In this document: one piece after another, positions 1 to 59,383 of the stretch
Numbering within the stretch: the first letter of the stretch is position 1
How the letters are laid out: the number at the start of each line of letters is the position of its first letter
Source of the DNA: Eubacterium sp.
GTDB lineage: Bacteria > Bacillota > Clostridia > Oscillospirales > Acutalibacteraceae
Direction of reading: 5' to 3'
Assembly: GCA_017886765.1 (NCBI GenBank)
Contig: JAGHJI010000059.1
Span: 1 to 59,383, forward strand
Length of the DNA stretch: 59,383 nt
Translations under genes and position numbers: made by a program
The notes under the pieces: model-generated
Databases searched by the model: none
What the model was told of the DNA's origin: nothing
The model's input: only the letters and a program-made list of their open reading frames with translations

Positions 1-2288
1 CTTATATCCACCGGAACTGTTATACGCGAGCGCACCTTGCCCATGATCTGAAGGGCAATCTCAACGGTGCTTTCCTTCGTTTTTTCCTCATCGTACTCGG
101 GCCAGCTTGCCTCGTGCACCATGCCGCCGAAATCCATGACCTGCCACATTTCCTCGGTAATATGCGGAGCAAAAGGATTGAGAAGAATAGTGAGTGTTTT
201 CAGCTCCGCCTTATTCACTCCCTTTGACGCCATTTCATTGACAAGGGTCATCATAGCGGCAATGGCGGTATTGCACTTGAGGTTATCAATATCCTCAGTA
301 ACCTTTTTGATGGTCTTATGCATCAGGGATTCCAGAGCCTCTGAATATTCATCTCCGTCCGTAACGGTCTCCTGAAGATTCCAAAAACGCTCAATAAAAC
401 GCTTGCAGCCCTTGATTGAATCGCTGTTCCAGGGCGCCGCCTTTTCAAAATCACCGATAAACATCTCATAAAGGCGCATGGTGTCGGCGCCGTACTGGTC
501 AACAATTTCATCAGGATTTACGACGTTGCCCCTTGATTTTGACATCTTTTCACCGTTCTCACCAAGGATCATGCCGTGTGAAGTACGCTTTGCGTAGGGC
601 TCCTTTGTGGGAACGACGCCGATATCATAAAGGAATTTATGCCAGAAACGGGAGTAGAGCAGATGAAGCGTTGTGTGTTCCATACCGCCGTTATACCAGT
701 CAACAGGGCTCCAGTATTTAACCGCCTCAGGTGATACAAGCTCCTTGTCGTTATGAGGGTCCATATACCTTAAGAAATACCAGGATGAACCTGCCCACTG
801 GGGCATGGTATCCGTTTCTCTCTTAGCCGGCTTTCCGCAGCAGGGACAGGTGGTGTTTACCCAGTCCGTCATCTTGGCAAGGGGTGACTCACCCGTGTCG
901 GTAGGTTCATAGGAGTCCACCATCGGCAGTTTGAGGGGAAGCTCGCTTTCCGGAACCGGAACATAGCCGCAGTCATCACATTTGATGATTGGGATTGGCT
1001 CTCCCCAGTATCTCTGGCGGGAAAAGACCCAGTCTCTCAATTTGAAGTTTACTTTCTGATGCCCCTTGCCTTCTTTGGTGAGCCAGTCAACTATAGCGAC
1101 CTTTGCCTCCTCAACATTCATACCGTCAAGGAAAGAGGAGTTTACAAGCTTGCCGGTAGCGCAGTCTGTAAACGCTTCCTTTTCAACGCCCACCTTTGAA
1201 CCTGCAACCACCTCAATAATAGGCAGATCAAATTTTTTGGCAAATTCCCAGTCACGGGTATCATGGGCAGGTACCGCCATGATGGCGCCGGTACCGTAGG
1301 AGGTAAGTACATAATCAGAAATAAAGATAGGAATTTCTGTATCGTTGACAGGATTGATTCCCATAATGCCGTCGAGTCTGACGCCGGTTTTTTCCTTATT
1401 CAGCTCCGTACGCTCAAAATCCGATTTATGCGCCGCCGCTTCCTGATACGTTCTCACTTCATCAAGATTGGAAAGCTTATCCGCCCATTTTTCAATCATG
1501 GGGTGTTCAGGTGAAATAACCATGTAGGTAGCGCCGAAGAGCGTATCGGGTCTTGTGGTATAAACGGTGAGCGTATCACCAAGCGTCGTTCCGAAATCCA
1601 CCTCAGCGCCTGTGGAACGGCCGATCCAGTTCTTCTGCTGCACCTTTACTCTCTCAATGAAATCCAAGTCGTCCAAATCGTCCACCAGTCTCTGGGCGTA
1701 TTCGGTGATCTTCAGCATCCACTGACTCTGATTTTTCCTTATGACCTCGCTGCCGCAGCGTTCACAGACGCCGTTTACGACCTCTTCGTTGGCGAGAACG
1801 CATTTACAGGAAGTGCACCAGTTAACAGCCATTTCCTTTTTATAGGCAAGACCCTTTTTGAAAAGCTGGAGGAATATCCACTGGGTCCATTTGTAATAAG
1901 ACGGATCCGTGGTATTGATCTCACGTGTCCAGTCAAAGGAAAATCCCAGGGACTGCAGCTGCGCTTTAAAATGCGCGATGTTCTTTTTTGTAACTTCCTC
2001 CGGATGAATATGATTTTTTATAGCAAAATTCTCCGTAGGCAGTCCGAAAGCGTCCCAGCCCATAGGATAAAGCACATTATAACCCTGAAGTCTTTTTTTA
2101 CGCGCTACGATATCCAGCGCGGTGTAGGAACGGGGATGACCTACATGGAGTCCCTGACCTGAGGGATACGGGAATTCCACCAGGCAATAGTATTTGGGAA
2201 GTGTGAAATCCTGCTTTGCCGCAAAGGTGTTCTGACTGTACCAGATATCCTGCCACTTCTTTTCAATCTGTTTGAAATTGTAATCCAT
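1..2288 (-). CDS. leuS: Leucyl-tRNA synthetase, C-terminus off the window edge
   Basis: Charges tRNA-Leu with leucine in the cytoplasm. About 762 codons are visible and the frame stays open to base 1, so roughly the last 40-60 residues of a normal ~800-residue enzyme lie outside. The class-I signature HVGH is at residues 48-51 and KMSKS at 581-585. Between them are the CP1 editing insertion and a four-cysteine zinc knuckle (CTSCKC...CERCG). The start follows GGAGG located inside the end of rsfS, so the two genes are translationally close. It is the last visible gene of the long minus-strand directon. The identification is secure from motifs and overall sequence. Confidence 0.97.
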
Positions 2289-2291
2289 ATC

Positions 2292-2645
2292 TTAATCCTC
2301 CAAAAAATCTGCAATATCTGTTTTTTTGCCATCCTCCCACAAGCGTTCCAGCTGGTAAAAATCCCTCTGGTCCTTGTAGAAAATATGGATAACTACCGAA
2401 TTATAGTCAAGGCAGACCCACGGTGTGTTTCTGCCCTCAATATGATGAGGCGTTATCCCCTGCTGCTCAAGCTTGAATTCCACTTCCTCACTGAGCGCCT
2501 TTACCTGGGTTGAGCTGGTTCCTGTGGCGATAACAAAATAATCGGCGATAATGGTTAAATCGGTTATTCCGATAACCTGTATATTCTCGCCCTTTTTACT
2601 GTCGATTGCCTTAACAGCCTCTTTTACGATAACTTTAGCGTCCAT
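2292..2645 (-). CDS. rsfS: Ribosomal silencing factor RsfS
   Basis: A 117-residue protein of the RsfS (Iojap/DUF143) family. It binds ribosomal protein uL14 and blocks 50S-30S joining under nutrient limitation. The family core is visible: IDSKKGENIQVI near the N-terminus, then TIIADYFVIATGTSSTQVKA, then HIEGRNTPWVCLDYNSVVIHIF. Length is normal for the family. It stops 3 bases before the leuS start and follows yqeK, the order found in many Firmicutes (nadD-yqeK-rsfS). Confidence 0.95.
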   Translation of the reverse strand: MDAKVIVKEAVKAIDSKKGENIQVIGITDLTIIADYFVIATGTSSTQVKALSEEVEFKLEQQGITPHHIEGRNTPWVCLDYNSVVIHIFYKDQRDFYQLERLWEDGKKTDIADFLED

Positions 2646-2684
2646 TCATTCACTTTCCTTTTATTATAAATTCTGAGTATTATT

Positions 2685-3266
2685 TTATTTACCAGTATTA
2701 AAATACTTTGTTATGATCCAGTTATATGCGTTTACGGTATCCGGATGGAGGATACTGCCCTTTTCGGTGACGGACCTTATCGTATATGAAGTGGCGTACA
2801 GCAAGCCCTGGTCCTTACTCTCTTCGACCTTGCGGCGCATGACGTCAACATCAGTATAATCCCTGTCCGCAGAGATAAAGTCCGCAAGATAAACGATCTC
2901 ATCCATCAGCGTCATATCCGCTCTGCCTGTTGTATGATAGCGAATAGCGTCAAGTATTTCTGTATCATCCAGTTGCAGTACGGCTTTGGCATATGCCGCG
3001 CCTGAAATCTGGTGATAAAACTTTTTCTGAGATTTTTCCAGGGGCGTAATGGTCATTCCCGCTTTTTCAATCATTTCAAGCTGTTCTTCCGTTGTGCTCT
3101 CTTTCATGACATCATGTAGGATACCCGCAACCTCCGCTTTCTCCTCATTGGCGCCGTAACGCTTGGCAAGCATCTTGGCGCTCTCCGCCACACACAGTGA
3201 ATGATAAAAACGGTAGTCTGACAAACGCTCCCTTATAATAGAAGTATATTCCTTTATATTATACAA
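2685..3266 (-). CDS. yqeK: YqeK-family HD-domain hydrolase (symmetrical Ap4A hydrolase type)
   Basis: HD-superfamily metal-dependent phosphohydrolase; family members split diadenosine tetraphosphate symmetrically into two ADP. With the start chosen here the metal ligands read H22, H51-D52 (ILHD), a later histidine in RYHTTGRAD and an aspartate in YLADF. I chose TTG at 3266 because it follows AAGGGA at about 8 bases and overlaps the nadD stop by 8 nt; this gives 193 residues, normal for YqeK. A longer reading back to 3314 would push 16 residues deep into nadD and has no ribosome-binding site. Confidence 0.9.
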   Translation of the reverse strand: MYNIKEYTSIIRERLSDYRFYHSLCVAESAKMLAKRYGANEEKAEVAGILHDVMKESTTEEQLEMIEKAGMTITPLEKSQKKFYHQISGAAYAKAVLQLDDTEILDAIRYHTTGRADMTLMDEIVYLADFISADRDYTDVDVMRRKVEESKDQGLLYATSYTIRSVTEKGSILHPDTVNAYNWIITKYFNTGK

Positions 3267-3861
3267 TGTAAAGTCCCTTTTCCAAAATATATTTATAAAC
3301 GTTATGGGGTACAAGGTCCGATATATCCTGCTTATCCCTGATTCTGTTTCTAATATCGCTGGAGCTTAATTTCATTACCGGATATCCGGCGATATAATAT
3401 TTTCCCCGCATTTCCTCAAAACTTTCCGCATAATCCAACAGTTTTCTCTTTTCCTGCTCATCTTCTCTGGCGGAGGTACAGATCGTCACCATATTCAGTA
3501 TATCCCTGTATCTGTACCACTGGTGAAAAGTCAGAAACTGATCTGCACCGATGATCAGGTAAAATTCACTTTCAGGATAAAGCGCTTTCAGCTGCAGCAA
3601 GGTGTCATAAGTATAAGACTTACCCTGCCTGTTAAATTCTATATCACAGACCTCAAAAGCATCATTGCCTTCCGTCGCCAGACGCACCATATTCAGCCTG
3701 TCCTGAGGTGAAGCAAGATATTCGGAGGTCTTATGGGGCGGGACAGCCGTGGGAACAAACAGCACCTTGTCCAGGCCCAGGCTTTCATAATAACTTCTGG
3801 CAAGCATTAAGTGCCCGTTATGAATGGGATTGAATGCGCCGCCGAATATGCCTGTTTTCAT
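3259..3861 (-). CDS. nadD: Nicotinate-nucleotide adenylyltransferase
   Basis: Joins ATP and nicotinate mononucleotide to make deamido-NAD in NAD biosynthesis. The nucleotidyltransferase motif GGAFNPIHNGH is at residues 7-17, and the C-terminal SSSDIRNRIR matches the family's ISSTxIR motif. At 200 residues it has the usual length. It overlaps yhbY upstream by 4 nt and yqeK downstream by 8 nt, so translation is probably coupled. Confidence 0.97.
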   Translation of the reverse strand: MKTGIFGGAFNPIHNGHLMLARSYYESLGLDKVLFVPTAVPPHKTSEYLASPQDRLNMVRLATEGNDAFEVCDIEFNRQGKSYTYDTLLQLKALYPESEFYLIIGADQFLTFHQWYRYRDILNMVTICTSAREDEQEKRKLLDYAESFEEMRGKYYIAGYPVMKLSSSDIRNRIRDKQDISDLVPHNVYKYILEKGLYIV

Positions 3862-4289
3862 TTCTTCCTTCCCCTAAATTTCGGTCTGTCATAGACTGCA
3901 TAGGGATTTTGGGCTTCCTTTTCCCTCTGGCGTTGTCTTTTTCCTTTAATCTTTACCTTCTTTTTCGCCGTGGCTTTTGCTGTGCCGGCGCCGCGTTTTT
4001 TTCTTTTCTCAGCGATTTTTTCCTCATCGGCCTGACGGTACAGAACAAGAATACCGCCTATGACCTGAATGACCTCGGCTCCAAGCACCTGAGCAAGCTC
4101 TCCGGCAAGCGCCTTAGGCGTCTTCGGCGCGGTCTCAAGATGAACGCGGATTTTGATCAACTCTCTGGCATCCAGAGTGTCGTCAATCTGCGTTATCAGA
4201 TTATCGCTGATACCCTCCTTGCCTATCTGAATAACAGGCTCCAGGGAATTTGCCCTGGCTCTCCACTGAGCCCTTTCCTTTGATGTCAT
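3858..4289 (-). CDS. yhbY: YhbY/CRM-domain RNA-binding protein with a basic tail
   Basis: Residues 1-90 form a CRM domain as in YhbY, a protein bound to pre-50S ribosomal particles; the IQIGKEG loop and the GxxAxxLGAEVIQVIG segment are visible. After about residue 95 there is a lysine/arginine-rich extension of roughly 48 residues that many YhbY proteins of about 95-100 residues lack. Such a tail would plausibly add RNA affinity (inference). It overlaps rdgB and nadD by 4 nt each, placing ribosome assembly next to nucleotide metabolism in one transcript. Confidence 0.92.
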   Translation of the reverse strand: MTSKERAQWRARANSLEPVIQIGKEGISDNLITQIDDTLDARELIKIRVHLETAPKTPKALAGELAQVLGAEVIQVIGGILVLYRQADEEKIAEKRKKRGAGTAKATAKKKVKIKGKRQRQREKEAQNPYAVYDRPKFRGRKK

Positions 4290-4873
4290 AATATTTTCTC
4301 CAGTTCCTCTGTAAGTAATCTCAGCGCTTTGCCTCTGTGGCTGATTTCATCCTTTTCCTCAGCTGTGTATCTGCCGAATGATTTTCCATTTACTAAAAAC
4401 AGCGGGTCATAGCCGAACCCCTGATCACCGTCACGCTGAAAGCCGATAACACCGCCGCATTCACCGCGTACAACGATCTCCCTGCTGTCCGGGAAAGTAC
4501 AGCAGACAGCGCAGACATAATGCGCCGTTCGCTTTTCCTCAGGCACACCCTCGAGCTTTTCCAGCAGGAGATCATTATTTTTTTCGTCGTTGCCGTGCTC
4601 GCCTGCAAAACGGGCGGAATAAACCCCCGGCGCGCCGTTCAGATAATCCACGCAGAGCCCTGAGTCGTCGGCGATTGCCGGCATACCCGTTTCCCTGCAC
4701 GCCGCGTGCGCTTTCAGCTTTGCGTTATCCTCAAAGGTTTCCCCGTTCTCCTCAACGTCCTCAAGCGTAATGCCCATCATTTTCGCAGTCACCACGTTAA
4801 TGCCCAAAGGAGAGAGAATACGCTGCATTTCGGCAAGCTTTTTCATATTATTTGTCGCAAGAATAAAATCCAT
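4286..4873 (-). CDS. rdgB: XTP/dITP diphosphatase (non-canonical purine NTPase)
   Basis: Ham1/RdgB family, 195 residues. It removes XTP, ITP and dITP from the nucleotide pool as house-cleaning. The substrate-loop N-terminus [14 protein letters not shown] is present, as are the metal-binding [22 protein letters not shown] segment (read in two overlapping parts) and the C-terminal [10 protein letters not shown]...SHRGKAL. Its ATG overlaps the ftsY stop (TAATG) and its end overlaps yhbY by 4 nt. Confidence 0.96.
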
Positions 4874-5841
4874 TATTTTCCCTCGTCATTTGTAATAAAA
4901 TCCACTATATCCTTGTCATCCTCCGGCGCCTTTGCGTCAAACAGCGCGGCGGCAAAAGCGTCCGCGTCAAAGGGCTGTAAGTCCTCGATTTTTTCACCGA
5001 CGCCCACGAATTTCACCGGGACGTCCAACTCATTGTTTATCGCCAGCACAACGCCGCCCTTGGCAGTACCGTCCAGCTTCGTGAGAACAATACCGGTAAT
5101 ACCTGCCGCCTCTTTAAAGTCCTTTGCCTGGTTCACGGCGTTCTGACCTGTTGTGGCGTCCAGAACAAGCAGGATTTCTTTTGAGGCGTCCGGCAGTTCC
5201 CTGTCGATGACGCGGCTGATCTTATTCAGCTCGTCCATAAGATTCTTCTTATTATGGAGTCTGCCGGCGGTATCAATAATAATAACATCGCAGTTTCTCG
5301 CTTTGCCTGCCTGTATCGTGTCATAAACCACTGCCGCCGGGTCCGAGCCCTCGGCATGTTTGATCAAATCTACCTGCGCTCTGTCCGCCCATACCTGAAG
5401 CTGTTCTATGGCAGCGGCGCGGAAAGTGTCGGCAGCGCCGAGTATGACCTTTCTGTTCTGCTCCTTCAGGCGCAGAGCCAGCTTGCCTATGGTCGTTGTT
5501 TTGCCTACTCCGTTTACACCGATCATAAGAATAATCGACGGTTTGGTACGCAATCTCAAATAACTTCCGCCCCAGACGATACCGGAAACGATGTCCTTCA
5601 TCGTTTCCCTGACCTGTCTGACATCTGTTATCTTGTCATTCTCAATTTTATTTTTCAGGTCACGGATAATTCGCTCAGCGGTGGGCATACCCACATCGCC
5701 CATAATGAGTATCTCTTCCAGTTCGTCAAAGAGATCGTCGGTAATCTCCTCATAGGACTCCATGACTTCGTCCATCTGGGCGGTAATTCCCTCGTCCCTG
5801 GTCTTTTTCAGTCCTTTTTTGAAAAATGAAAATATTCCCAT
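4873..5841 (-). CDS. ftsY: Signal recognition particle receptor FtsY
   Basis: SRP-receptor GTPase that docks ribosome-SRP complexes at the membrane. The start at 5841 ([10 protein letters not shown]) follows AAAGGAG at about 9 bases; a frame opening further upstream runs into smc and is not used. This gives 322 residues with an N-terminal NG-type helical region, the G1 loop [10 protein letters not shown] at about 108-117, DTAGR and [10 protein letters not shown]. The long acidic A domain of proteobacterial FtsY is absent, as in Gram-positives. It lies 13 bases after smc, a conserved neighbour pair in Firmicutes. Confidence 0.97.
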
Positions 5842-5854
5842 TTTATACACTCCT

Positions 5855-8800
5855 TTACTCGTCAAGACCCATCTGCGCGGCAAGCTCCGCCGTCTGCAGC
5901 TCAATAAGCTTTGACACACCTTTTTCCTGCATCGTAACACCGTAGAGAACGTCCGCCTCTTCCATAGTACCGCGTCTGTGGGTGATGGAAATAAACTGGG
6001 TCTTGTCCGTCATTTTACGCATATACTTAGCGAAACGTTCCACATTTACATCATCCAAAGCGGCCTCCACCTCGTCATAGATACAAAACGGCGCAGGCTG
6101 CACCTTAAGTACGCTGAACAAAAGCGCCATTGCCGCCAGAGACTTTTCACCGCCGGAAAAAAGATTGATATTCTGCACGGATTTTCCCGGAGGCTGAATT
6201 TTAATCTCAATAGGTGACTCCAGACAGTTGTCCGGCTCCTCAAGGATGATCTCACCCTTTCCGCCGCCGAAGAAATCAGCAAAGCACACCTTAAATTCTT
6301 CATTGATCTTATTGAACTTCTCAAGGAACTTTTCACTCATGGAAGCGGTGAGGTCCTCAATGATTTTCATCAGCTCGGACTTTGATTTCTCAACGTCGTC
6401 GATCTGGTCTTTCAGAAATTCATACCTCTCGGACACTTCCTTATATTCCTCAATGGCTCCCACGTTGATGGAGCCCAGAGCTTTGATGGCGACCTTGATT
6501 TCATGGAGGCGTTTTTTTGCCTCCGTCATATTTTCAATCTGAATATTCAGAGCCTCCGCTTCCCGTTTAGTCAGCTCATACTGCTCAAACAGCATATCGT
6601 TGAGCTCGTCATATTCCTTACGCATGGCAATCTTACGCTCATCAAGACGTACCAGTTCGCCCGAAAGCTTTTCCCTTTCCTGACCTTTTTTACGCTCCAG
6701 CACGCGCAGTTCGCCCGAACGTTTTTCAAGTGAATCACGTTCTTCTATATGCAAAGCTACACTATTTTCAGACTCGGCGGCTTTATTGCGCAAAGTCTCC
6801 GCCTGGGCTTTTACGTTGTTTATCTGAGAGAGAAGTTCATGATTTCTGTTTTCAATCTCTTTAATCTCGTCTTCAATGGACTTTACTCTGTCAGACTGGG
6901 TATCTTTTCTGATTTCCAGCTCTTCTATGGACTGCTTCGCCGTTTCATTGTCTTTTAAAAGCGCCATGAGTTCCAGATTGATCTGCTCGCTCTTTTGCCT
7001 GTACTGCTCGTTCTTTTCCAGAATCTCATTGGCGTTGTCCGTTGTTTTTGAGAGCTCCCGCTCAGCCTCAGCAATCTGTGCCTCCACTGCTTTTATCTGT
7101 TTTTCGCCCTCTTGATTTGACTTTTCAAGAGAAGCAATTCTTTCACCGGCGCTGTCCTTTTCAGCGATTAGGGCATTTTTCTGCGAGAGCAGGGTCTCCA
7201 GCTTTTCACTGATCAGCTTGTGCTCGCCCTGCGCTCTTATCAGTTCCTCCTTTGCCTGCTGCAGATCCACCTCGGCGCCCTGAAGCATAGCCGCAGCATA
7301 ATTGGCGTCCTCAAGGGCGGTTTTATATTCAGCCCTGAGCTTCTCCGCCTGCGCCTCCAGCTCCTTTGCCTGGGCGTGCAGCTCCTCGATCATATTTCCC
7401 CTGGACAGTATGCCGGCGCCCTTTGACTGGGAGCCGCCGGTCATGGAGCCGCCGGGATTGATAACCTGACCATCAATGGTAACCAGTTTAAATCGGTTGG
7501 CGTAACGCTTGGCAATACCGATAGCGCAGTCCATATCCTCAACAATCACAACTCTGCCAAGGAGGTTGGACACAATATCCCTGTACTCTTTTTTACATTC
7601 CACCAGATCCGCCGCGATTGCCACAAAACCGAGGTTGTCGTCCAGATTTTTTTCATCCAGCGTCCTGGGTCTGATATTGGATATGGGCAGAAATGTCGCT
7701 CTGCCAAGACGATTATTTTTAAGATAATAGATCGCACGTTTGGCGTCCGCCTCATTGGTGGTGACAATGTTCTGCATCGCCGCTCCGAGAGCTACCTCCA
7801 CGGCGACCGAATATTCGTTATCCACCGTAATAAGCTGAGACAGAGGACCATGAATACCTGAAAGTGCTTTGCTCTGGGCCTGTTTCATAACAGCCTTTAC
7901 CGCACCGGAAAAGCCCTCCATGTTCTTTTCTAGATCTAAAAGCATTCTTGCTTTTGATTGCTTCTGGGAAAGGTCAAGACTGACCTTGTCCAAATCCGCC
8001 TTGATTTTGTCAGCCTTTTTGGTTTTATTCTCCAGCTTAAGCCGGAAACCGGCAAGGGAGTTATTATTTTCGTCTATTCTTTCATTCAGGAAACGGAGGT
8101 TTTCCTCACTTTCCTTTTTCTGCTCCTGCGCAATACCGGCGTCACGCTCACAGGCGGCTACCGATTCGTCAACCGCAGACTGGCGTGATTTAATCTCATG
8201 GATGGATGAAACCGCCTCAGAGCATTTCACCTTACAGTCGGAAAGTTCAAGGGTAAGGGCAGTGATACGCTGATTCAGCTCCACTGTCAGTTTGGAAAAC
8301 TTTTCGTTGGAGGAAATGAGATTCTGCATCTCCTGCGTAACACTGTTCAGCTCGTTTTTCTTATCAGCGATCTGATTTTCATTATCGGCAATCTGCTGTC
8401 TTTTCTCCTCGATCTGCGCGTCTATAGAGCTGTTGGAATCATCAGCCGCGCCGATATCGCCTTTCAACCTTTCAATCGTTTCCTCGTTGTGCTCCAGCGT
8501 GTTTTGGAGTACGGAAGCGTCCGTGTCCCTGCGCAGCGCTTCCTCCACATACGCCTTTGAGCCCGTGCGTATCTGCTCGATTTGTGTGTTGATAGAGGCG
8601 GTTTTTTCAAGTATTTCCTCTATCTCCACCTCAATATCTTTCAATTCCTTTTCGCAGACTTCATAAGAGGCGGAAGCCGCGTCTATTTTATGCTCCTGCT
8701 CACGCAGTTCATTGGTAAAGCGGTTAATCTTATTGATCCAAACACCGATTTCAAGCGTTTTCTTTTCCTCGGAAAGTTCCAGAAACTGTGCGGCTTTTTC

Positions 8801-9427
8801 ACTCTGCTTTTTAAGGGGACCCACACGGTTTTCCAGCTCGCCCAGAATATCCAGCAGTCTGACAAGATTCTCCTGCGCCTGATCCAGCCTGCGGGTGGCG
8901 TCCGTTCTTTTGTGCCGGAAAAGGGAAATACCCGCCGCCTCCTCAAAAAGCTCGCGCCTGTCCTCATTTTTCTGTGAAATAATAGAATCAATCTTTCCCT
9001 GACCCACCATGGAATAACCGTCGGAGCCGAGTCCGGTATCCATGAAAAGCTCGTGTATATCACGGCGGCGTACATTCTCGCCGTCGATTTTATATTCACT
9101 TTCACCTGAACGGTAGTAGCGCCTGGTGACGGTTACCGTATCGCCCTTGTCCTTGAGGGTATGGTCCGAGTTGTCAAGCGTAAGCTGCACCTGAGCAAAA
9201 CCCAGCGCCTTTCTGGCGGAGGTACCGCCGAAAATAACGTCCTCCATCTTTGAACCGCGCAGGGATTTGGTGCTTGTTTCACCCAGTACCCAGCGGACAG
9301 CGTCGGATATGTTGCTCTTTCCCGAGCCGTTGGGGCCGACTACAGCAGTGATGCCGCTGCCGAAATTCAGTTGTGTTTTATCGGGGAAAGATTTAAACCC
9401 CTGCATTTCAAGCGTTTTTAAAACCAT
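5855..9427 (-). CDS. smc: Chromosome segregation ATPase SMC
   Basis: Full-length 1190-residue condensin SMC protein that loads at ParB/parS and extrudes DNA loops to organise the chromosome. The Walker A motif GPNGSGKS is at 31-38. Coiled coil runs from about 165 to 500, the hinge from about 505 to 670 (with the GGSMTGG element), then the returning coil. The C-terminal head carries the signature NLFSGGEKSLAAMALLF and Walker B FCIYDEVEAALDD. It overlaps the radical SAM gene by 1 nt and precedes ftsY. Its partners scpA and scpB are not in this window. Confidence 0.98.
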   Translation of the reverse strand: MVLKTLEMQGFKSFPDKTQLNFGSGITAVVGPNGSGKSNISDAVRWVLGETSTKSLRGSKMEDVIFGGTSARKALGFAQVQLTLDNSDHTLKDKGDTVTVTRRYYRSGESEYKIDGENVRRRDIHELFMDTGLGSDGYSMVGQGKIDSIISQKNEDRRELFEEAAGISLFRHKRTDATRRLDQAQENLVRLLDILGELENRVGPLKKQSEKAAQFLELSEEKKTLEIGVWINKINRFTNELREQEHKIDAASASYEVCEKELKDIEVEIEEILEKTASINTQIEQIRTGSKAYVEEALRRDTDASVLQNTLEHNEETIERLKGDIGAADDSNSSIDAQIEEKRQQIADNENQIADKKNELNSVTQEMQNLISSNEKFSKLTVELNQRITALTLELSDCKVKCSEAVSSIHEIKSRQSAVDESVAACERDAGIAQEQKKESEENLRFLNERIDENNNSLAGFRLKLENKTKKADKIKADLDKVSLDLSQKQSKARMLLDLEKNMEGFSGAVKAVMKQAQSKALSGIHGPLSQLITVDNEYSVAVEVALGAAMQNIVTTNEADAKRAIYYLKNNRLGRATFLPISNIRPRTLDEKNLDDNLGFVAIAADLVECKKEYRDIVSNLLGRVVIVEDMDCAIGIAKRYANRFKLVTIDGQVINPGGSMTGGSQSKGAGILSRGNMIEELHAQAKELEAQAEKLRAEYKTALEDANYAAAMLQGAEVDLQQAKEELIRAQGEHKLISEKLETLLSQKNALIAEKDSAGERIASLEKSNQEGEKQIKAVEAQIAEAERELSKTTDNANEILEKNEQYRQKSEQINLELMALLKDNETAKQSIEELEIRKDTQSDRVKSIEDEIKEIENRNHELLSQINNVKAQAETLRNKAAESENSVALHIEERDSLEKRSGELRVLERKKGQEREKLSGELVRLDERKIAMRKEYDELNDMLFEQYELTKREAEALNIQIENMTEAKKRLHEIKVAIKALGSINVGAIEEYKEVSERYEFLKDQIDDVEKSKSELMKIIEDLTASMSEKFLEKFNKINEEFKVCFADFFGGGKGEIILEEPDNCLESPIEIKIQPPGKSVQNINLFSGGEKSLAAMALLFSVLKVQPAPFCIYDEVEAALDDVNVERFAKYMRKMTDKTQFISITHRRGTMEEADVLYGVTMQEKGVSKLIELQTAELAAQMGLDE

Positions 9428-10398
9428 TATTTTATCCTCAGTTCGTCAACGGCCAGTCCGTTGTCGGTAATTATTTTTATATTATATCCCCTTTCCATCA
9501 GGAGATAGATATTGCGTTTATTATTGCCTTTCAGCTTTGAAAGGGATTTCGGATGGACAAAGACCTGGTAATCCGCCGGCGGCAGTTCAAGAATTTTATT
9601 TACCAGAATTCTTGATTTTACCAGCTCGCCGAAGCTGTCATGAAAACCGCCTGCCAGCATATTTTCCTTAATATCCTTACCGGAATGAAGCCCCAGGCGT
9701 ATGACTTTTATGTCCGCATTTTCAAACATGGGTACAAGCCCTGCGCAAAGCTCCACCGATTCCTCTACGTTTAAAGGCGTGTACACGCCCTTTTCATAAA
9801 GCTCTGCAAGATATGTATTTTTCAACACAACGGTGGGATAGATCCTGACCGTTTCAGGCGAAAGGGCAATGATCCTTTCTGCCGTTTCAACGGCTTTTTC
9901 CTGCGTATCGGTATAAAGCCCCGTCATCATCTGCAGCCCCAGCTCAAAGCCATAAGACTGAATCAGTCCGGATGCGTCAACTACATCCTGAGCGGTATGA
10001 CCCCTCCGGTTCTCTTTAAGCACCCCGTCATCCATACTCTGCGCCCCCAGTTCAATACTGGTAACGCCGTATGCTTTCAGTATATCAAGTATTTCAGCAT
10101 CAATACAGTCCGGACGGGTAGAAACACGTATGCCCCTGACCTGTCCGCTTTTTACATACGGATAGGCAGCTTTTAAAAGCTCCAGCATATATTCTCTGTC
10201 AATGGCTGTGAAAGAACCGCCGAAAAAGGCAATTTCATAATCATAATCCTTTTTTTTCAGCGCCGTTTCAACCGTTTTTTTTACATACAAGGCATCGGGC
10301 AATACCGTTTCTCCGGTGATGGTTTTCTGATTACAGAAGGAACAGGCGCACGGACAGCCTTGATGCGGCACAAAAATGCTTATGTTTCCTTTTTTCAT
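9427..10398 (-). CDS. Radical SAM protein, Elp3-like family
   Basis: A 323-residue radical SAM enzyme. The [4Fe-4S] motif CX3CX2C is seen at C15, C19 and C22 (CPCACSFC); the extra C17 lies inside the motif. GGSFTAID and IRVSTRPD resemble Elp3/YhcC-type radical SAM proteins, but no acetyltransferase domain follows. Genes of this type often sit between smc and rnc in clostridia; the substrate is not established and may be tRNA (inference). It starts 7 bases after rnc and overlaps smc by 1 nt. Confidence 0.85.
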   Translation of the reverse strand: MKKGNISIFVPHQGCPCACSFCNQKTITGETVLPDALYVKKTVETALKKKDYDYEIAFFGGSFTAIDREYMLELLKAAYPYVKSGQVRGIRVSTRPDCIDAEILDILKAYGVTSIELGAQSMDDGVLKENRRGHTAQDVVDASGLIQSYGFELGLQMMTGLYTDTQEKAVETAERIIALSPETVRIYPTVVLKNTYLAELYEKGVYTPLNVEESVELCAGLVPMFENADIKVIRLGLHSGKDIKENMLAGGFHDSFGELVKSRILVNKILELPPADYQVFVHPKSLSKLKGNNKRNIYLLMERGYNIKIITDNGLAVDELRIK

Positions 10399-10405
10399 CG
10401 GATAT

Positions 10406-11080
10406 TCACCCTAAGCCCATCAGTTTCAGAGCTTCTCTGGCGGCTGCCTGCTCGGCGCTCTTTTTACTCTTGCCCGTTCCTCTGCCAATGACGTTGGAAT
10501 TGAGCCTTACCTCTGCTTCAAACACCTTGTCATGATCCGGTCCGGAGGAGCCGACAAACACATAATTTATGCTCTGGTCCGGATTCTGCTGGATAACCTC
10601 CTGCAGAGTCGTTTTATAATCCTTAAAGTTGATGTTATGATTTTCAAGAGCGGGCTTGAGAAAGCCAAGAACAAAGGTACGCGCGCATTCCAGTCCGCCG
10701 TCAAGATAGATTGCGGCAATCAGCGATTCAAAAGCGTCCTCCAGAATAGAAGGCCTTTCCGCGCCTCCCGTATGTGACTCTCCCTTGCCTAAAAAGAGAT
10801 AGTCTCCAAGATGTATCTGCCTGGCAAAGCCGGAGAGGCTCTCCGTGCATACCAGAGCGGCTTTCAGCTTGGACAGCTCGCCCTCCGGCATATCGGGATA
10901 GGTTTCAAACAGGAACTGACTGGAGATAAGGGACAACACCGAATCGCCCAGAAATTCCATCCTTTCATTGCTCTTTGAGCCGTTGTTTCTCTCATTGGCA
11001 AAGGAGGAATGCGTCAGCGCCTGCATCAGATACGCCCTGTTTTTAAATCTGTAATTCATTCTTTTTTCAAGCGTTTCCAT
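10406..11080 (-). CDS. rnc: Ribonuclease III
   Basis: Double-strand-specific endoribonuclease for rRNA maturation and RNA turnover. The family signature NERMEFLGDSVL is at 39-50, with catalytic acidic residues in EFLGD and in the LEDAFESLIAAIYLDGG segment. A double-stranded RNA-binding domain occupies about residues 155-224, ending GTGKSKKSAEQAAAREAL. At 224 residues it is the usual length. In most bacteria acpP lies between plsX and rnc; here only 36 bases separate them. Confidence 0.97.
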   Translation of the reverse strand: METLEKRMNYRFKNRAYLMQALTHSSFANERNNGSKSNERMEFLGDSVLSLISSQFLFETYPDMPEGELSKLKAALVCTESLSGFARQIHLGDYLFLGKGESHTGGAERPSILEDAFESLIAAIYLDGGLECARTFVLGFLKPALENHNINFKDYKTTLQEVIQQNPDQSINYVFVGSSGPDHDKVFEAEVRLNSNVIGRGTGKSKKSAEQAAAREALKLMGLG

Positions 11081-11116
11081 ATACTCTGACTTCCTTTAGC
11101 TCATTACAAATATATA

Positions 11117-12109
11117 CTATACCGTGGGATTAAACACCTTTTCCATTTCGCTTATCAAATTGTTTTCCAAAAACCAGACTGCCTGTTTTACGGCGTTTTT
11201 AAACGTATTGGCGTCTGCGGAACCGTGGGCTTTTATAACAGGCTTTTTGACCCCCAGCATAACCGCCCCGCCGTATTCCTTATAGTCAAACTGCTTTTTC
11301 ATATCGTCGATACCGCTTTTAACGCCGAGATACGCCAGCTTGGAAAGGATATTTTTCATAAAAGCGTCCTTGATACCGTTCATCAGCACCTTGGCGACGC
11401 CTTCGTACATTTTAAGTATAAGATTGCCGGTAAAACCGTCGGCAACGATTACATCCGCGTCACCGAAAGGTATCTGCCTGCCCTCAATGTTACCTACAAA
11501 ATTGTAGGGCGCGTTTTTCATAAGGGCGTACGCTTCCCTGACCAGCGGCGTACCCTTGGTCTCCTCTGTGCCATTATTGGCAAGGGCAATCCTCGGATTG
11601 TCATATTTGAGGATATGCTTCATATACAAATCGCCCATAAGACCGAACTGGTAAAGGAATTCCGCTCTGCATTCCGCATTGGCACCGCAGTCCATAAGAA
11701 GAATCGGCTTTTTCGCGCTGGGCATAACCGAGGCGATAGCCGGGCGTTTAACGCCTTTTATTCTCTTTGTGATAAGCGTGGCGCCCACGGTAATCGCGCC
11801 CGTGTTTCCGGCGCTGACAAAAGCATCTCCCCTGCCTTCGTTGAGTAGTCTGAACCCTACTGCCATGGAGGAGTCCGATTTTTCCTTCAGCACAGATTTC
11901 GCGTCGTCGTGCATGGTGATCACTTCACCGGCGTCAACGATTTCGGTTTTCTTTAAATCTATTCCGTTTTTATTTACGCATTCGTTTATTTTGTTTTTAT
12001 CGCCCGTCAGAATAATATCCACATTATACTCGTCACACGCGAGCATGGAACCTTTGATAATTTCCACCGGAGCGTTGTCTCCCCCGAACGCGTCAACAAT
12101 GATCTTCAT
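11117..12109 (-). CDS. plsX: Phosphate acyltransferase PlsX
   Basis: Makes acyl-phosphate from acyl-ACP, the acyl donor for PlsY in phospholipid synthesis; a peripheral membrane enzyme. The N-terminal IIVDAFGGDNAPVEII, the VSAGNTGA motif and the C-terminal GSADANTFKNA are characteristic. At 330 residues it is normal. Its start lies within the end of trmFO (17-nt overlap). The usual downstream acpP is missing, so acyl-carrier protein must be encoded elsewhere. Confidence 0.96.
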   Translation of the reverse strand: MKIIVDAFGGDNAPVEIIKGSMLACDEYNVDIILTGDKNKINECVNKNGIDLKKTEIVDAGEVITMHDDAKSVLKEKSDSSMAVGFRLLNEGRGDAFVSAGNTGAITVGATLITKRIKGVKRPAIASVMPSAKKPILLMDCGANAECRAEFLYQFGLMGDLYMKHILKYDNPRIALANNGTEETKGTPLVREAYALMKNAPYNFVGNIEGRQIPFGDADVIVADGFTGNLILKMYEGVAKVLMNGIKDAFMKNILSKLAYLGVKSGIDDMKKQFDYKEYGGAVMLGVKKPVIKAHGSADANTFKNAVKQAVWFLENNLISEMEKVFNPTV

Positions 12110-13412
12110 TATAATTCTCCAAAACTGCTTTTTTAAGCGAATGTAAAGCTCTGTCGGAAAGAGCCTTGTATCTTTCTTTTTTATCTCTTATTTTTGGTTC
12201 TATCGGCGGCAGGATACCGAAATTGGCCCCCATAGGCTGAAAGTTCGTTACGCTTTCGTCGCTGATATATTCGCACAGCGCGCCGAGCATCGTATCCTCA
12301 GGAGGTACAAAAGGCGTTTTTCCCTGCGCGCGCCGTACCGCGTTGATACCGGCGATTATACCGCTGCCTGCCGATTCCATATATCCCTCAACGCCGGTGA
12401 TCTGACCGGCAAAGAAAATATTTTTATTGCTTTTCAGACTGAAATCGCTGTTCAGCAGCCCGGGCGAGTTTAAAAAGGAGTTCCTGTGCATAACGCCGTA
12501 TCTGACAAACTCCGCGTTTTCAAGCCCCGGTATCATGGAAAATACTCTTTTCTGCTCGCCGAATTTCAGATTGGTCTGAAAACCTACCAAATTAAACATT
12601 GTGCCCTTCGCATTTTCCCGTCTGAGCTGTACGCATGCCCAGGGTCTGTGCCCGGTTCTCGGGTCCGTCAGACCCACCGGTTTCATCGGACCGAAACGCG
12701 GCGCGTCCGTTCCGCGTTTTGCAAGCTTTTCTATGGGCATACATCCCTCATAAACGTCAAAATCATGAATCACCGCGCTCTGGGCATTGACCAGCTCCTT
12801 TATAAAATGCTCATATTCTTCCTTATTGAACGGACAATTTATATAATCGTCCCCACCGCCGCGGTCATACCGGGAAGCGCCGAAAGCCTTTGTCCTGTCC
12901 ACACTGTCCGCCGTAACAATTGGTGCGGCGGCGTCGTAAAACGAAAGGTATTCCCCTGTCAGAGATTTTATGTCTTCAGCCAGGGCGCCGTCGGTCAGCG
13001 GTCCCGTCGCCACAATGAGAATGGTGTCGCTGTCATATTCAAGCTTTTCGACAACTTTGGTGATGATTTTTATATTTTTATTTGATTTTATTTTGTCGGT
13101 TATCTGCCGTGAAAAAATATCTCTGTCAACAGCCAAAGCCCCTCCGGCAGGTACGGCGCAGCCCCGTGCTGTGGCAACGGTAAGAGAGCTTAAAACAGAC
13201 ATCTCCTCTTTCAGCAGTCCGGCGGCGCTTTCCAGTCTGGAGGCTTTCAGCGAGTTTGAACATACAAGCTCGGCAAACAAGTCGGTTTTATGGGCGGGCG
13301 AGCGTTTTATGCCTTTCATTTCATAGAGCTCAACGGGATAGCCTGCCAAGGCAATCTGCCAGGCGGCCTCGACTCCCGCAAGTCCCGCGCCGATCACTTT
13401 AAATTTCATCAT
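12093..13412 (-). CDS. trmFO: Methylenetetrahydrofolate-tRNA-(uracil-5-)-methyltransferase TrmFO
   Basis: Folate- and FAD-dependent enzyme that makes 5-methyluridine at position 54 of tRNA in Firmicutes and other bacteria using methylene-THF. The dinucleotide-binding motif VIGAGLAGVEAAWQIA is at residues 6-21, the second FAD contact FAGQITGVEGYMESAGSG lies near 340, and the family segment HKTDLFAELVCSNSLK is present. The 439-residue length fits. It starts 3 bases after topA, the conserved topA-trmFO order. Confidence 0.97.
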   Translation of the reverse strand: MMKFKVIGAGLAGVEAAWQIALAGYPVELYEMKGIKRSPAHKTDLFAELVCSNSLKASRLESAAGLLKEEMSVLSSLTVATARGCAVPAGGALAVDRDIFSRQITDKIKSNKNIKIITKVVEKLEYDSDTILIVATGPLTDGALAEDIKSLTGEYLSFYDAAAPIVTADSVDRTKAFGASRYDRGGGDDYINCPFNKEEYEHFIKELVNAQSAVIHDFDVYEGCMPIEKLAKRGTDAPRFGPMKPVGLTDPRTGHRPWACVQLRRENAKGTMFNLVGFQTNLKFGEQKRVFSMIPGLENAEFVRYGVMHRNSFLNSPGLLNSDFSLKSNKNIFFAGQITGVEGYMESAGSGIIAGINAVRRAQGKTPFVPPEDTMLGALCEYISDESVTNFQPMGANFGILPPIEPKIRDKKERYKALSDRALHSLKKAVLENYNEDHC

Positions 13413-13415
13413 ATT

Positions 13416-15524
13416 TTATTCTTCTGTTTCGGACTTCTTTTTTCTCGGCGCCGGTTTAGTAAAACCGCAGCCCTCCGTATCCGGACAGTAAAGAACGTTT
13501 CCTCTGCGTTTAAACAGGGATTTACCGCATTTCGGGCAAACTTCGTCTGACGGAGCGTCCCAAGTCATAAAGTTACATTCCGGATAATTTGAACAGCCGA
13601 AGAAAGAGGTGCCTTTCTTGGTTTTCTTCTCAATCACATCTCCGCCGCATTCAGGGCATTTGGCGGTTGTTTTATAAACAAGGGGTTTTGTATTCTTGCA
13701 TTCCGGATAACCCGGACAGGCAAGAAATTTGCCGTACCGTCCGACTTTGATGACCATTTTACGTCCGCACTTCTCGCAGACCTCGTCGGTCTCCTCCTCT
13801 TTAAGCCGAATCTTTACGCCCTGCATTTCAGCCTTCGCTTTTTCCAGCGGTTTCTCAAAATCATCATAATAATGGCGGATCATTTCCTTATAATCCTTTT
13901 CACCGCTGTCGATCTTATCAAGATCGGTCTCCATTTTGGAGGTATACTTAACATTTACGATATTGGGCATCCTTTCCTCAAGCAGCTTGGTGACGGCTTC
14001 ACCCAGCTCAGTGGGAACAAACTGCTTGCCCTCACGCTTAACATATTCCCTGTTGAGAATGGTTGAGGTAATGGTGACATAAGTGGAAGGACGTCCCACA
14101 CCGTTCTCCTCCAGCGCTTTTGTAAGCGACGCCTCGGTGTAACGTGCCGGCGGCTGGGTAAAATGCTGGTTGCCCAGTATGCTTCTGAGCTTCAGCTCAT
14201 CCCCCTCTTTTACGGGAGGAAGCGGAGCTGAAGAGGAATCTGATTTTTCATCATCGGTCTTCTCCTCATACAGCGCGGTAAAGCCGTCAAACTTAACCGT
14301 ATATCCCGTGGCGTTAAAGATATAGCCGGCAGCGGAAATTTCTATTTTCATGGTTTCCTGCTGACACGCCTCCATAAGAGAGGCAATAAATCTTTCCCAT
14401 ATCAGCTTATAGATCTTGTACTGGTCAGAGGTAAGATATGGCTTGACCTGCTCCGGCGTAACCTTCGGCATAGAGGGTCTGATGGCCTCATGACCGTCCT
14501 GGATATTGCTTTTTGATTTATAGTATCTCGGCTTTTTAGGCAAATATTTTTCGCCGTAGGTTTCCGTAATATACTCGTTTCCTGCCGCCCTTGCTTCTTC
14601 CGAAATACGTAGGGAGTCGGTTCTCATATAAGTAATCAGACCAACCGTACCCAGCTCGCCTGCGTCCACGCCCTCGTAAAGCTCCTGCGCCGCTTTCATC
14701 GTGCGCCTTGCCTGGAAAGAGAGTCTGCGGGACGCTTCCTGCTGTAAGGTGGAGGTGGTAAAGGGCGGGGTGGGATTCTTTTTCCTGCTGCCCTTTTTCA
14801 CACCGGTTACAATGTACTGCGCGTTTTCCAGGTCGGCGAGTATCTTATCGCTCTGCTCCTTGTTCTCTATCTTTATTTTTTCCGTTCCCTTGCCGTAAAG
14901 GGCGGCTGCAAAAACTTTGCGCTCCGGAGGATTGGTGAATTTAGCATCTATTGACCAGTATTCCTCCGGCTTAAAGGCTCTGATTTCCTCCTCCCTGTCG
15001 ACAACCAGTCTGAGCGCCACGGACTGCACGCGTCCGGCGGAAAGCCCCCTCCTGATCTTCTGGGAAATAAAGGGCGAAAGTTTATATCCGATCAGTCTGT
15101 CCAGAATACGCCTTGCCTGCTGGGCATTGACAAAATCAATATCAATCGCCCTCGGGTGTTCCATACCGTTTTTCACACCGTTTTTTGTGATCTCGTTAAA
15201 GGTGACCCTGTTCTTCTCTTTCATATCCAGTCCGAGAAGTGTGGCAAGATGCCAGGAGATCGCCTCACCCTCACGGTCGGGGTCCGTTGCGAGATATACG
15301 TAATCCGATGCGTCGGCTTTTTTCTTAAGATCTTTTACAAAATTTTCCTTACCCTTAATAACAGCGTATTTGGGTTCAAAATTATTGGCAATATCTACAC
15401 TCAGGCGAGCCGCAGGCAGATCCCTGACGTGTCCCATTGAGGCAACGACATCATATCCCCTGCCGAGATAACCTTTGATATTTTTAGCCTTTGCAGGCGA
15501 CTCTACTATTACTAACTTTGACAT
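13416..15524 (-). CDS. topA: DNA topoisomerase I
   Basis: Type IA topoisomerase that relaxes negative supercoils. The start at 15524 (MSKLVIVESPAKAK) follows AAAGGA; the frame is open for another 23 codons upstream but these overlap dprA and have no ribosome-binding site. The Toprim domain is N-terminal, with TDPDREGEAISWHL. The active-site tyrosine is Y299 in GLITYMRTDS. Three C-terminal four-cysteine zinc ribbons follow (CEKCG, CPECG, CPKCG) and a short basic tail ends the protein at 702 residues. Confidence 0.97.
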   Translation of the reverse strand: MSKLVIVESPAKAKNIKGYLGRGYDVVASMGHVRDLPAARLSVDIANNFEPKYAVIKGKENFVKDLKKKADASDYVYLATDPDREGEAISWHLATLLGLDMKEKNRVTFNEITKNGVKNGMEHPRAIDIDFVNAQQARRILDRLIGYKLSPFISQKIRRGLSAGRVQSVALRLVVDREEEIRAFKPEEYWSIDAKFTNPPERKVFAAALYGKGTEKIKIENKEQSDKILADLENAQYIVTGVKKGSRKKNPTPPFTTSTLQQEASRRLSFQARRTMKAAQELYEGVDAGELGTVGLITYMRTDSLRISEEARAAGNEYITETYGEKYLPKKPRYYKSKSNIQDGHEAIRPSMPKVTPEQVKPYLTSDQYKIYKLIWERFIASLMEACQQETMKIEISAAGYIFNATGYTVKFDGFTALYEEKTDDEKSDSSSAPLPPVKEGDELKLRSILGNQHFTQPPARYTEASLTKALEENGVGRPSTYVTITSTILNREYVKREGKQFVPTELGEAVTKLLEERMPNIVNVKYTSKMETDLDKIDSGEKDYKEMIRHYYDDFEKPLEKAKAEMQGVKIRLKEEETDEVCEKCGRKMVIKVGRYGKFLACPGYPECKNTKPLVYKTTAKCPECGGDVIEKKTKKGTSFFGCSNYPECNFMTWDAPSDEVCPKCGKSLFKRRGNVLYCPDTEGCGFTKPAPRKKKSETEE

Positions 15525-15537
15525 ATTCCTATTCCTT

Positions 15538-16743
15538 TCAGGATAATTTATATCTTTTGCCTGAGGCGCTTTCCGCAAGTCCCATGACCTCAAGCTGTGT
15601 GAGCGACGCCGTCACCTTTGCGCCGGGCAATCCCGTCTTTTCAATAATGGCGTCGATATGTAAAAAACAATCGTTCAGGCACTGATAGACCCTCTCGGCG
15701 TCTCCGCTGAGCTTAAGGGCGCGCTTTTCGTTTTCAAGCCGCTTTGCGCGGTTTTCCTCCAGCGCCTCAAAAGATAGTTTACTGTTATCTTTTTCAATAT
15801 TCGCGTTTTTATCGCTTTCGGCCTGTATGAGTTCGTCCATATTTCTCGCTTTTGAAATATCCAGCGTATCAAATTTTTCAGCATAGGCGCTGACGATCTG
15901 CGCCGGTTTGGTGGCAACGATGGCTCCGTCGTCAATGAGCTTATTTGTACCGGCAAAATCCACGGATAAAACGGACGCGGGTACGGCATAAACATCCCTG
16001 CCCTGCTCCAGCGCGTAATTTGCCGTTATCAGGCTGCCGCTTTTCACTCCTGCCTCCACGACAAGCACGCCGACTGAAAGGCCGCTTATCAGTCTGTTAC
16101 GCATAGGGAATGTGGTGCGGCTGGCTCTTGTAAAAGGCGGATATTCGGTTACCAGCGCTCCGTTATTTTTGATGACATCCCTAAGGGATTTATTCTCATT
16201 GAGATAACTTGCCCCCAGACCGCAGCCCAGCACCGCAACGGTTTTTCCGCCGGCCGACAACGCGCCTTTATGTGCCGCGGTATCCACGCCCAGCGCACCG
16301 CCGCTTACCACAAGGGCACCGCACTCGGTTACGCCGCGGCTCATGATGTGGGCCACCTTGACCGCATATGTGCTTGCTTTTCTTGTACCGACTATACCGA
16401 TAACAGCAAGTCGATCAATATCCGGCATTATGCCGTCAACATACAATACGCAGGGTGGATTATATATATTCCTGAGCCTTTCGGGATAGCGCTGATCCTC
16501 ATAGTCAATTATACTCCAGCCGTTGCTTTCGCAGGTGTAAATCATTTCATCGGCGATATTTATATCTGTCTGACTGAGCCTGTTAATCTGCTTGGGTGTA
16601 AGGGCGGGGCTCATTTTCCATTCAAGAATATTGGCGTTGTAAAGCGCCTTGGCAGAGCCGAATTCTTCCAATATATTCTTGATATGAGCGCCCTCGCCGA
16701 GCGCGCTTTGCATCCACAGCCAGTAACGCAGGTTTTCACTCAT
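15538..16743 (-). CDS. dprA: DNA-processing protein DprA
   Basis: Loads RecA on incoming single-stranded DNA during natural transformation; also widespread in non-competent species. A helical N-terminal SAM-like domain occupies about 1-80. A Rossmann-like SMF domain follows, with GIVGTRKAST and VSGGALGVDTAAHKGAL. The C-terminal winged-helix region (from about 335) is separated by a charged linker. The 401-residue length is typical. The gene overlaps the upstream methyltransferase by 4 nt and lies 13 bases before topA, the usual dprA-topA order. Confidence 0.96.
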   Translation of the reverse strand: MSENLRYWLWMQSALGEGAHIKNILEEFGSAKALYNANILEWKMSPALTPKQINRLSQTDINIADEMIYTCESNGWSIIDYEDQRYPERLRNIYNPPCVLYVDGIMPDIDRLAVIGIVGTRKASTYAVKVAHIMSRGVTECGALVVSGGALGVDTAAHKGALSAGGKTVAVLGCGLGASYLNENKSLRDVIKNNGALVTEYPPFTRASRTTFPMRNRLISGLSVGVLVVEAGVKSGSLITANYALEQGRDVYAVPASVLSVDFAGTNKLIDDGAIVATKPAQIVSAYAEKFDTLDISKARNMDELIQAESDKNANIEKDNSKLSFEALEENRAKRLENEKRALKLSGDAERVYQCLNDCFLHIDAIIEKTGLPGAKVTASLTQLEVMGLAESASGKRYKLS

Positions 16744-17519
16744 CTAAGCATCTCCCACATCAGAATTGAAGCGGCTGCCGAAGCATTCAGGCTTTCCGCC
16801 CTGCCGGTCATTTTAATAGTAACCAAACTGCCGCAGATTCTCTTTATCTCCTCTCTCACACCGTTTGCCTCATTACCGATAACACATACGCCGCCGGCGG
16901 AAAAATCAATATCCGTAACCGGCGCAGCATTGCTGTCAGGCGTGGAGGCATACACGGGGACGCCCTTCGACTTCAGTCCGGTAAGCATTTGAGCAAGATC
17001 GTCAGTCTGCACAATATGCATTCTCAGCATGGAGCCCATCGCCGCTCGGAGCACCTTGGGATTATACATGTCACAGCCTCCGCCGACGATAACACCGTCT
17101 ATCCCCAGCGCTTCCGCAGTACGAACGATTGTACCGAGATTCCCCGGGTCCTGAATATGATCAAGAGCGATATACCGGCCGTTTGGGATAAAGCGAAAAT
17201 CTGCGTTATTTCTCATACGGCATATGGCAAATACGCCCTGGGGATTTTTTGTGTCACTGAGTTTTTCGGATATATCATCGGAAATGATAAACACCCGCTG
17301 GCAATGCTCGGCTATTTCATCAGCCTGCGTTTTATATTTTTCATAAGCGTTTTGCGTTATCAGTAAACAGCTGACCGTATAAAAAGAATTAAGAACGTCG
17401 AAAACAAGCCTTGCACCCTCCAGCACAAACAGACCCTGCTCCCTGCGGTGTTTGGTTGATGAGAGAAGCTTTTTCACGTTCTTAATTATATCATTATTTT
17501 TACCTGTGATTTTTTCCAT
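16740..17519 (-). CDS. TrmH/SpoU-family RNA 2'-O-methyltransferase
   Basis: Methylates ribose 2'-OH in rRNA or tRNA with S-adenosylmethionine. An N-terminal substrate-binding domain is followed by the SpoU fold with its deep-knot motifs: ALDHIQDPGNLGTIVRTAEA, the middle VCVIGNEANGVREE and the C-terminal MTGRAESLNASAAASI. The start at 17519 (MEKITGKNND) follows CTGGAG at about 6 bases; an earlier in-frame ATG at 17570 lacks a ribosome-binding site. The exact target nucleotide cannot be read from sequence. It is the first gene of the long directon. Confidence 0.92.
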   Translation of the reverse strand: MEKITGKNNDIIKNVKKLLSSTKHRREQGLFVLEGARLVFDVLNSFYTVSCLLITQNAYEKYKTQADEIAEHCQRVFIISDDISEKLSDTKNPQGVFAICRMRNNADFRFIPNGRYIALDHIQDPGNLGTIVRTAEALGIDGVIVGGGCDMYNPKVLRAAMGSMLRMHIVQTDDLAQMLTGLKSKGVPVYASTPDSNAAPVTDIDFSAGGVCVIGNEANGVREEIKRICGSLVTIKMTGRAESLNASAAASILMWEMLR

Positions 17520-17611
17520 ACACAACTCCAGAAAGCGTGCCAATAATTTACATTCGTTTAAAGAAATCACTGACTAATATCAAACTATATATTAAATTAT
17601 AAATATATTAC

Positions 17612-17640
17612 ATTATAAGGTTAAAAATTTCAATAGTAAA
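17612..17640 (-). promoter_or_regulatory. Sigma-A promoter for the 15-gene directon
   Basis: On the minus strand TTTACT, a 17-base spacer and TATAAT lie about 95 bases before the first methyltransferase codon. No other candidate of this quality was seen between the SCP2-like gene and the directon. Assignment is by consensus only. Confidence 0.5.
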
Positions 17641-17658
17641 TTTAAAATAATTCTTTAA

Positions 17659-17692
17659 CAAAAAAGAACTCCCTTATTAAAAGAGAGTTCTT
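17659..17692 (-). terminator. Intrinsic terminator of the transketolase/SCP2 operon
   Basis: Stem AAGAACTC/GAGTTCTT with a U-run (TTTTTTG) on the minus strand, 30 bases after the stop of the last SCP2-like gene. It separates this operon from the housekeeping directon. Confidence 0.8.
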
Positions 17693-17723
17693 ATGAAAAA
17701 ACTTAAATTATATTTTATGACAC

Positions 17724-18521
17724 TTACTTAGCCAGTCCGCCTACAAGCATCATATAGTCGCCGATCTGTACACCGAATTCCGGAGCGCCTTCCATAATAA
17801 GCTGCTGGTCGGCAGTCATCTGGAACATATCTCCGGTGCCCATAAGAATCTTAAGGGCAGATGTGGCGCAGTCAAACTTCATGCAGAAGAACGGCTTTGA
17901 GCGCTTATATTCGCCCCTGCCGGCTCTTGACTTACCTGCCTTGACCCGCATATAAGCCGTACATTCCGGATGCCCCTCAACAGCCCACTGATAACAGCGG
18001 TCCGGGCTTTTAAGCGCCCATTCGTGCACAGCCGGGTGTCCCATTTTATTCAGCTGGGAAATACCGGACGAGAGAAGATAGAAATAGAGCTTACACAAAA
18101 GAAGCGACAACTCCTCATCATCCTCAGGCGGCTCAGAGATATTCAACAGAGAGGACATTTTAAGCAGCACCATCATAAACTTGATGAATTTACCGAAAGA
18201 TCTGATCTTCATCTTCGGCAGCTTGCTCATATCGCCTTTCATAAAAGCGTTCATCTTTTCCATAGAGGAAAATTCAAGCTCGGCGTCGATCTTATCCTGT
18301 CCCAGATATTCTCCCAGTTTAACAGTCCATTCCCCGTTTTCAATGATGAAATGAACGGCTTCTTTATCCTCGGCGTTCACCTTAGCGGACACCTGATAAA
18401 TGGCGTTAACGCCCTCAAACTTCTTTTTCAGCTCCGGCACATCGGCAGCAATCGTTTTCATCAGCGGTAAGACTGCCGCCATAAACACCTTATTCGTGTA
18501 GCGTGTTTCATCACTTGCCAT
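17724..18521 (-). CDS. Two-lobed SCP2-like protein (paralog A)
   Basis: A 265-residue soluble protein with no signal peptide. Residues ~35-125 look like an SCP2 (sterol carrier) lobe: hydrophobic strands AVHFIIENGEWTVKLG, then AELEFSSMEKMNAF at 80-93 followed by a hydrophobic helix 110-125. A second, weaker SCP2-like lobe seems to occupy ~185-262 (FFCMKFDCATSALKI...LIMEG). The same two-lobe plan, with the block FSSxEKxNA in register, is found in the gene at 21806-22570, so the two are divergent paralogs bracketing the operon. SCP2 folds bind lipids or other hydrophobic ligands; delivery or storage of the operon's substrate is inference. It follows the transketolase C-subunit by 47 bases with its own AAAGGAG. 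Confidence 0.7.
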   Translation of the reverse strand: MASDETRYTNKVFMAAVLPLMKTIAADVPELKKKFEGVNAIYQVSAKVNAEDKEAVHFIIENGEWTVKLGEYLGQDKIDAELEFSSMEKMNAFMKGDMSKLPKMKIRSFGKFIKFMMVLLKMSSLLNISEPPEDDEELSLLLCKLYFYLLSSGISQLNKMGHPAVHEWALKSPDRCYQWAVEGHPECTAYMRVKAGKSRAGRGEYKRSKPFFCMKFDCATSALKILMGTGDMFQMTADQQLIMEGAPEFGVQIGDYMMLVGGLAK

Positions 18522-18568
18522 AGTAATACACTCCTTTCATAATCGCATAATGACGGGAATCCAGAAAT

Positions 18569-19579
18569 TTAGAATTCGTCATCCCATGCGTCATCTGCTT
18601 CAAAATCAGCGTGCATCATTTCGGCAATTGCCTCGTTGATACCGTTGGCGTCGATCTTAGCCATAGCAAGGAGATCCTCCTGCAGACCGATTGTTGAAAA
18701 CGCGTTCTGGTGACCCAGCATTTTGAAAGCGCAAGCCTTGCCTGATTTGGCAACGACCTCCGCAACAGCTGAGCCAAGGCCGCCCATAACTTCGTGGTCC
18801 TCGGCGGTAATAATTCTGCGTGTATCCATAACGGCGGAAAGAATAGCTTCCTCGTCGATTGGCTTAATGGTATGCATATTCAGTACACGAACCTTCAGTC
18901 CGGCGTCGGCCTCTGCCATACGAGCGGCCTGCATAGCCTCAAACACACAGGAACCGCAGGCAATAACGGTAATATCCGTACCTTCATTCATAAGGGTTGC
19001 TTTTTTATAATCAAACTTACACTCGTCGATATTCTTATAGATTACCTGGTCAAAGCCGCGGTTGATTCTGATGTAAACCGGACCGGGAATATCGTAAGCC
19101 GCCTTGACGGCATGATAGGTCTCCGTACCGTCGCAGGGACAGATAACCGTCATATTCGGAAGCGCTCTCATACACGCCATATCAATAAGCGAATGGTGGG
19201 TAGAGCCAGCCTGACCGAAAGAGGTACCGGCATGGGTAGCGATAATTTTTACAGGTACGTTCTGATAGCAGATATCCGTATGTATCTGGTCAAGAGAACG
19301 GGCAGCCGTAAAAATAGCGAAGGTGGAGGCAAAGGGAACAAGTCCGTTCTTCGCCATACCTGCCGCAACGCCAAACAGATTCTGTTCGGCAATACCTACA
19401 TTGAAGAATCTGTCAGGGAAATGCTCACCGAACATACCGATCTTTGTTGATTTGGCAAGGTCGGCTGTAAGAGCAACAACATCCTTGTGCTCCTCACCAA
19501 GCTCACAAAGCGCTATACCGTAGCACTCCGCTGTGGACAGTTTGGTAGTATCTGTCATTGTATATGTCATTCCGCCCAT
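18569..19579 (-). CDS. Transketolase, C-terminal subunit (split enzyme)
   Basis: 336 residues covering the pyrimidine-binding and C-terminal domains of transketolase. The catalytic glutamate for ThDP activation is E65 in FFNVGIAEQN, and THAGTSFGQAGSTHHSLIDMA supplies active-site residues. The C-terminal domain (from ~200) has the TVIACGSCVFEA segment. The start follows AAGGAGG 7 bases upstream, which itself overlaps the end of the N-subunit gene, so the two halves are co-translated at near 1:1. A short acidic tail (DFEADDAWDDEF) ends the chain. Split transketolases occur in several pathways and the acceptor cannot be told from sequence; the neighbours suggest a specialised rather than pentose-phosphate role. 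Confidence 0.9.
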   Translation of the reverse strand: MGGMTYTMTDTTKLSTAECYGIALCELGEEHKDVVALTADLAKSTKIGMFGEHFPDRFFNVGIAEQNLFGVAAGMAKNGLVPFASTFAIFTAARSLDQIHTDICYQNVPVKIIATHAGTSFGQAGSTHHSLIDMACMRALPNMTVICPCDGTETYHAVKAAYDIPGPVYIRINRGFDQVIYKNIDECKFDYKKATLMNEGTDITVIACGSCVFEAMQAARMAEADAGLKVRVLNMHTIKPIDEEAILSAVMDTRRIITAEDHEVMGGLGSAVAEVVAKSGKACAFKMLGHQNAFSTIGLQEDLLAMAKIDANGINEAIAEMMHADFEADDAWDDEF

Positions 19580-19581
19580 GA

Positions 19582-20475
19582 TTACGCCTCCTTTTCCGCA
19601 CGCTCGCAGCGCTCTTTGTAATATTTGTCAAGGCTTTCGTTCGCCTGCTTTTCCATAGCCTCGTCAAGCGAGCCGTAGTGCCACAGGTAATTGTCTTTCA
19701 TAAAGTCAACGCCCTCGCCCTTATATGTATCCATGATGATTGCTGTGGGCTTGTCGCCGCCGTCCTGATGGTTTTTGATGGCAGCCTCTATGGCATCGTT
19801 AAGCTCTTTCATATTGTGTCCGTCGATTCTGATTACGTTGAAGCCGAAAGCCTCAAACTTCTTGTCAACCGGCTCAACCTTCATCTCATCGTCAACACGT
19901 CCGTCAATCATACACTTGTTCATATCCGCAAGCACGACTACATTGGAGAGCTTGAACTGCGCCGCGCTCATTGCCGCTTCCCAGTTGGAGCCTTCGTTCA
20001 GCTCGCCGTCACCGGTCAAGCAATAGCACATATAGTCAATATTCTTGACTCTTCCCGCAAGGGCAAAGCCCACCGCAAGAGAAAGGCCGTGACCCAGCGA
20101 ACCCGTGGAGCAGTCGGCGCCCTTAACCTTATTGCAGTCAAGGTGCATACCGATCTTCGCGCCTGTGAGATTAAATATTTTCAACTCGTCAACAGGCATA
20201 TAGCCGAGATCGCAGAGAATCGGAGCATATCCGACAGCGCAGTGTCCCTTTGAAAGGATGAACCTGTCTCTGTCTTCCATATCCGGATCGGAAGTGTCAA
20301 TCTTCATAAAACGATAGTACAGCGCAACCATAGCGTCCATTGCGCTGAGCGAGCCTCCTAAATGACCCGAACCGCCCCAGATTGCTGTCTGGATAGCCAT
20401 TCTTCTCATTTCATCAGCCTTTTTTTCAAGACGAAGCCACTCGGCTTTGTCAAATGGTTTGTAATCAGCCGGCAT
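19582..20475 (-). CDS. Transketolase, N-terminal ThDP-binding subunit (split enzyme)
   Basis: 297 residues corresponding to the PP (diphosphate-binding) domain of transketolase. Conserved histidines are H38 (GGSGHLGG) and H78 (LSKGHCA); SLGHGLSLAVG is present; the ThDP/Mg motif runs from GDG at 155-157 (GDGELNEGSNWEA) to N186 (LADMNK). It transfers a two-carbon ketol unit only together with the C-subunit encoded 2 bases downstream. It lies 40 bases after the aminotransferase gene. The residues needed for cofactor binding are intact. Confidence 0.92.
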   Translation of the reverse strand: MPADYKPFDKAEWLRLEKKADEMRRMAIQTAIWGGSGHLGGSLSAMDAMVALYYRFMKIDTSDPDMEDRDRFILSKGHCAVGYAPILCDLGYMPVDELKIFNLTGAKIGMHLDCNKVKGADCSTGSLGHGLSLAVGFALAGRVKNIDYMCYCLTGDGELNEGSNWEAAMSAAQFKLSNVVVLADMNKCMIDGRVDDEMKVEPVDKKFEAFGFNVIRIDGHNMKELNDAIEAAIKNHQDGGDKPTAIIMDTYKGEGVDFMKDNYLWHYGSLDEAMEKQANESLDKYYKERCERAEKEA

Positions 20476-20515
20476 TAAATTTTCCCCCTTAATATATATT
20501 CAAAAATAACTTTCA

Positions 20516-21790
20516 TTATTTAAGACCGTTAATCTCCGGATGTCTTGCGGCAACAACGCCGAAAGCGTCCTCTGCAATATCAATTGCCAGTTTAATATCC
20601 TCATCTGTAACAGCGGCGTTAATGAAGTGATTATGATGCGATGCCAGGAAAAGTCCCCTTGATACACACTCCGCAATCCACTCCTGATGAAGCATCAGGC
20701 TGTCATCATTGGCTATTCTCAGATAGAACAGAGCAGGCTCACCTGAAACAACCAGATTAAAGCCATGCTCCTTACCCGCAGCCTTAAAGCCTTCGGTCAG
20801 TTTGGTGCCCTTTTCTCTGAACATGGTCGGAATATCAAGCTTTTTCATCTTCGGAATACAGGCGAGACAGGCGGCAAACGGTTCCGCGCTCATCCAGTAT
20901 GAGCCTGTATATACAACCGACGACGCTGTGTTTTTCATATGTTCCTGACCGCAGACCGCGGACATATTATAGCCGTTGGCAAGCGCCTTGCAGAAGCAGA
21001 TAAGGTCCGCCTTAAATCCGTAATAATGGTCAGAACCGGCAATGTCAAGCCGGAAGCCCGTACGGACATCGTCAATGATGAGCACCATACCGTGATCGTC
21101 GCAGAATTTGCGCACCTTAGCCCACTGCTCTTTCGTGGCACATTCGTTATCCTTAAAATTGCCGTGATCATACGGCTGTGCAATCAGTCCGGCAACATCA
21201 CCGCCGCAGGCGTCATACGCCTCCTGCATTGCGTCCATGTCAAACCACGGAACAACAATGTTGTTGGCAACATCCTCAGGAAGAATTCCCGGATAGTCAA
21301 CCTTCTGCGCCCACTGGAAATCACCGTGATAATATCCCTTAAAGAACATCATCTTTTTCTTGCCTGTGTGTGCGCGGGCGCACATTACGCTGAAAGTCGT
21401 GGCGTCCGAGCCGTTTTTCATAAAGAATGCCCAGTCGGCTGACGCTACAGTGTCCTTAAGCAGTTCGGCGCACTCAACCATCTTATATGACGGAGAGGTG
21501 GTGCAGTTGCCTATTTTCAGCTGCTCCATAGCGGCGGCGTCAACATCGTCGTCGCAGTAGCCCAGAACATTCGGACCATAGGCGCACATAAAATCAAGAT
21601 ATTTATTGCCGTCAACATCCCAGAAATATGTACCCTTTGCTTTCTGGGACATCAAAGGCCATTTTGTAATCGGAAGAAAAAGTCCCTCTGACGGACCGAG
21701 ATGTCCGTACACACCGGACGGGATAGCGTTTAACGCTCTCTGAAACCATTCGGCGCTTTTCTCATGCGTATATTCAGGAAATTTACTCAT
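20516..21790 (-). CDS. Class-III PLP aminotransferase, glutamate-1-semialdehyde aminomutase-like
   Basis: 424-residue fold-type I PLP enzyme of aminotransferase class III. FMKNGSDATTFSVMCARAHTG carries the phosphate-binding GSDA at 127-130; DDVRTGFR at 240-247 contains the PLP-pyridine aspartate; the Schiff-base lysine is K268 in FCKALANGY. The DDVRTGFR and FCKALANG readings differ from HemL (DEVMTGFR, GKVIGGG), and no hem genes are nearby, so haem synthesis is unlikely. Its tight linkage to a split transketolase suggests it aminates a ketone or aldehyde made by that enzyme (inference). It lies 15 bases after the first SCP2-like gene, with AAGGAGG before its ATG. Confidence 0.88.
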   Translation of the reverse strand: MSKFPEYTHEKSAEWFQRALNAIPSGVYGHLGPSEGLFLPITKWPLMSQKAKGTYFWDVDGNKYLDFMCAYGPNVLGYCDDDVDAAAMEQLKIGNCTTSPSYKMVECAELLKDTVASADWAFFMKNGSDATTFSVMCARAHTGKKKMMFFKGYYHGDFQWAQKVDYPGILPEDVANNIVVPWFDMDAMQEAYDACGGDVAGLIAQPYDHGNFKDNECATKEQWAKVRKFCDDHGMVLIIDDVRTGFRLDIAGSDHYYGFKADLICFCKALANGYNMSAVCGQEHMKNTASSVVYTGSYWMSAEPFAACLACIPKMKKLDIPTMFREKGTKLTEGFKAAGKEHGFNLVVSGEPALFYLRIANDDSLMLHQEWIAECVSRGLFLASHHNHFINAAVTDEDIKLAIDIAEDAFGVVAARHPEINGLK

Positions 21791-21805
21791 ACTATCGAAT
21801 CCTCC

Positions 21806-22570
21806 TTATCCTAAATAAACAGCGACTCTGTCAAGAATACGGTTAATATTATCCACCATGGAAATCATGCCTGCCATATAGATATTTCCGGCGCAAAGTT
21901 CAGCCATAGTGGAAGCAGTACCGGTAAAAAGTCCATAAGCAAGGTCAATGGAATTGAACTCCATAATCGCTCTGGGCGTATCAGGCTTTTCCTTTATCGT
22001 CTCAAAATGATGGTTGCGCACACGCAGGGTTGCGTAGCAGACATCGGTTATGCCCATCTGCACATCGCCGTCAACCGTATAGAGTGCCGACTGTTTTGAA
22101 ATGGAATCGGAATTTGCCAGCGCTGAAAGAGCTCCCGCAATCGTATAAAACGTAAGAACTGTAGACTCCTCAAAGAAATCTCTGTTTTTCAGGTCCGCCT
22201 CGCTGGGCCTCAGCAGCTTTGTGAGTCTGTCTGTCAGTTTGGTAAACGGTCCCAGCAGGAAGGACAGCACCTGTCCCATATTCTTTACCGGAATGCCGGG
22301 CTTACTGTCATCAATAAGCGCATTGAATTTTTCAGGAGATGAAAAATTCATCTTACAAGTGCAGCCGTAACTGCCCTCGCTCATCATGCAGCCGTCCTTT
22401 GAAAAATGAAAGGTACAGCACGGGCCGCCGTTAACGTCAAAGCACAGTGAAACAGGCTTTTTCAGCGCAGCACATACAGCTTTTGCCTCGTCATCCAACT
22501 CACAGAGATTTTCAAGAGTTGCAAGCACACCGTACATATTTACATACGCCATTGCTTTTGCTTCTTTCAA
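21806..22570 (-). CDS. Two-lobed SCP2-like protein, cysteine-rich (paralog B)
   Basis: 254 residues, first gene of the operon. An SCP2-like lobe at ~35-120 contains CKMNFSSPEKFNAL (71-85) and the hydrophobic helix around 100-120; a second lobe at ~160-250 contains RAIMEFNSIDLAYGLFTGTAS and IYMAGM. It matches paralog A in layout but little else. Distinctive cysteines cluster at 43, 51, 52, 61, 70 and 72, which could bind metal or form disulfides; this is unexplained. The start is TTG at 22570, 7 bases after AAGGAGG; the first in-frame ATG (22552) would be about 25 bases away. Likely role: hydrophobic-ligand carrier for the operon (inference). Confidence 0.68.
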   Translation of the reverse strand: MKEAKAMAYVNMYGVLATLENLCELDDEAKAVCAALKKPVSLCFDVNGGPCCTFHFSKDGCMMSEGSYGCTCKMNFSSPEKFNALIDDSKPGIPVKNMGQVLSFLLGPFTKLTDRLTKLLRPSEADLKNRDFFEESTVLTFYTIAGALSALANSDSISKQSALYTVDGDVQMGITDVCYATLRVRNHHFETIKEKPDTPRAIMEFNSIDLAYGLFTGTASTMAELCAGNIYMAGMISMVDNINRILDRVAVYLG

Positions 22571-22641
22571 AATAATTCCTCCTTATACAATTATTATCCA
22601 GCGTTAAAACATAACACAAACATAATAATAAATTTAATGAC

Positions 22642-22670
22642 ATTATACCACAATTTTCCGTGCGCAAGCA
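22642..22670 (-). promoter_or_regulatory. Promoter of the transketolase/aminotransferase/SCP2 operon
   Basis: Minus strand: extended -10 TGGTATAAT (TATAAT at 22642-22647) about 70 bases before the TTG start, with a weak -35 (TGCTTG) at 17-base spacing. The -35 falls inside a GC-rich hairpin (22658-22673) of the adjoining repeat island. Confidence 0.5.
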
Positions 22671-22861
22671 CGGACGGTGACGGAGGTCACCGCAGAGCGC
22701 AGCTCAAATGGATGATACAATGTTCTCCGAAATAATCTAAATCTATGATTTAGCCATTATTTCGTGAGGTTATTTAGCCAAGCAAGGTAAAACCTTGCGA
22801 ACGCCAATGTTCTCCGAAATAATCTGAATCTATGATTTAGCCATTATTTCGTGAGGTTATT
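22658..22861. repeat. Palindromic repeat island with a 57-bp direct repeat
   Basis: This non-coding stretch is a chain of stem-loops. CCGTGC-GCAA-GCACGG is at 22658-22673 and CGGTGAC/GTCACCG at 22675-22692. A 57-base element at 22718-22774 is repeated at 22805-22861 with one mismatch. Each copy is nearly palindromic (CGAAATAAT..ATTATTTCG and CTAAATC/GATTTAG), and the single difference (A to G) is kept paired as G-U. Between the copies lies the hairpin GCAAGGT-AAA-ACCTTGC. No ORF fits. It resembles a REP/MITE-like composite element. Confidence 0.75.
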
Positions 22862-22921
22862 ATACCATATAAACTTGCCAATAGCAATAAAACGGAAACA
22901 AATTATATTTACAATTTGGTA

Positions 22922-22952
22922 AAAAGGACAAAGGCAAACGCCTCTGTCCTTT
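22922..22952 (-). terminator. Intrinsic terminator of the PAP2 gene
   Basis: Stem AAAGGACA..TGTCCTTT with an inner GGC/GCC and U-run (CCTTTTTACC) on the minus strand, 28 bases after the PAP2 stop. Confidence 0.8.
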
Positions 22953-22979
22953 ATATAAAAATATTTATATTACTCACTT

Positions 22980-23876
22980 TCATCCTGAACTGTTTCCCTG
23001 AAGCTGGTTCCAGTGGATTTTACAGTAGCGCTCTCCGTTGATTGCCGGATAGTCGTCCTCCAGTCTGGCGGCGTTGTAGCAGTCATATTCACCGTTATAG
23101 GCGCAGCGTACCGTATCCTCACCGCCCTCAGAAAGAGACGGAATGAAAGCGTAAAGGAATATACCCAAAACCGCAAGGCATATAACGGCAGGAGCCGCCT
23201 TGCCCTTTGTCTTTTCGGTGATTTTTCTGAAAAGCTTAGCCGCGTCAAGGTTACCGAGCCGGGTTTTATCAAACAGAATCATGACCAGCTTCATCAGGAA
23301 ATAACCGATGATTGCGGCAGCAACGCCTACAACAATACCCCCGATAACATCCGTGGGATAATGCACCATAAGATAAATACGGCTTCCCGCCGTACACAAT
23401 GCAATAACAGGGAAAATCCACGCAATCTTTTTCTTGTCCTTCCTGAAGCAAATGAAAAGCGCCATAGCCGTTTCCACAGCGGCGGTAGTGTGACCGGACG
23501 GGAAGGAATAATCCCCCTCCGACAGCGCACCGGCGCCGATATACCACTGCCAGTAATCGGCCACACCCTGAAGCGTGTTGTACGGACGTATACGAAGCAC
23601 TGTCGGTTTGACAATCACATTCGTAATGATCGTACCTACGGCAATGGCAAAAAGAAGCGTAAAGCCGTATTTTCTGGTCCTCTTAAAAAAACACAGAACG
23701 ACGGCAAGAATAACGATCGGGATCGTAAAAGCCTCGTCACCGAAAGTTGTAAAAAACTTAGCCACATATGTAAGAAAAGTATTCTGGAGCGAGCCGAAAA
23801 ACTCAAAGACCCACATATCAAAGCTGTAAAAGACCTTATCCATGCTGTCACCCAATGTTAAAAGTATCGGATTCAT
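22980..23876 (-). CDS. PAP2-superfamily membrane phosphatase with C-terminal extension
   Basis: Integral membrane lipid-phosphate phosphatase type. The three PAP2 motifs are visible: KPTVLRIRP, PSGHTTAA and SRIYLMVHYPTDV. Five to six hydrophobic segments span roughly residues 30-200, and a further one lies near 230-250. A hydrophilic tail of about 40 residues with three cysteines follows and is not typical. The second ATG (23876) sits 7 bases from GGAGG; the first ATG (23882) is too close. Substrates of the family include undecaprenyl diphosphate, phosphatidate and sphingoid phosphates; which one applies here is not readable. It has its own terminator and is not co-transcribed with the operon downstream. 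Confidence 0.88.
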   Translation of the reverse strand: MNPILLTLGDSMDKVFYSFDMWVFEFFGSLQNTFLTYVAKFFTTFGDEAFTIPIVILAVVLCFFKRTRKYGFTLLFAIAVGTIITNVIVKPTVLRIRPYNTLQGVADYWQWYIGAGALSEGDYSFPSGHTTAAVETAMALFICFRKDKKKIAWIFPVIALCTAGSRIYLMVHYPTDVIGGIVVGVAAAIIGYFLMKLVMILFDKTRLGNLDAAKLFRKITEKTKGKAAPAVICLAVLGIFLYAFIPSLSEGGEDTVRCAYNGEYDCYNAARLEDDYPAINGERYCKIHWNQLQGNSSG

Positions 23877-23904
23877 AGGCATACCTCCGTAAATGTTTTT
23901 CTAT

Positions 23905-23936
23905 ATTATAGTATCAAAAACGAAAAAGTTTTTCAA
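23905..23936 (-). promoter_or_regulatory. Possible PAP2 promoter
   Basis: A clear TATAAT on the minus strand at 23905-23910, about 30 bases before the start codon. The best -35 match (TTGAAA) is at a long 20-base spacing, so only the -10 is convincing. Confidence 0.35.
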
Positions 23937-23976
23937 TAATAAATATTAAAGTGTTATACTTTATTTGTTAATAATA

Positions 23977-24005
23977 TTGTAAAATATTTATGTTAGATTT
24001 ATAGC
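23977..24005 (+). promoter_or_regulatory. Possible promoter of the J-domain gene
   Basis: TTGTAA, 17 bases, TATAGC about 28 bases before the ATG at 24033, in an AT-rich divergent intergenic space. Weak consensus match. Confidence 0.3.
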
Positions 24006-24032
24006 ACTTTGAAATAACAATAAGGAAAAAAT

Positions 24033-24839
24033 ATGATAACGAATCCATATAAAGTTTTAGGCGTACCGGACGGCGCCAGCGAGGAAGAGTGCACCAAGGC
24101 GTACAAAAAGCTTGCGAAAAAATACCATCCGGACCTGAATCCAAACGACCGCAACGCCGCTAAAAAAATGGCGGAAATCAACGCGGCGTATGACCAGATA
24201 AAAAACGGTACGGCTGCCCAGCAGAGCGGATATACCTACAGCGGTTACGGCAGGCAGTCACGCCAAAGCAGCAGCACCTCCGCTCCCGATTACCTCAGCT
24301 CCGTTACACAGTTTATCAAAAGCGGACAATACCAGCAGGCAATTAATCTTTTAAATACAATTGAGGACAGAGACGCGCGCTGGTATTATCTTTCCGCTCT
24401 GGCAAATATGTCACTGGGAAACCGCGCCGTTGCCGAGGACCATATAAGAACGGCTTATGCTAAGGACCCGGGGAATTACGAATACCAGCAGGCATATGAA
24501 AACATTACCCAGGGAATTAATCCCCTGGACTATAATCCGTTTTCCTCCTTCTTCGATTTCGGTGACTTTACACAATATAATCAGAATACGGATAACAGAA
24601 GAACGCATACCACTGTCCGACGCGGTAACCGGAGCTGCCTGGGCAGAATACTCAGAATCATATTCATCATAATTATTATCAGGCTGATATTCAGACTGAT
24701 TTTTTCCTTCACGGACGGCAGACAACGCCGCTATTATTATCAGCAGAGCCCGTCGTACGGCTATTCCCAGCAATATGACTACGCCCAGGACAGCGGCGAT
24801 ATATTGGGTGAAAGCAGCGGAGAAAGGCAGGATTTATAA
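24033..24839 (+). CDS. DnaJ-domain membrane protein
   Basis: 268 residues. An N-terminal J domain (residues 3-60) has the HPD tripeptide in [10 protein letters not shown], so it should stimulate an Hsp70 (DnaK) ATPase. Residues ~90-165 look like TPR-type helices ([20 protein letters not shown]). A single strongly hydrophobic stretch rich in isoleucine ([19 protein letters not shown]) near 208-228 is followed by a Tyr/Gln/Ser-rich tail. There is no zinc-finger or C-terminal substrate domain, so this is a type-III J protein that probably recruits DnaK to the membrane (inference). A zinc-ribbon membrane gene follows 2 bases later. Confidence 0.88.
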
Positions 24840-24841
24840 GC

Positions 24842-25288
24842 ATGAAAAAATTTTTCTCAGACTTAGGTTACAAATTCCAAAGATTCATGGCAGGCAGATA
24901 CGGCATTGACCAGCTGTGGAGAGCGCTGCTGCTCTTTTACCTGATAGCCATCATTATCGCAAATATTCTTTACAGGTATTCAAAAATCGCTTACGGCGCA
25001 TTTTTCGTTTTATCTATTGCGATTTTGATTTTCGCGATATTCAGAGTATTCTCCAAAAACATAGAAGCCCGCAGAGCCGAAAACAATTCCTGGCTGAAAT
25101 TCACGGGGAAGATAAAACAGAAATTTGCGTTTCAAAAAAACAGATGGCAACAGAGAAACACCCATAAATTTGTGAAATGCAAAAAATGCAAAAAAGTGCT
25201 CAGACTGCCCAGACATAAAGGAAAGATCAATGTTACCTGCCCCCACTGCAAAAACCAGTTTGTTATAAATACCGGCAAAAAATCTTAG
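24842..25288 (+). CDS. Membrane protein with C-terminal zinc ribbon
   Basis: 148 residues, no family name recognised. Two hydrophobic helices lie at about 25-45 and 50-70, followed by a basic segment and a four-cysteine ribbon at ~112-140 (VKCKKCKKVLRLP and VTCPHCKNQF), a pattern of small zinc ribbons. It starts 2 bases after the J-domain gene, so the two are likely one operon and may act together at the membrane. Confidence 0.75.
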   Translation: MKKFFSDLGYKFQRFMAGRYGIDQLWRALLLFYLIAIIIANILYRYSKIAYGAFFVLSIAILIFAIFRVFSKNIEARRAENNSWLKFTGKIKQKFAFQKNRWQQRNTHKFVKCKKCKKVLRLPRHKGKINVTCPHCKNQFVINTGKKS

Positions 25289-25317
25289 TTTTATATTAAA
25301 TGATGATTTTACTTGTT

Positions 25318-25523
25318 AATGCGGGCGATTGATAATCGCCCCTACGATTAAATAATAATGTACCCTGCGCCGCTGTGCGCATTGTGCGCGCGGTGCATAA
25401 ACGAAAGGGGTTTCCAAAGGGGAATAAGCCTGCGCCTCCCCTTTGGTCGTTTTCTCGGTTACCGTCTTTTGCGACTCAAAAGATGGTAACACCCTGCGCG
25501 TGAGCGCAAACACAGTTTAACAT
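25318..25523 (+). repeat. Composite palindromic repeat, copy 1
   Basis: A non-coding element sharing a nearly identical ~110-base core with the inverted copy at 33722-33900. Modules in order: the hairpin GGGCGATT..AATCGCCC, a GC-rich spacer unique to this copy, CCAAAGGGGA/TCCCCTTTGG (10-bp stem), GTTACC..TCTTTTG/CAAAAGA..GGTAAC, and GCGCGTGAGCGC. An ORF can be read through it but it exists only because the repeat lacks stops in that frame. It fills most of the 303-base gap between the zinc-ribbon gene and the transporter. Confidence 0.85.
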
Positions 25524-25553
25524 ATTTCACACGCTATATCAGAATTTATTACA

Positions 25554-25588
25554 CAAAAAGGACTGAAGCGAAAATCGCTTCAGTCCTT
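25554..25588 (-). terminator. Terminator of the sialidase-transporter operon
   Basis: A perfect 14-bp stem AAGGACTGAAGCGA with loop AAA, then CTTTTT on the minus strand, directly after the transporter stop. Confidence 0.9.
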
Positions 25589-25591
25589 CTA

Positions 25592-28063
25592 TTATGCTTC
25601 TTCTGTGAGCACAAGATTTCTCTTTGCTTCCTCATAACGCTCCTTGATTTCCTCAAAATGCGTATAGTTCTCAGCCTGGCGCAGAAGTTTCTGCGCGTCA
25701 AGCAGCGGTTTTGCGGAACGGGTATAAGACAATCTGTGATTCTGTTCCTCATTGATCTGCTTATTAAGCTTTTTAAACTTTTCTTTAAGCTCTTTGATCT
25801 GATGATTCAGCGCTCTGACTTCTTCCTTGTTTTTATTTTCCTTGGCTTCAAACAGCTTTTTATAAAGAGCGTCCTCTTTCTCGTCATAGCGAGCTTCCTT
25901 ATTATACAGCTCATTAAGCAAGATATCGTCCGGTGTTTCAAAAGGCTTGGATGATCCATAATACCTGTCAAAATACTTTTTGGCTGTGATCCTTGTTCTG
26001 CAGAAATTGATCTTGTACTTGCGCAGTTCCTTTTCCTCGTTTGTTTTTCCGGGCAGCTTTTTGGCTTCCTTGAGTTCCGATTTAAGGTCTTTAAGTTCAG
26101 CAGAAGCAAGTCCGTTCAAACCAGCGTCATAAATCATAGTCGCGTCAGAAACCTGAATTTTTCCAAGCTCGCTTTCAAAACGGTTCATCTCGTTTACCAC
26201 AAACGGCGCCAGCTTGATCTCCTGATTTCTGTTTACTGCCTTTTTATAATTATCCTTTGCCTGCTTAACGGCTTCTTTATCCTTGGAGGCACGCGCCGCT
26301 TTGATTTCGTCCTTTGTTACGGGCGTTTCCTTTTCATTTATCAGCTCGTTTGCGGTTTCCACCATATCAATGACTTCAACCAAATCGCTGTCGCTCAGCG
26401 CGTTATTACCAAAGTCCTCAAAAAACGCGCGGATCTTGAGCACTTTGACCATACCCTGCTGCTTAAGTTCCGTCAAATCATAGAAAAAATACGGCAATAC
26501 ATTTATAAACGCGCCTGCGATGGACGCCATAATAAGAACCCCGCACACGGTTTGCAGAATATTCGGATCATAAAGTGAGAAATACGCCGAGCTGGCTGTT
26601 TCTGACGCTGCTATAGCATCTTTTACAACCGTACCGTTCCTAAGGACCTTATTCATGACTTCCGGATCAGTCATAACCTGCTGGGCGGTAGCTTCGTTAA
26701 TACCAAATTTATCATAAAGGAGATTTACAATACCGCTGCTGGCAACAGTTATCAAACCGCCAACGGCAGTAATGGTGGAGAACATACCGTCGATTCTTTC
26801 ACCGGTTATGTACTGCTGATAATCCCTTATATCCGCATTTACAGAGGGAGTAAGAATCTGCATAAACGCGTTCATCAAATTGTTCATCCAGAAGCAGACA
26901 ACCAAAAGTATCAGCGGTATCCATGTATTCAGCGCGCTGGTGCTTTCTCCCGTCATATCAATGGTCCGGACAACCGGCAGCATAAGCGCAATAAACACAA
27001 TATTCATGACATTTGTGGAAATCAGTACAAAACGCTTGCCCCATTTTCTGATTGCAAAGGGCGCCAGGAGCATGCCCACAAGGCCCGCATTCTGACAAAT
27101 CAGCGTGATAATCGAATAGGCAGTACCGCTGCAGATTCCGCCGTAGCTGTAAAGCCAACCCAAAACAACCGTCATAGAGGTCTCAAGGAATCCCAGCCAC
27201 GTCGCCATAGCAATAACCCAGAAATATTTGTTACGCAGCACCTCACGCAAGGAGTCCATAAATTTTATCTGGATAACGTGCGTCTTTGCCTGGACGATCT
27301 TTTCTTTGGTATTAACATATACAACAATACTTAAAATAACCGATAAAATGGAAAGCGGCGGATAAATATATCTGTAAAGCCTGATATCGTACAGATTGTT
27401 GTTTGTAAAGATCTGAGCGAAAATCGGCATAGCCAGGCTCAGAATGGATGGTGCGAGAGAATAAACGACGCCTTTGATTGTGGAAACGTCCGCCCTTTCC
27501 TGCGTATTCGGTGACAAAACGTGAATTAAATTGTCATACGCTTCTGAGAAGAAATAATAGAAAAACATCTGAATAAAATTCAGAATAAGGACAACGGCAC
27601 AGGTAACAACATAGGCTTTTTCCCTGCCGAAAATCGTACCCTCGCCGAAAAGCGCACCGAACTGATTGTACGGGAACCATACAAACAGTATGGTAACAAT
27701 GGCGCTGGGAATACCCATTTTCACGATATATGGTCTGTATTTACCCTCTTTGCTTCTTGTGTTATCAATAATATTCGCCCTGATGCCTGAGAGAGGAATA
27801 TTTACAAGAACGGAAATTAAATACAAAATATACATATCGATCGGCTGAACGCCCAGCGTATTTCCGATCAATACGTTTGTTGCGGACAGTATCATATTCG
27901 TCGCCATTACGGCAAGGAATTTTACACCGATACCGCCGCCGGCATAGCCCACAATTTCCTTGTACGGCATATATCTGCCCTCGGGGGCTTCATTCCAGTG
28001 CGCGCGTACATCGGTAAAAATCTGTTTTACTTTTACTCCTAAATTAGAATTTTTATTTGCCAC
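25592..28063 (-). CDS. GPH-type (MFS) sugar transporter with a long cytoplasmic charged tail
   Basis: 823 residues. The first ~545 form about 12 hydrophobic segments with features of the glycoside-pentoside-hexuronide:cation symporter branch of MFS (NTRSKEGKYRPYI loop after the second helix pair, the YQQYITGERIDGMFS segment). Residues from ~560 to the end are hydrophilic, highly charged and helical (KDLKSELKEAKKLPG, HQIKELKEKFKKLNKQ), predicted coiled coil, not found on ordinary GPH permeases of 450-500 residues. It lies 29 bases after the sialidase-like gene and shares its promoter and terminator, so it probably imports that enzyme's substrate or product. The substrate cannot be named from sequence. 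Confidence 0.82.
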   Translation of the reverse strand: MANKNSNLGVKVKQIFTDVRAHWNEAPEGRYMPYKEIVGYAGGGIGVKFLAVMATNMILSATNVLIGNTLGVQPIDMYILYLISVLVNIPLSGIRANIIDNTRSKEGKYRPYIVKMGIPSAIVTILFVWFPYNQFGALFGEGTIFGREKAYVVTCAVVLILNFIQMFFYYFFSEAYDNLIHVLSPNTQERADVSTIKGVVYSLAPSILSLAMPIFAQIFTNNNLYDIRLYRYIYPPLSILSVILSIVVYVNTKEKIVQAKTHVIQIKFMDSLREVLRNKYFWVIAMATWLGFLETSMTVVLGWLYSYGGICSGTAYSIITLICQNAGLVGMLLAPFAIRKWGKRFVLISTNVMNIVFIALMLPVVRTIDMTGESTSALNTWIPLILLVVCFWMNNLMNAFMQILTPSVNADIRDYQQYITGERIDGMFSTITAVGGLITVASSGIVNLLYDKFGINEATAQQVMTDPEVMNKVLRNGTVVKDAIAASETASSAYFSLYDPNILQTVCGVLIMASIAGAFINVLPYFFYDLTELKQQGMVKVLKIRAFFEDFGNNALSDSDLVEVIDMVETANELINEKETPVTKDEIKAARASKDKEAVKQAKDNYKKAVNRNQEIKLAPFVVNEMNRFESELGKIQVSDATMIYDAGLNGLASAELKDLKSELKEAKKLPGKTNEEKELRKYKINFCRTRITAKKYFDRYYGSSKPFETPDDILLNELYNKEARYDEKEDALYKKLFEAKENKNKEEVRALNHQIKELKEKFKKLNKQINEEQNHRLSYTRSAKPLLDAQKLLRQAENYTHFEEIKERYEEAKRNLVLTEEA

Positions 28064-28092
28064 GGTGCTTTAGTCCTTTCATATATTTCGTT

Positions 28093-29397
28093 TTATTCTT
28101 CATTTCCCTTTATCCATTCAAGAGAAAACTTGGCGAACAGTATTTCCCTGCATTTTGAATCAGGCTCAAAAAGCGCGCCTATATTCTCATCAGGAAGATA
28201 CGTCAAAGAGCTGTATACAAAATCTTCTTTTTTCAAAACACGGCTGTACGGGAATGTTTCTCCGCCGTCCTCGGAGAGCCTGACGGTTCCGCATTTCCTG
28301 CTGTTTTTATCCGCCGCGTTGAGAAAAACCACATAGGGCTTATCCTGAGTCCGAATACTTATAACAGAGCTTTGGCATATCGGCTGGGGCAGGTTTTCGT
28401 CCAGTCTGAAATCCTCCCAGCTCTCCCCGCCGTTTTTACTGTAGGCAACAGCAACGCATCGGCTTTTATGATGATTTCTCATAAAATACTTCAGCGTACC
28501 GTCCTCCTGCTCGATCAACTGGGATTCGGTGAGCATATCGTCATTTTTTATGGTCAGGCAGCTTGCCTTTTTACCGTTTATCAGCCTGGTATTATTGGGC
28601 GTTTCACCCATTTTCCAGGTGTTTCCGCCGTCATCGCTGTAAATTACACAGCAGGATAAACGCAGGGGAAACATCCTTGTCCCGTAATAAATCGGCACCA
28701 CGATCCTGCCTCTGTATTTCCCGTTTTGAATCACAATACCGTTACCCGGACCGGGACCGATAAAACTCATATAGTCCTTTTTCAGCTGATGATTAAGGCA
28801 CTGCGGCTTTGACCAAGTCAAGCCGTCGTCATCACTGTAGCACATCATCAGAAAAGAGGTATGTTCCTCTTTAAAACGACCGCCTGTATATATATTCCCG
28901 AGCCTTGAAGCGCCCCTGAACACAACGCCGTTATCGTCAACCTGATAAGCGGTTTCTTTGCCTTGCACGGTATACAGCCGGCCGTTTTTCTGTATGTATT
29001 TTTTCAGTAAACCTTTAATGATTCTGTTACCGTTTTTATCCACACCGGCACTGCATTTGCTGTTTCTGATTCCCACGCCGGCAGGCGTATGACTGTAGTG
29101 GAGATAAATGCGTCCTGTTTCGCTCACATAGGTCATAACAGGGTCAATCGCCGCGGAAGACCGCATCTGCTTTGTACCGTGCTCCTTAACAGCGACGATA
29201 TATTCGCCCCAGGTTTTTCCGGAATCTGTACTCCGTCTTACCACCTTGTCTATCCTGTTGGGATTATCCATACCGGAGCAGTATCTCGCGTCGGCACAGG
29301 CTACGGTTACTCCGTTTTTCGTCGTTATCACAGACGGTATTCTGTAAAACTCGGACGGTCCTCCTGTTCCGGGACCGAAAACCGTTTTAAATTCCAA
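28093..29397 (-). CDS. Sialidase-fold enzyme (GH33-like), cytoplasmic
   Basis: 434 residues of the six-bladed sialidase/BNR fold. The arginine motif FRIP appears as FYRIPSVI near residue 17, an aspartate follows in ACADARY, and Asp-box repeats (SxDxGxTW) recur: STDSGKTW, SDDDGLTW, SDDGGNTW, SKNGGESW, SEDGGETF. No signal peptide or LPXTG anchor is present, so it acts inside the cell on an imported glycoside. The start is TTG at 29397 after GGTGG at about 9 bases; the next ATG is 40 codons in and would remove the FRIP strand. GH33 activity is likely but related BNR enzymes with other substrates cannot be excluded. No nan genes are nearby. Confidence 0.8.
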   Translation of the reverse strand: MEFKTVFGPGTGGPSEFYRIPSVITTKNGVTVACADARYCSGMDNPNRIDKVVRRSTDSGKTWGEYIVAVKEHGTKQMRSSAAIDPVMTYVSETGRIYLHYSHTPAGVGIRNSKCSAGVDKNGNRIIKGLLKKYIQKNGRLYTVQGKETAYQVDDNGVVFRGASRLGNIYTGGRFKEEHTSFLMMCYSDDDGLTWSKPQCLNHQLKKDYMSFIGPGPGNGIVIQNGKYRGRIVVPIYYGTRMFPLRLSCCVIYSDDGGNTWKMGETPNNTRLINGKKASCLTIKNDDMLTESQLIEQEDGTLKYFMRNHHKSRCVAVAYSKNGGESWEDFRLDENLPQPICQSSVISIRTQDKPYVVFLNAADKNSRKCGTVRLSEDGGETFPYSRVLKKEDFVYSSLTYLPDENIGALFEPDSKCREILFAKFSLEWIKGNEE

Positions 29398-29443
29398 TTC
29401 TTATCACCACCTGAATAACACCTTCATATCCTCATACTATAAC

Positions 29444-29472
29444 ATTATAATAAAATCACACAGATAACGCAA
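29444..29472 (-). promoter_or_regulatory. Sigma-A promoter of the sialidase-transporter operon
   Basis: Minus strand TTGCGT, 17-base spacer, TATAAT, about 45 bases before the TTG start codon. Confidence 0.7.
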
Positions 29473-29558
29473 GAAAATTTATATATTTTGACCGTAAAAA
29501 AATAATCCAATAAGTTAATATACAAAAAACAGATATTTTTCTATTAAAACAGGAAATG

Positions 29559-29595
29559 ATAAAAGCGCCGCGGTCATTCATTAACCGCAGCGCTT
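29559..29595 (-). terminator. Terminator of the ABC ATPase gene
   Basis: Stem AAGCGCTGCGGT/ACCGCGGCGCTT with one mismatch, followed by TTTT on the minus strand, just after the stop codon. Confidence 0.75.
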
Positions 29596-29599
29596 CTGC

Positions 29600-30346
29600 T
29601 TATCCCTCATCGATGGGATTTTTATTATTGGCTTTTGAGGCTCTTCCGTATTTTGCCTCATATCCCGGGTTGATATAATCCTCGACCACCTTGCCGTCAC
29701 GGATACGTATAACCCTCTCCGCCTCTTCGGCAATTTCGTTATCATGCGTAATAACGATAACCGTACGTCCCTCATCCTTAAGCTCATGAAGGATCGCCAT
29801 AACCTCTTTGGTGGATTTTGTGTCCAAATTTCCCGTAGGCTCGTCGGCAAGAATAACGGGAGGTCTGGCGGCAATGGCTCTCGCCACCGCGACTCTCTGC
29901 TGCTGACCGCCGGACATTTCAGCCGGAAGATGATGCATACGGCTTCCGAGGCCCACACGCTCAAGAGCGTCTTTGGAAATCTCCCTTCTCTCATCCTTTT
30001 TCATTCCGCGGTAAACAAGAGGCAGTTCAACATTCTCAAGAGCAGTCAGGGACGCGATAAGATTAAATCCCTGGAAAATAAATCCAATCTGCTCATTCCT
30101 GATCACGCTCATCTGGTCGTCCGTCAGATCGTCAACCAGCTTTCCGTTGATATAATATTCTCCTCTGGTAGGCGTATCAAGGAGACCAAGCATATTCATA
30201 AGGGTGGATTTTCCCGAGCCGGACTGACCGATTATCGCCACAAACTCGCCCTCATCAATCGTTATGGACACACCATCAAGGGCATTTACCTGATTTTCAC
30301 CGGGATTATATATTTTATAAACATCTCTTACTTCTATAAGATGCAT
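29600..30346 (-). CDS. ABC transporter ATP-binding protein, MacB/LolD-like
   Basis: 248-residue ATPase of the MacB/LolD/FtsE class. Walker A GQSGSGKSTLMN is at ~38-49, the signature MSGGQQQRVAVARA at ~142, Walker B VILADEPTGNLD, and the switch histidine in VIVITHD. A ~25-residue hydrophilic tail follows the core. No permease lies on either side: a terminator follows and spoVAC diverges upstream. It must therefore pair with a permease encoded elsewhere. Confidence 0.9.
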   Translation of the reverse strand: MHLIEVRDVYKIYNPGENQVNALDGVSITIDEGEFVAIIGQSGSGKSTLMNMLGLLDTPTRGEYYINGKLVDDLTDDQMSVIRNEQIGFIFQGFNLIASLTALENVELPLVYRGMKKDERREISKDALERVGLGSRMHHLPAEMSGGQQQRVAVARAIAARPPVILADEPTGNLDTKSTKEVMAILHELKDEGRTVIVITHDNEIAEEAERVIRIRDGKVVEDYINPGYEAKYGRASKANNKNPIDEG

Positions 30347-30379
30347 ATTTCCGCCTCCGATTACAATTAGTATATTAAA

Positions 30380-30408
30380 ATATTACAAGATATAATTGCA
30401 AAAGTCAA
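30380..30408 (-). promoter_or_regulatory. Sigma-A promoter of the ABC ATPase gene
   Basis: TTGACT, 17-base spacer, TAATAT on the minus strand, about 35 bases before the start codon. It is the closest match to consensus in the window. Confidence 0.75.
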
Positions 30409-30456
30409 GGGAATAATTATTATGATATTGTAAACAATATCCATAGGAGGGATTAT

Positions 30457-30900
30457 ATGAGCATAAGCAAAGATGATTACAGCAAAATGACCGACAAGGC
30501 GAGCCCGAATTCGCCGATATTCTTAAACTGTCTGAAAGCGTTTATAATAGGCGGTCTGATCTGCACCCTTGGACAGCTTATTATGGAGCTTTTGAAAAAT
30601 GCCGGACTGGGTGAAAAGGAGGTCCAGGCAGGCACATCATCGATCCTAATTATTCTGACTGCCATACTCACCGGTATCGGTGTATTCGATAAAATCGCGA
30701 GACACGCCGGGGCGGGTACCATCGTACCGATTACAGGCTTTGCAAATTCAGTCGTGTCCCCCGCCCTTGAGTTCAAGCACGAGGGATTCATTCTTGGCAC
30801 AGCGGCGCAGATGTTTACCATTGCCGGACCGGTTATTGTATACGGTATAGGCTCGTCATTTTTATACGGACTGATCATTTATATTTTTAAGCTGTATTAA
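30457..30900 (+). CDS. spoVAC: Stage V sporulation protein AC (SpoVAC)
   Basis: 147-residue membrane protein with about four hydrophobic helices. PNSPIFLNCLKAFIIGGLIC and the VPITGFANSVVSPALEFKHEG segment are typical of SpoVAC, a component of the channel that moves dipicolinic acid into the forespore and out at germination. It follows GGAGGG and is monocistronic, with a terminator 34 bases downstream. In Bacillus and most clostridia spoVAC-AD-AE are contiguous; here spoVAD is about 5 kb away on the other strand. Confidence 0.92.
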   Translation: MSISKDDYSKMTDKASPNSPIFLNCLKAFIIGGLICTLGQLIMELLKNAGLGEKEVQAGTSSILIILTAILTGIGVFDKIARHAGAGTIVPITGFANSVVSPALEFKHEGFILGTAAQMFTIAGPVIVYGIGSSFLYGLIIYIFKLY

Positions 30901-30934
30901 TATCTGACACCATTTCATTATTAACAAATAACTT

Positions 30935-30964
30935 AAGGGCTGTGATTTTTCGCAGCCCTTTTAG
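30935..30964 (+). terminator. Terminator after spoVAC
   Basis: Stem AAGGGCTGTG/CGCAGCCCTT with loop ATTTTT and trailing TTTT. The same GGGCTGTGA stem is reused at 33927 and 58830. Confidence 0.85.
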
Positions 30965-31041
30965 TACATTCTACAACACCGGTAAATCAAGCCCAATGAT
31001 GTAATTTCGATTTTTATAATTAGTTTATTAGACAATATCAT

Positions 31042-31070
31042 TTTACAATCGGTCATGAATATGCTACTAT
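31042..31070 (+). promoter_or_regulatory. Sigma-A promoter of the GTPase-NYN fusion gene
   Basis: TTTACA, 17-base spacer, TACTAT about 32 bases before the ATG. There is no long attenuation leader of the kind found before tet(M). Confidence 0.6.
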
Positions 31071-31101
31071 ATATAAAACTCTTTTAAAGTGTGGTGAGAA
31101 G

Positions 31102-33687
31102 ATGAAAAAAATCGTGATCGGCGTGCTGGCTCATGTGGATTCGGGCAAAACAACGCTTTCCGAAGCACTGCTGTATCAGTCCGGCAGCATTAAAAAGCTG
31201 GGCAGGGTCGACCACAGGGATTCCTATCTGGACACCTTTTCCCTTGAGCGTGACCGCGGCATAACCATCTTCTCAAAACAGGCGGTTATAAAATACAAAG
31301 ATACGCAATTTACCCTGCTTGACACGCCGGGACACGTAGATTTTTCCGCCGAGACGGAGCGCACCCTGCAGGTGCTGGACTATGCCGTTCTGGTCATAAG
31401 CGCAACGGACGGTATTCAAAGCCACACGCGCACCTTATGGAAGCTCCTTTCAAAATACAACGTCCCCTGTTTTCTTTTTATAAACAAGATGGACCTTGAC
31501 GGCGCTGACCAAAAGCGTATTATGGCAGAATTAAAAGCGAAATTCAGCGACGGATGCGTGGATTTCGGCTGCAGCGATGAGCCGGAATTTTATGAGAATA
31601 TTGCGCTTTGCGATGAAAAGCTACTCAATCAGTATTATGAGAACAACGCAATTGAAAAAGAGGATATTATCCATGCGGTAAAATGCAGAAAAATATTCCC
31701 CTGCTCGTTCGGCTCCGCCCTGAAGCTGAACGGTGTCAGCGAATTTCTGCAGTGCCTGTACGACTATACCGATATGCCGGAATACAGCGACAAATTTTCG
31801 GCCAAAGTCTATAAAATCTCCGAGGACAAAGGTCAGCGCCTAACACACTTGAAAATCACAGGAGGACGCCTAAGGGTCAGGGAAATCCTGCAAAGCGATA
31901 AAAATCATAACGCCGAAAAAGTAAATCAGATCAGAATATACTCGGGCGAGAAATTCAATACGGCGGAGGAAGTCTCCGCCGGCACAATTTGCGCGGTGAC
32001 CGGCATCAGCTTTACCCGCCCGGGAGACGGACTTGGCGCGGAAAAGAACGCGGGCTTACCCGTGCTTGAACCCGTATTTACATACCGGATGATACTGCCT
32101 GACGGCGCCGACACGCACACCGCCCTTGAAAAAATGAGAATTCTGGAAAACGAAGACCCTCAGCTTAAAGTCATATGGAATGAAAGGCTGGGAGAAATAC
32201 AGGTTCAGCTTATGGGTGACATTCAGCTTGAAATCCTGCAATCTTTACTAAAAGAGCGTTTCGGTATGCATATTACCTTTTCAAAGGGCAATATCATATA
32301 CAAGGAAACCATATCTAATACGGTGGAAGGCATCGGGCATTTCGAACCCCTGCGGCACTACGCGGAGGTGCATCTGCTGATGAAACCCGGAAAAAGAGAC
32401 AGCGGACTTATTTTCAAAACCAACTGCAAGGAAGATATACTGGACAAAAACTGGCAGAGGCTGATTCTAACACATCTGTATGAAAAGACGCACATCGGCG
32501 TCCTCACCGGCTCGCCGATAACAGATATGGAAATCACCCTTGTATCAGGAAAGGCGCACCCCAAGCACACCGAGGGCGGTGATTTTCGCCAGGCAACCTA
32601 CCGGGCGGTAAGGCAGGGACTGCGCTCTGCCGAATGTCTGCTGCTGGAGCCGGTATATGAATTTACTCTGGAAGTACCTGCTGAAAACGTGGGCAGAGCT
32701 ATGTCCGATATACAGCGTATGTCCGGCAGCTTCAATGTGCCGGAAACGCTGGGTGAAACTTCCGTCATCAGCGGTACAGCGCCGGTATCCGCAATGTACG
32801 ACTACGCAAGAGACGTTATGCAGTACACCCACGGCAGCGGCAAGCTGATGTGCAGTTTAAAGGGCTATGAGCCCTGTCACAATACTGCGCAGGTCATTGA
32901 GGAGATCGGATATGACTGCGACGGCGATACGGACAACCCCTGCGATTCCGTTTTCTGCTCCCACGGCTCCGGTTACATTGTCAGGTGGAATGAAGTAAAA
33001 AGCCATATGCATCTGCCCAGTATACTTTCCGCGCCGAAAAATAATTTGGCAGCCGGCAACCGTCAAAAAGTTCTTTCCTCTTACAGAAACAGGGATGATC
33101 TCTTTGCTCTGGACAAGGAACTGATGCAGATATTTGAACAGACCTACGGCCCTATCAAGAACCGCTCAAATCACCGCGGGCAAAATCACTTTACTTTTAC
33201 CGAAAGCACGGAAAAGAAGAAAAATAAAACCGCTCCCTTACCAAGATATGAGGGAACGGAATATCTGCTTGTTGACGGATACAATGTGATTTTCTCCTGG
33301 GACAAGCTGAAAGCGCTGGCGCAGGACAATATCGACGGAGCAAGAAACGCGCTGATCAATATTCTTTGCAACTATCAGGGCTACAAAAAGTGCGAGGTAA
33401 TTGTGGTTTTTGACGCATACAAAGTAAAGGGCAACGCCCGTGAGGTAGAAAAAGTAAACAACATTACCATTGTTTACACCAAAGAGGCTGAAACGGCGGA
33501 TATGTATATTGAAAAAGCGTCGTACAAGCTGGCAAAAAACAATAAGGTAAGAGTGGTTACATCGGACGCCCTTGAACAGCTTATCATTTTAGCCGGCGGC
33601 GCCCTGCGCGTATCTTCCAGGGAATTTTTGTATGAGATACAGCAGGCGGAAGAGGATATAAGAAATATTATTTCCGAGACGTTTTAA
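31102..33687 (+). CDS. Tet(M)/EF-G-like translational GTPase fused to a Rae1/YacP-type NYN ribonuclease domain
   Basis: 861 residues. The GTPase domain starts with G1 AHVDSGKT (10-17), then RDRGIT, DTPGHVDF and NKMD. Domains II-V follow to about 640 as in ribosomal protection proteins, which remove ligands from the A site. After a basic linker (~650-715) the last 141 residues form a NYN/PIN-like domain: LLVDGYNVI (D725), VVFDAYKVKG, TKEAETADMYIEK, VVTSDALEQL. This matches YacP/Rae1, which in Bacillus cleaves mRNA inside the ribosomal A site. The fusion therefore implies ribosome-directed mRNA cleavage or rescue rather than, or besides, tetracycline protection. It is a single-gene transcription unit. 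Confidence 0.88.
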   Translation: MKKIVIGVLAHVDSGKTTLSEALLYQSGSIKKLGRVDHRDSYLDTFSLERDRGITIFSKQAVIKYKDTQFTLLDTPGHVDFSAETERTLQVLDYAVLVISATDGIQSHTRTLWKLLSKYNVPCFLFINKMDLDGADQKRIMAELKAKFSDGCVDFGCSDEPEFYENIALCDEKLLNQYYENNAIEKEDIIHAVKCRKIFPCSFGSALKLNGVSEFLQCLYDYTDMPEYSDKFSAKVYKISEDKGQRLTHLKITGGRLRVREILQSDKNHNAEKVNQIRIYSGEKFNTAEEVSAGTICAVTGISFTRPGDGLGAEKNAGLPVLEPVFTYRMILPDGADTHTALEKMRILENEDPQLKVIWNERLGEIQVQLMGDIQLEILQSLLKERFGMHITFSKGNIIYKETISNTVEGIGHFEPLRHYAEVHLLMKPGKRDSGLIFKTNCKEDILDKNWQRLILTHLYEKTHIGVLTGSPITDMEITLVSGKAHPKHTEGGDFRQATYRAVRQGLRSAECLLLEPVYEFTLEVPAENVGRAMSDIQRMSGSFNVPETLGETSVISGTAPVSAMYDYARDVMQYTHGSGKLMCSLKGYEPCHNTAQVIEEIGYDCDGDTDNPCDSVFCSHGSGYIVRWNEVKSHMHLPSILSAPKNNLAAGNRQKVLSSYRNRDDLFALDKELMQIFEQTYGPIKNRSNHRGQNHFTFTESTEKKKNKTAPLPRYEGTEYLLVDGYNVIFSWDKLKALAQDNIDGARNALINILCNYQGYKKCEVIVVFDAYKVKGNAREVEKVNNITIVYTKEAETADMYIEKASYKLAKNNKVRVVTSDALEQLIILAGGALRVSSREFLYEIQQAEEDIRNIISETF

Positions 33688-33721
33688 CAAACAGAAAATT
33701 ATGATTTACCGTATGAAATAT

Positions 33722-33900
33722 GTTAAAAATGTGTTTGCGCTCACGCGCGGATGTTACCATCTTTTGAGTCGCAAAAGACGGTAACCGAGAAAACGACCAA
33801 AGGGGAGGCGCAGGCTTATTCCCCTTTGGAAACCCCTTTTTGCTCGCCATAACAAAATATGTTGCCGTAGGGGCGATTACCAATCGCCCGCATTTAATAC
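33722..33900 (-). repeat. Composite palindromic repeat, copy 2 (inverted)
   Basis: Read on the minus strand it repeats the core of the element at 25318-25523: the GGGCGATT..AATCGCCC hairpin, CCAAAGGGGA/TCCCCTTTGG, GTTACC..GGTAAC and GCGCGTGAGCGC. The segment between the first two hairpins differs and is shorter here. It occupies most of the 323-base gap after the fusion gene; nothing coding is seen. Confidence 0.85.
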
Positions 33901-33926
33901 GGTGAATTATAATTTATAAAATCTGA

Positions 33927-33950
33927 GCTGTGATTTTTTCACAGCCCTTT
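33927..33950 (+). terminator. Terminator after the fusion gene
   Basis: Stem GCTGTGA/TCACAGC, loop TTTTT, then CCTTTT. It lies 240 bases after the stop codon, beyond the repeat. Confidence 0.7.
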
Positions 33951-34010
33951 TAATCGCATTTATAGTAAGTATTCTATTGTTCTTTTCTCATCTCAGCACA
34001 TTAAAAATTA

Positions 34011-34496
34011 CTAATATTTATTCTCCTTTTTTCTTTTAAAGCATTTAACAATCTCTTTTAACGGATAACTGAATATCCAGATAAGTAAAACCGAGACAGG
34101 AGAAAATAAAGTAAGAAGCAATTCATATAAATACGGTATATTTTCCGCCGGTCCAGCCATAAAAGCCCCTACCGGTGAACATATAGTCATATGAATTAAA
34201 TAGTACTGCCCTGTATTAATCGATATTCCCATAGAAAAAAGATACGAAAGAACTATTATAATCCCGGTAACGAGCAAAGCTCTGTTCTTGCTTTTTTTAT
34301 CGTTAAATTTTGAAACAATAAACTTCCCTGTAACAAAATATAATATTAACGATATCAGAATCATTAACCCCTCTTCTGAGCCATTAAAATAATTATCCTT
34401 TCCCAAAGAAAGCACAAAAATAATTCCATTTATAATTTCCGATATCGCCAGACACAGCAATAGTATAAACGTATACTTCAATTTGTTTTTGGTCAT
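34011..34496 (-). CDS. Small integral membrane protein of unknown function
   Basis: 161 residues, not recognised. About four hydrophobic helices: residues ~8-28, 42-60, 72-92 and 125-148, with a basic C-terminus (CFKRKKENKY). A CGGAGA site precedes the ATG. AT-rich codon use differs from the housekeeping genes. It lies 56 bases after an acetyltransferase gene on the same strand and may share its transcript. Confidence 0.65.
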   Translation of the reverse strand: MTKNKLKYTFILLLCLAISEIINGIIFVLSLGKDNYFNGSEEGLMILISLILYFVTGKFIVSKFNDKKSKNRALLVTGIIIVLSYLFSMGISINTGQYYLIHMTICSPVGAFMAGPAENIPYLYELLLTLFSPVSVLLIWIFSYPLKEIVKCFKRKKENKY

Positions 34497-34552
34497 TATT
34501 TAATCTCCGATTTATATAATGAATATGGCTTGATTGATTATATAACCAAATA

Positions 34553-35023
34553 TCAATCCGTTTTCAAATATAAATTATATTCATATCTGTAACCCTCGTA
34601 CTCCTCCTGTTTCCTGCAAATCATTTTATCAAATCCAAAATTTCTGTAAATATGAATCGCTCTTTCGTTATCATCCTCAACACCAACGGTAAATTCAGAA
34701 TAACCCCGGTCGGAAAGGCTCGTTATTACGCTTTGCAGCAAATATTTCCCGTACCCTTTCCCCTGAAAATTCCTGTGGATGCGAAAGGCAAATAAATATG
34801 CGCGTTTGCCGCAGACTGCCTCATTCTCGTCCTCGCTTTTATATTTTACACGAAGTTCACCTATCAGCCTGCCGTTTTTAAACAACCCGAAAATATCTAT
34901 CGTTTTATTTTCAATATTTTCAGTATTTTCTTTTATCATTTTTTCAGTATCTTTGTATTTAAACAATTTCGGCAGCAGAGTCAACTCTCTGATTGACAAT
35001 GTCCTTACACACAAATCATCCAT
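34553..35023 (-). CDS. GNAT-family N-acetyltransferase
   Basis: 156 residues of the GNAT fold. The acetyl-CoA loop is HRNFQGKGYGKYLL at about 97-110, followed by the typical FTVGVEDDNERAIHIYRNFGF segment. The acceptor is unknown. It has a good promoter of its own upstream. Confidence 0.85.
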   Translation of the reverse strand: MDDLCVRTLSIRELTLLPKLFKYKDTEKMIKENTENIENKTIDIFGLFKNGRLIGELRVKYKSEDENEAVCGKRAYLFAFRIHRNFQGKGYGKYLLQSVITSLSDRGYSEFTVGVEDDNERAIHIYRNFGFDKMICRKQEEYEGYRYEYNLYLKTD

Positions 35024-35064
35024 TTTTTATTCCTTATATAAAACTGATAATTTATAATCAGTCT

Positions 35065-35093
35065 ATCATACTTTCCAAAATAGCACAAGCCAA
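35065..35093 (-). promoter_or_regulatory. Promoter of the minus-strand GNAT gene
   Basis: TTGGCT, 17-base spacer, TATGAT on the minus strand, about 40 bases before the ATG. Confidence 0.55.
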
Positions 35094-35141
35094 GGAACAT
35101 TAGAAAGTTGTTTTAGTAAATAGAGAACATATAATTATTCG

Positions 35142-35170
35142 TTGATATCAGCAAAAAGTCATAGTATAAT
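35142..35170 (+). promoter_or_regulatory. Promoter of the plus-strand GNAT gene
   Basis: TTGATA, 17-base spacer, TATAAT about 38 bases before the ATG. Confidence 0.7.
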
Positions 35171-35207
35171 AAAATGAAAGTCATAAATGGTTTTTTAGGA
35201 TGCACAT

Positions 35208-35642
35208 ATGAAAATTATTAAATTTGAAGAAAAATACCGCGACGATATGATTTTTATGATACTTGAGGCAAAGAATGCTTTAGGAAGAGTACCCGGACTC
35301 AATCGCGATTTGCTTGATATAAAAAGTAATTATCTGGATAAAGGCGATATGTTCTGGATAGCCTTAAACGAAGAAAACAGAGTTATAGGAAGTGTGGGAT
35401 ACAATACAAACGCTAATAAAAAAGACGTCACCCTACACAGACTTTTTGTAAAATACAACCTTAAACACAAAGGTATAGGAACCGCTTTACTTTTAACGGC
35501 AGAAAAATATATTAAATCAGCAAATAAAGATGTCATTTATGTAAACCTCGGAAAAGGTGAGGAATGGTTTGAATCAAGAGCATTTTACAAAAAGCACGGT
35601 TATTTTGAATACGCGCCGTATAAAATGAAAAAGCAAATTTAA
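35208..35642 (+). CDS. GNAT-family N-acetyltransferase
   Basis: 144 residues. RLFVKYNLKHKGIGTALLLTAE contains the acetyl-CoA binding loop (here read in part as KHKGIGTALL), and ESRAFYKKHGYFEY is the usual C-terminal strand-helix. The substrate is unknown. The gene is AT-rich and has its own promoter and terminator. Confidence 0.85.
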   Translation: MKIIKFEEKYRDDMIFMILEAKNALGRVPGLNRDLLDIKSNYLDKGDMFWIALNEENRVIGSVGYNTNANKKDVTLHRLFVKYNLKHKGIGTALLLTAEKYIKSANKDVIYVNLGKGEEWFESRAFYKKHGYFEYAPYKMKKQI

Positions 35643-35658
35643 TACTGAAATAGAAAGA

Positions 35659-35690
35659 AAGACCTCCTTGGCATAGGAGGTCTTGTTCCT
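35659..35690 (+). terminator. Terminator after the GNAT gene
   Basis: Stem AAGACCTCCT/AGGAGGTCTT with a 6-base loop, then a T-rich tail (GTTCCTTT). It also faces the convergent spoVAD unit. Confidence 0.65.
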
Positions 35691-35695
35691 TTCCG

Positions 35696-35848
35696 TTACA
35701 CATTCTTTTTTGTTTCCATAAAAAGAAATACACCCTGCAAAATGATCAATAAAAAAGCGAAAATTTTTATCGCGTTGGATATGATTTCAAGGGCGTTAGA
35801 GATTTGTCTGAAAGAGGAGACGAGTTTTATATTATTAAAATACTTCAA
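35696..35848 (-). CDS. 50-residue hydrophobic protein directly after spoVAD
   Basis: A short gene starting TTG at 35848, three bases past the spoVAD stop, with GGAGGTG 6-7 bases upstream inside the last spoVAD codons. The product has an amphipathic first half and one strong membrane helix (IFAFLLIILQGVFLF), then METKKNV. The ideal ribosome-binding site and tight coupling argue that it is real. It is far too short for SpoVAE and I do not recognise it. A role in the spore membrane with SpoVAD is inference from position only. Confidence 0.55.
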   Translation of the reverse strand: MKYFNNIKLVSSFRQISNALEIISNAIKIFAFLLIILQGVFLFMETKKNV

Positions 35849-35851
35849 TGT

Positions 35852-36853
35852 TTACACCTCCAGCAAAACCGCGTGGGCTATGCCCGGAATAGAGTTACCC
35901 TGCTTGCTTGACGTGGGAGACATGAGTGCACCGGTTGCAACAAACAGGACCTTTTTCAGCTTGCCCTTTTCCATTCTCTTCATGATATGAGAGCACAAAA
36001 CGCTTGCGCTGCAGCCGCAGCCAGAGCCGCCGGAGTTTACATCCTGTTCTTTCAGATTGAATATCATCATTCCGCAGTCATTATGCCTGCCCTCCAGCTT
36101 TATCCTGTATTCCTGCTGCATCAGCTCGTAAAGAAGCTGCGTTCCTGTATATCCGAGGTCACCGGTCAAAATCAAATCATAATTCTGCGGCTTTGTATTC
36201 GTATCCCTTAGAAAATCGTGTATGGTCCTTGCCGCCGCCGGCGCCATGGCGGCACCCATATTGTTCGCGTCGGTGATACCCAGGTCTGTAATGGTTCCGA
36301 TCTGTACAGCTTTAACCTGGATACCTGCTCCCATTTGCTCCACAACGGCGCTGCCGGCACCTGTTACGGTCCACTGGGATGTGGGAGGTCTTTGTCCGCC
36401 GTATTCCAGCGGAAAGCGAAACTGTCTTTCCGACGAGCAGAAATGACTTGATGTTCCGGCAACAATACATTTAGCGCCGCCGTCAATCAGCATAGAACCC
36501 ACCGACAGCGAAAGCGCCATGGTTGAACACGCGCCGAAAAGCCCAATGGACGGGATTTCCAAATCCTTCAGCGCGAAAGCTGAGCCCATACACTGATCCA
36601 GCAGATCGCCGCTGAGTATCATATCAACCTCTGATGGACTTTTCTGGGCTGATGACAACGCTCTTATGATTGCGTCGTGCAGCATCGCCGATTCCGCCAG
36701 CTCATAGGACTGCTGTCCCATGGTTGTATCTTCAAATATGGCGTCAAAATCCTCAGCAAGCGGACCTTCGCCCTCTTTTTTACCTACGACACCGGCATGA
36801 CCCGTTATAACCGGCGGCGAATCAAAAAATATCGTTTTTCCTTTAATGCGCAT
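35852..36853 (-). CDS. spoVAD: Stage V sporulation protein AD (SpoVAD)
   Basis: Thiolase-fold protein of the SpoVA dipicolinate channel; in Bacillus SpoVAD binds DPA directly. FDSPPVITGHAGVVG at the N-terminus, GDLLDQC, LFGACSTMALSLSVG and the glycine/cysteine-rich SGGSGCGCSASVLCSH are family marks. I start at 36853 (MRIKGKT), 9 bases after GAGGTG; the in-frame GTG at 36865 overlaps that site. This gives 333 residues. It is separated from spoVAC by 5 kb and no spoVAE follows. Its ribosome-binding site lies in the 3' arm of the hairpin at 36863-36889. Confidence 0.93.
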   Translation of the reverse strand: MRIKGKTIFFDSPPVITGHAGVVGKKEGEGPLAEDFDAIFEDTTMGQQSYELAESAMLHDAIIRALSSAQKSPSEVDMILSGDLLDQCMGSAFALKDLEIPSIGLFGACSTMALSLSVGSMLIDGGAKCIVAGTSSHFCSSERQFRFPLEYGGQRPPTSQWTVTGAGSAVVEQMGAGIQVKAVQIGTITDLGITDANNMGAAMAPAAARTIHDFLRDTNTKPQNYDLILTGDLGYTGTQLLYELMQQEYRIKLEGRHNDCGMMIFNLKEQDVNSGGSGCGCSASVLCSHIMKRMEKGKLKKVLFVATGALMSPTSSKQGNSIPGIAHAVLLEV

Positions 36854-36856
36854 AAT

Positions 36857-36889
36857 AAAAAACACCTCGGTTATATTTTAACCGGGGTG
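36857..36889 (-). terminator. Terminator of the GH13 gene overlapping the spoVAD ribosome-binding site
   Basis: Minus strand stem CACCCCGGTTA/TAACCGAGGTG with loop AAATA and six T's. The 3' arm contains GAGGTG, the only ribosome-binding site for spoVAD, so the hairpin could both end GH13 transcripts and mask spoVAD initiation on read-through RNA. Confidence 0.7.
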
Positions 36890-36926
36890 TTGCTGATTAT
36901 TTTATTGTCAAAATTTACTTATATAA

Positions 36927-38783
36927 TTATTTTGAAAGCATTGTGTATCTGTATGGCGGGAGAGTTATGACCGAATTTTTACATACATAATCAAAATAGC
37001 AGTACGAATGATCCCACCGGTCACCGACGTAAATATCGGTTTCGGTATCGTTATTGTTTACCGCTACAAGCACGCTGTTTTCACCGCTGTTTCTTTCATA
37101 CGCCACGGCGGAATTTTCACAGAACACGGGAACAAATTCGCCGTCGGCAAGCGCTCTTGTGCCTTTGCGTATCTGTCCCAGGCGCCTGTACCATTTCAGA
37201 AGCTCCTGATTCTGATCCTCCCACACCATACAGGCGCGGTTAAACGGGTCTTTCATGCCCTGCATACCGATCTCATCACCGTAATAAATCGACGGAACAC
37301 CGGGCAGTGTAAATTGAATCAGTGATGCCATTTTCATCATAGACACACCTTTGAGATAATCATATTCCGAAAGCGTATTATGCTCGTGCTGCCACTGTCT
37401 GCTTTTTCCCTGACAATCGGGTCCGGCAAGCCTTGTTATGGCGCGCTGCGTATCATGGGTACCGATATGATTCATCAGGATATTCAGCACCTGCGGGGGA
37501 TAATTTTCCACAATGCTCATGATCGAATCAAAAAAATATTCCCCGTGACCGAAGCGGACGAAATTCAAAATCGCGTCCGCAAAGGGATAATTCATAACCG
37601 AGTCAAGCTGTCCGCCGAGAAGGTATCTTCTGCGTTCTCCGTACGCGAATTTATTTGTAGCGTCTTCCCAGACCTCGCCTATAATAACCGCGTTACCGTT
37701 TTCCTCTTTGACCGCTTTACGCAGGTCATCAAGAAAAACATCCGGCAACTCGTCGGCAACATCAAGCCGCCAGCCGCTGATACCGCACCTGAGCCATTTT
37801 CGCAAAATACCGTCCTTACCGCAGATATACTTGCGGTAATTTTCGTCCTCCTCAACAACCTCCGGCAACAGTTTGATACCCCACCAGGCATGGTAATCAT
37901 CGGGCCAGTTGATAAATTTATACCAGCTGTAATATCTGCTTTCCTTACTGTTATACGCACCCAGCGTATTATAGCGGTTATACATATTAAAATACTTGCT
38001 GTCGCAGCCGGTGTGACTGAATACACCGTCAAGGATAATGGATATACCGTATTTTTGAGCGTTTTTGCAGAGGCTTTTTAAATCGTCCTCCGTACCCAGA
38101 AGGCTGTCTATCTTTTCATAGTCGGCAGTATCGTAACGGTGGTTTGAATGCGCCTCAAATATGGGATTGAGATAAATGCAGGTGACGCCCAGATCCGCAA
38201 TATACGACAGTTTTTTTTCAATACCTTTCAAATCTCCGCCGAAATAATCATTGTTCCAAATGCCGTTCATCTGTTCTTCATTCCAATAGGGCTCCTCGCC
38301 CCATTTACGCAGGACACGGGTTTTCGGAACATCTTTTTTTACGGTTTTGGAATCATAAAATCTATCAGGGAAAATCTGGTAGATGATTCCGCCTTTCAGG
38401 ATATCCGGCGTTTTAAATTCCTTATCATAGACCGTCTGCTGAAATTCATTGCCGCCGGCGGAAAAGCCGCCCTTACCGCCGCCGACATTCATAATATAGC
38501 TCTTGCCCCAGGGTGTATCCAACTCAAAGTGATAAAAGTACAAGCCCGGCGTGGTGGCGGAAAAATGCAGTTCCCAGTATTCATGACAGTCTCCGCACAT
38601 ACCTGCCCAGAACATACCGTAGTAAGCCGTGCAATCCCTTTCGCCCTCTTTGGTGATGGCAAGCGTCGCACAGCTGCATCTGCAGTCCCTTGGCACGATA
38701 ATGCGGAATTTGCATTTTTCATCCGTGGCGAGGGCGGAGATGATTGACTTGTATGCTTTATCCCTTGAATTGAAAATCAGCAT
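36927..38783 (-). CDS. GH13 alpha-glucan hydrolase (neopullulanase/cyclomaltodextrinase-like)
   Basis: 618-residue cytoplasmic alpha-amylase-superfamily enzyme with no signal peptide. An N-terminal beta domain of about 120 residues precedes the barrel. The four GH13 regions are DGVFSHTG, GWRLDVADE (nucleophile near D341), IIGEVWED (acid/base near E370) and NHIGTHDTQR. MPDRFYD/GGDLKGI-type segments suggest the GH13_20-like group acting on maltodextrins, cyclodextrins or pullulan. The start at 38783 follows GAGGGA by 4-5 bases. It lies downstream of glgP, separated by a terminator-like hairpin, and probably shares glycogen or maltodextrin turnover. Confidence 0.92.
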   Translation of the reverse strand: MLIFNSRDKAYKSIISALATDEKCKFRIIVPRDCRCSCATLAITKEGERDCTAYYGMFWAGMCGDCHEYWELHFSATTPGLYFYHFELDTPWGKSYIMNVGGGKGGFSAGGNEFQQTVYDKEFKTPDILKGGIIYQIFPDRFYDSKTVKKDVPKTRVLRKWGEEPYWNEEQMNGIWNNDYFGGDLKGIEKKLSYIADLGVTCIYLNPIFEAHSNHRYDTADYEKIDSLLGTEDDLKSLCKNAQKYGISIILDGVFSHTGCDSKYFNMYNRYNTLGAYNSKESRYYSWYKFINWPDDYHAWWGIKLLPEVVEEDENYRKYICGKDGILRKWLRCGISGWRLDVADELPDVFLDDLRKAVKEENGNAVIIGEVWEDATNKFAYGERRRYLLGGQLDSVMNYPFADAILNFVRFGHGEYFFDSIMSIVENYPPQVLNILMNHIGTHDTQRAITRLAGPDCQGKSRQWQHEHNTLSEYDYLKGVSMMKMASLIQFTLPGVPSIYYGDEIGMQGMKDPFNRACMVWEDQNQELLKWYRRLGQIRKGTRALADGEFVPVFCENSAVAYERNSGENSVLVAVNNNDTETDIYVGDRWDHSYCYFDYVCKNSVITLPPYRYTMLSK

Positions 38784-38797
38784 GGTTTCCCTCATTC

Positions 38798-38820
38798 AAA
38801 AGGGCGGATATGATCCGCCC
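38798..38820 (-). terminator. Intercistronic terminator between glgP and the GH13 gene
   Basis: Minus strand GGGCGGAT-CAT-ATCCGCCC followed by TTTT, 18 bases after the glgP stop and 15 bases before the GH13 start. It probably lets only part of the transcripts continue. Confidence 0.7.
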
Positions 38821-38837
38821 GTGAGATTGTTAAAATA

Positions 38838-41360
38838 TTACTTTGACTTGGAAGTTGTTTTTTTAGCCGCAGTCTTTTTTACCGTTTTTTTGGCAGAGGA
38901 TTTTTTATCAGCCTTTGGCGCAGATGAATTTTTTGCCGCTTTTTTTGGCTTTTCCTCCTCAAACACAACGGGTTTCGTGTTCCATATCGTATTGGCATAG
39001 TCCATTATCGAGCGGTCAGCGCTGAACACGCCTGCACCGCTGATATTCATAAGGGACATTTTCGCAAAACGCTTTTCGTCCCTGTAAGCCTCAGCAGAAA
39101 GCTGCTGCGCTTTTTGATAATCGGCAAAATCAGCCAGCGCCATATATGGATCTACGTTAATAAGTGAGGACGTAATCTCACCAAACTGTTTGCCGTTTAC
39201 TCCACGGTCGATAAAATCAACCGCGCTTTTAAGAACAGAATTGTTATTAAGATACTGCTGCGGATTGTAGCCGTCTCTTTTCAGCTGTTCAACCTCCGGC
39301 GTAGTGAGACCGAAAATAAAGATATTATCCTCGCCCACAGCGTCGTATATCTCTACATTTGCGCCGTCCATTGTGCCCAGTGTTACGGCGCCGTTGAGCA
39401 TCAGTTTCATATTACCGGTGCCTGACGCCTCCGTACCGGCAAGTGAAATCTGCTCCGAAATATCGGCTGCCGGCATAAGGGATTCTGCAAGGGAGACATT
39501 ATAATCCTCCATAAATACAACCTTGATCCTGTCTTTGATATCAGGATCATTATTTACTACCTTGGACAGTGCGTCAATCAGCTCAATGATCTTCTTCGCC
39601 ATAAAGTAGCCGGGAGCCGCTTTGGAAGCAAAAATATACGTCCTGGGCTCAAAATCCATATTCGGATTGGCCTTAAGCATCTGGTACTGCGCGATAATAT
39701 TCAGTATATTCAGCTGCTGCCTTTTATACTCGTGAAGGCGCTTGACCTGAACGTCAAAAATGGAGGTCGGATCGATATCAATACCGTTTCTCTTCTTAAT
39801 GATACGGGCAAAGCGCTCCTTATTCGCAAGTTTTATGGCGCTGAGTCTTTCCAGCACCTGTTTGTCGTCCTTATAATCGCGCAGCTTTAACAGCTCATCG
39901 CTTTTGGTGATAAAGCCGTCACCGATAAGTTCGGTAATAAATGCTGTAAGCTGCGGATTTGCCTGGCAGATCCAGCGTCTGAAAGCGATACCGTTTGTAA
40001 CATTTTTAAATTTATCCGGCGTAATGGTGTAAAAATCCTTGAATACCGTATCCTTAAGGATTTCGGAATGAAGGGCGGACACACCGTTTACCGAGTGGGA
40101 ACCCGCTACGCAGAGGTTTGCCATTCTTACAACGCCGCCGGAAATAATCGCCATTCTCTCTACCTTATCGGCATCGTGGGTAGCGCCCCATACATACGCA
40201 CGGAAGCGGTTGTCGATTTCCTTGGTTATATCATAAATACGGGGAAGGAGTCTTTTATAAAGGTCCTCGCTCCAGCACTCCAGCGCCTCTTTCATCACCG
40301 TATGGTTGGTATAGGCAACCGTTTTGGTCACAATGTTCCACGCATCGTCCCAGCCGTAGCCGCACTCGTCAAGCATAATTCTCATAAGCTCGGGAATCGC
40401 CATTGTGGGATGCGTATCATTGATATGGATAGCGACCTTATCCGGCAGATTGTCAAGGGTGCCGTAACGGGTAAGGTGGCGCTGAATAATATCCTGAACG
40501 GAAGCTGAAACAAGAAAGTACTGCTGGCGCAGTCTAAGCGACTTGCCTTCCTGGGTATTGTCCGCAGGATAAAGGACTTTTGAAATTGCCTCCGCCATGG
40601 CGGACTGCTCCATGGCCTTAATATAGGAACCGGAATTAAAAAGCCCCATATCCAGCTCAGGCTTCTTGGAAGCCCAGAGACGGAGTCTGGAAACGCCCTT
40701 GCCCTTGCCGGAAACATACATATCATACGGAACTGCGATTACGGTGTTGCAGTCCTTTTGTTCCACATGGTGGTAATCGCCGTCCCAGCTCTCATCCACC
40801 CAGCCTTCAAATTTGACCTCAACGGCTCTCTCCTCCCTGGGAACGAGCCAGATATCTCCGCCGGGCAGCCAGAAATCAGGAAGCTCCGTCTGCCAGCCGT
40901 CAACCAGCTTTTGCTTGAATATACCGGCTTCATAGCGGATGGAATATCCCATGGACCTGAAGCCGTCTGTAGCCAGACCGTCAAGATAACACGCGGCAAG
41001 TCTGCCCAGACCGCCGTTGCCGAGACCTGCGTCGGGCTCCTCGTCATAAAGCTGATCCAGGCTGACGTCAAAGGATTTTAACGCGTCGCTGAATGTATCC
41101 GTTAAATCCAGGTTGTAAAGGTTATTCTTAAGCGAACGGCCCATAAGAAATTCCATACAAAGATAGTAAATTTCTTTTGAGTCCTGGCCCTTTGCTACTT
41201 TTCGGAATTCACTGTTCATTTCAGACAGCATATCACGTATGATCATAGCAACGGCTTTATAATATTGCTGATTCGTTGCGGCTGCAGGGTCTACACCGAA
41301 GAAACGGCTCAGTTTGTCGCTGATAGCCTTCTTAGCCTGCGAAACAGTCATTTTTTTCAT
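38838..41360 (-). CDS. glgP: Glycogen/maltodextrin phosphorylase with lysine-rich tail
   Basis: Releases glucose-1-phosphate from alpha-1,4-glucans. GT35 family with PLP bound at K652 in GTGNMKLMLNGA; NGGLGRLAACYLDG and the VAIHINDTHPT segment are classical. The start at 41360 (MKKMTVSQ) follows GGGGGA at about 6 bases, giving 840 residues. The last ~38 residues are rich in Lys, Ala and Ser (KKAAKNSSAPKADKK and similar), an extension absent from typical phosphorylases of ~790-815 residues. It has its own strong promoter. Confidence 0.96.
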   Translation of the reverse strand: MKKMTVSQAKKAISDKLSRFFGVDPAAATNQQYYKAVAMIIRDMLSEMNSEFRKVAKGQDSKEIYYLCMEFLMGRSLKNNLYNLDLTDTFSDALKSFDVSLDQLYDEEPDAGLGNGGLGRLAACYLDGLATDGFRSMGYSIRYEAGIFKQKLVDGWQTELPDFWLPGGDIWLVPREERAVEVKFEGWVDESWDGDYHHVEQKDCNTVIAVPYDMYVSGKGKGVSRLRLWASKKPELDMGLFNSGSYIKAMEQSAMAEAISKVLYPADNTQEGKSLRLRQQYFLVSASVQDIIQRHLTRYGTLDNLPDKVAIHINDTHPTMAIPELMRIMLDECGYGWDDAWNIVTKTVAYTNHTVMKEALECWSEDLYKRLLPRIYDITKEIDNRFRAYVWGATHDADKVERMAIISGGVVRMANLCVAGSHSVNGVSALHSEILKDTVFKDFYTITPDKFKNVTNGIAFRRWICQANPQLTAFITELIGDGFITKSDELLKLRDYKDDKQVLERLSAIKLANKERFARIIKKRNGIDIDPTSIFDVQVKRLHEYKRQQLNILNIIAQYQMLKANPNMDFEPRTYIFASKAAPGYFMAKKIIELIDALSKVVNNDPDIKDRIKVVFMEDYNVSLAESLMPAADISEQISLAGTEASGTGNMKLMLNGAVTLGTMDGANVEIYDAVGEDNIFIFGLTTPEVEQLKRDGYNPQQYLNNNSVLKSAVDFIDRGVNGKQFGEITSSLINVDPYMALADFADYQKAQQLSAEAYRDEKRFAKMSLMNISGAGVFSADRSIMDYANTIWNTKPVVFEEEKPKKAAKNSSAPKADKKSSAKKTVKKTAAKKTTSKSK

Positions 41361-41415
41361 ACAAATCCCCCAAAAATATTTTTTAATCACGTTAATCTGA
41401 AAACGCTCTTTGTAC

Positions 41416-41444
41416 ATTATACACTAAAAAGCAGTTGTTTGCAA
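41416..41444 (-). promoter_or_regulatory. Sigma-A promoter of glgP
   Basis: TTGCAA, 17-base spacer, TATAAT (preceded by GTG) on the minus strand, about 55 bases before the ATG. Confidence 0.75.
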
Positions 41445-41459
41445 TGCTAACAGATATAT

Positions 41460-42893
41460 TTAAGAATTCTTTTTCCCTCTCTTCAGAAACCTGAAGAATA
41501 TAAGATTAGCGAGCTCCATGATCGGCTTGATATTTACCAGGAGCATGACAGCAAGGAGAACGGCTTCAATAACATAGAGCAGCACGCCTTCTTTCAGCCA
41601 AAGCATAAGCGCTGTCTGAGAAACCAGAAGTATCGTTTCAAATATCATTAACGGTAATTTAAAGTTGATTTTAACATATTTTCTTGTATCGATTACTCTG
41701 GTAATAAACACAACAACAAACGCCAGCACAGTTGAAACGGCCGCTCCGGTCGCGCCCATTTTAGGTATAAGGATGAGATTGAATACTACATTTGTGACCG
41801 TACCGGTCATTGCGGTCAGCAGGGACATAAAGGATTTTTTCTCTGCCATATATATAGACGCCAGGAAATTTACTATGCAGGAATACGTTGTGGCAATAAT
41901 AAGAATGGGTACATAATTCCATGATTCATAATAGGACGGCGCCACAAGTATTCTTGTAAGGAGCTGGCAGAACAGCACAAGCGCCGACGCAACGGCAAAC
42001 ACACCGCCGCTGTATACTCGAAATACCTTGGTGAAAAATTCAGCCCTGCCCTTGCTCTCATACTCATCCACTGCGGAAAGCTGCCAGGCGTCAATAAATA
42101 TCTGCGCAAAAAGCACAACAAAGTTAGGTATTTTCGACGCGGCGGTATACAGTCCGTTGGCAGAGGAGCCGATAAAATACGTGATCATGTATCTGTCAGA
42201 CACATTGATGATCCACCACAAAATGACAGTGGGGATAAGCGGCACACAGTACTTCAGCATCTGACCGGCGATACCTTTTTCAAGCAGCCGGCGGCTCAGA
42301 CATTTATATAGTTTTGCCGTTATGGTATAAAAAATAATCGAGCACGCGTCCGACGCGATAATCGCAACAATGTATCCGGTAACGCCCCACTTGAACACGC
42401 CCAGGAATACAAACGTAAACAAAAGGGTCGTGGCGGTAGCGATGATTCCGTCAACGGCAAAAAGCTTGACATGACCGCTGCCCCGCACAAACTGCTGGCA
42501 GAGCTGTCTCAGTCCTGACACGAGAACAAAAACATATATCAGTATGATATAATCGCCCAGACTGAAATCGTTGATCTTGATCAGGCTTATAGGATACGCT
42601 AAAAACAGAAACACGACAAATCCGGCAAAGGTCGTCCTGACGCCCACCGTGAACACGTCGGATTTATTCTTCGCCTTGTCAAGAGAAAATCTCAGAGCGG
42701 CGCTGTTTACCTGAAGCGTAACAATGGGAATCAGCACATTGACCGTCTGCTGAACAAGGTCCGCCGAGCCGTAATCGCCCGAGGTCATCATTCGGGTAAC
42801 GAACGGCATCAGAAGGAAAGACAGTATTTTAGATGAAAAAGTACCTATTGCAAATATGATTGTATTTGACGCCAGTTTTTTATACTTGTCCAA
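41460..42893 (-). CDS. Polysaccharide flippase (Wzx/MOP superfamily)
   Basis: 477 residues with 12-14 hydrophobic segments. The N-terminus SNTIIFAIGTFSSKILSFLL and PFVTRMMTSGDYGSADL are characteristic of oligosaccharide flippases of the MOP/MATE-related superfamily, which move lipid-linked saccharides across the membrane. No glycosyltransferases are adjacent, so the cargo is unknown. It is the last gene of the apparent proBA-DUF5050-flippase series, 60 bases after the DUF5050 gene. Confidence 0.85.
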   Translation of the reverse strand: MDKYKKLASNTIIFAIGTFSSKILSFLLMPFVTRMMTSGDYGSADLVQQTVNVLIPIVTLQVNSAALRFSLDKAKNKSDVFTVGVRTTFAGFVVFLFLAYPISLIKINDFSLGDYIILIYVFVLVSGLRQLCQQFVRGSGHVKLFAVDGIIATATTLLFTFVFLGVFKWGVTGYIVAIIASDACSIIFYTITAKLYKCLSRRLLEKGIAGQMLKYCVPLIPTVILWWIINVSDRYMITYFIGSSANGLYTAASKIPNFVVLFAQIFIDAWQLSAVDEYESKGRAEFFTKVFRVYSGGVFAVASALVLFCQLLTRILVAPSYYESWNYVPILIIATTYSCIVNFLASIYMAEKKSFMSLLTAMTGTVTNVVFNLILIPKMGATGAAVSTVLAFVVVFITRVIDTRKYVKINFKLPLMIFETILLVSQTALMLWLKEGVLLYVIEAVLLAVMLLVNIKPIMELANLIFFRFLKRGKKNS

Positions 42894-42953
42894 GCTTTGC
42901 CGCTCCTTTAAAAATGAGAATTTAGATCACTCGTCTGTCGGGTGCTTTGGCGC

Positions 42954-44222
42954 TTATGCATACCGCCATCCTCCATTTGAAAAATAGATTGCGTTTTCCC
43001 TTGAATATGAGGTATAGATACAGCTTCCTCTGTAAAGTCCCTGACTGTTTCCAAAGAGAAAGACGTACTGATAGCCGTAACCGATACCGATCGAATTTAT
43101 ATCATCCGGACGAGAGGCGTAAACAATCATCTTATCGTCCTTGGAGTTCATATTATACTCCCTTGCCTGGATGATATCGCCCACGATTGCCGAATAATAC
43201 AGCCTGTTGGCGTAAATAACGGGATAGTCCGTTAATGAACAGTCCTCAAGCAGAGTGACGATCTGCTCGGAGCCGAATTTCTGCCTGCACAGATTATAGG
43301 TGTCATCGGTCTGCTTTTTATAATAATAGAAGTACCCGCATTCAAGCTGGATATTAATAATATTGCCATCTCTTGAATCATCCATAAAATATCTTCTGTC
43401 AGACTTATCATTCAGCGCTACCGTGATATACTCGTAATACTTGGATACCTCGTCATAGGTCGTAAAGAAGATCCTTGAAAGAGATATGCCCACGAAATTC
43501 ACTTTTTTACCGGCTTCTGCCTGATAAAGCGTTGTCTTTTCCAAGGAATTTATATCAATATATCCCACGGAATTATCGGTACCAACGTAATAAATTTTAT
43601 CGTTATACAGATAAGCAAAATCAATATCATCAGCAACATTTACCATATCCCCGCCGACGATCTGCGCTTTTTTCAGCTTATGGCTGTCCGTATCTACCAT
43701 ATAGATATAATCGCCCAGAACATTAAGACAGGTGAAATTATAACGATTCACCACAAGGTCCGTATATGTTTCCGAATTGGGCTCAAAACGGTAAAGACCG
43801 GAGCCGGCTATGCTGTAGTAAATATAAGACGAGCTGTATGTAACCGTTCCGTTTGATTTATTCAGAAGATTACCCACCTGATTCCCCTGAAGAGAGGTGT
43901 CAAAGGCAAAATCGTCAAAGGATGTATAGTCATAGTTCTGCCTTTTTGTCGTTGTGGGTCTGGTCGTAGTCGGAGGCGCTGTTGTTGTGGTGGTCTGTTT
44001 TAAGACATCCTCCTTGACAAAAGACACCACCTGCTGCACCTTCTCCTGAGGTATCAGGCTGGATATTTTAAAATCCGGATCCAACACCTTTGTTGTTATT
44101 AAAAACGCGGCAACCGCAAGTATAAGGATCGAGAGAAAAATCAAAAAGTTCTTCCCCGCCTGTTTTCTGCGCTGCGCTCTTTTTCTTTTTTTCCTTTGTT
44201 CTGCTCTTTCCTTTTCGTCCAT
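42954..44222 (-). CDS. Membrane-anchored DUF5050-like beta-propeller protein
   Basis: 422 residues. A very basic cytoplasmic N-terminus (RKKRKRAQRRKQ) precedes one membrane helix (FLIFLSILILAVAAFLI, ~25-43), a threonine/proline-rich wall-spanning linker (TTTTTAPPTTTRPTTTK, ~78-95), then an extracellular domain of repeated strands such as YIYYSIAGSGLYR, DKIYYVGTDN and NRLYYSAIVGD, typical of DUF5050. Function is unknown; similar proteins are thought to act at the cell surface. It starts 7 bases after proA and precedes a flippase. Confidence 0.78.
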   Translation of the reverse strand: MDEKERAEQRKKRKRAQRRKQAGKNFLIFLSILILAVAAFLITTKVLDPDFKISSLIPQEKVQQVVSFVKEDVLKQTTTTTAPPTTTRPTTTKRQNYDYTSFDDFAFDTSLQGNQVGNLLNKSNGTVTYSSSYIYYSIAGSGLYRFEPNSETYTDLVVNRYNFTCLNVLGDYIYMVDTDSHKLKKAQIVGGDMVNVADDIDFAYLYNDKIYYVGTDNSVGYIDINSLEKTTLYQAEAGKKVNFVGISLSRIFFTTYDEVSKYYEYITVALNDKSDRRYFMDDSRDGNIINIQLECGYFYYYKKQTDDTYNLCRQKFGSEQIVTLLEDCSLTDYPVIYANRLYYSAIVGDIIQAREYNMNSKDDKMIVYASRPDDINSIGIGYGYQYVFLFGNSQGLYRGSCIYTSYSRENAIYFSNGGWRYA

Positions 44223-44229
44223 TTTACAG

Positions 44230-45474
44230 TTATCTTACCTGTCCGTTTCCAAAAATTAAATACTTTGTTGTTGTAAGCTGGGCAAGTCCCATAGGACCCC
44301 TTGCATGTAGCTTCTGGGTCGAAATACCGATTTCAGCGCCCAGTCCGAATTCACCGCCGTCGGTAAAGCGGGTGGAAGCATTGTGATAAACAGCCGAAGA
44401 ATCTATCCTTTTCATAAATTCCCTTGCGTTATCCTCATTCTGCGTAATGATTGCCTCTGAATGGCCGGTGGAGTTTTTATTTATATGCTCAATCGCCTCA
44501 TCAAGACTGTCCACCGTTTTAACACTGATTATGTAATCAAGATATTCGGTTGAAAAGTCAAGCTCCTCCGCCGCTTCAATATCCGGACAAACTGCTCTTG
44601 CCCGTTCATCGCCGCGAATGATCACATTCTTTTCATCCAGTCTTTTTTTAATAACCGGCAGAGCGCGGTCAATCACCCTGCTGTGAATCACAAGACTTTC
44701 ACATGCGTTGCACACGCTGATTCTCTGCGTCTTGGCGTTGAAAATAATATCCGCCGCCATATCTACATCGGCGTATTCGTCAACATAAATATGGCAGTTG
44801 CCGGATCCCGTTTCAATAACCGGCACCGTCGAATTTTCAACCACGGACTGTATAAGCGCCTTGCCGCCCCTGGGAATAAGACAGTCAAGGTAATCCTTCA
44901 TTTTCATAAGCTCGGTGGCCGACGCCCGGCTGGTATCGGTCACAAGCTGTATGGCGTCCTCCGGCAGTCCGACGCTTTTCACAGCGTCACGCATAATATT
45001 TGCTATGGCTATATTTGAGTGGACAGCCTCTTTTCCGCCGCGCAGAATAACCGCGTTGCCGCTCTTAAGACAAAGGGCGGCGGCGTCCGCGGTAACATTG
45101 GGACGCGCCTCATAAATGATACCTATAACGCCCATCGGAAATGATATTTTCTGAATTTTCATGCCGTTTGCATGCACGGTTTCCTCCAGTATTTTACCGC
45201 AGGGATCGTCCAGCTTTGACACCTGGATACAACCGTCAGCCATGCCTCTGATCCTGTCCTCATTGAGCATAAGCCTGTCAAGCAGTCCTTCTCCAAGCCC
45301 TGACGCTCTGCCGTTTTCCAGATCTATTTTATTCTGCTCAATAATTTTATCCGTATGATCCACAAGAGCCAGCGCTATTTTTTCCAGCGCGTTATTTTTC
45401 ATTTCCGTTGAAACGGTGGTTAAAATGCCCGCCGCCTTCTTTGCGTTTTCTCCTAACTGTTTCATCATAATCAT
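44230..45474 (-). CDS. proA: Gamma-glutamyl phosphate reductase
   Basis: Second step of proline synthesis: reduces gamma-glutamyl phosphate to glutamate semialdehyde with NADPH. Aldehyde-dehydrogenase-like fold of 414 residues; YEARPNVTADAAALCLKSGNA and the catalytic cysteine in ISVCNACESLVIH are visible. The ATG overlaps the proB stop (ATGA). Two further ATGs at codons 3 and 4 are also possible starts. It follows proB as in the usual proBA operon. Confidence 0.96.
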   Translation of the reverse strand: MIMMKQLGENAKKAAGILTTVSTEMKNNALEKIALALVDHTDKIIEQNKIDLENGRASGLGEGLLDRLMLNEDRIRGMADGCIQVSKLDDPCGKILEETVHANGMKIQKISFPMGVIGIIYEARPNVTADAAALCLKSGNAVILRGGKEAVHSNIAIANIMRDAVKSVGLPEDAIQLVTDTSRASATELMKMKDYLDCLIPRGGKALIQSVVENSTVPVIETGSGNCHIYVDEYADVDMAADIIFNAKTQRISVCNACESLVIHSRVIDRALPVIKKRLDEKNVIIRGDERARAVCPDIEAAEELDFSTEYLDYIISVKTVDSLDEAIEHINKNSTGHSEAIITQNEDNAREFMKRIDSSAVYHNASTRFTDGGEFGLGAEIGISTQKLHARGPMGLAQLTTTKYLIFGNGQVR

Positions 45475-46259
45475 TCACCCTTTGCAGAAAAATATGTACC
45501 GATACTTTTATCTTCCAGAACCTTATAAATGGAGGTAGGCTTTTCACCGTTCATAATGATTACGGGAATACCCGCGTCCGTAGCAATCTTTGCCGCTTTT
45601 ATCTTTGTGGCAAATCCGCCGGTTCCCTTTTCACCGGCGTCGCCGGCGATTTTAAATATATCGTCGGTAATTTCATCCACCTGTGAAATCAGCCTGGCGT
45701 TTTTGTTTTTATGGGGATTATCATCATACAGTCCGTCTGTATCCGTTAAAAGAATCAGCAGATCCGCATGAATAAGCTGCGCAACATTGGCGCTGAGACA
45801 ATCATTGTCGCCGTTTAAAAGTTCCTCAACATACACGGAATCGTTTTCATTCACGATTGGCAGCGCGTCATAATCAAGTAACTGGTTGAAGGTATCCAGC
45901 AGATGCTCTTTTTCCGCCTTATTGGTAAGCGTATCCGCGGTAAACAGGAGCTGACTGACAACAACACCGTATTCGGAAAACAGCTTGTCATACAAAAACA
46001 TCAGCTCGCACTGACCTACGGCCGCCGACGCCTGAAGTCCTTTTGTAGTTTTCGGCTTGGCGGAGAAGCCCAGTTTCGCCGCACCTATACCGACGGCGCC
46101 GCTTGATACCAGAACGATCTCATGGCCTTCATTTTTCAGGTCTGATAAAACCGAAACCAGCTTTGCCATACGGGCAATATTTGTTTTACCGGTATTATGC
46201 GTCAGCGTTGAAGTTCCCACCTTAACAACAATTCTCTTCTTTCCCTCAATTTTAGCCAT
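45471..46259 (-). CDS. proB: Glutamate 5-kinase
   Basis: First committed step of proline synthesis. Amino-acid-kinase fold with VVKVGTSTLTHNTGK, LVSSGAVGIGAAKLG and the PIVNENDSV segment; GTGGFATKIKAAKIA is the nucleotide-binding loop. The start at 46259 (MAKIEGKK) follows GGAGAAG at 6 bases; earlier in-frame ATGs lie over the promoter. At 262 residues it has no PUA domain, as in some Firmicutes. Proline feedback is expected at the kinase. Confidence 0.96.
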   Translation of the reverse strand: MAKIEGKKRIVVKVGTSTLTHNTGKTNIARMAKLVSVLSDLKNEGHEIVLVSSGAVGIGAAKLGFSAKPKTTKGLQASAAVGQCELMFLYDKLFSEYGVVVSQLLFTADTLTNKAEKEHLLDTFNQLLDYDALPIVNENDSVYVEELLNGDNDCLSANVAQLIHADLLILLTDTDGLYDDNPHKNKNARLISQVDEITDDIFKIAGDAGEKGTGGFATKIKAAKIATDAGIPVIIMNGEKPTSIYKVLEDKSIGTYFSAKGE

Positions 46260-46292
46260 GACATACTTCTCCATAATAATACAATTATTAGT

Positions 46293-46322
46293 ATTATAGC
46301 ATAGGCTGTATGAATTCTGCAA
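46293..46322 (-). promoter_or_regulatory. Promoter of proBA
   Basis: TTGCAG, 18-base spacer, TATAAT with extended -10 (TGCTATAAT) on the minus strand, 34 bases before the proB start. No T-box hallmark was seen in the short leader. Confidence 0.7.
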
Positions 46323-46421
46323 GTAAAAAGCATATAAATTCACACTTATATAAATAGTATCACAACAATTGAAAATTTTTTGTATGAATTTTTAAATTTC
46401 GGTAAAAAATAGTTCTGGAGA

Positions 46422-46542
46422 CAGCAGCAGACAAATCCGCTGCTGAGATCATATTGCCCTGCATTGCAGACGGCGGTAATCCATAATGCGCCTTATCAGC
46501 CCACAATAAAGCGTGTTCATTATATGATTAAAATTTGTGGGC
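46422..46542 (+). promoter_or_regulatory. Structured leader before ypeB
   Basis: The 190-base space before ypeB carries nested inverted repeats: CAGCAGC/GCTGCTG (46422-46445), GCATT/AATGC (46461-46489) and a perfect 8-bp pair GCCCACAA/TTGTGGGC (46499-46506 with 46535-46542). The last arm ends where the purine-rich GGCGGAAAGG ribosome-binding region begins. It matches no riboswitch class that I recognise. Confidence 0.35.
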
Positions 46543-46551
46543 GGAAAGGCT

Positions 46552-47889
46552 ATGAAATGGATGACGAAACGAGGTTATATCAGATTGTTTTCATATTCAA
46601 TCGCCGTCGTTGCAATTCTTGCCGGGTTTGCGATTGTAAATATGAATATGGCAGCGAATTATAAGGCGCAGCTGGAAAACAACTATCAGCAGAGCCTCAA
46701 TGAGCTGTCTGAAACCATGGATTCAATTGAAACCAATCTGACAAAAAGCATCTATTCCAATTCGGATAAAATGCTTTATGAGATCAGCTCGGACTTATAT
46801 TCCGAATGTACGAAGGCAAAGGACGCGCTGTCACGGCTGCCGGTAGGTCAGATGAATCTGAGCTCCACCTACAAATTTATCAGCCAGGCAAGCGACTATG
46901 CCACATATATCGCGCAGAAGACAGCCTCCGGTGAAACGGTAAGCGAGGAAGAGCATAACAATCTGTCCACCCTATTAAATTATGCAAGTCAGTTGAATAC
47001 CTCCATTGAATCCATGGTGTCTATCTGTAATAACGGAGGACTGATTACAGCAAGCAACGTAAAAAACGAAGATAACATCACGGTAAACGCGCTGACAAAC
47101 GATATGACCACCGCGGAAAACGCATTTAAGGACTACCCCACTCTGCTTTATGACGGGCCCTTTGCCGACGCAGTATTAAACCGTGAGTCCGAAATGCTAA
47201 AAAATGCCGACAGCTACAGCAAAGAGGACGCCATAGACATTGCGGCGTATGCTATGGACTGCTCTACAGACCAGGTAAGTTTTGAGAGCGAGGAGGACGG
47301 AAATTTACCCTGCTATGTTTTCACATACGGTCAGAAAACAGTGGGCATTACAAAATCCGGCGGATATGTGGCGTATATGCTTTACGGCGGTAAAATAACC
47401 AAATCCACCGTCACGGAGCAGAACGCGGTAAACATCGCCAAAAATTATCTGGATAAACTGGGGTACGAAAATATGACGGAAACCTATTATATGACCGACA
47501 ACAATGTCTGCGTCATTAACTTTGCGTACACCGTCTCAAATGTCGTATACTACAGCGATCTGATAAAAGTGGGTGTATCCATGAATGATGGAGAGGTCGT
47601 ATCCATGGAAGCCAAAGGCTTTTTGGTAAATCACAGGGAAAGGACCGCTTTCAAAGCGACAGAGAAACAAGCTGACCTCCAGAAAAATCTCAGCCCCTAT
47701 CTTGAAGTGCTGGATGTAAAAAGATGCGTTATTCCCAAGGATAACGGAACAGAGGCCATGTGCTACGAATTCCATTGCGAAAGCTCGGAAACAAACGAAG
47801 AAGTACTGATCTATGTAAACGCCAATACGGGCGCTGAAGAAAATATTTTACTTCTGCTTTATTCAGACGGCGGAACATTGACAAAATAA
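46552..47889 (+). CDS. ypeB: Germination protein YpeB
   Basis: 445 residues. One N-terminal membrane helix (residues ~10-30) is followed by an extracytoplasmic helical region, the family mark LLYDGPFADAV near 200 and two PepSY-type repeats (DQVSFESEEDG.., SKSTVTEQNAVNIAKNYL-like). In Bacillus YpeB localises and protects the cortex-lytic enzyme SleB in the spore. sleB normally sits just upstream; here there is none in the window. The start is uncertain: GTG 46537, ATG 46552 or ATG 46561; I favour 46552, with GGCGG 7-8 bases upstream. Confidence 0.88.
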   Translation: MKWMTKRGYIRLFSYSIAVVAILAGFAIVNMNMAANYKAQLENNYQQSLNELSETMDSIETNLTKSIYSNSDKMLYEISSDLYSECTKAKDALSRLPVGQMNLSSTYKFISQASDYATYIAQKTASGETVSEEEHNNLSTLLNYASQLNTSIESMVSICNNGGLITASNVKNEDNITVNALTNDMTTAENAFKDYPTLLYDGPFADAVLNRESEMLKNADSYSKEDAIDIAAYAMDCSTDQVSFESEEDGNLPCYVFTYGQKTVGITKSGGYVAYMLYGGKITKSTVTEQNAVNIAKNYLDKLGYENMTETYYMTDNNVCVINFAYTVSNVVYYSDLIKVGVSMNDGEVVSMEAKGFLVNHRERTAFKATEKQADLQKNLSPYLEVLDVKRCVIPKDNGTEAMCYEFHCESSETNEEVLIYVNANTGAEENILLLLYSDGGTLTK

Positions 47890-47943
47890 ATTTGAATAAT
47901 TTTTATAAAACGGTTAATTATAATTGTGAAAGGAAGTTATACT

Positions 47944-48258
47944 ATGAAAAGTAAAATCTTAATTATTGCAATGGCAGTTGCAGTTATCGCCACGGTATTT
48001 ATGGGTTGTACAAACAACAACGATAATGATATGACAACCACGGAAAACACCTCAGCGGTAACCGACACAACAAATACGGCTGATACAACATCAACAACAA
48101 ACAATCAGACAAATACAAGCAACAGTACCACAAATGACGCGGCCTCAAGAGCCGACAACGTAGCCGATGATATAGGCCAGGGCGCCGATGATTTGGCTGA
48201 CGGCGTAGGCGGCGCGGTTGACGAAGCCGGCGATGCAGTATCCGACGCGATGGATTAA
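47944..48258 (+). CDS. Small lipoprotein with Thr/Asn linker and acidic amphipathic tail
   Basis: 104 residues. Signal peptide MKSKILIIAMAVAVIATVF with lipobox FMGC (cysteine ~22), a Thr/Asn/Ser-rich spacer (~25-65), then DNVADDIGQGADDLADGVGGAVDEAGDAV-like repeats (quoted in part as ADDLADGVGG) resembling LEA-type 11-mers. AAAGGAAG precedes the ATG. No family recognised. It lies 54 bases after ypeB and shares a terminator region, so it may be expressed with it; a spore-coat or membrane role is inference. Confidence 0.75.
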   Translation: MKSKILIIAMAVAVIATVFMGCTNNNDNDMTTTENTSAVTDTTNTADTTSTTNNQTNTSNSTTNDAASRADNVADDIGQGADDLADGVGGAVDEAGDAVSDAMD

Positions 48259-48267
48259 TAAAGCAAA

Positions 48268-48307
48268 AGAATCAGAGCAGTCGTTTAAAAATGACTGCTC
48301 TGATTCT
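48268..48307 (+). terminator. Strong terminator after the lipoprotein gene
   Basis: A 15-bp perfect stem AGAATCAGAGCAGTC/GACTGCTCTGATTCT with a 10-base loop. The T-run is better on the minus side, so it may act in both directions. Confidence 0.8.
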
Positions 48308-48352
48308 TATATATACATACCATTTCATACATTCAACGCAGTGATGTAATCC

Positions 48353-48381
48353 TTGATAGCGCTTTTATATTTTGATATAAT
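48353..48381 (+). promoter_or_regulatory. Promoter of the EFR1-type gene
   Basis: TTGATA, 17-base spacer, TATAAT, ending 15 bases before the ATG at 48397, so the leader is very short. Confidence 0.65.
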
Positions 48382-48396
48382 AGATTTGGTGATATT

Positions 48397-49143
48397 ATGA
48401 TTTTATGCTTTTCAGGAACAGGCAACAGTATGTATGCCGCCAAAAGAATTTCCGCCGTTACGAACGACGGTATCCTTTCAATAAACGAGTATTTGAAAAA
48501 TAATAAGACGTATAACGCGCAGAAAAATGAAAGATGGATTATCGTCACACCCACATACGCCTGGAGAATACCGAGAGTCGTTGAAAATTTCATTAAGCAT
48601 ATTAAACAAAACGGAAAGCACACTGTTTATTTTATTATGACCTGCGGCAGTGAGATCGGCAACGCGGAAAAATATCTGAAACAGCTGTGTTCTGACCTGA
48701 AACTTCAATATTTCGGATGCAAGGAAATTGTCATGCCGGAAAACTATATCGCGATGTTCGACGCGCCGGATGAAAAAACCGCTCTGAAAATCATAGATAC
48801 AGCCGAGCCGCTCATTGATGAAACAGCCCGGCTTATAAAGGAGAATAAAACGCTGAATAAGAACTCCGCGTCGCTAAGCGGGAAAATCCGCAGTTCAATT
48901 GTGAACCGGATCTTTTATCCGGCAATTGTTCACGCGAAGGATTTTCATGTCAAGGACACCTGTGTCAGCTGCGGAATGTGTGAAAAGCTTTGTCCGCTGA
49001 ATAACATCAAACTGACAAACGGCAAACCCAGGTGGGAGGACCACTGCACCCACTGTATGGCGTGCATATGCCACTGCCCCGTCTGCGCTATAGAATACGG
49101 TAACAAAAGTCAAGGCAAGCCCAGATATACCTGCCCCAAATAG
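48397..49143 (+). CDS. EFR1-type flavodoxin-ferredoxin fusion protein
   Basis: 248 residues. Residues 1-150 form a flavodoxin-like domain beginning ILCFSGTGNSMYAAK (FMN phosphate loop SGTGNS). The C-terminus carries two [4Fe-4S] motifs: CVSCGMCEKLCP and CTHCMACICHCP. Such EFR1-family proteins are common in gut clostridia as putative electron-transfer proteins; the partner is unknown. It has its own promoter and converges on the XRE gene. Confidence 0.9.
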   Translation: MILCFSGTGNSMYAAKRISAVTNDGILSINEYLKNNKTYNAQKNERWIIVTPTYAWRIPRVVENFIKHIKQNGKHTVYFIMTCGSEIGNAEKYLKQLCSDLKLQYFGCKEIVMPENYIAMFDAPDEKTALKIIDTAEPLIDETARLIKENKTLNKNSASLSGKIRSSIVNRIFYPAIVHAKDFHVKDTCVSCGMCEKLCPLNNIKLTNGKPRWEDHCTHCMACICHCPVCAIEYGNKSQGKPRYTCPK

Positions 49144-49154
49144 CATCGCAGAAG

Positions 49155-49394
49155 TTATTTATTATCGGTTGTATTTCTTAATTTTTTTATCAATTCCTCG
49201 GAATTATCCAGAAACAGCAGAAAATTGATAAGCACTTTTGCTTTGCACATATATCTGCCGTTTTCCAGATCAATATAAGCCCGCGGCGTTATTTCCAGAA
49301 TCTCCGCCATTTCCTCAAGAGATAAATCGTGAGAAATTCGTTGACTTCTGAACTCGTCCATCAGTACCTTTTTCACTTTAATTTCATTATACAT
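49155..49394 (-). CDS. Small XRE-family helix-turn-helix regulator
   Basis: 79 residues, essentially one HTH_3 domain: HDLSLEEMAEILEITPRAYIDLENGRY spans the recognition helices (quoted in part as SLEEMAEILEITPRAY). GAGGTG lies 7 bases before the ATG. A perfect palindrome at 49451-49468 upstream is a candidate autoregulatory operator. It sits at the border of the degraded integration site and may have come with it. Confidence 0.8.
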   Translation of the reverse strand: MYNEIKVKKVLMDEFRSQRISHDLSLEEMAEILEITPRAYIDLENGRYMCKAKVLINFLLFLDNSEELIKKLRNTTDNK

Positions 49395-49450
49395 ATCGAC
49401 ACCTCATTGCCTTTGATAACATTATTTTACATAATTTTCCACCAAAGGTC

Positions 49451-49468
49451 TATGAAGTGTACTTCATA
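49451..49468. promoter_or_regulatory. Candidate operator palindrome of the XRE gene
   Basis: TATGAAGT-GT-ACTTCATA, a perfect 8-bp inverted repeat 57 bases before the XRE start. A weak promoter (TTCATA, 17 bases, TATGTA, minus strand) would overlap its proximal arm. Confidence 0.45.
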
Positions 49469-49475
49469 AATTTTA

Positions 49476-49512
49476 AAAAAATGAAAGGCTGACATCTGTT
49501 TTTCAGCCTTTC
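49476..49512 (-). terminator. Terminator upstream of the XRE gene
   Basis: Perfect 10-bp stem GAAAGGCTGA/TCAGCCTTTC followed by ATTTTTTT on the minus strand. It would end transcripts arriving from the DUF2971 gene or the former tRNA. Confidence 0.8.
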
Positions 49513-49567
49513 AGCATGTAGAAAAAGCCCGAGAATATATTTCTACACGCTGGCAGACTGCGAGAAA

Positions 49568-49605
49568 TGGAACTGGAGATGGGACTCGAACCCACGACCT
49601 CCGAT
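49568..49605 (-). pseudogene. 3' half of a tRNA-Thr gene (attachment-site remnant)
   Basis: Read on the minus strand, this has the 3' anticodon-stem strand (ATCGGAG), a complete T arm (GTGGG-TTCGAGT-CCCAT), the acceptor 3' strand CTCCAGT and TCCA. It differs at only two positions from the same part of the intact tRNA-Thr at 51864-51939. No 5' half exists: upstream sequence passes straight into the DUF2971 stop codon. This is the usual product of integration at a tRNA 3' end. Confidence 0.85.
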
Positions 49606-49609
49606 GTAG

Positions 49610-50386
49610 TTAAGAAAGTAATTTATCCAATAGATAATAATCATCTAATATTTGGATAATTTGTTTTCTTTCTTTGGTTGAGATAAACGGTGATAATGAT
49701 ATGCTCTTAATTATCGGCAAATGAATATAAATATACTTGAAATTCGGTTTTAGATGGTAAAACTTATTTGTTTTTTCATCAAGAACATTCTCACTTCCGA
49801 TAGGTCTTAATGCCACTCGCATCCTTGTTTCTGCTTCCATTTCCCAATTCCTTGGATTGCGATCATTATCTAAACCTGATTTTCGTTTTATCAAGCCTGC
49901 ATTTAACTCATATCCGTCTTTGGCAGTATGCTTATCAAAGCAATCTGTATAACATACATCCGCTAATATTTTGTCATAAATACACCAATCTTTTGACAGG
50001 CCATATGATTTGTGACTCCAGTTAGTTTGACCACCCAAATCATTACGAAAGTCTTTGAAACAGTTGATTAATTCCGGTTCACTGTATATCTTATCGAATT
50101 TTATATCTTCCGTTTCAAAATTTAATCTTATCTTGCCATAATTTTCAAAAAAATATGCCGAATTTTCCAACGCATGAGTAAAGCAAAGAACATAAACTTT
50201 TGCGTTCCAAAGAGAAGTTATTCTTTTATTTTCGTCACTGTCATTGACTGAATCAATACAACCCAGTCTCAGTGAATTATTCTTGAGTATTGCTTCAAGC
50301 GCATCGGAGCTTGTATAATGATACAAATTTTTGTGCAAATTTGCTTTTCCAACACATTCGTTATACATATCCATTGATTGATTCAT
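49610..50386 (-). CDS. DUF2971-family protein
   Basis: 258 residues. LYHYTSSDALEAILKNNSLRLG near the N-terminus (quoted here in part as LYHYTSSDALEAIL) and CFTHALENSAYFFENYG are the DUF2971 pattern. Function is unknown; such genes are frequent in mobile elements and defence islands. The start ATG at 50386 follows GAGGATATTT. Codon use is more AT-rich than in the core genes. Its stop lies 4 bases from the tRNA-Thr remnant, so it is the terminal gene of the former insertion. Confidence 0.8.
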   Translation of the reverse strand: MNQSMDMYNECVGKANLHKNLYHYTSSDALEAILKNNSLRLGCIDSVNDSDENKRITSLWNAKVYVLCFTHALENSAYFFENYGKIRLNFETEDIKFDKIYSEPELINCFKDFRNDLGGQTNWSHKSYGLSKDWCIYDKILADVCYTDCFDKHTAKDGYELNAGLIKRKSGLDNDRNPRNWEMEAETRMRVALRPIGSENVLDEKTNKFYHLKPNFKYIYIHLPIIKSISLSPFISTKERKQIIQILDDYYLLDKLLS

Positions 50387-50453
50387 AAATATCCTCAAAA
50401 TAAATTTTCTTATAAATCCACGGTGTTGTCATACCATACAAATACAAGTTATT

Positions 50454-50599
50454 TCAATATACCATTACTCCCACAAATTTATAATATATATCCATCATTT
50501 GAAACTTCTCACCGTTGGTGATCTCTTTTGCATGGATAACGATTTTTCTATCAGTTCGTTTAAAATTCTTGCATTAAGTTCTGTGATATCAGTATATTT
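50454..50599 (-). pseudogene. C-terminal remnant of a large serine recombinase (DUF4368 end)
   Basis: Minus-strand translation gives YTDITELNARILNELIEK in one frame and IVIHAKEITNGEKF...MDIYYKFVGV in the next. Joined across a one-base frameshift they match the C-terminal end (DUF4368) of TndX/TnpX-type large serine recombinases. Only about 50 residues of a normal ~500-residue protein survive. This is direct evidence of a lost conjugative or mobilisable element beside the tRNA remnant. Confidence 0.65.
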
Positions 50600-50725
50600 T
50601 CAATAAGGTTCATAGTCGTTCCATATCGTATTTTTCATCAATCGCCACAGTACTTGCCAAGTCTCAAACAAAGGTTGACCGAGTAATTCAGTCATAATTG
50701 CTTGAGTAGGGATATTTTCAAGCAT
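50600..50725 (-). pseudogene. N-terminal remnant of a DUF3788 gene
   Basis: An ATG at 50725 preceded by AAGGGGA opens MLENIPTQAIMTELLGQP and LFETWQVLW in frame. The next family block IDEKYDMERL lies in a shifted frame and is then stopped by TGA where the family has tryptophan. At that point the sequence becomes the recombinase remnant. The reading as DUF3788 rests on my memory of the family and is moderately sure; that the gene is broken is clear. Confidence 0.55.
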
Positions 50726-50748
50726 TGTATTTCCCCTTAATTTTGAAA

Positions 50749-51183
50749 TTATCGCTCATATTTCATAGGTGTGTATCTCATACCGTCGGATACTTGTTCA
50801 ATGTCCAAATCTACAAAACCCAACTTATGATAAACAGGAACAGCATACGGAGAAGAATTAACTGTAATGACTTTGCTTTTACTGTTTTCATAAAGATATT
50901 CCCAAAGTTTTCTACCAATACCTTGTCTATGGTATTGTGCTTTAACGAAAAAACAACAAATATGTTTTCGGTTATCATTGGTAGCGATAACACCTTTTAA
51001 CTCTTTATCATCATACGCTCCCCAAAATTCTAAAGTTTTAATTATTTCTTTATTATCTATAAAATCTTTGAATGACTGAACGCCTTCTTCTGAGTAATCG
51101 GGAGCATCAAATTGCAGAAATGTTGACCAAATCAAGTCGATGGCATAAGCAAATTGACTCTCATCTATTTTTTTAATTTCCAT
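50749..51183 (-). CDS. GNAT-family N-acetyltransferase
   Basis: 144 residues. CCFFVKAQYHRQGIGRKLWEYL (quoted in part as KAQYHRQGIGRKLW) is the acetyl-CoA motif, and SSPYAVPVYHKLGFVD is the typical end of the fold. The start at 51183 (MEIKKIDES) follows GAGGTG at 6 bases. AT-rich and part of the former insertion region. Substrate unknown. Confidence 0.85.
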   Translation of the reverse strand: MEIKKIDESQFAYAIDLIWSTFLQFDAPDYSEEGVQSFKDFIDNKEIIKTLEFWGAYDDKELKGVIATNDNRKHICCFFVKAQYHRQGIGRKLWEYLYENSKSKVITVNSSPYAVPVYHKLGFVDLDIEQVSDGMRYTPMKYER

Positions 51184-51224
51184 GCCAAGCACCTCGCAAA
51201 ACACAAATTGTTACCCTATGTATT

Positions 51225-51557
51225 CTATCCTTTCAAATTTTCTAAAGCGGCAGGATTATTTGAAATAATCGTCCCAACAGTCGGGCAGGTTTCTAATTCG
51301 GAACAGTCATCGCAAGTAGGAACTCCCTTTTCCAAAGCACATTTCCGGATTTCACATATATGCTCACAAAATATCGTTTTCGCTCCGTTCGCACGGCAGC
51401 CCTCGCAGTTGACATGTTCCGGCAGAATAGGGGCGTTATTTAACTCTGCCCATAATTTCGCTGTTTTCTCCCGCAATGCCTGATCGTCATTGACGATCGC
51501 TATGTATGCGTCGCATTTTTCGCAGTCCAGTCCGCAGTAACCGATCATCTCTTTCAT
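51225..51557 (-). CDS. DUF3795-family cysteine-rich protein
   Basis: 110 residues with conserved cysteine pairs: YCGLDCEKCDAY, VNCEGCRANG, CEHICEIRKCAL and PTCDDCSELETCP, the DUF3795 pattern, suggesting zinc or iron-sulfur binding. Function unknown. It lies 41 bases before the GNAT gene on the same strand. Confidence 0.85.
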   Translation of the reverse strand: MKEMIGYCGLDCEKCDAYIAIVNDDQALREKTAKLWAELNNAPILPEHVNCEGCRANGAKTIFCEHICEIRKCALEKGVPTCDDCSELETCPTVGTIISNNPAALENLKG

Positions 51558-51689
51558 TGGTTTAATCCTCCCAATTATACAACTGATTTTGCGCGTTTTC
51601 TTTTACCATGCGCCTGATTTTATTTAATACTTTATTTCGGCAAAAGTCAATATAAATCTGCTTATATTGTCATAGCCGACAAACGAAAA

Positions 51690-51722
51690 AAGGGGCTACC
51701 GCAAGGATAACCTCTTTTTAAG
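51690..51722 (-). terminator. Terminator after tRNA-Val
   Basis: Imperfect stem with GCAA-type loop (AGAGGTTATCC..GGTAGCCCCT) followed by TTTTTT on the minus strand, starting just past the tRNA-Val CCA. Confidence 0.6.
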
Positions 51723-51723
51723 A

Positions 51724-51800
51724 TGGTGAAGACGAGTGGACTTGAACCACCGACCCCCTGCATGTCAAGCAGGTACTCTAACCAACTGAGCTACGCCTTC
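51724..51800 (-). tRNA. tRNA-Val(GAC)
   Basis: A complete cloverleaf on the minus strand with acceptor GAAGGCG/CGTCTTC, D arm AGCTCAGTTGGTTAGAGT, anticodon stem CCTGC/GCAGG with loop TTGACAT (anticodon GAC), T arm GGTGG-TTCAAGT-CCACT, and encoded ACCA. Confidence 0.93.
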
Positions 51801-51837
51801 ATAGGTATTATGTTTTTACGTGCTTTTGAAAAGCATC

Positions 51838-51862
51838 GCCGCGGGCAAATCGCTCGCGGCGA
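51838..51862 (-). terminator. Hairpin between the two tRNA genes
   Basis: TCGCCGCG/CGCGGCGA 8-bp GC-rich stem just after the tRNA-Thr 3' end, with a short T-run later on the minus strand. A terminator or processing hairpin. Confidence 0.5.
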
Positions 51863-51863
51863 A

Positions 51864-51939
51864 TGGAGCTGGAGATGGGACTTGAACCCACGACCTATTG
51901 ATTACGAATCAATTGCGCTACCAACTGTGCCACTCCAGC
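51864..51939 (-). tRNA. tRNA-Thr(CGT)
   Basis: Complete cloverleaf: acceptor GCTGGAG/CTCCAGC, D arm GGCACAGTTGGTAGCGC, anticodon stem ATTGA/TCAAT with loop TTCGTAA (anticodon CGT), T arm GTGGG-TTCAAGT-CCCAT, and encoded TCCA. Its 3' half is nearly the same as the remnant at 49568-49605. Confidence 0.95.
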
Positions 51940-51963
51940 ATATCACTATATTATCACTTGGCA

Positions 51964-52191
51964 CTACGGCTCATTGTGATAATAGCCTGTGGTGTCATAC
52001 GCATCAGGTTCCTCCGGGATAACCAGGGCGCAAATCACATAAATGAGCACGCCGGGCACTGCCGCAGAGAAAACGGAAACAAAAGCCCAAATCAGTCTGA
52101 CAACCGTGGGGTCAATATTAAAATAAACGGCAATTCCGCCGCAGACTCCCGACAGCATCCTCTCGGTTTTACTTCTGTATAATTTTCTCAT
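51964..52191 (-). CDS. PspC-domain membrane protein
   Basis: 75 residues from the ATG at 52191 (MRKLYRSK), 6 bases after AGGGGA. The PspC pattern is RMLSGVCGGIAVYFNIDPTVVRLIW (quoted in part as SGVCGGIAVYFNIDP) followed by one or two hydrophobic segments (FSAAVPGVLIYVICALVIP). In enterobacteria PspC senses membrane stress; in Firmicutes the role is less clear. It is monocistronic. Confidence 0.88.
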   Translation of the reverse strand: MRKLYRSKTERMLSGVCGGIAVYFNIDPTVVRLIWAFVSVFSAAVPGVLIYVICALVIPEEPDAYDTTGYYHNEP

Positions 52192-52250
52192 ATTCATTCC
52201 CCTGCTGTTTTGCGTTATTAACACGCCACGCTATATATTATACATAAATT

Positions 52251-52718
52251 TCAAAGAAGTTCAAGTAGTTTTTTAAAAACAAATTCAACACTTGACTTTC
52301 TTACCTGATTACGCCCGATTTCGCCGAACTGTTCCGTAAAGGTTTTAACCTCTCCGTTAATGCAAAAACCGAAGCAAACCATACCTACCGGTTTTTTTGT
52401 TGTTCCGCCGCCGGGGCCCGCCACACCGGTAACACCAACGCCTACCTGGCAGTTTGCAGCCTTGGCAACGCCCTGGGCCATTTCATACGCAACCTCCTCG
52501 CTGACAACGCCGTGTGACAAAATCGTATCGGCGCTTACACCAAGCAGTGAAATCTTTGCTTCATTGGCATAGGTTACAAAAGACATATCCAGCACCTTTG
52601 ACGCATTTGTCCCATTCACAAGATTGCCGCAGCAGAGCCCGCCGGTACAGGATTCCGCAAAAGAAATGCGGTAATCGTTTTCAATCAGTTTTTCTACAAC
52701 CTGTTCTTCCAATGCCAT
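52251..52718 (-). CDS. pncC: CinA C-terminal domain protein (nicotinamide-nucleotide amidase, PncC type)
   Basis: 155-residue stand-alone CinA-C domain. Family marks: ISFAESCTGGLCCGNLVN and VGVGVTGVAGPGGGTTKKPVG. PncC deamidates NMN to NaMN, recycling the pyridine nucleotide released by NAD-dependent DNA ligase; this fits with nadD elsewhere in the window. The N-terminal CinA domain is absent. Confidence 0.93.
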   Translation of the reverse strand: MALEEQVVEKLIENDYRISFAESCTGGLCCGNLVNGTNASKVLDMSFVTYANEAKISLLGVSADTILSHGVVSEEVAYEMAQGVAKAANCQVGVGVTGVAGPGGGTTKKPVGMVCFGFCINGEVKTFTEQFGEIGRNQVRKSSVEFVFKKLLELL

Positions 52719-52752
52719 TTTATCACCTAACGGGGAATAGATTTTAAATATT

Positions 52753-52775
52753 GCGGGCGATTATTCATCGCCCCT
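52753..52775. repeat. Short copy of the GGGCGAT hairpin
   Basis: GGGCGAT-TATTC-ATCGCCC, the same first module as in the composite repeats at 25318 and 33722, here alone between folD and pncC. Confidence 0.65.
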
Positions 52776-52793
52776 AAAAAAAATAACAGAAAT

Positions 52794-53648
52794 TTATTTT
52801 ATATTATTTTGAATTTTAGCGGCAGTCAGCGTATTCTGCATCAGCATAGAGATTGTCATGGGACCGACTCCGCCGGGAACGGGAGTAATAAAAGAACACT
52901 TGTCCTTAACAGATTCAAAATCCACATCGCCGCAAAGCTTGCCGTTCTCGTCCCTATTCATACCCACATCGATCACTACGGCGCCGTCCTTTACCATATC
53001 CGCGGTAACAAATTTTGCCCTGCCGATTGCGGCGACGAGAATGTCCGCCTGACTTGTAATGGATTTCAAATCAACGGTTTTGGAATGTGTAATCTCAACG
53101 GTGGCGTTTTCGTGAAGCAGCAGCATTGCCATAGGTTTTCCCACAATATTACTTCTTCCCATTACAACAGCCTTCTTGCCGGAAATCTCAACGCCGGTTG
53201 AATGAATGAGCTCCATTACACCTGCCGGTGTGCAGGGCAGGAAATGGTAATCGCCAATCATGATCGCGCCCACATTTACGGGATGGAAAGCATCCACATC
53301 CTTTAGTGGGTCAATAAGATTGATAACCTCTTTATCGTCAAGATGCTTTGGGAGAGGAAGCTGGCAGAGGATTCCGCTGATCTCAGGTCTTTCATTAAGC
53401 TCTTTCACCAAAGCATTCAGCTCCTGCTGGGTCGTATTCTCCGGCAGGGCAAACTTTTCACTGTAAAAGCCCACTTCCTCGCAAGCTCTTTCCTTATTTC
53501 TTACATACACCTGCGATGCCGGGTCGTCGCCCACGATGATTACCGCAAGTCCCGGGGTAATTCCTTTTTTCTTAAGCTGAGCTGTTTCCTCGGCTACTCT
53601 TTCTCTTACCTGTTTGGATACAGCTTTTCCGTCAATTATCTGTGCCAT
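52794..53648 (-). CDS. folD: Methylenetetrahydrofolate dehydrogenase/cyclohydrolase
   Basis: Bifunctional enzyme interconverting 5,10-methylene-, methenyl- and 10-formyl-THF. Both family signatures are present: [22 protein letters not shown] (quoted in part as [13 protein letters not shown]) with the catalytic lysine near 54-56, and [13 protein letters not shown] read here as [17 protein letters not shown] at the C-terminus; [14 protein letters not shown] binds NADP. 284 residues, normal. It overlaps lgt by 17 nt. It provides methylene-THF that TrmFO also uses. Confidence 0.97.
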
Positions 53649-54648
53649 TTTCTATCTCCGTAATCTCATCATCAATATTATTTACAGCCTGGACTGTATT
53701 TTCAACATTATCCTCATTCACATTTTGATCTGCGCTTTCTTCAGCATCCGCGGCGGGACCGTCCAGCAAAAGCGCTTTCCACAGCGTGCCCTTTTTCAGC
53801 TTGACAAAGCAGACGACAAGCGCAATCGCAAACACAACCACAATAATCATGGAAAGAAGCTGGCTGACTCTCAGCGTGGTGTCACCGATATAAAGGGAGT
53901 CGGTTCTCAGCCCCTCAACAACGGCTCTCTCAGCGCCGTACCATATGCCGTAAAGCATAAAAATCTCGCCCTTAAATTTCCTGTGCTTGCGGACGATATA
54001 ATTGAGGATAAAAAAGCCTAATATACACCAAACACTCTCATACAAAAAGGTAGGATGGACCGGCAGATTCGGGTCCACCTCCATCCCCTTGGCGGCAAGT
54101 GTGTCGGCGGAAGCCTCAAGCGTTTCCTGTATCTTCACGCTCCACATTCTGAAAGGAGAGGTGGTGGTATTCGTACCAAAAGCTTCCTGGTTGAAGAAAT
54201 TTCCCCAGCGGCCGATTCCCTGCCCTATTAAAAGACCGAGAGCGCCCAGATCCAGAAGATTCGGGAAATTAATTTTTCCTGTTTTACAGCCGATGGCGGC
54301 GCCGATCAATGCACCGATAATCCCGCCGTAAATGGCGATACCGCCATTCCATATCTGCACAATTTCAGCAAGATGATCTTTATAATACGACCATTCAAAG
54401 GCAACATAATACAGTCTGGCGCAGATAATGCCGAAGATCGTGCCCCATATGAGCACATCGGTCATACCGTCAAGGCTCATCTTCCATTTATATGCCATTC
54501 TGCCGCCGTATAAAACAGCGAGAATAAAACCGAACGCGATGACAATGCCATACCAGTGAACATCGTAACCAAATATGGTAAACGCCACCGAGGGCAAATC
54601 AAAATCAATACCCAGACCCTCAAAATAAACCCTTGTATAATCACTCAT
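53632..54648 (-). CDS. lgt: Prolipoprotein diacylglyceryl transferase
   Basis: Membrane enzyme that adds diacylglycerol to lipobox cysteines. Seven hydrophobic helices are visible; the signature [17 protein letters not shown] is at about 135-150, and an N-terminal [11 protein letters not shown] is typical. An acidic tail of roughly 50 residues ([15 protein letters not shown] region) follows the last helix and is not usual. The lipoprotein at 47944 is a likely substrate. It overlaps folD by 17 nt. Confidence 0.96.
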
Positions 54649-54662
54649 ATCTTTTCCCCTGA

Positions 54663-55940
54663 TCAGTTGCTTTTATCCTTTACAACGGACAAAGCGCTGT
54701 ACTCCTCTCTCATCATATCAGCAAGTCTGTTTTCAATATCCTTTTTGGTAACAGACTTATAAACTGCCATGGCGTCAAAAATGGAATAGCCGTTAAAGTA
54801 AGCGTTGATAAATCCGTTGGCAATGGAGTCTATATCATTATACTCCATAATCTCTCTGCCGTAAAGGGAGCGTCTTGCCGTTTCAAACTGTTGCTCGTCA
54901 ATCCCCTTTTCCTTAAGCGTTTTTACAGCTTTTTTTATCTCCTCGGCAACCGCCTGCGGGTCAGCGCTTTCACCGTCAAAGGTTATCGCCTCATATCCGT
55001 AGCCGATAAAATATTCCTTGGAAAAGCCAGTATTGATAAGTCCCTTTTCAAACAATTTGTTATAAAGTTCAGAAGTATCGCCGGCAAGTATCTCAAGAAG
55101 AATGTTTACCTCGACAATCTTTTTTATATTCTGAACAAGATTTTCACACTTTTCTTTATAACCGAAAGAGAAGACAGGCATGCTCATCGCCAGATTATAT
55201 TCACAATAATTGCCGACTATGCTTTCCGGCTCCTTTTCAAAGGCGCGCTCAATTTCAAGAGAAGGAGCCTTTTCAAGCATTCTGTCACAGACGGAAAGCA
55301 CTTGCTCCGGCGTAACATTGCCCACAACGGCAAGGCACATATTGTGCAGGTTATAAAATGTATGATAGCAATCATAGAGAAGCTTGTCTGTAATCTGCGC
55401 AATGGATTCCACCGTGCCCGCTATATCAATACGCACCGGATGATTGTGATACAGCAGCCTTAAAAGATTAAAGGTGCTCATCCAGCCCGCTACATCGTAA
55501 TACATTGTGATTTCCTGACCTATGATCCCCTGTTCTTTCTCAACCGTTTCCTTGGTGAAATACGGATGCGTGACGAAATCCAGGAGGATTTCGAGGGACG
55601 CCTCAAAATTGTCACTGCACTGAAAAAGGTAACAGGTCTTGTCAAAGGATGTGTACGCGTTTGCGGAGGCGCCGGTTTTGGCATATCTGGCAAAAGCGTC
55701 CAGATCCTCGCTCTCAAATAATTTGTGCTCAAGAAAATGGGCGATACCCTCCGGCACTGTTGTCCATTCCTTACTGTCCGAGCGTTTGAATTTTGTATCG
55801 ATCGAGCCGTATTTTGTACCGAATACGGCGTAAGCGGAGGAGTAATTTTCTTTAGGCATAACAAAAATCTTAAGCCCTGATTTATGGTCTATTTCATAAT
55901 ATCTTTCGCCAAGCTCGGCGGACTTGATTTCTTTCATCAT
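54663..55940 (-). CDS. ymfH: M16 zinc peptidase, catalytic subunit (YmfH-like)
   Basis: 425 residues. The inverted zinc motif HXXEH appears as HFLEH in EGIAHFLEHKLFE near residue 70, with the downstream glutamate in the helix around 145. It resembles Bacillus YmfH. The gene overlaps the upstream homolog by 4 nt (ATGA), so both are made together as a likely heterodimer in which this subunit is catalytic. It acts on peptides in the cytoplasm or at the membrane (inference). Confidence 0.9.
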   Translation of the reverse strand: MMKEIKSAELGERYYEIDHKSGLKIFVMPKENYSSAYAVFGTKYGSIDTKFKRSDSKEWTTVPEGIAHFLEHKLFESEDLDAFARYAKTGASANAYTSFDKTCYLFQCSDNFEASLEILLDFVTHPYFTKETVEKEQGIIGQEITMYYDVAGWMSTFNLLRLLYHNHPVRIDIAGTVESIAQITDKLLYDCYHTFYNLHNMCLAVVGNVTPEQVLSVCDRMLEKAPSLEIERAFEKEPESIVGNYCEYNLAMSMPVFSFGYKEKCENLVQNIKKIVEVNILLEILAGDTSELYNKLFEKGLINTGFSKEYFIGYGYEAITFDGESADPQAVAEEIKKAVKTLKEKGIDEQQFETARRSLYGREIMEYNDIDSIANGFINAYFNGYSIFDAMAVYKSVTKKDIENRLADMMREEYSALSVVKDKSN

Positions 55941-57220
55941 TTTTCCTCCTTCGGCGCTGAAAGCTTATATATCGTATCCAGAGTCAGAAGCGACGCGCAC
56001 TGTATTACCTGGTCCTTGGTCACACCGTTATTTTCATCGGCTGACTGCTCCGGCGATTTGATATCGCCGGCAGTGATCTGGTTTGTATACCAGCTCTCAA
56101 TCAGCTCCGGGGTGTCGTTTACAGATAAAATCGCGTCGCGCAGACCGATTTTTGAGGAATGGAATTCTTCGTCAAATTTGCCGTTTTTGATTTCATCAAG
56201 CTGGCGGAGAATCTCCCCCACCGCCTTATCCATATTTTCCTCATTGCAGCCGCACTGGATCATGATGCAGCTTTTCTGCTTTGTATATCTTGCCGAGCAA
56301 TAATAGCAGAGACTCATTTTTTCACGCACATTCGCAAACAGTTTGGAATAAGGGCCTCCGCCGAACACATCGCAGAACGTGCGCATAGCCGGCGTAAGCT
56401 CGTCCTCAGGCTTAAGATTGACCCTGAAGCCCAAAACAAGCTTTCCCTGTTTGACATCTATGCGCTCCATCTTTTCCTTAACCTTTTTACATTCCGGAAC
56501 AAAGACTGCGTCAGGCAAGCCGGAATATTCCCTCCTGACTGAAGAAAATACTTCCTTAAGATGAACGGCAACGGTTTCGTCGTCAGCAGAGCCCACGACG
56601 GTCACCATAATCTTTGCCCTTGCAAGCACATTTTTCCATGCGTTATAAACATCTTCAGGCGTTATTTTCTTTACATCTTCTATCGTGCCATAGCGGTCGA
56701 TACCGTAAGGCTCGTCCGCAAACATAAGAGCCTCTGCCTTTCTTAACACATAGAGTCTTTTTTCATTCTGCTCCGCTTCTATTTTTTCAATTAGAATGCG
56801 CTTTTCAGCCTCCACATCCTCATTGAAAAATTCATTTTTATCATTCAGCCTCGGCTCAAATAAAAGCGAAGTCAGAAGCTTCACGCACTCCAGGGAAATG
56901 CTGTCTGTATTAAGAGAAAATCTGTCGTCAAGACAGGAAACACCCAGCTTGAGAACCTGGGACTCCCCTACCTTGGAAACTACGGCAGAAAGCGACGCGC
57001 CGTATAAATACGCCAGTTTTTTATTCAGTGCCAAAAGACTGGGATACGCACGGCTCTTTCTCGAAAGCAGGTTGATCATCAGCGCGTTTGGCGCCGCAGT
57101 TTCTTTTTTCAAAGGCACGGCAAGACTGACTGCGATTTCATTGGTTTTAAAATGAGCGGCGTTCACATTTACAAGAGTAACACCGCGAACAATGTCCTTT
57201 TGGGTAAAGTCCAATTTCAT
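55937..57220 (-). CDS. ymfF: M16 peptidase homolog lacking the zinc motif (YmfF-like)
   Basis: 427 residues with the M16 fold, but where the active partner has HFLEH this protein reads NLLSRKSRAYPS, so it should not bind catalytic zinc. Conserved C-terminal-lobe segments are RREYSGLPD and LVLGFRVNLKPEDEL. In M16 heterodimers such as YmfF/YmfH the inactive partner helps bind substrate. It precedes the catalytic gene with a 4-nt overlap. Confidence 0.88.
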   Translation of the reverse strand: MKLDFTQKDIVRGVTLVNVNAAHFKTNEIAVSLAVPLKKETAAPNALMINLLSRKSRAYPSLLALNKKLAYLYGASLSAVVSKVGESQVLKLGVSCLDDRFSLNTDSISLECVKLLTSLLFEPRLNDKNEFFNEDVEAEKRILIEKIEAEQNEKRLYVLRKAEALMFADEPYGIDRYGTIEDVKKITPEDVYNAWKNVLARAKIMVTVVGSADDETVAVHLKEVFSSVRREYSGLPDAVFVPECKKVKEKMERIDVKQGKLVLGFRVNLKPEDELTPAMRTFCDVFGGGPYSKLFANVREKMSLCYYCSARYTKQKSCIMIQCGCNEENMDKAVGEILRQLDEIKNGKFDEEFHSSKIGLRDAILSVNDTPELIESWYTNQITAGDIKSPEQSADENNGVTKDQVIQCASLLTLDTIYKLSAPKEEK

Positions 57221-57303
57221 ACCTCCGGATTCACTTTGATAAAGATTATATTAATCAATATAACATATTATTACCAAAATTTCCATATATTAATATTATT
57301 TTA

Positions 57304-57603
57304 TTATAAAAGTAAATACAACAAGGCAAGTATCAGAGTATTGTCCGCGCCTTCCTTTGACAGAAGCAAAATGAGAGCAAGGATAATAAAAAAAGACTTA
57401 TCCTGCTCATCATCTTTTTCCTCCCGGGCTTTGGTATCGTCAGGGGGCTGCATATTCTGCTGAGAATTTTCCCTTCTGTTCTGCTCCGTATTCCCACGAG
57501 GAGGCTCAGGAGACGTTTCACCGGCAAAGCGTGAAGCACGGTTTCTCATTTCCTGCACCCGTCTTTTGGCTGCGTCGATATCAGATTCGGAAAACTGCGC
57601 CAT
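57304..57603 (-). CDS. Small tail-anchored-like membrane protein, uncharacterised
   Basis: 99 residues. A helical N-terminus (ESDIDAAKRRVQEMRNRAS), a Gln/Asn/Pro-rich charged middle, and a hydrophobic C-terminus (FFIILALILLLSKEGADNTL then ILALLYLLL). ATG at 57603 overlaps the upstream stop (TGATG) and follows AGGGAG. I do not recognise a family. It is the last of three consecutive small genes. Confidence 0.65.
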   Translation of the reverse strand: MAQFSESDIDAAKRRVQEMRNRASRFAGETSPEPPRGNTEQNRRENSQQNMQPPDDTKAREEKDDEQDKSFFIILALILLLSKEGADNTLILALLYLLL

Positions 57604-58031
57604 CAAAACAACTCCCTTAAAAGCGGCAACACTTCAAACAGCTTTAATATCCTTAACGCCTGGTCCGCCTTGTTTTGCGTTTTGGGATTGAGATGGGGCT
57701 TAAGCGCCATAATCAGATCGGCGTTTTTACTTTTCGTGCTGTTCATTTTTTCAAAAATATTTTTTGCCTTCATAATCATGTCAAAATCAATATTATCCAG
57801 TCCGTTGGCAAGCGCCAGCGCGTTGGTTACATCCGCCGCCTGATTCACATTCTGATTTGTATGATTACGCGCCTTATGGTCCGCGGCAGTGTTTTTGCTG
57901 CCGGCGTTACCGTTTTGCTGAGGCGGCGTATTTTTCTGTGCCTCCTCGCCTAAAATAGACGAGGCTACGCTTTTGAGCATATTTATATCGTCTTCGCTTA
58001 AATTGTTGATTATATCATTAAGATTATCCAT
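57603..58031 (-). CDS. Uncharacterised 142-residue protein
   Basis: Acidic helical N-terminus (DIINNLSEDDINMLKSVA), a low-complexity Asn/Gln/Thr linker (~35-65), and a C-terminal helical region with ADLIMALKPHLNPKTQNKAD and LRILKLFEVLPLLREL. No signal peptide. Similar small proteins occur in clostridia without assigned function. It overlaps the membrane-tail gene and lies 10 bases after the next one. Confidence 0.65.
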   Translation of the reverse strand: MDNLNDIINNLSEDDINMLKSVASSILGEEAQKNTPPQQNGNAGSKNTAADHKARNHTNQNVNQAADVTNALALANGLDNIDFDMIMKAKNIFEKMNSTKSKNADLIMALKPHLNPKTQNKADQALRILKLFEVLPLLRELF

Positions 58032-58041
58032 ATTTATTCCC

Positions 58042-58281
58042 TTACTTGTCTTCCATTAATTTTTTCATAAGCTCCTTTGCCTGCGGTGTGGATAAAAGCT
58101 TTTCCGCCGCCTCCTTATTTGACAAAACATTTTTCAGCTTTTTTGTAGCTTCCGATGACAGATTCTGATTGATAAAATCGTCAAGTCTGCCTTTCTCCGC
58201 TGCCTGCTTCATTTTATTCATATCTATGCCGGTCTTTTGCTGAGCGGTCTTCATCATTTTATTCAAGTCGTTGTTATTCAT
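58042..58281 (-). CDS. Uncharacterised 79-residue helical protein
   Basis: From the ATG at 58281 (MNNNDLNKMM), about 10 bases after GGGGAG; an upstream in-frame ATG at 58302 overlaps that site. The product is almost entirely charged helix (MKTAQQKTGIDMNKMKQAAE, STPQAKELMKKLMEDK). First of three small co-transcribed genes. No function recognised. Confidence 0.6.
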   Translation of the reverse strand: MNNNDLNKMMKTAQQKTGIDMNKMKQAAEKGRLDDFINQNLSSEATKKLKNVLSNKEAAEKLLSTPQAKELMKKLMEDK

Positions 58282-58345
58282 TGAAATGTTCTCCCCTTTC
58301 ATGTATAATCTATTATAATCTATGAATCAGGACGGTGTTTTATGA

Positions 58346-58807
58346 ATGAGAATTGTGGTCCTATCCGACTCACACAAAGCAATGGGTAATCTTTTTAAAA
58401 TTATAGAAACACATAAGGACACTGCGGATCTTTTTATCTTTTTAGGCGATATTGACGATGATTTTGACGATATCCTTTCCGTATATCCTATGCTGAAATA
58501 CCAGCGGGTTGCAGGAAATAACGACTGGAATTCCATTTTCCCAACAGAAAAGCTGATCGAAACCGGCGGAAAAAGGATATTTATGGCACACGGTCATACC
58601 TACAGGGTAAAATTCGGTTACGATGATATCATAAATGAAGCCAAAACGACCGGAGCGGATATCTGCCTTTTCGGCCATACCCATTTCCAGTATACGAATT
58701 ACGACAACGGACTTTATATTATGAATCCGGGAGCGGTATGCAGCGGCGAATACGGTATGATCGACATAACAAAAGCAGGCATCATGCTGATACCTGCTTC
58801 GCTTTGA
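58346..58807 (+). CDS. YfcE/MJ0936-type metallophosphodiesterase
   Basis: 153 residues of the calcineurin-like phosphoesterase fold. Metal ligands: DSH (residues 8-10), GD (34-35), AGNND (57-61), AHGH (81-84) and FGHTH (112-116). Such proteins hydrolyse phosphodiester model substrates; the physiological target is unknown. The gene diverges from the three small genes and ends in a terminator shared with clpC. Confidence 0.9.
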   Translation: MRIVVLSDSHKAMGNLFKIIETHKDTADLFIFLGDIDDDFDDILSVYPMLKYQRVAGNNDWNSIFPTEKLIETGGKRIFMAHGHTYRVKFGYDDIINEAKTTGADICLFGHTHFQYTNYDNGLYIMNPGAVCSGEYGMIDITKAGIMLIPASL

Positions 58808-58829
58808 TTATTTCTGTTAAATATAGCAT

Positions 58830-58865
58830 AAGGGGCTGTGAAAAATCACAGCCCCCTTATTTTGC
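58830..58865. terminator. Bidirectional terminator between yfcE-like gene and clpC
   Basis: Stem AAGGGGCTGTGA/TCACAGCCCCCTT with a 4-base loop and T-runs on both sides, between converging genes. Same stem family as at 30935 and 33927. Confidence 0.85.
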
Positions 58866-58873
58866 GCGGAAAA

Positions 58874-59383
58874 TTATACAAAGGTAAATTCATTATCCTT
58901 AAAATCAACCGTGCATTTTTCACCCAGTTTCTTTTCAAGTATAAGCTCTGACAGCTTATCCTCGATCTTCGTCTGGATTGCTCGTCTCAGCGGACGGGCG
59001 CCGTATACCTTATCGAATCCGGCGTCGGCAAGCGCGGAAATTGCCGCGTCTGTAAAGGTTACCTCGGTACCAAGCTCCGCAAGCTGTTTTTTAAGGGAAA
59101 CCAGCATGCGCCTTGCAATCTCCTCGATATCCTCTTTCTCCAGCTGTTTGAAAACGATGATCTCGTCAACACGGTTAAGGAATTCAGGTTTAAAGGTTGA
59201 CTTTAAATCCTCCATAACCAGTTTTTCAATATTTTCGTTTTCGTCCTTATTGTCATCACCGAAACCAAGCGCGGATTTCGGGTCTGTAATCTTTGACGCG
59301 CCGACATTGGAGGTCATAATGATAATGGCATTTTTAAAGCTTACTTTTCTGCCCTGGGAATCGGTAAGCACACCGTCTTCAAG
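58874..59383 (-). CDS. clpC: ClpC-type AAA+ chaperone, C-terminal part only
   Basis: 169 residues are visible and the frame is open to the window edge. LEDGVLTDSQGRKVSFKNA and IIMTSNVGASKI belong to the second AAA domain (sensor-1 asparagine in TSN), FLNRVDEIIVF contains the arginine finger, and GARPLRRAIQ is sensor-2. The wording fits ClpC (partner of ClpP) better than ClpB. A terminator follows. Confidence 0.9.
   Translation of the reverse strand, partial: LEDGVLTDSQGRKVSFKNAIIIMTSNVGASKITDPKSALGFGDDNKDENENIEKLVMEDLKSTFKPEFLNRVDEIIVFKQLEKEDIEEIARRMLVSLKKQLAELGTEVTFTDAAISALADAGFDKVYGARPLRRAIQTKIEDKLSELILEKKLGEKCTVDFKDNEFTFV

Follow-up and report, generated by a model that had tools for sequence, protein, structure and literature searches.

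In the window, the whole 59,383-nucleotide stretch of DNA that was analysed, the minus strand carries five genes in the 5'-to-3' order scpA, AT, TKN, TKC and scpB, separated by 15 (scpA/AT), 40 (AT/TKN), 2 (TKN/TKC) and 47 (TKC/scpB) bases. The shared orientation and these gaps confirm an earlier reading made from the sequence alone, which had given no strand. This sequence-only reading had also proposed one promoter and one terminator; we observed promoter-like sites upstream of scpA and a terminator-like hairpin after scpB, which are consensus matches only. The features are as follows.

21806..22570, minus strand: scpA, predicted tandem SCP2-like carrier directly upstream of AT (TTG start, 254 aa; from the predicted fold)
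20516..21790, minus strand: AT, class-III (PLP) aminotransferase (424 aa; PF00202 above cut-off; nearest solved relative FumI)
19582..20475, minus strand: TKN, split transketolase N-terminal half (297 aa; PF00456; best solved match 6yak)
18569..19579, minus strand: TKC, split transketolase C-terminal half (336 aa; PF02779 and PF02780; best solved match 6yaj)
17724..18521, minus strand: scpB, predicted tandem SCP2-like carrier directly downstream of the operon-type transketolase (265 aa; from the predicted fold)
22859..22887, minus strand: promoter-like site TTGCTA-17-TATAAT upstream of scpA, sigma-70-like with an extended -10 (consensus match only)
22902..22931, minus strand: second sigma-70-like promoter-like site upstream of scpA (consensus match only)
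17664..17692, minus strand: intrinsic-terminator-like hairpin 3' of scpB, 12 pairs with a U-rich tail (consensus match only)

Promoter-like sites in the region numbered 17 against 9.4 +/- 3.1 in shuffles, and terminator-like sites 6 against 5.2 +/- 2.2. No RNA element in 17000-24100 matched Rfam at gathering scores.

The split transketolase and the class-III aminotransferase, both named in the sequence-only reading, were borne out by Pfam matches above cut-offs: the ThDP-binding N domain (PF00456) in TKN, the pyrimidine-binding and C domains (PF02779 and PF02780) in TKC, and PF00202 in AT. TKN matched 6yak, the N half of a split transketolase, with 212 bits. The canonical transketolase equivalog NF004559 gave 276 bits for TKC and 238 bits for TKN against a cut-off of 488, a shortfall that says little because each half was scored alone. 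As in the split transketolase of Carboxydothermus hydrogenoformans (6yaj/6yak), the enzyme consists of two chains and retains the catalytic residues; TKN/TKC differ from it in that the equivalents of human R318 and D424 are replaced and scpB follows.

We then compared transketolase residues across relatives, leaving out matches shorter than 290 residues and any row that duplicated the locus of the window. Operon-type transketolases were those of at least 50% identity (80 rows plus the window, giving 67 distinct sequences), and 20 rows of paralogues gave 19 distinct sequences. In human numbering, we take E366 to be the catalytic Glu, F389 and F392 to be catalytic-site residues, H416 the substrate His, D424 the Asp for a substrate hydroxyl and R318 the Arg for phosphate, while S345, H416 and R474 are presumably phosphate contacts. 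All 67 operon-type sequences had E366, F392 and H416, and 65 had F389. At the D424 position all 67 carried Ala, whereas 15 of the 19 paralogues had Asp. R318 was lost in 65 of the 67 and kept in two, against Arg in 17 of the 19 paralogues and a gap in the other two. The transketolases of genomes G632 and G636 retain R318. TKC of the window has Ala at both positions. The operon-type enzyme thus lacks the residues, D424 and R318, expected of a canonical sugar-phosphate transketolase, and a split transketolase having both is encoded elsewhere in the window's genome (G000 C19). Since S345 (65/67) and R474 (67/67) are kept together with H416, one transketolase partner would probably still be a sugar phosphate.

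The Ala position would correspond to D469 of the E. coli enzyme and D477 of the yeast enzyme, where mutation brings activity towards aliphatic aldehydes (PMC5573996). The accessible part of that report describes D-to-E and D-to-T mutants with such activity, both still polar, and makes no mention of Ala. Two residues associated with hydroxylated or phosphorylated substrates are missing from the operon-type transketolase, while its catalytic residues are retained.

The best solved match of AT was FumI (6hbs; 277 bits, E 2.3e-81), followed by the glutamate-1-semialdehyde aminomutase GSAM (3bs8) with 158 bits, which makes FumI the closest of the solved class-III enzymes to AT. Against the HemL model (glutamate-1-semialdehyde 2,1-aminomutase, TIGR00713) it scored 181.5 bits, below the cut-off of 527.3. 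A tree of AT was built from 51 sequences in total, with the transketolase-linked rows thinned. As far as the accessible part of its description goes, FumI of Sphingopyxis sp. MTA144 moves the amine from C2 of hydrolysed fumonisin B1, a long-chain 2-amino-3-hydroxy compound, onto pyruvate (PMC2933618). This aminopentol 2-aminotransferase shares the class-III PLP family with AT but comes from a fumonisin catabolic pathway, whereas the gene neighbours of AT are carriers and a transketolase. The similarity suggests that AT is a FumI-type aminotransferase for long-chain amines.

Neither scpA nor scpB matched a Pfam or NCBIfam model above cut-off, and their naming as SCP2-like rests on predicted structure. 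The AF2 model of scpA (pLDDT 93.9, pTM 0.90) matched SCP2 domains in Foldseek and VIA-align 2, with rows covering both halves, and both proteins have a predicted SCP2-like fold, in agreement with the pair of SCP2-like proteins that the sequence-only reading had proposed. Their nearest fold rows include alkylsulfatases and MycE/SpnK, and the part held in common is probably the SCP2-like domain. The predicted folds thus resemble the SCP2/SCP-2L carriers (1ikt, 1pz4) and the SCP2-like domain of the alkylsulfatase SdsA1 (2cfu), from which scpA and scpB differ by their tandem arrangement and the missing sequence-family match.

Next, we surveyed loci of other genomes, taking the best 80 of 332 relatives. 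Among these 80, the linkage for which the sequence-only reading had proposed a neighbourhood search was evident: the intact five-gene order occurred in 54, scpA-AT without the other three genes in 16, an operon cut by a contig end in eight and an apparently disrupted one in two (L035 and L060). One operon-bearing locus (L026) comes from Eubacterium coprostanoligenes ATCC 51222. The surrounding genes were largely unshared; 10 of the 80 loci had topA/dprA/rRNA-methyltransferase genes in the flank that was fetched, and two had the upstream PAP2-like and DnaJ-like genes. The five-gene order recurs beyond chance.

Five genomes, drawn from two families and three further genera, have the scpA-AT pair next to a serine palmitoyltransferase (SPT) homologue and an SDR reductase, which stand in the place of the transketolase. 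This linkage was seen in two gene orders. One such homologue is given below.

L101 7718-8908, strand not given: SPT homologue of a relative (402 bits to the solved SPT 3a2b)

Within the alpha-oxoamine synthases this protein is closest to SPT, its best entry not named SPT being BioF/KBL-like with 278 bits. As in the known route of SPT and ketosphinganine reductase, these relatives hold both homologues, here linked to scpA-AT; in the window's operon the transketolase pair occupies the place of SPT, and no such SPT turned up in the window's genome at E<=1e-60. On SPT in Bacillota, nothing on point was found among the papers listed from the open-access literature, which omits most subscription papers and preprints.

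We also followed these modules across genomes. As a wide probe scpA was too sparse, matching one of 245 genomes of the class (the window's own), and AT was used instead. Of 394 genomes, 14 had scpB, and all 14 also had AT; SPT without transketolase-scpB was found in 9 of 24 AT genomes, and neither of the two suppliers in 11 of the 15 genomes behind the loci, the completeness of these 11 not being stated. Two of the 11 (G637 and G640) hold an alpha-oxoamine synthase at 38-39%. That transketolase-scpB always comes with AT, while AT can occur without it, would be expected if AT acts first. We rejected mutual exclusion of SPT and transketolase as proof of their equivalence, because, of 20 further genomes listed for the window's family, 19 lack SPT as well, and because G632 and G636 hold both SPT and a transketolase with a distant scpB (33-34%). 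Fisher values, which take no account of relatedness, were given no weight.

As a separate matter, 10 of 13 operon genomes lacked PF09989, which we take without proof as a PlsA-like marker, and 18 of the 20 further genomes listed for the family carried it. A plasmalogen connection is kept as a lead only, since this distribution tracks genus.

These observations suggest that gut bacteria use the five-gene operon for the synthesis or breakdown of sphingosine-like fatty amino alcohols, along an unfamiliar route. The substrates would be unphosphorylated long-chain 2-amino-1,3-diols. With scpA feeding it, AT would replace the amino group at C2 by a ketone or the reverse, interconverting the 2-amino-1,3-diol and a 1,3-dihydroxy-2-ketone. 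TKN/TKC, fed by scpB, would form or split the C2-C3 bond of this ketone, the products of cleavage being a fatty aldehyde and a two-carbon ketol that is exchanged with a sugar phosphate. Most likely, with a probability of about 0.4, the operon handles sphingoid-type bases without phosphorylation by AT deamination followed by transketolase cleavage. Gut-derived bases would then end as fatty aldehyde and pentose phosphate, the cleavage being an analogue of the sphingosine-1-phosphate lyase step, and may serve detoxification and carbon salvage.

The opposite direction, in which the transketolase would join a ketol unit to a fatty aldehyde before amination of the resulting ketone by AT gives a sphinganine-type base without SPT, was the proposal of the sequence-only reading. 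The substrate class in that proposal is supported by the similarity to FumI, the SPT-SDR linkage, the transketolase residues and the SCP2-like folds; the direction is not. SPT-SDR and transketolase-AT would then be alternative suppliers of the base. The same substrate-class evidence serves this reading, as do the clustering of AT with SPT-SDR in two differing gene orders and the lack of SPT (E<=1e-130) in all 14 scpB genomes of the order sample, although that lack may mirror the family, and the coexistence in G632 and G636 counts against synthesis. There are 40 genomes that have SPT without AT, so SPT-SDR could make a base without AT. Under synthesis, AT would be superfluous in genomes with SPT, where it is nonetheless linked, and it would have no substrate in genomes with neither supplier; removal of the amine by AT accounts more readily for both settings of AT-scpA. 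Also, in none of 49 genomes did a LuxC-type source of fatty aldehyde exceed its cut-off; G404 and G508, which lack the operon, gave weak matches that fell short of it. We consider synthesis possible but less likely, deamination followed by cleavage fitting somewhat better. Against the catabolic reading stands the clustering of AT with SPT-SDR, biosynthetic by family, where a catabolic gene would be odd.

Another long-chain lipid, such as alkyl alpha-hydroxyketone signals or 1-deoxy and other amino lipids made through the alpha-oxoamine synthase family, is an unlikely alternative. The amino-acid substrate of the predicted SPT homologue leaves room for it, as KBL (255 bits), cysteate acyltransferase (246 bits) and CAI-1 synthase (111 bits) are also among the matches, and a synthase, SDR and AT could finish in a hydroxyketone; but SPT is the best match by a wide margin, and the transketolase reaction inherently leaves a primary CH2OH, like the sphingoid head. 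Less probable again is a water-soluble pathway to an amino sugar or polyol, in which the SCP2-like proteins would be structural or bind something else. Transketolases and class-III aminotransferases are mostly sugar and amino-acid enzymes, and the retained S345, H416 and R474 would suit such a product, but the loss of D424 and R318, the links to FumI and SPT, and the second split transketolase of the genome argue against it. The sequence-only reading had named linkage to soluble-sugar or sulfoglycolysis genes as one of its refutations; by eye, no glycan, nucleotide-sugar or sulfoglycolysis gene recurred in the loci read, and we rejected this context. Only L021 and L070 each have a sugar-kinase-like gene, named by eye, at a distance of a few kb from scpA-AT, which speaks for the water-soluble reading.

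Related chemistry is known in parts. Engineered transketolase-transaminase cascades, as opposed to a natural lipid pathway, yield 2-amino-1,3-diols in vitro from short substrates, by the same two-step chemistry as proposed for the operon. Sphingosine-1-phosphate lyase likewise leads from a long-chain base to a fatty aldehyde, but is a PLP lyase that acts on the phosphorylated base and involves no transketolase. In keeping with the sequence-only reading, which knew of no described pathway with this gene set, we found no transketolase-aminotransferase route to sphingoid bases, and, among the papers listed, no transketolase acting on a long-chain aldehyde or sphingoid, in the open-access literature, outside which most subscription papers and preprints lie.

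We give even odds to the broader proposal that a natural lipid-acting transketolase, a FumI-like aminotransferase and two dedicated SCP2-like carriers form a phosphate-free, SPT-independent route for building or degrading sphingoid bases in gut Bacillota, and that this route replaced the SPT-reductase pair beside the same aminotransferase in evolution. Sphingoid bases occur in the gut as signals of the host, as part of the diet and as antibacterial lipids. To our knowledge, their metabolism rests on SPT, kinases and the PLP lyase, and we know of no earlier transketolase with a dedicated lipid carrier. If the proposal is true, the transketolase-aminotransferase route would be a second kind of sphingoid-base chemistry, with the first known transketolase to have such a carrier and a natural enzyme for long-chain amino-diols.

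The sequence-only reading had described a five-gene operon with one promoter and one terminator. All five genes were found in the window on the minus strand, with the same gaps; the operon is preceded by a promoter-like site and closed by a terminator-like hairpin. The region holds the following.

17724-22570, minus strand: scpA, AT, TKN, TKC and scpB, 5' to 3' (AT, class-III aminotransferase; TKN and TKC, halves of a split transketolase, TK; scpA and scpB, predicted SCP2-like carriers)
22718-22774 and 22805-22861: 57-nt direct repeat upstream of scpA, close to promoter-like sites; copies 98% alike and 87 bases apart, both with CGAAATAAT...ATTATTTCG
22980-23882, minus strand: PAP2-like phosphatase gene (named by eye), upstream of the operon

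The repeat has exactly two copies within the window, and no Rfam match was found for it. A relative of the PAP2-like gene lies within the fetched flank of L003 and L014, two of the best 80 of 332 loci.

The window is one of 91 contigs of a 1.9-Mb genome. Its AT shares 98% identity with the AT of a Candidatus Eubacterium faecigallinarum MAG and 92% with the one in Eubacterium coprostanoligenes ATCC 51222; the host is probably a gut bacterium of this group. Among the best 80 of 332 loci in other genomes, 54 carried the complete set with order and strand unchanged, 16 had scpA-AT alone, eight were cut by a contig end and two (L035 and L060) appeared disrupted; in L060 the TKC match ends early and the rest of the contig showed no scpB. 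Since the neighbouring genes vary in most loci, the five genes are the unit. We observed scpA upstream of AT in all examined loci where the contig extends that far, except in genome G572, whose AT (46% identical) is without scpA. At linked loci scpB follows TKC wherever TKC is complete and the contig continues, and it also follows the TKs that are unlinked to AT (G630, G632, G636 and G290). Thus scpA pairs with AT and scpB with TK, and the operon consists of two enzyme–carrier modules.

Next, we examined 394 genomes of the order (cut-offs: AT, E<=1e-100; scpB, 1e-8; SPT, a serine palmitoyltransferase homologue, 1e-130). AT was present in 24 genomes, scpB in 14 and SPT in 49. All 14 scpB genomes carried AT, nine other AT genomes carried SPT, and G572 had neither; SPT occurred without AT in 40 genomes, and AT was rare in the two SPT-linked families (4/63 and 2/21 genomes). 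Fifteen genomes were reached from AT loci that lack a linked TK. TK-scpB lies elsewhere in G630, G632 and G636 combine SPT with a TK whose scpB is distant (33-34%), and SPT is present in G644, which its match identifies as the G555 genome. The other 11, genomes of unstated completeness, have neither TK-scpB nor SPT; an alpha-oxoamine synthase (38-39%) is present in two of them, G637 and G640.

In divergent relatives, scpA-AT adjoin an alpha-oxoamine synthase and a short-chain reductase (SDR) gene, not a transketolase. The best solved match of the synthase is serine palmitoyltransferase (402 bits, versus 278 for the best entry not so named and 255 for KBL). The SDR gene has general SDR matches only and may encode a ketosphinganine reductase. 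The linkage was observed in five genomes of three genera and two families, in two arrangements; SPT is unlinked to AT in G275, G280, G542, G555 and G602.

SPT-SDR-scpA-AT order: G506, G532, G658
scpA-AT-SPT-SDR order: G348, G362
SPT homologue, mostly SDR-paired: loci L101 6910-8908, L100, L102, L106, L183-L194, L203

SPT and SDR are paired in 16 of the 17 loci examined, plus L203, the exception being L191 (G555). The SPT homologue in 49 of the 394 genomes suggests sphingoid-base synthesis in gut Bacillota. At L185 4154-10692 (G336), AMP-binding acyl-CoA ligase-like genes flank SPT-SDR on both sides and an acyltransferase-like gene lies upstream, all named by eye.

AT passes the cut-off of Pfam Aminotran_3 and falls below that of every one of the 25 NCBIfam models listed (HemL, 181.5 against 527.3). 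By sequence its nearest solved enzyme is FumI, the aminopentol aminotransferase of fumonisin catabolism (277 bits), with glutamate-1-semialdehyde aminomutase far behind (158 bits). The substrate of FumI is hydrolysed fumonisin B1, a long-chain amino polyol whose C2 amine the enzyme passes to pyruvate (PMC2933618). When the AT tree, in which several nodes are poorly supported, is rooted on a single HemL sequence, most SPT-associated ATs are deep-branching and TK-linked ATs are nested; the G555 AT is also nested, though SPT there is unlinked. A radical-SAM-like gene (by eye) adjoins AT at L080 9980-10804 and L081 4452-5312, in genomes with scpA-AT and neither TK-scpB nor SPT.

The best match of both TKN and TKC is the split transketolase of Carboxydothermus, and the catalytic residues are retained. 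We aligned 80 operon-type rows and the window (67 distinct; copies of one gene and four genomes with TK unlinked to AT included) with the human and Carboxydothermus sequences. The position of human D424, which we equate with E. coli D469 and yeast D477, is Ala in 67/67 operon-type TKs; 19 distinct paralogues have Asp (15), Asn (2), Gly (1) or Leu (1). At R318 the operon type has Ala (54), Ser (10), Thr (1) or Arg (2, those of G632 and G636), and the paralogues have Arg (17/19) or a gap (2/19). S345 is Ser in 65/67, and H416 and R474 are retained in 67/67; R318, S345, H416 and R474 are taken as phosphate contacts. The D469E/T and D477E/T enzymes gain activity on aliphatic aldehydes, and yeast R528 binds phosphate (PMC5573996). 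Because a second split transketolase in the window's genome has R318 and D424, the operon TK is probably dispensable for the pentose phosphate pathway.

AT would interconvert a 2-amino-1,3-diol and a 1,3-dihydroxy-2-ketone, which TK would join or cleave at C2-C3; SPT-SDR would feed this pool at the amine and TK at the ketone. In TK genomes, AT may convert amine to ketone, with TK then cleaving the ketone, and we put deamination followed by cleavage at about 0.4. This direction is favoured because it is the only one with an obvious use for AT in genomes that carry SPT or lack both modules. Moreover, an AT that acts first would explain why TK-scpB never occurred without AT in the order sample while AT does occur without TK-scpB. 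Against it, AT clusters with SPT-SDR, which is biosynthetic by family, and TK-AT could stand in for SPT-SDR in synthesis. The originally proposed synthesis of the amino-diol by TK-AT is rather unlikely; no LuxC-type acyl reductase exceeded the cut-off in 49 genomes, which removes one aldehyde source and leaves others. A different lipid is less probable again, and a soluble amino compound very improbable. The lipid-substrate part of the sequence-only reading is supported by several independent lines; its direction and product are unproven.

Plasmalogens are a source of fatty aldehydes. PF09989, which we take as a marker of the plasmalogen-synthase-like PlsA, is missing in 10/13 operon genomes; of the 20 others listed for the window's family, 18 have it. 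Plasmalogen synthase is assigned to the 2-hydroxyacyl-CoA dehydratase family in a part of PMC12838417 that does not name PF09989. Two cholesterol-reducing Eubacterium strains could not grow without plasmenylethanolamine, which they consumed; two later strains could reduce cholesterol in its absence (reviewed in PMC8468837). A possible connection of these strains and the PF09989 pattern to the operon is a lead.

A search of mostly open-access literature found no described pathway like this. The operon is of high interest, being conserved, strange and directly testable.
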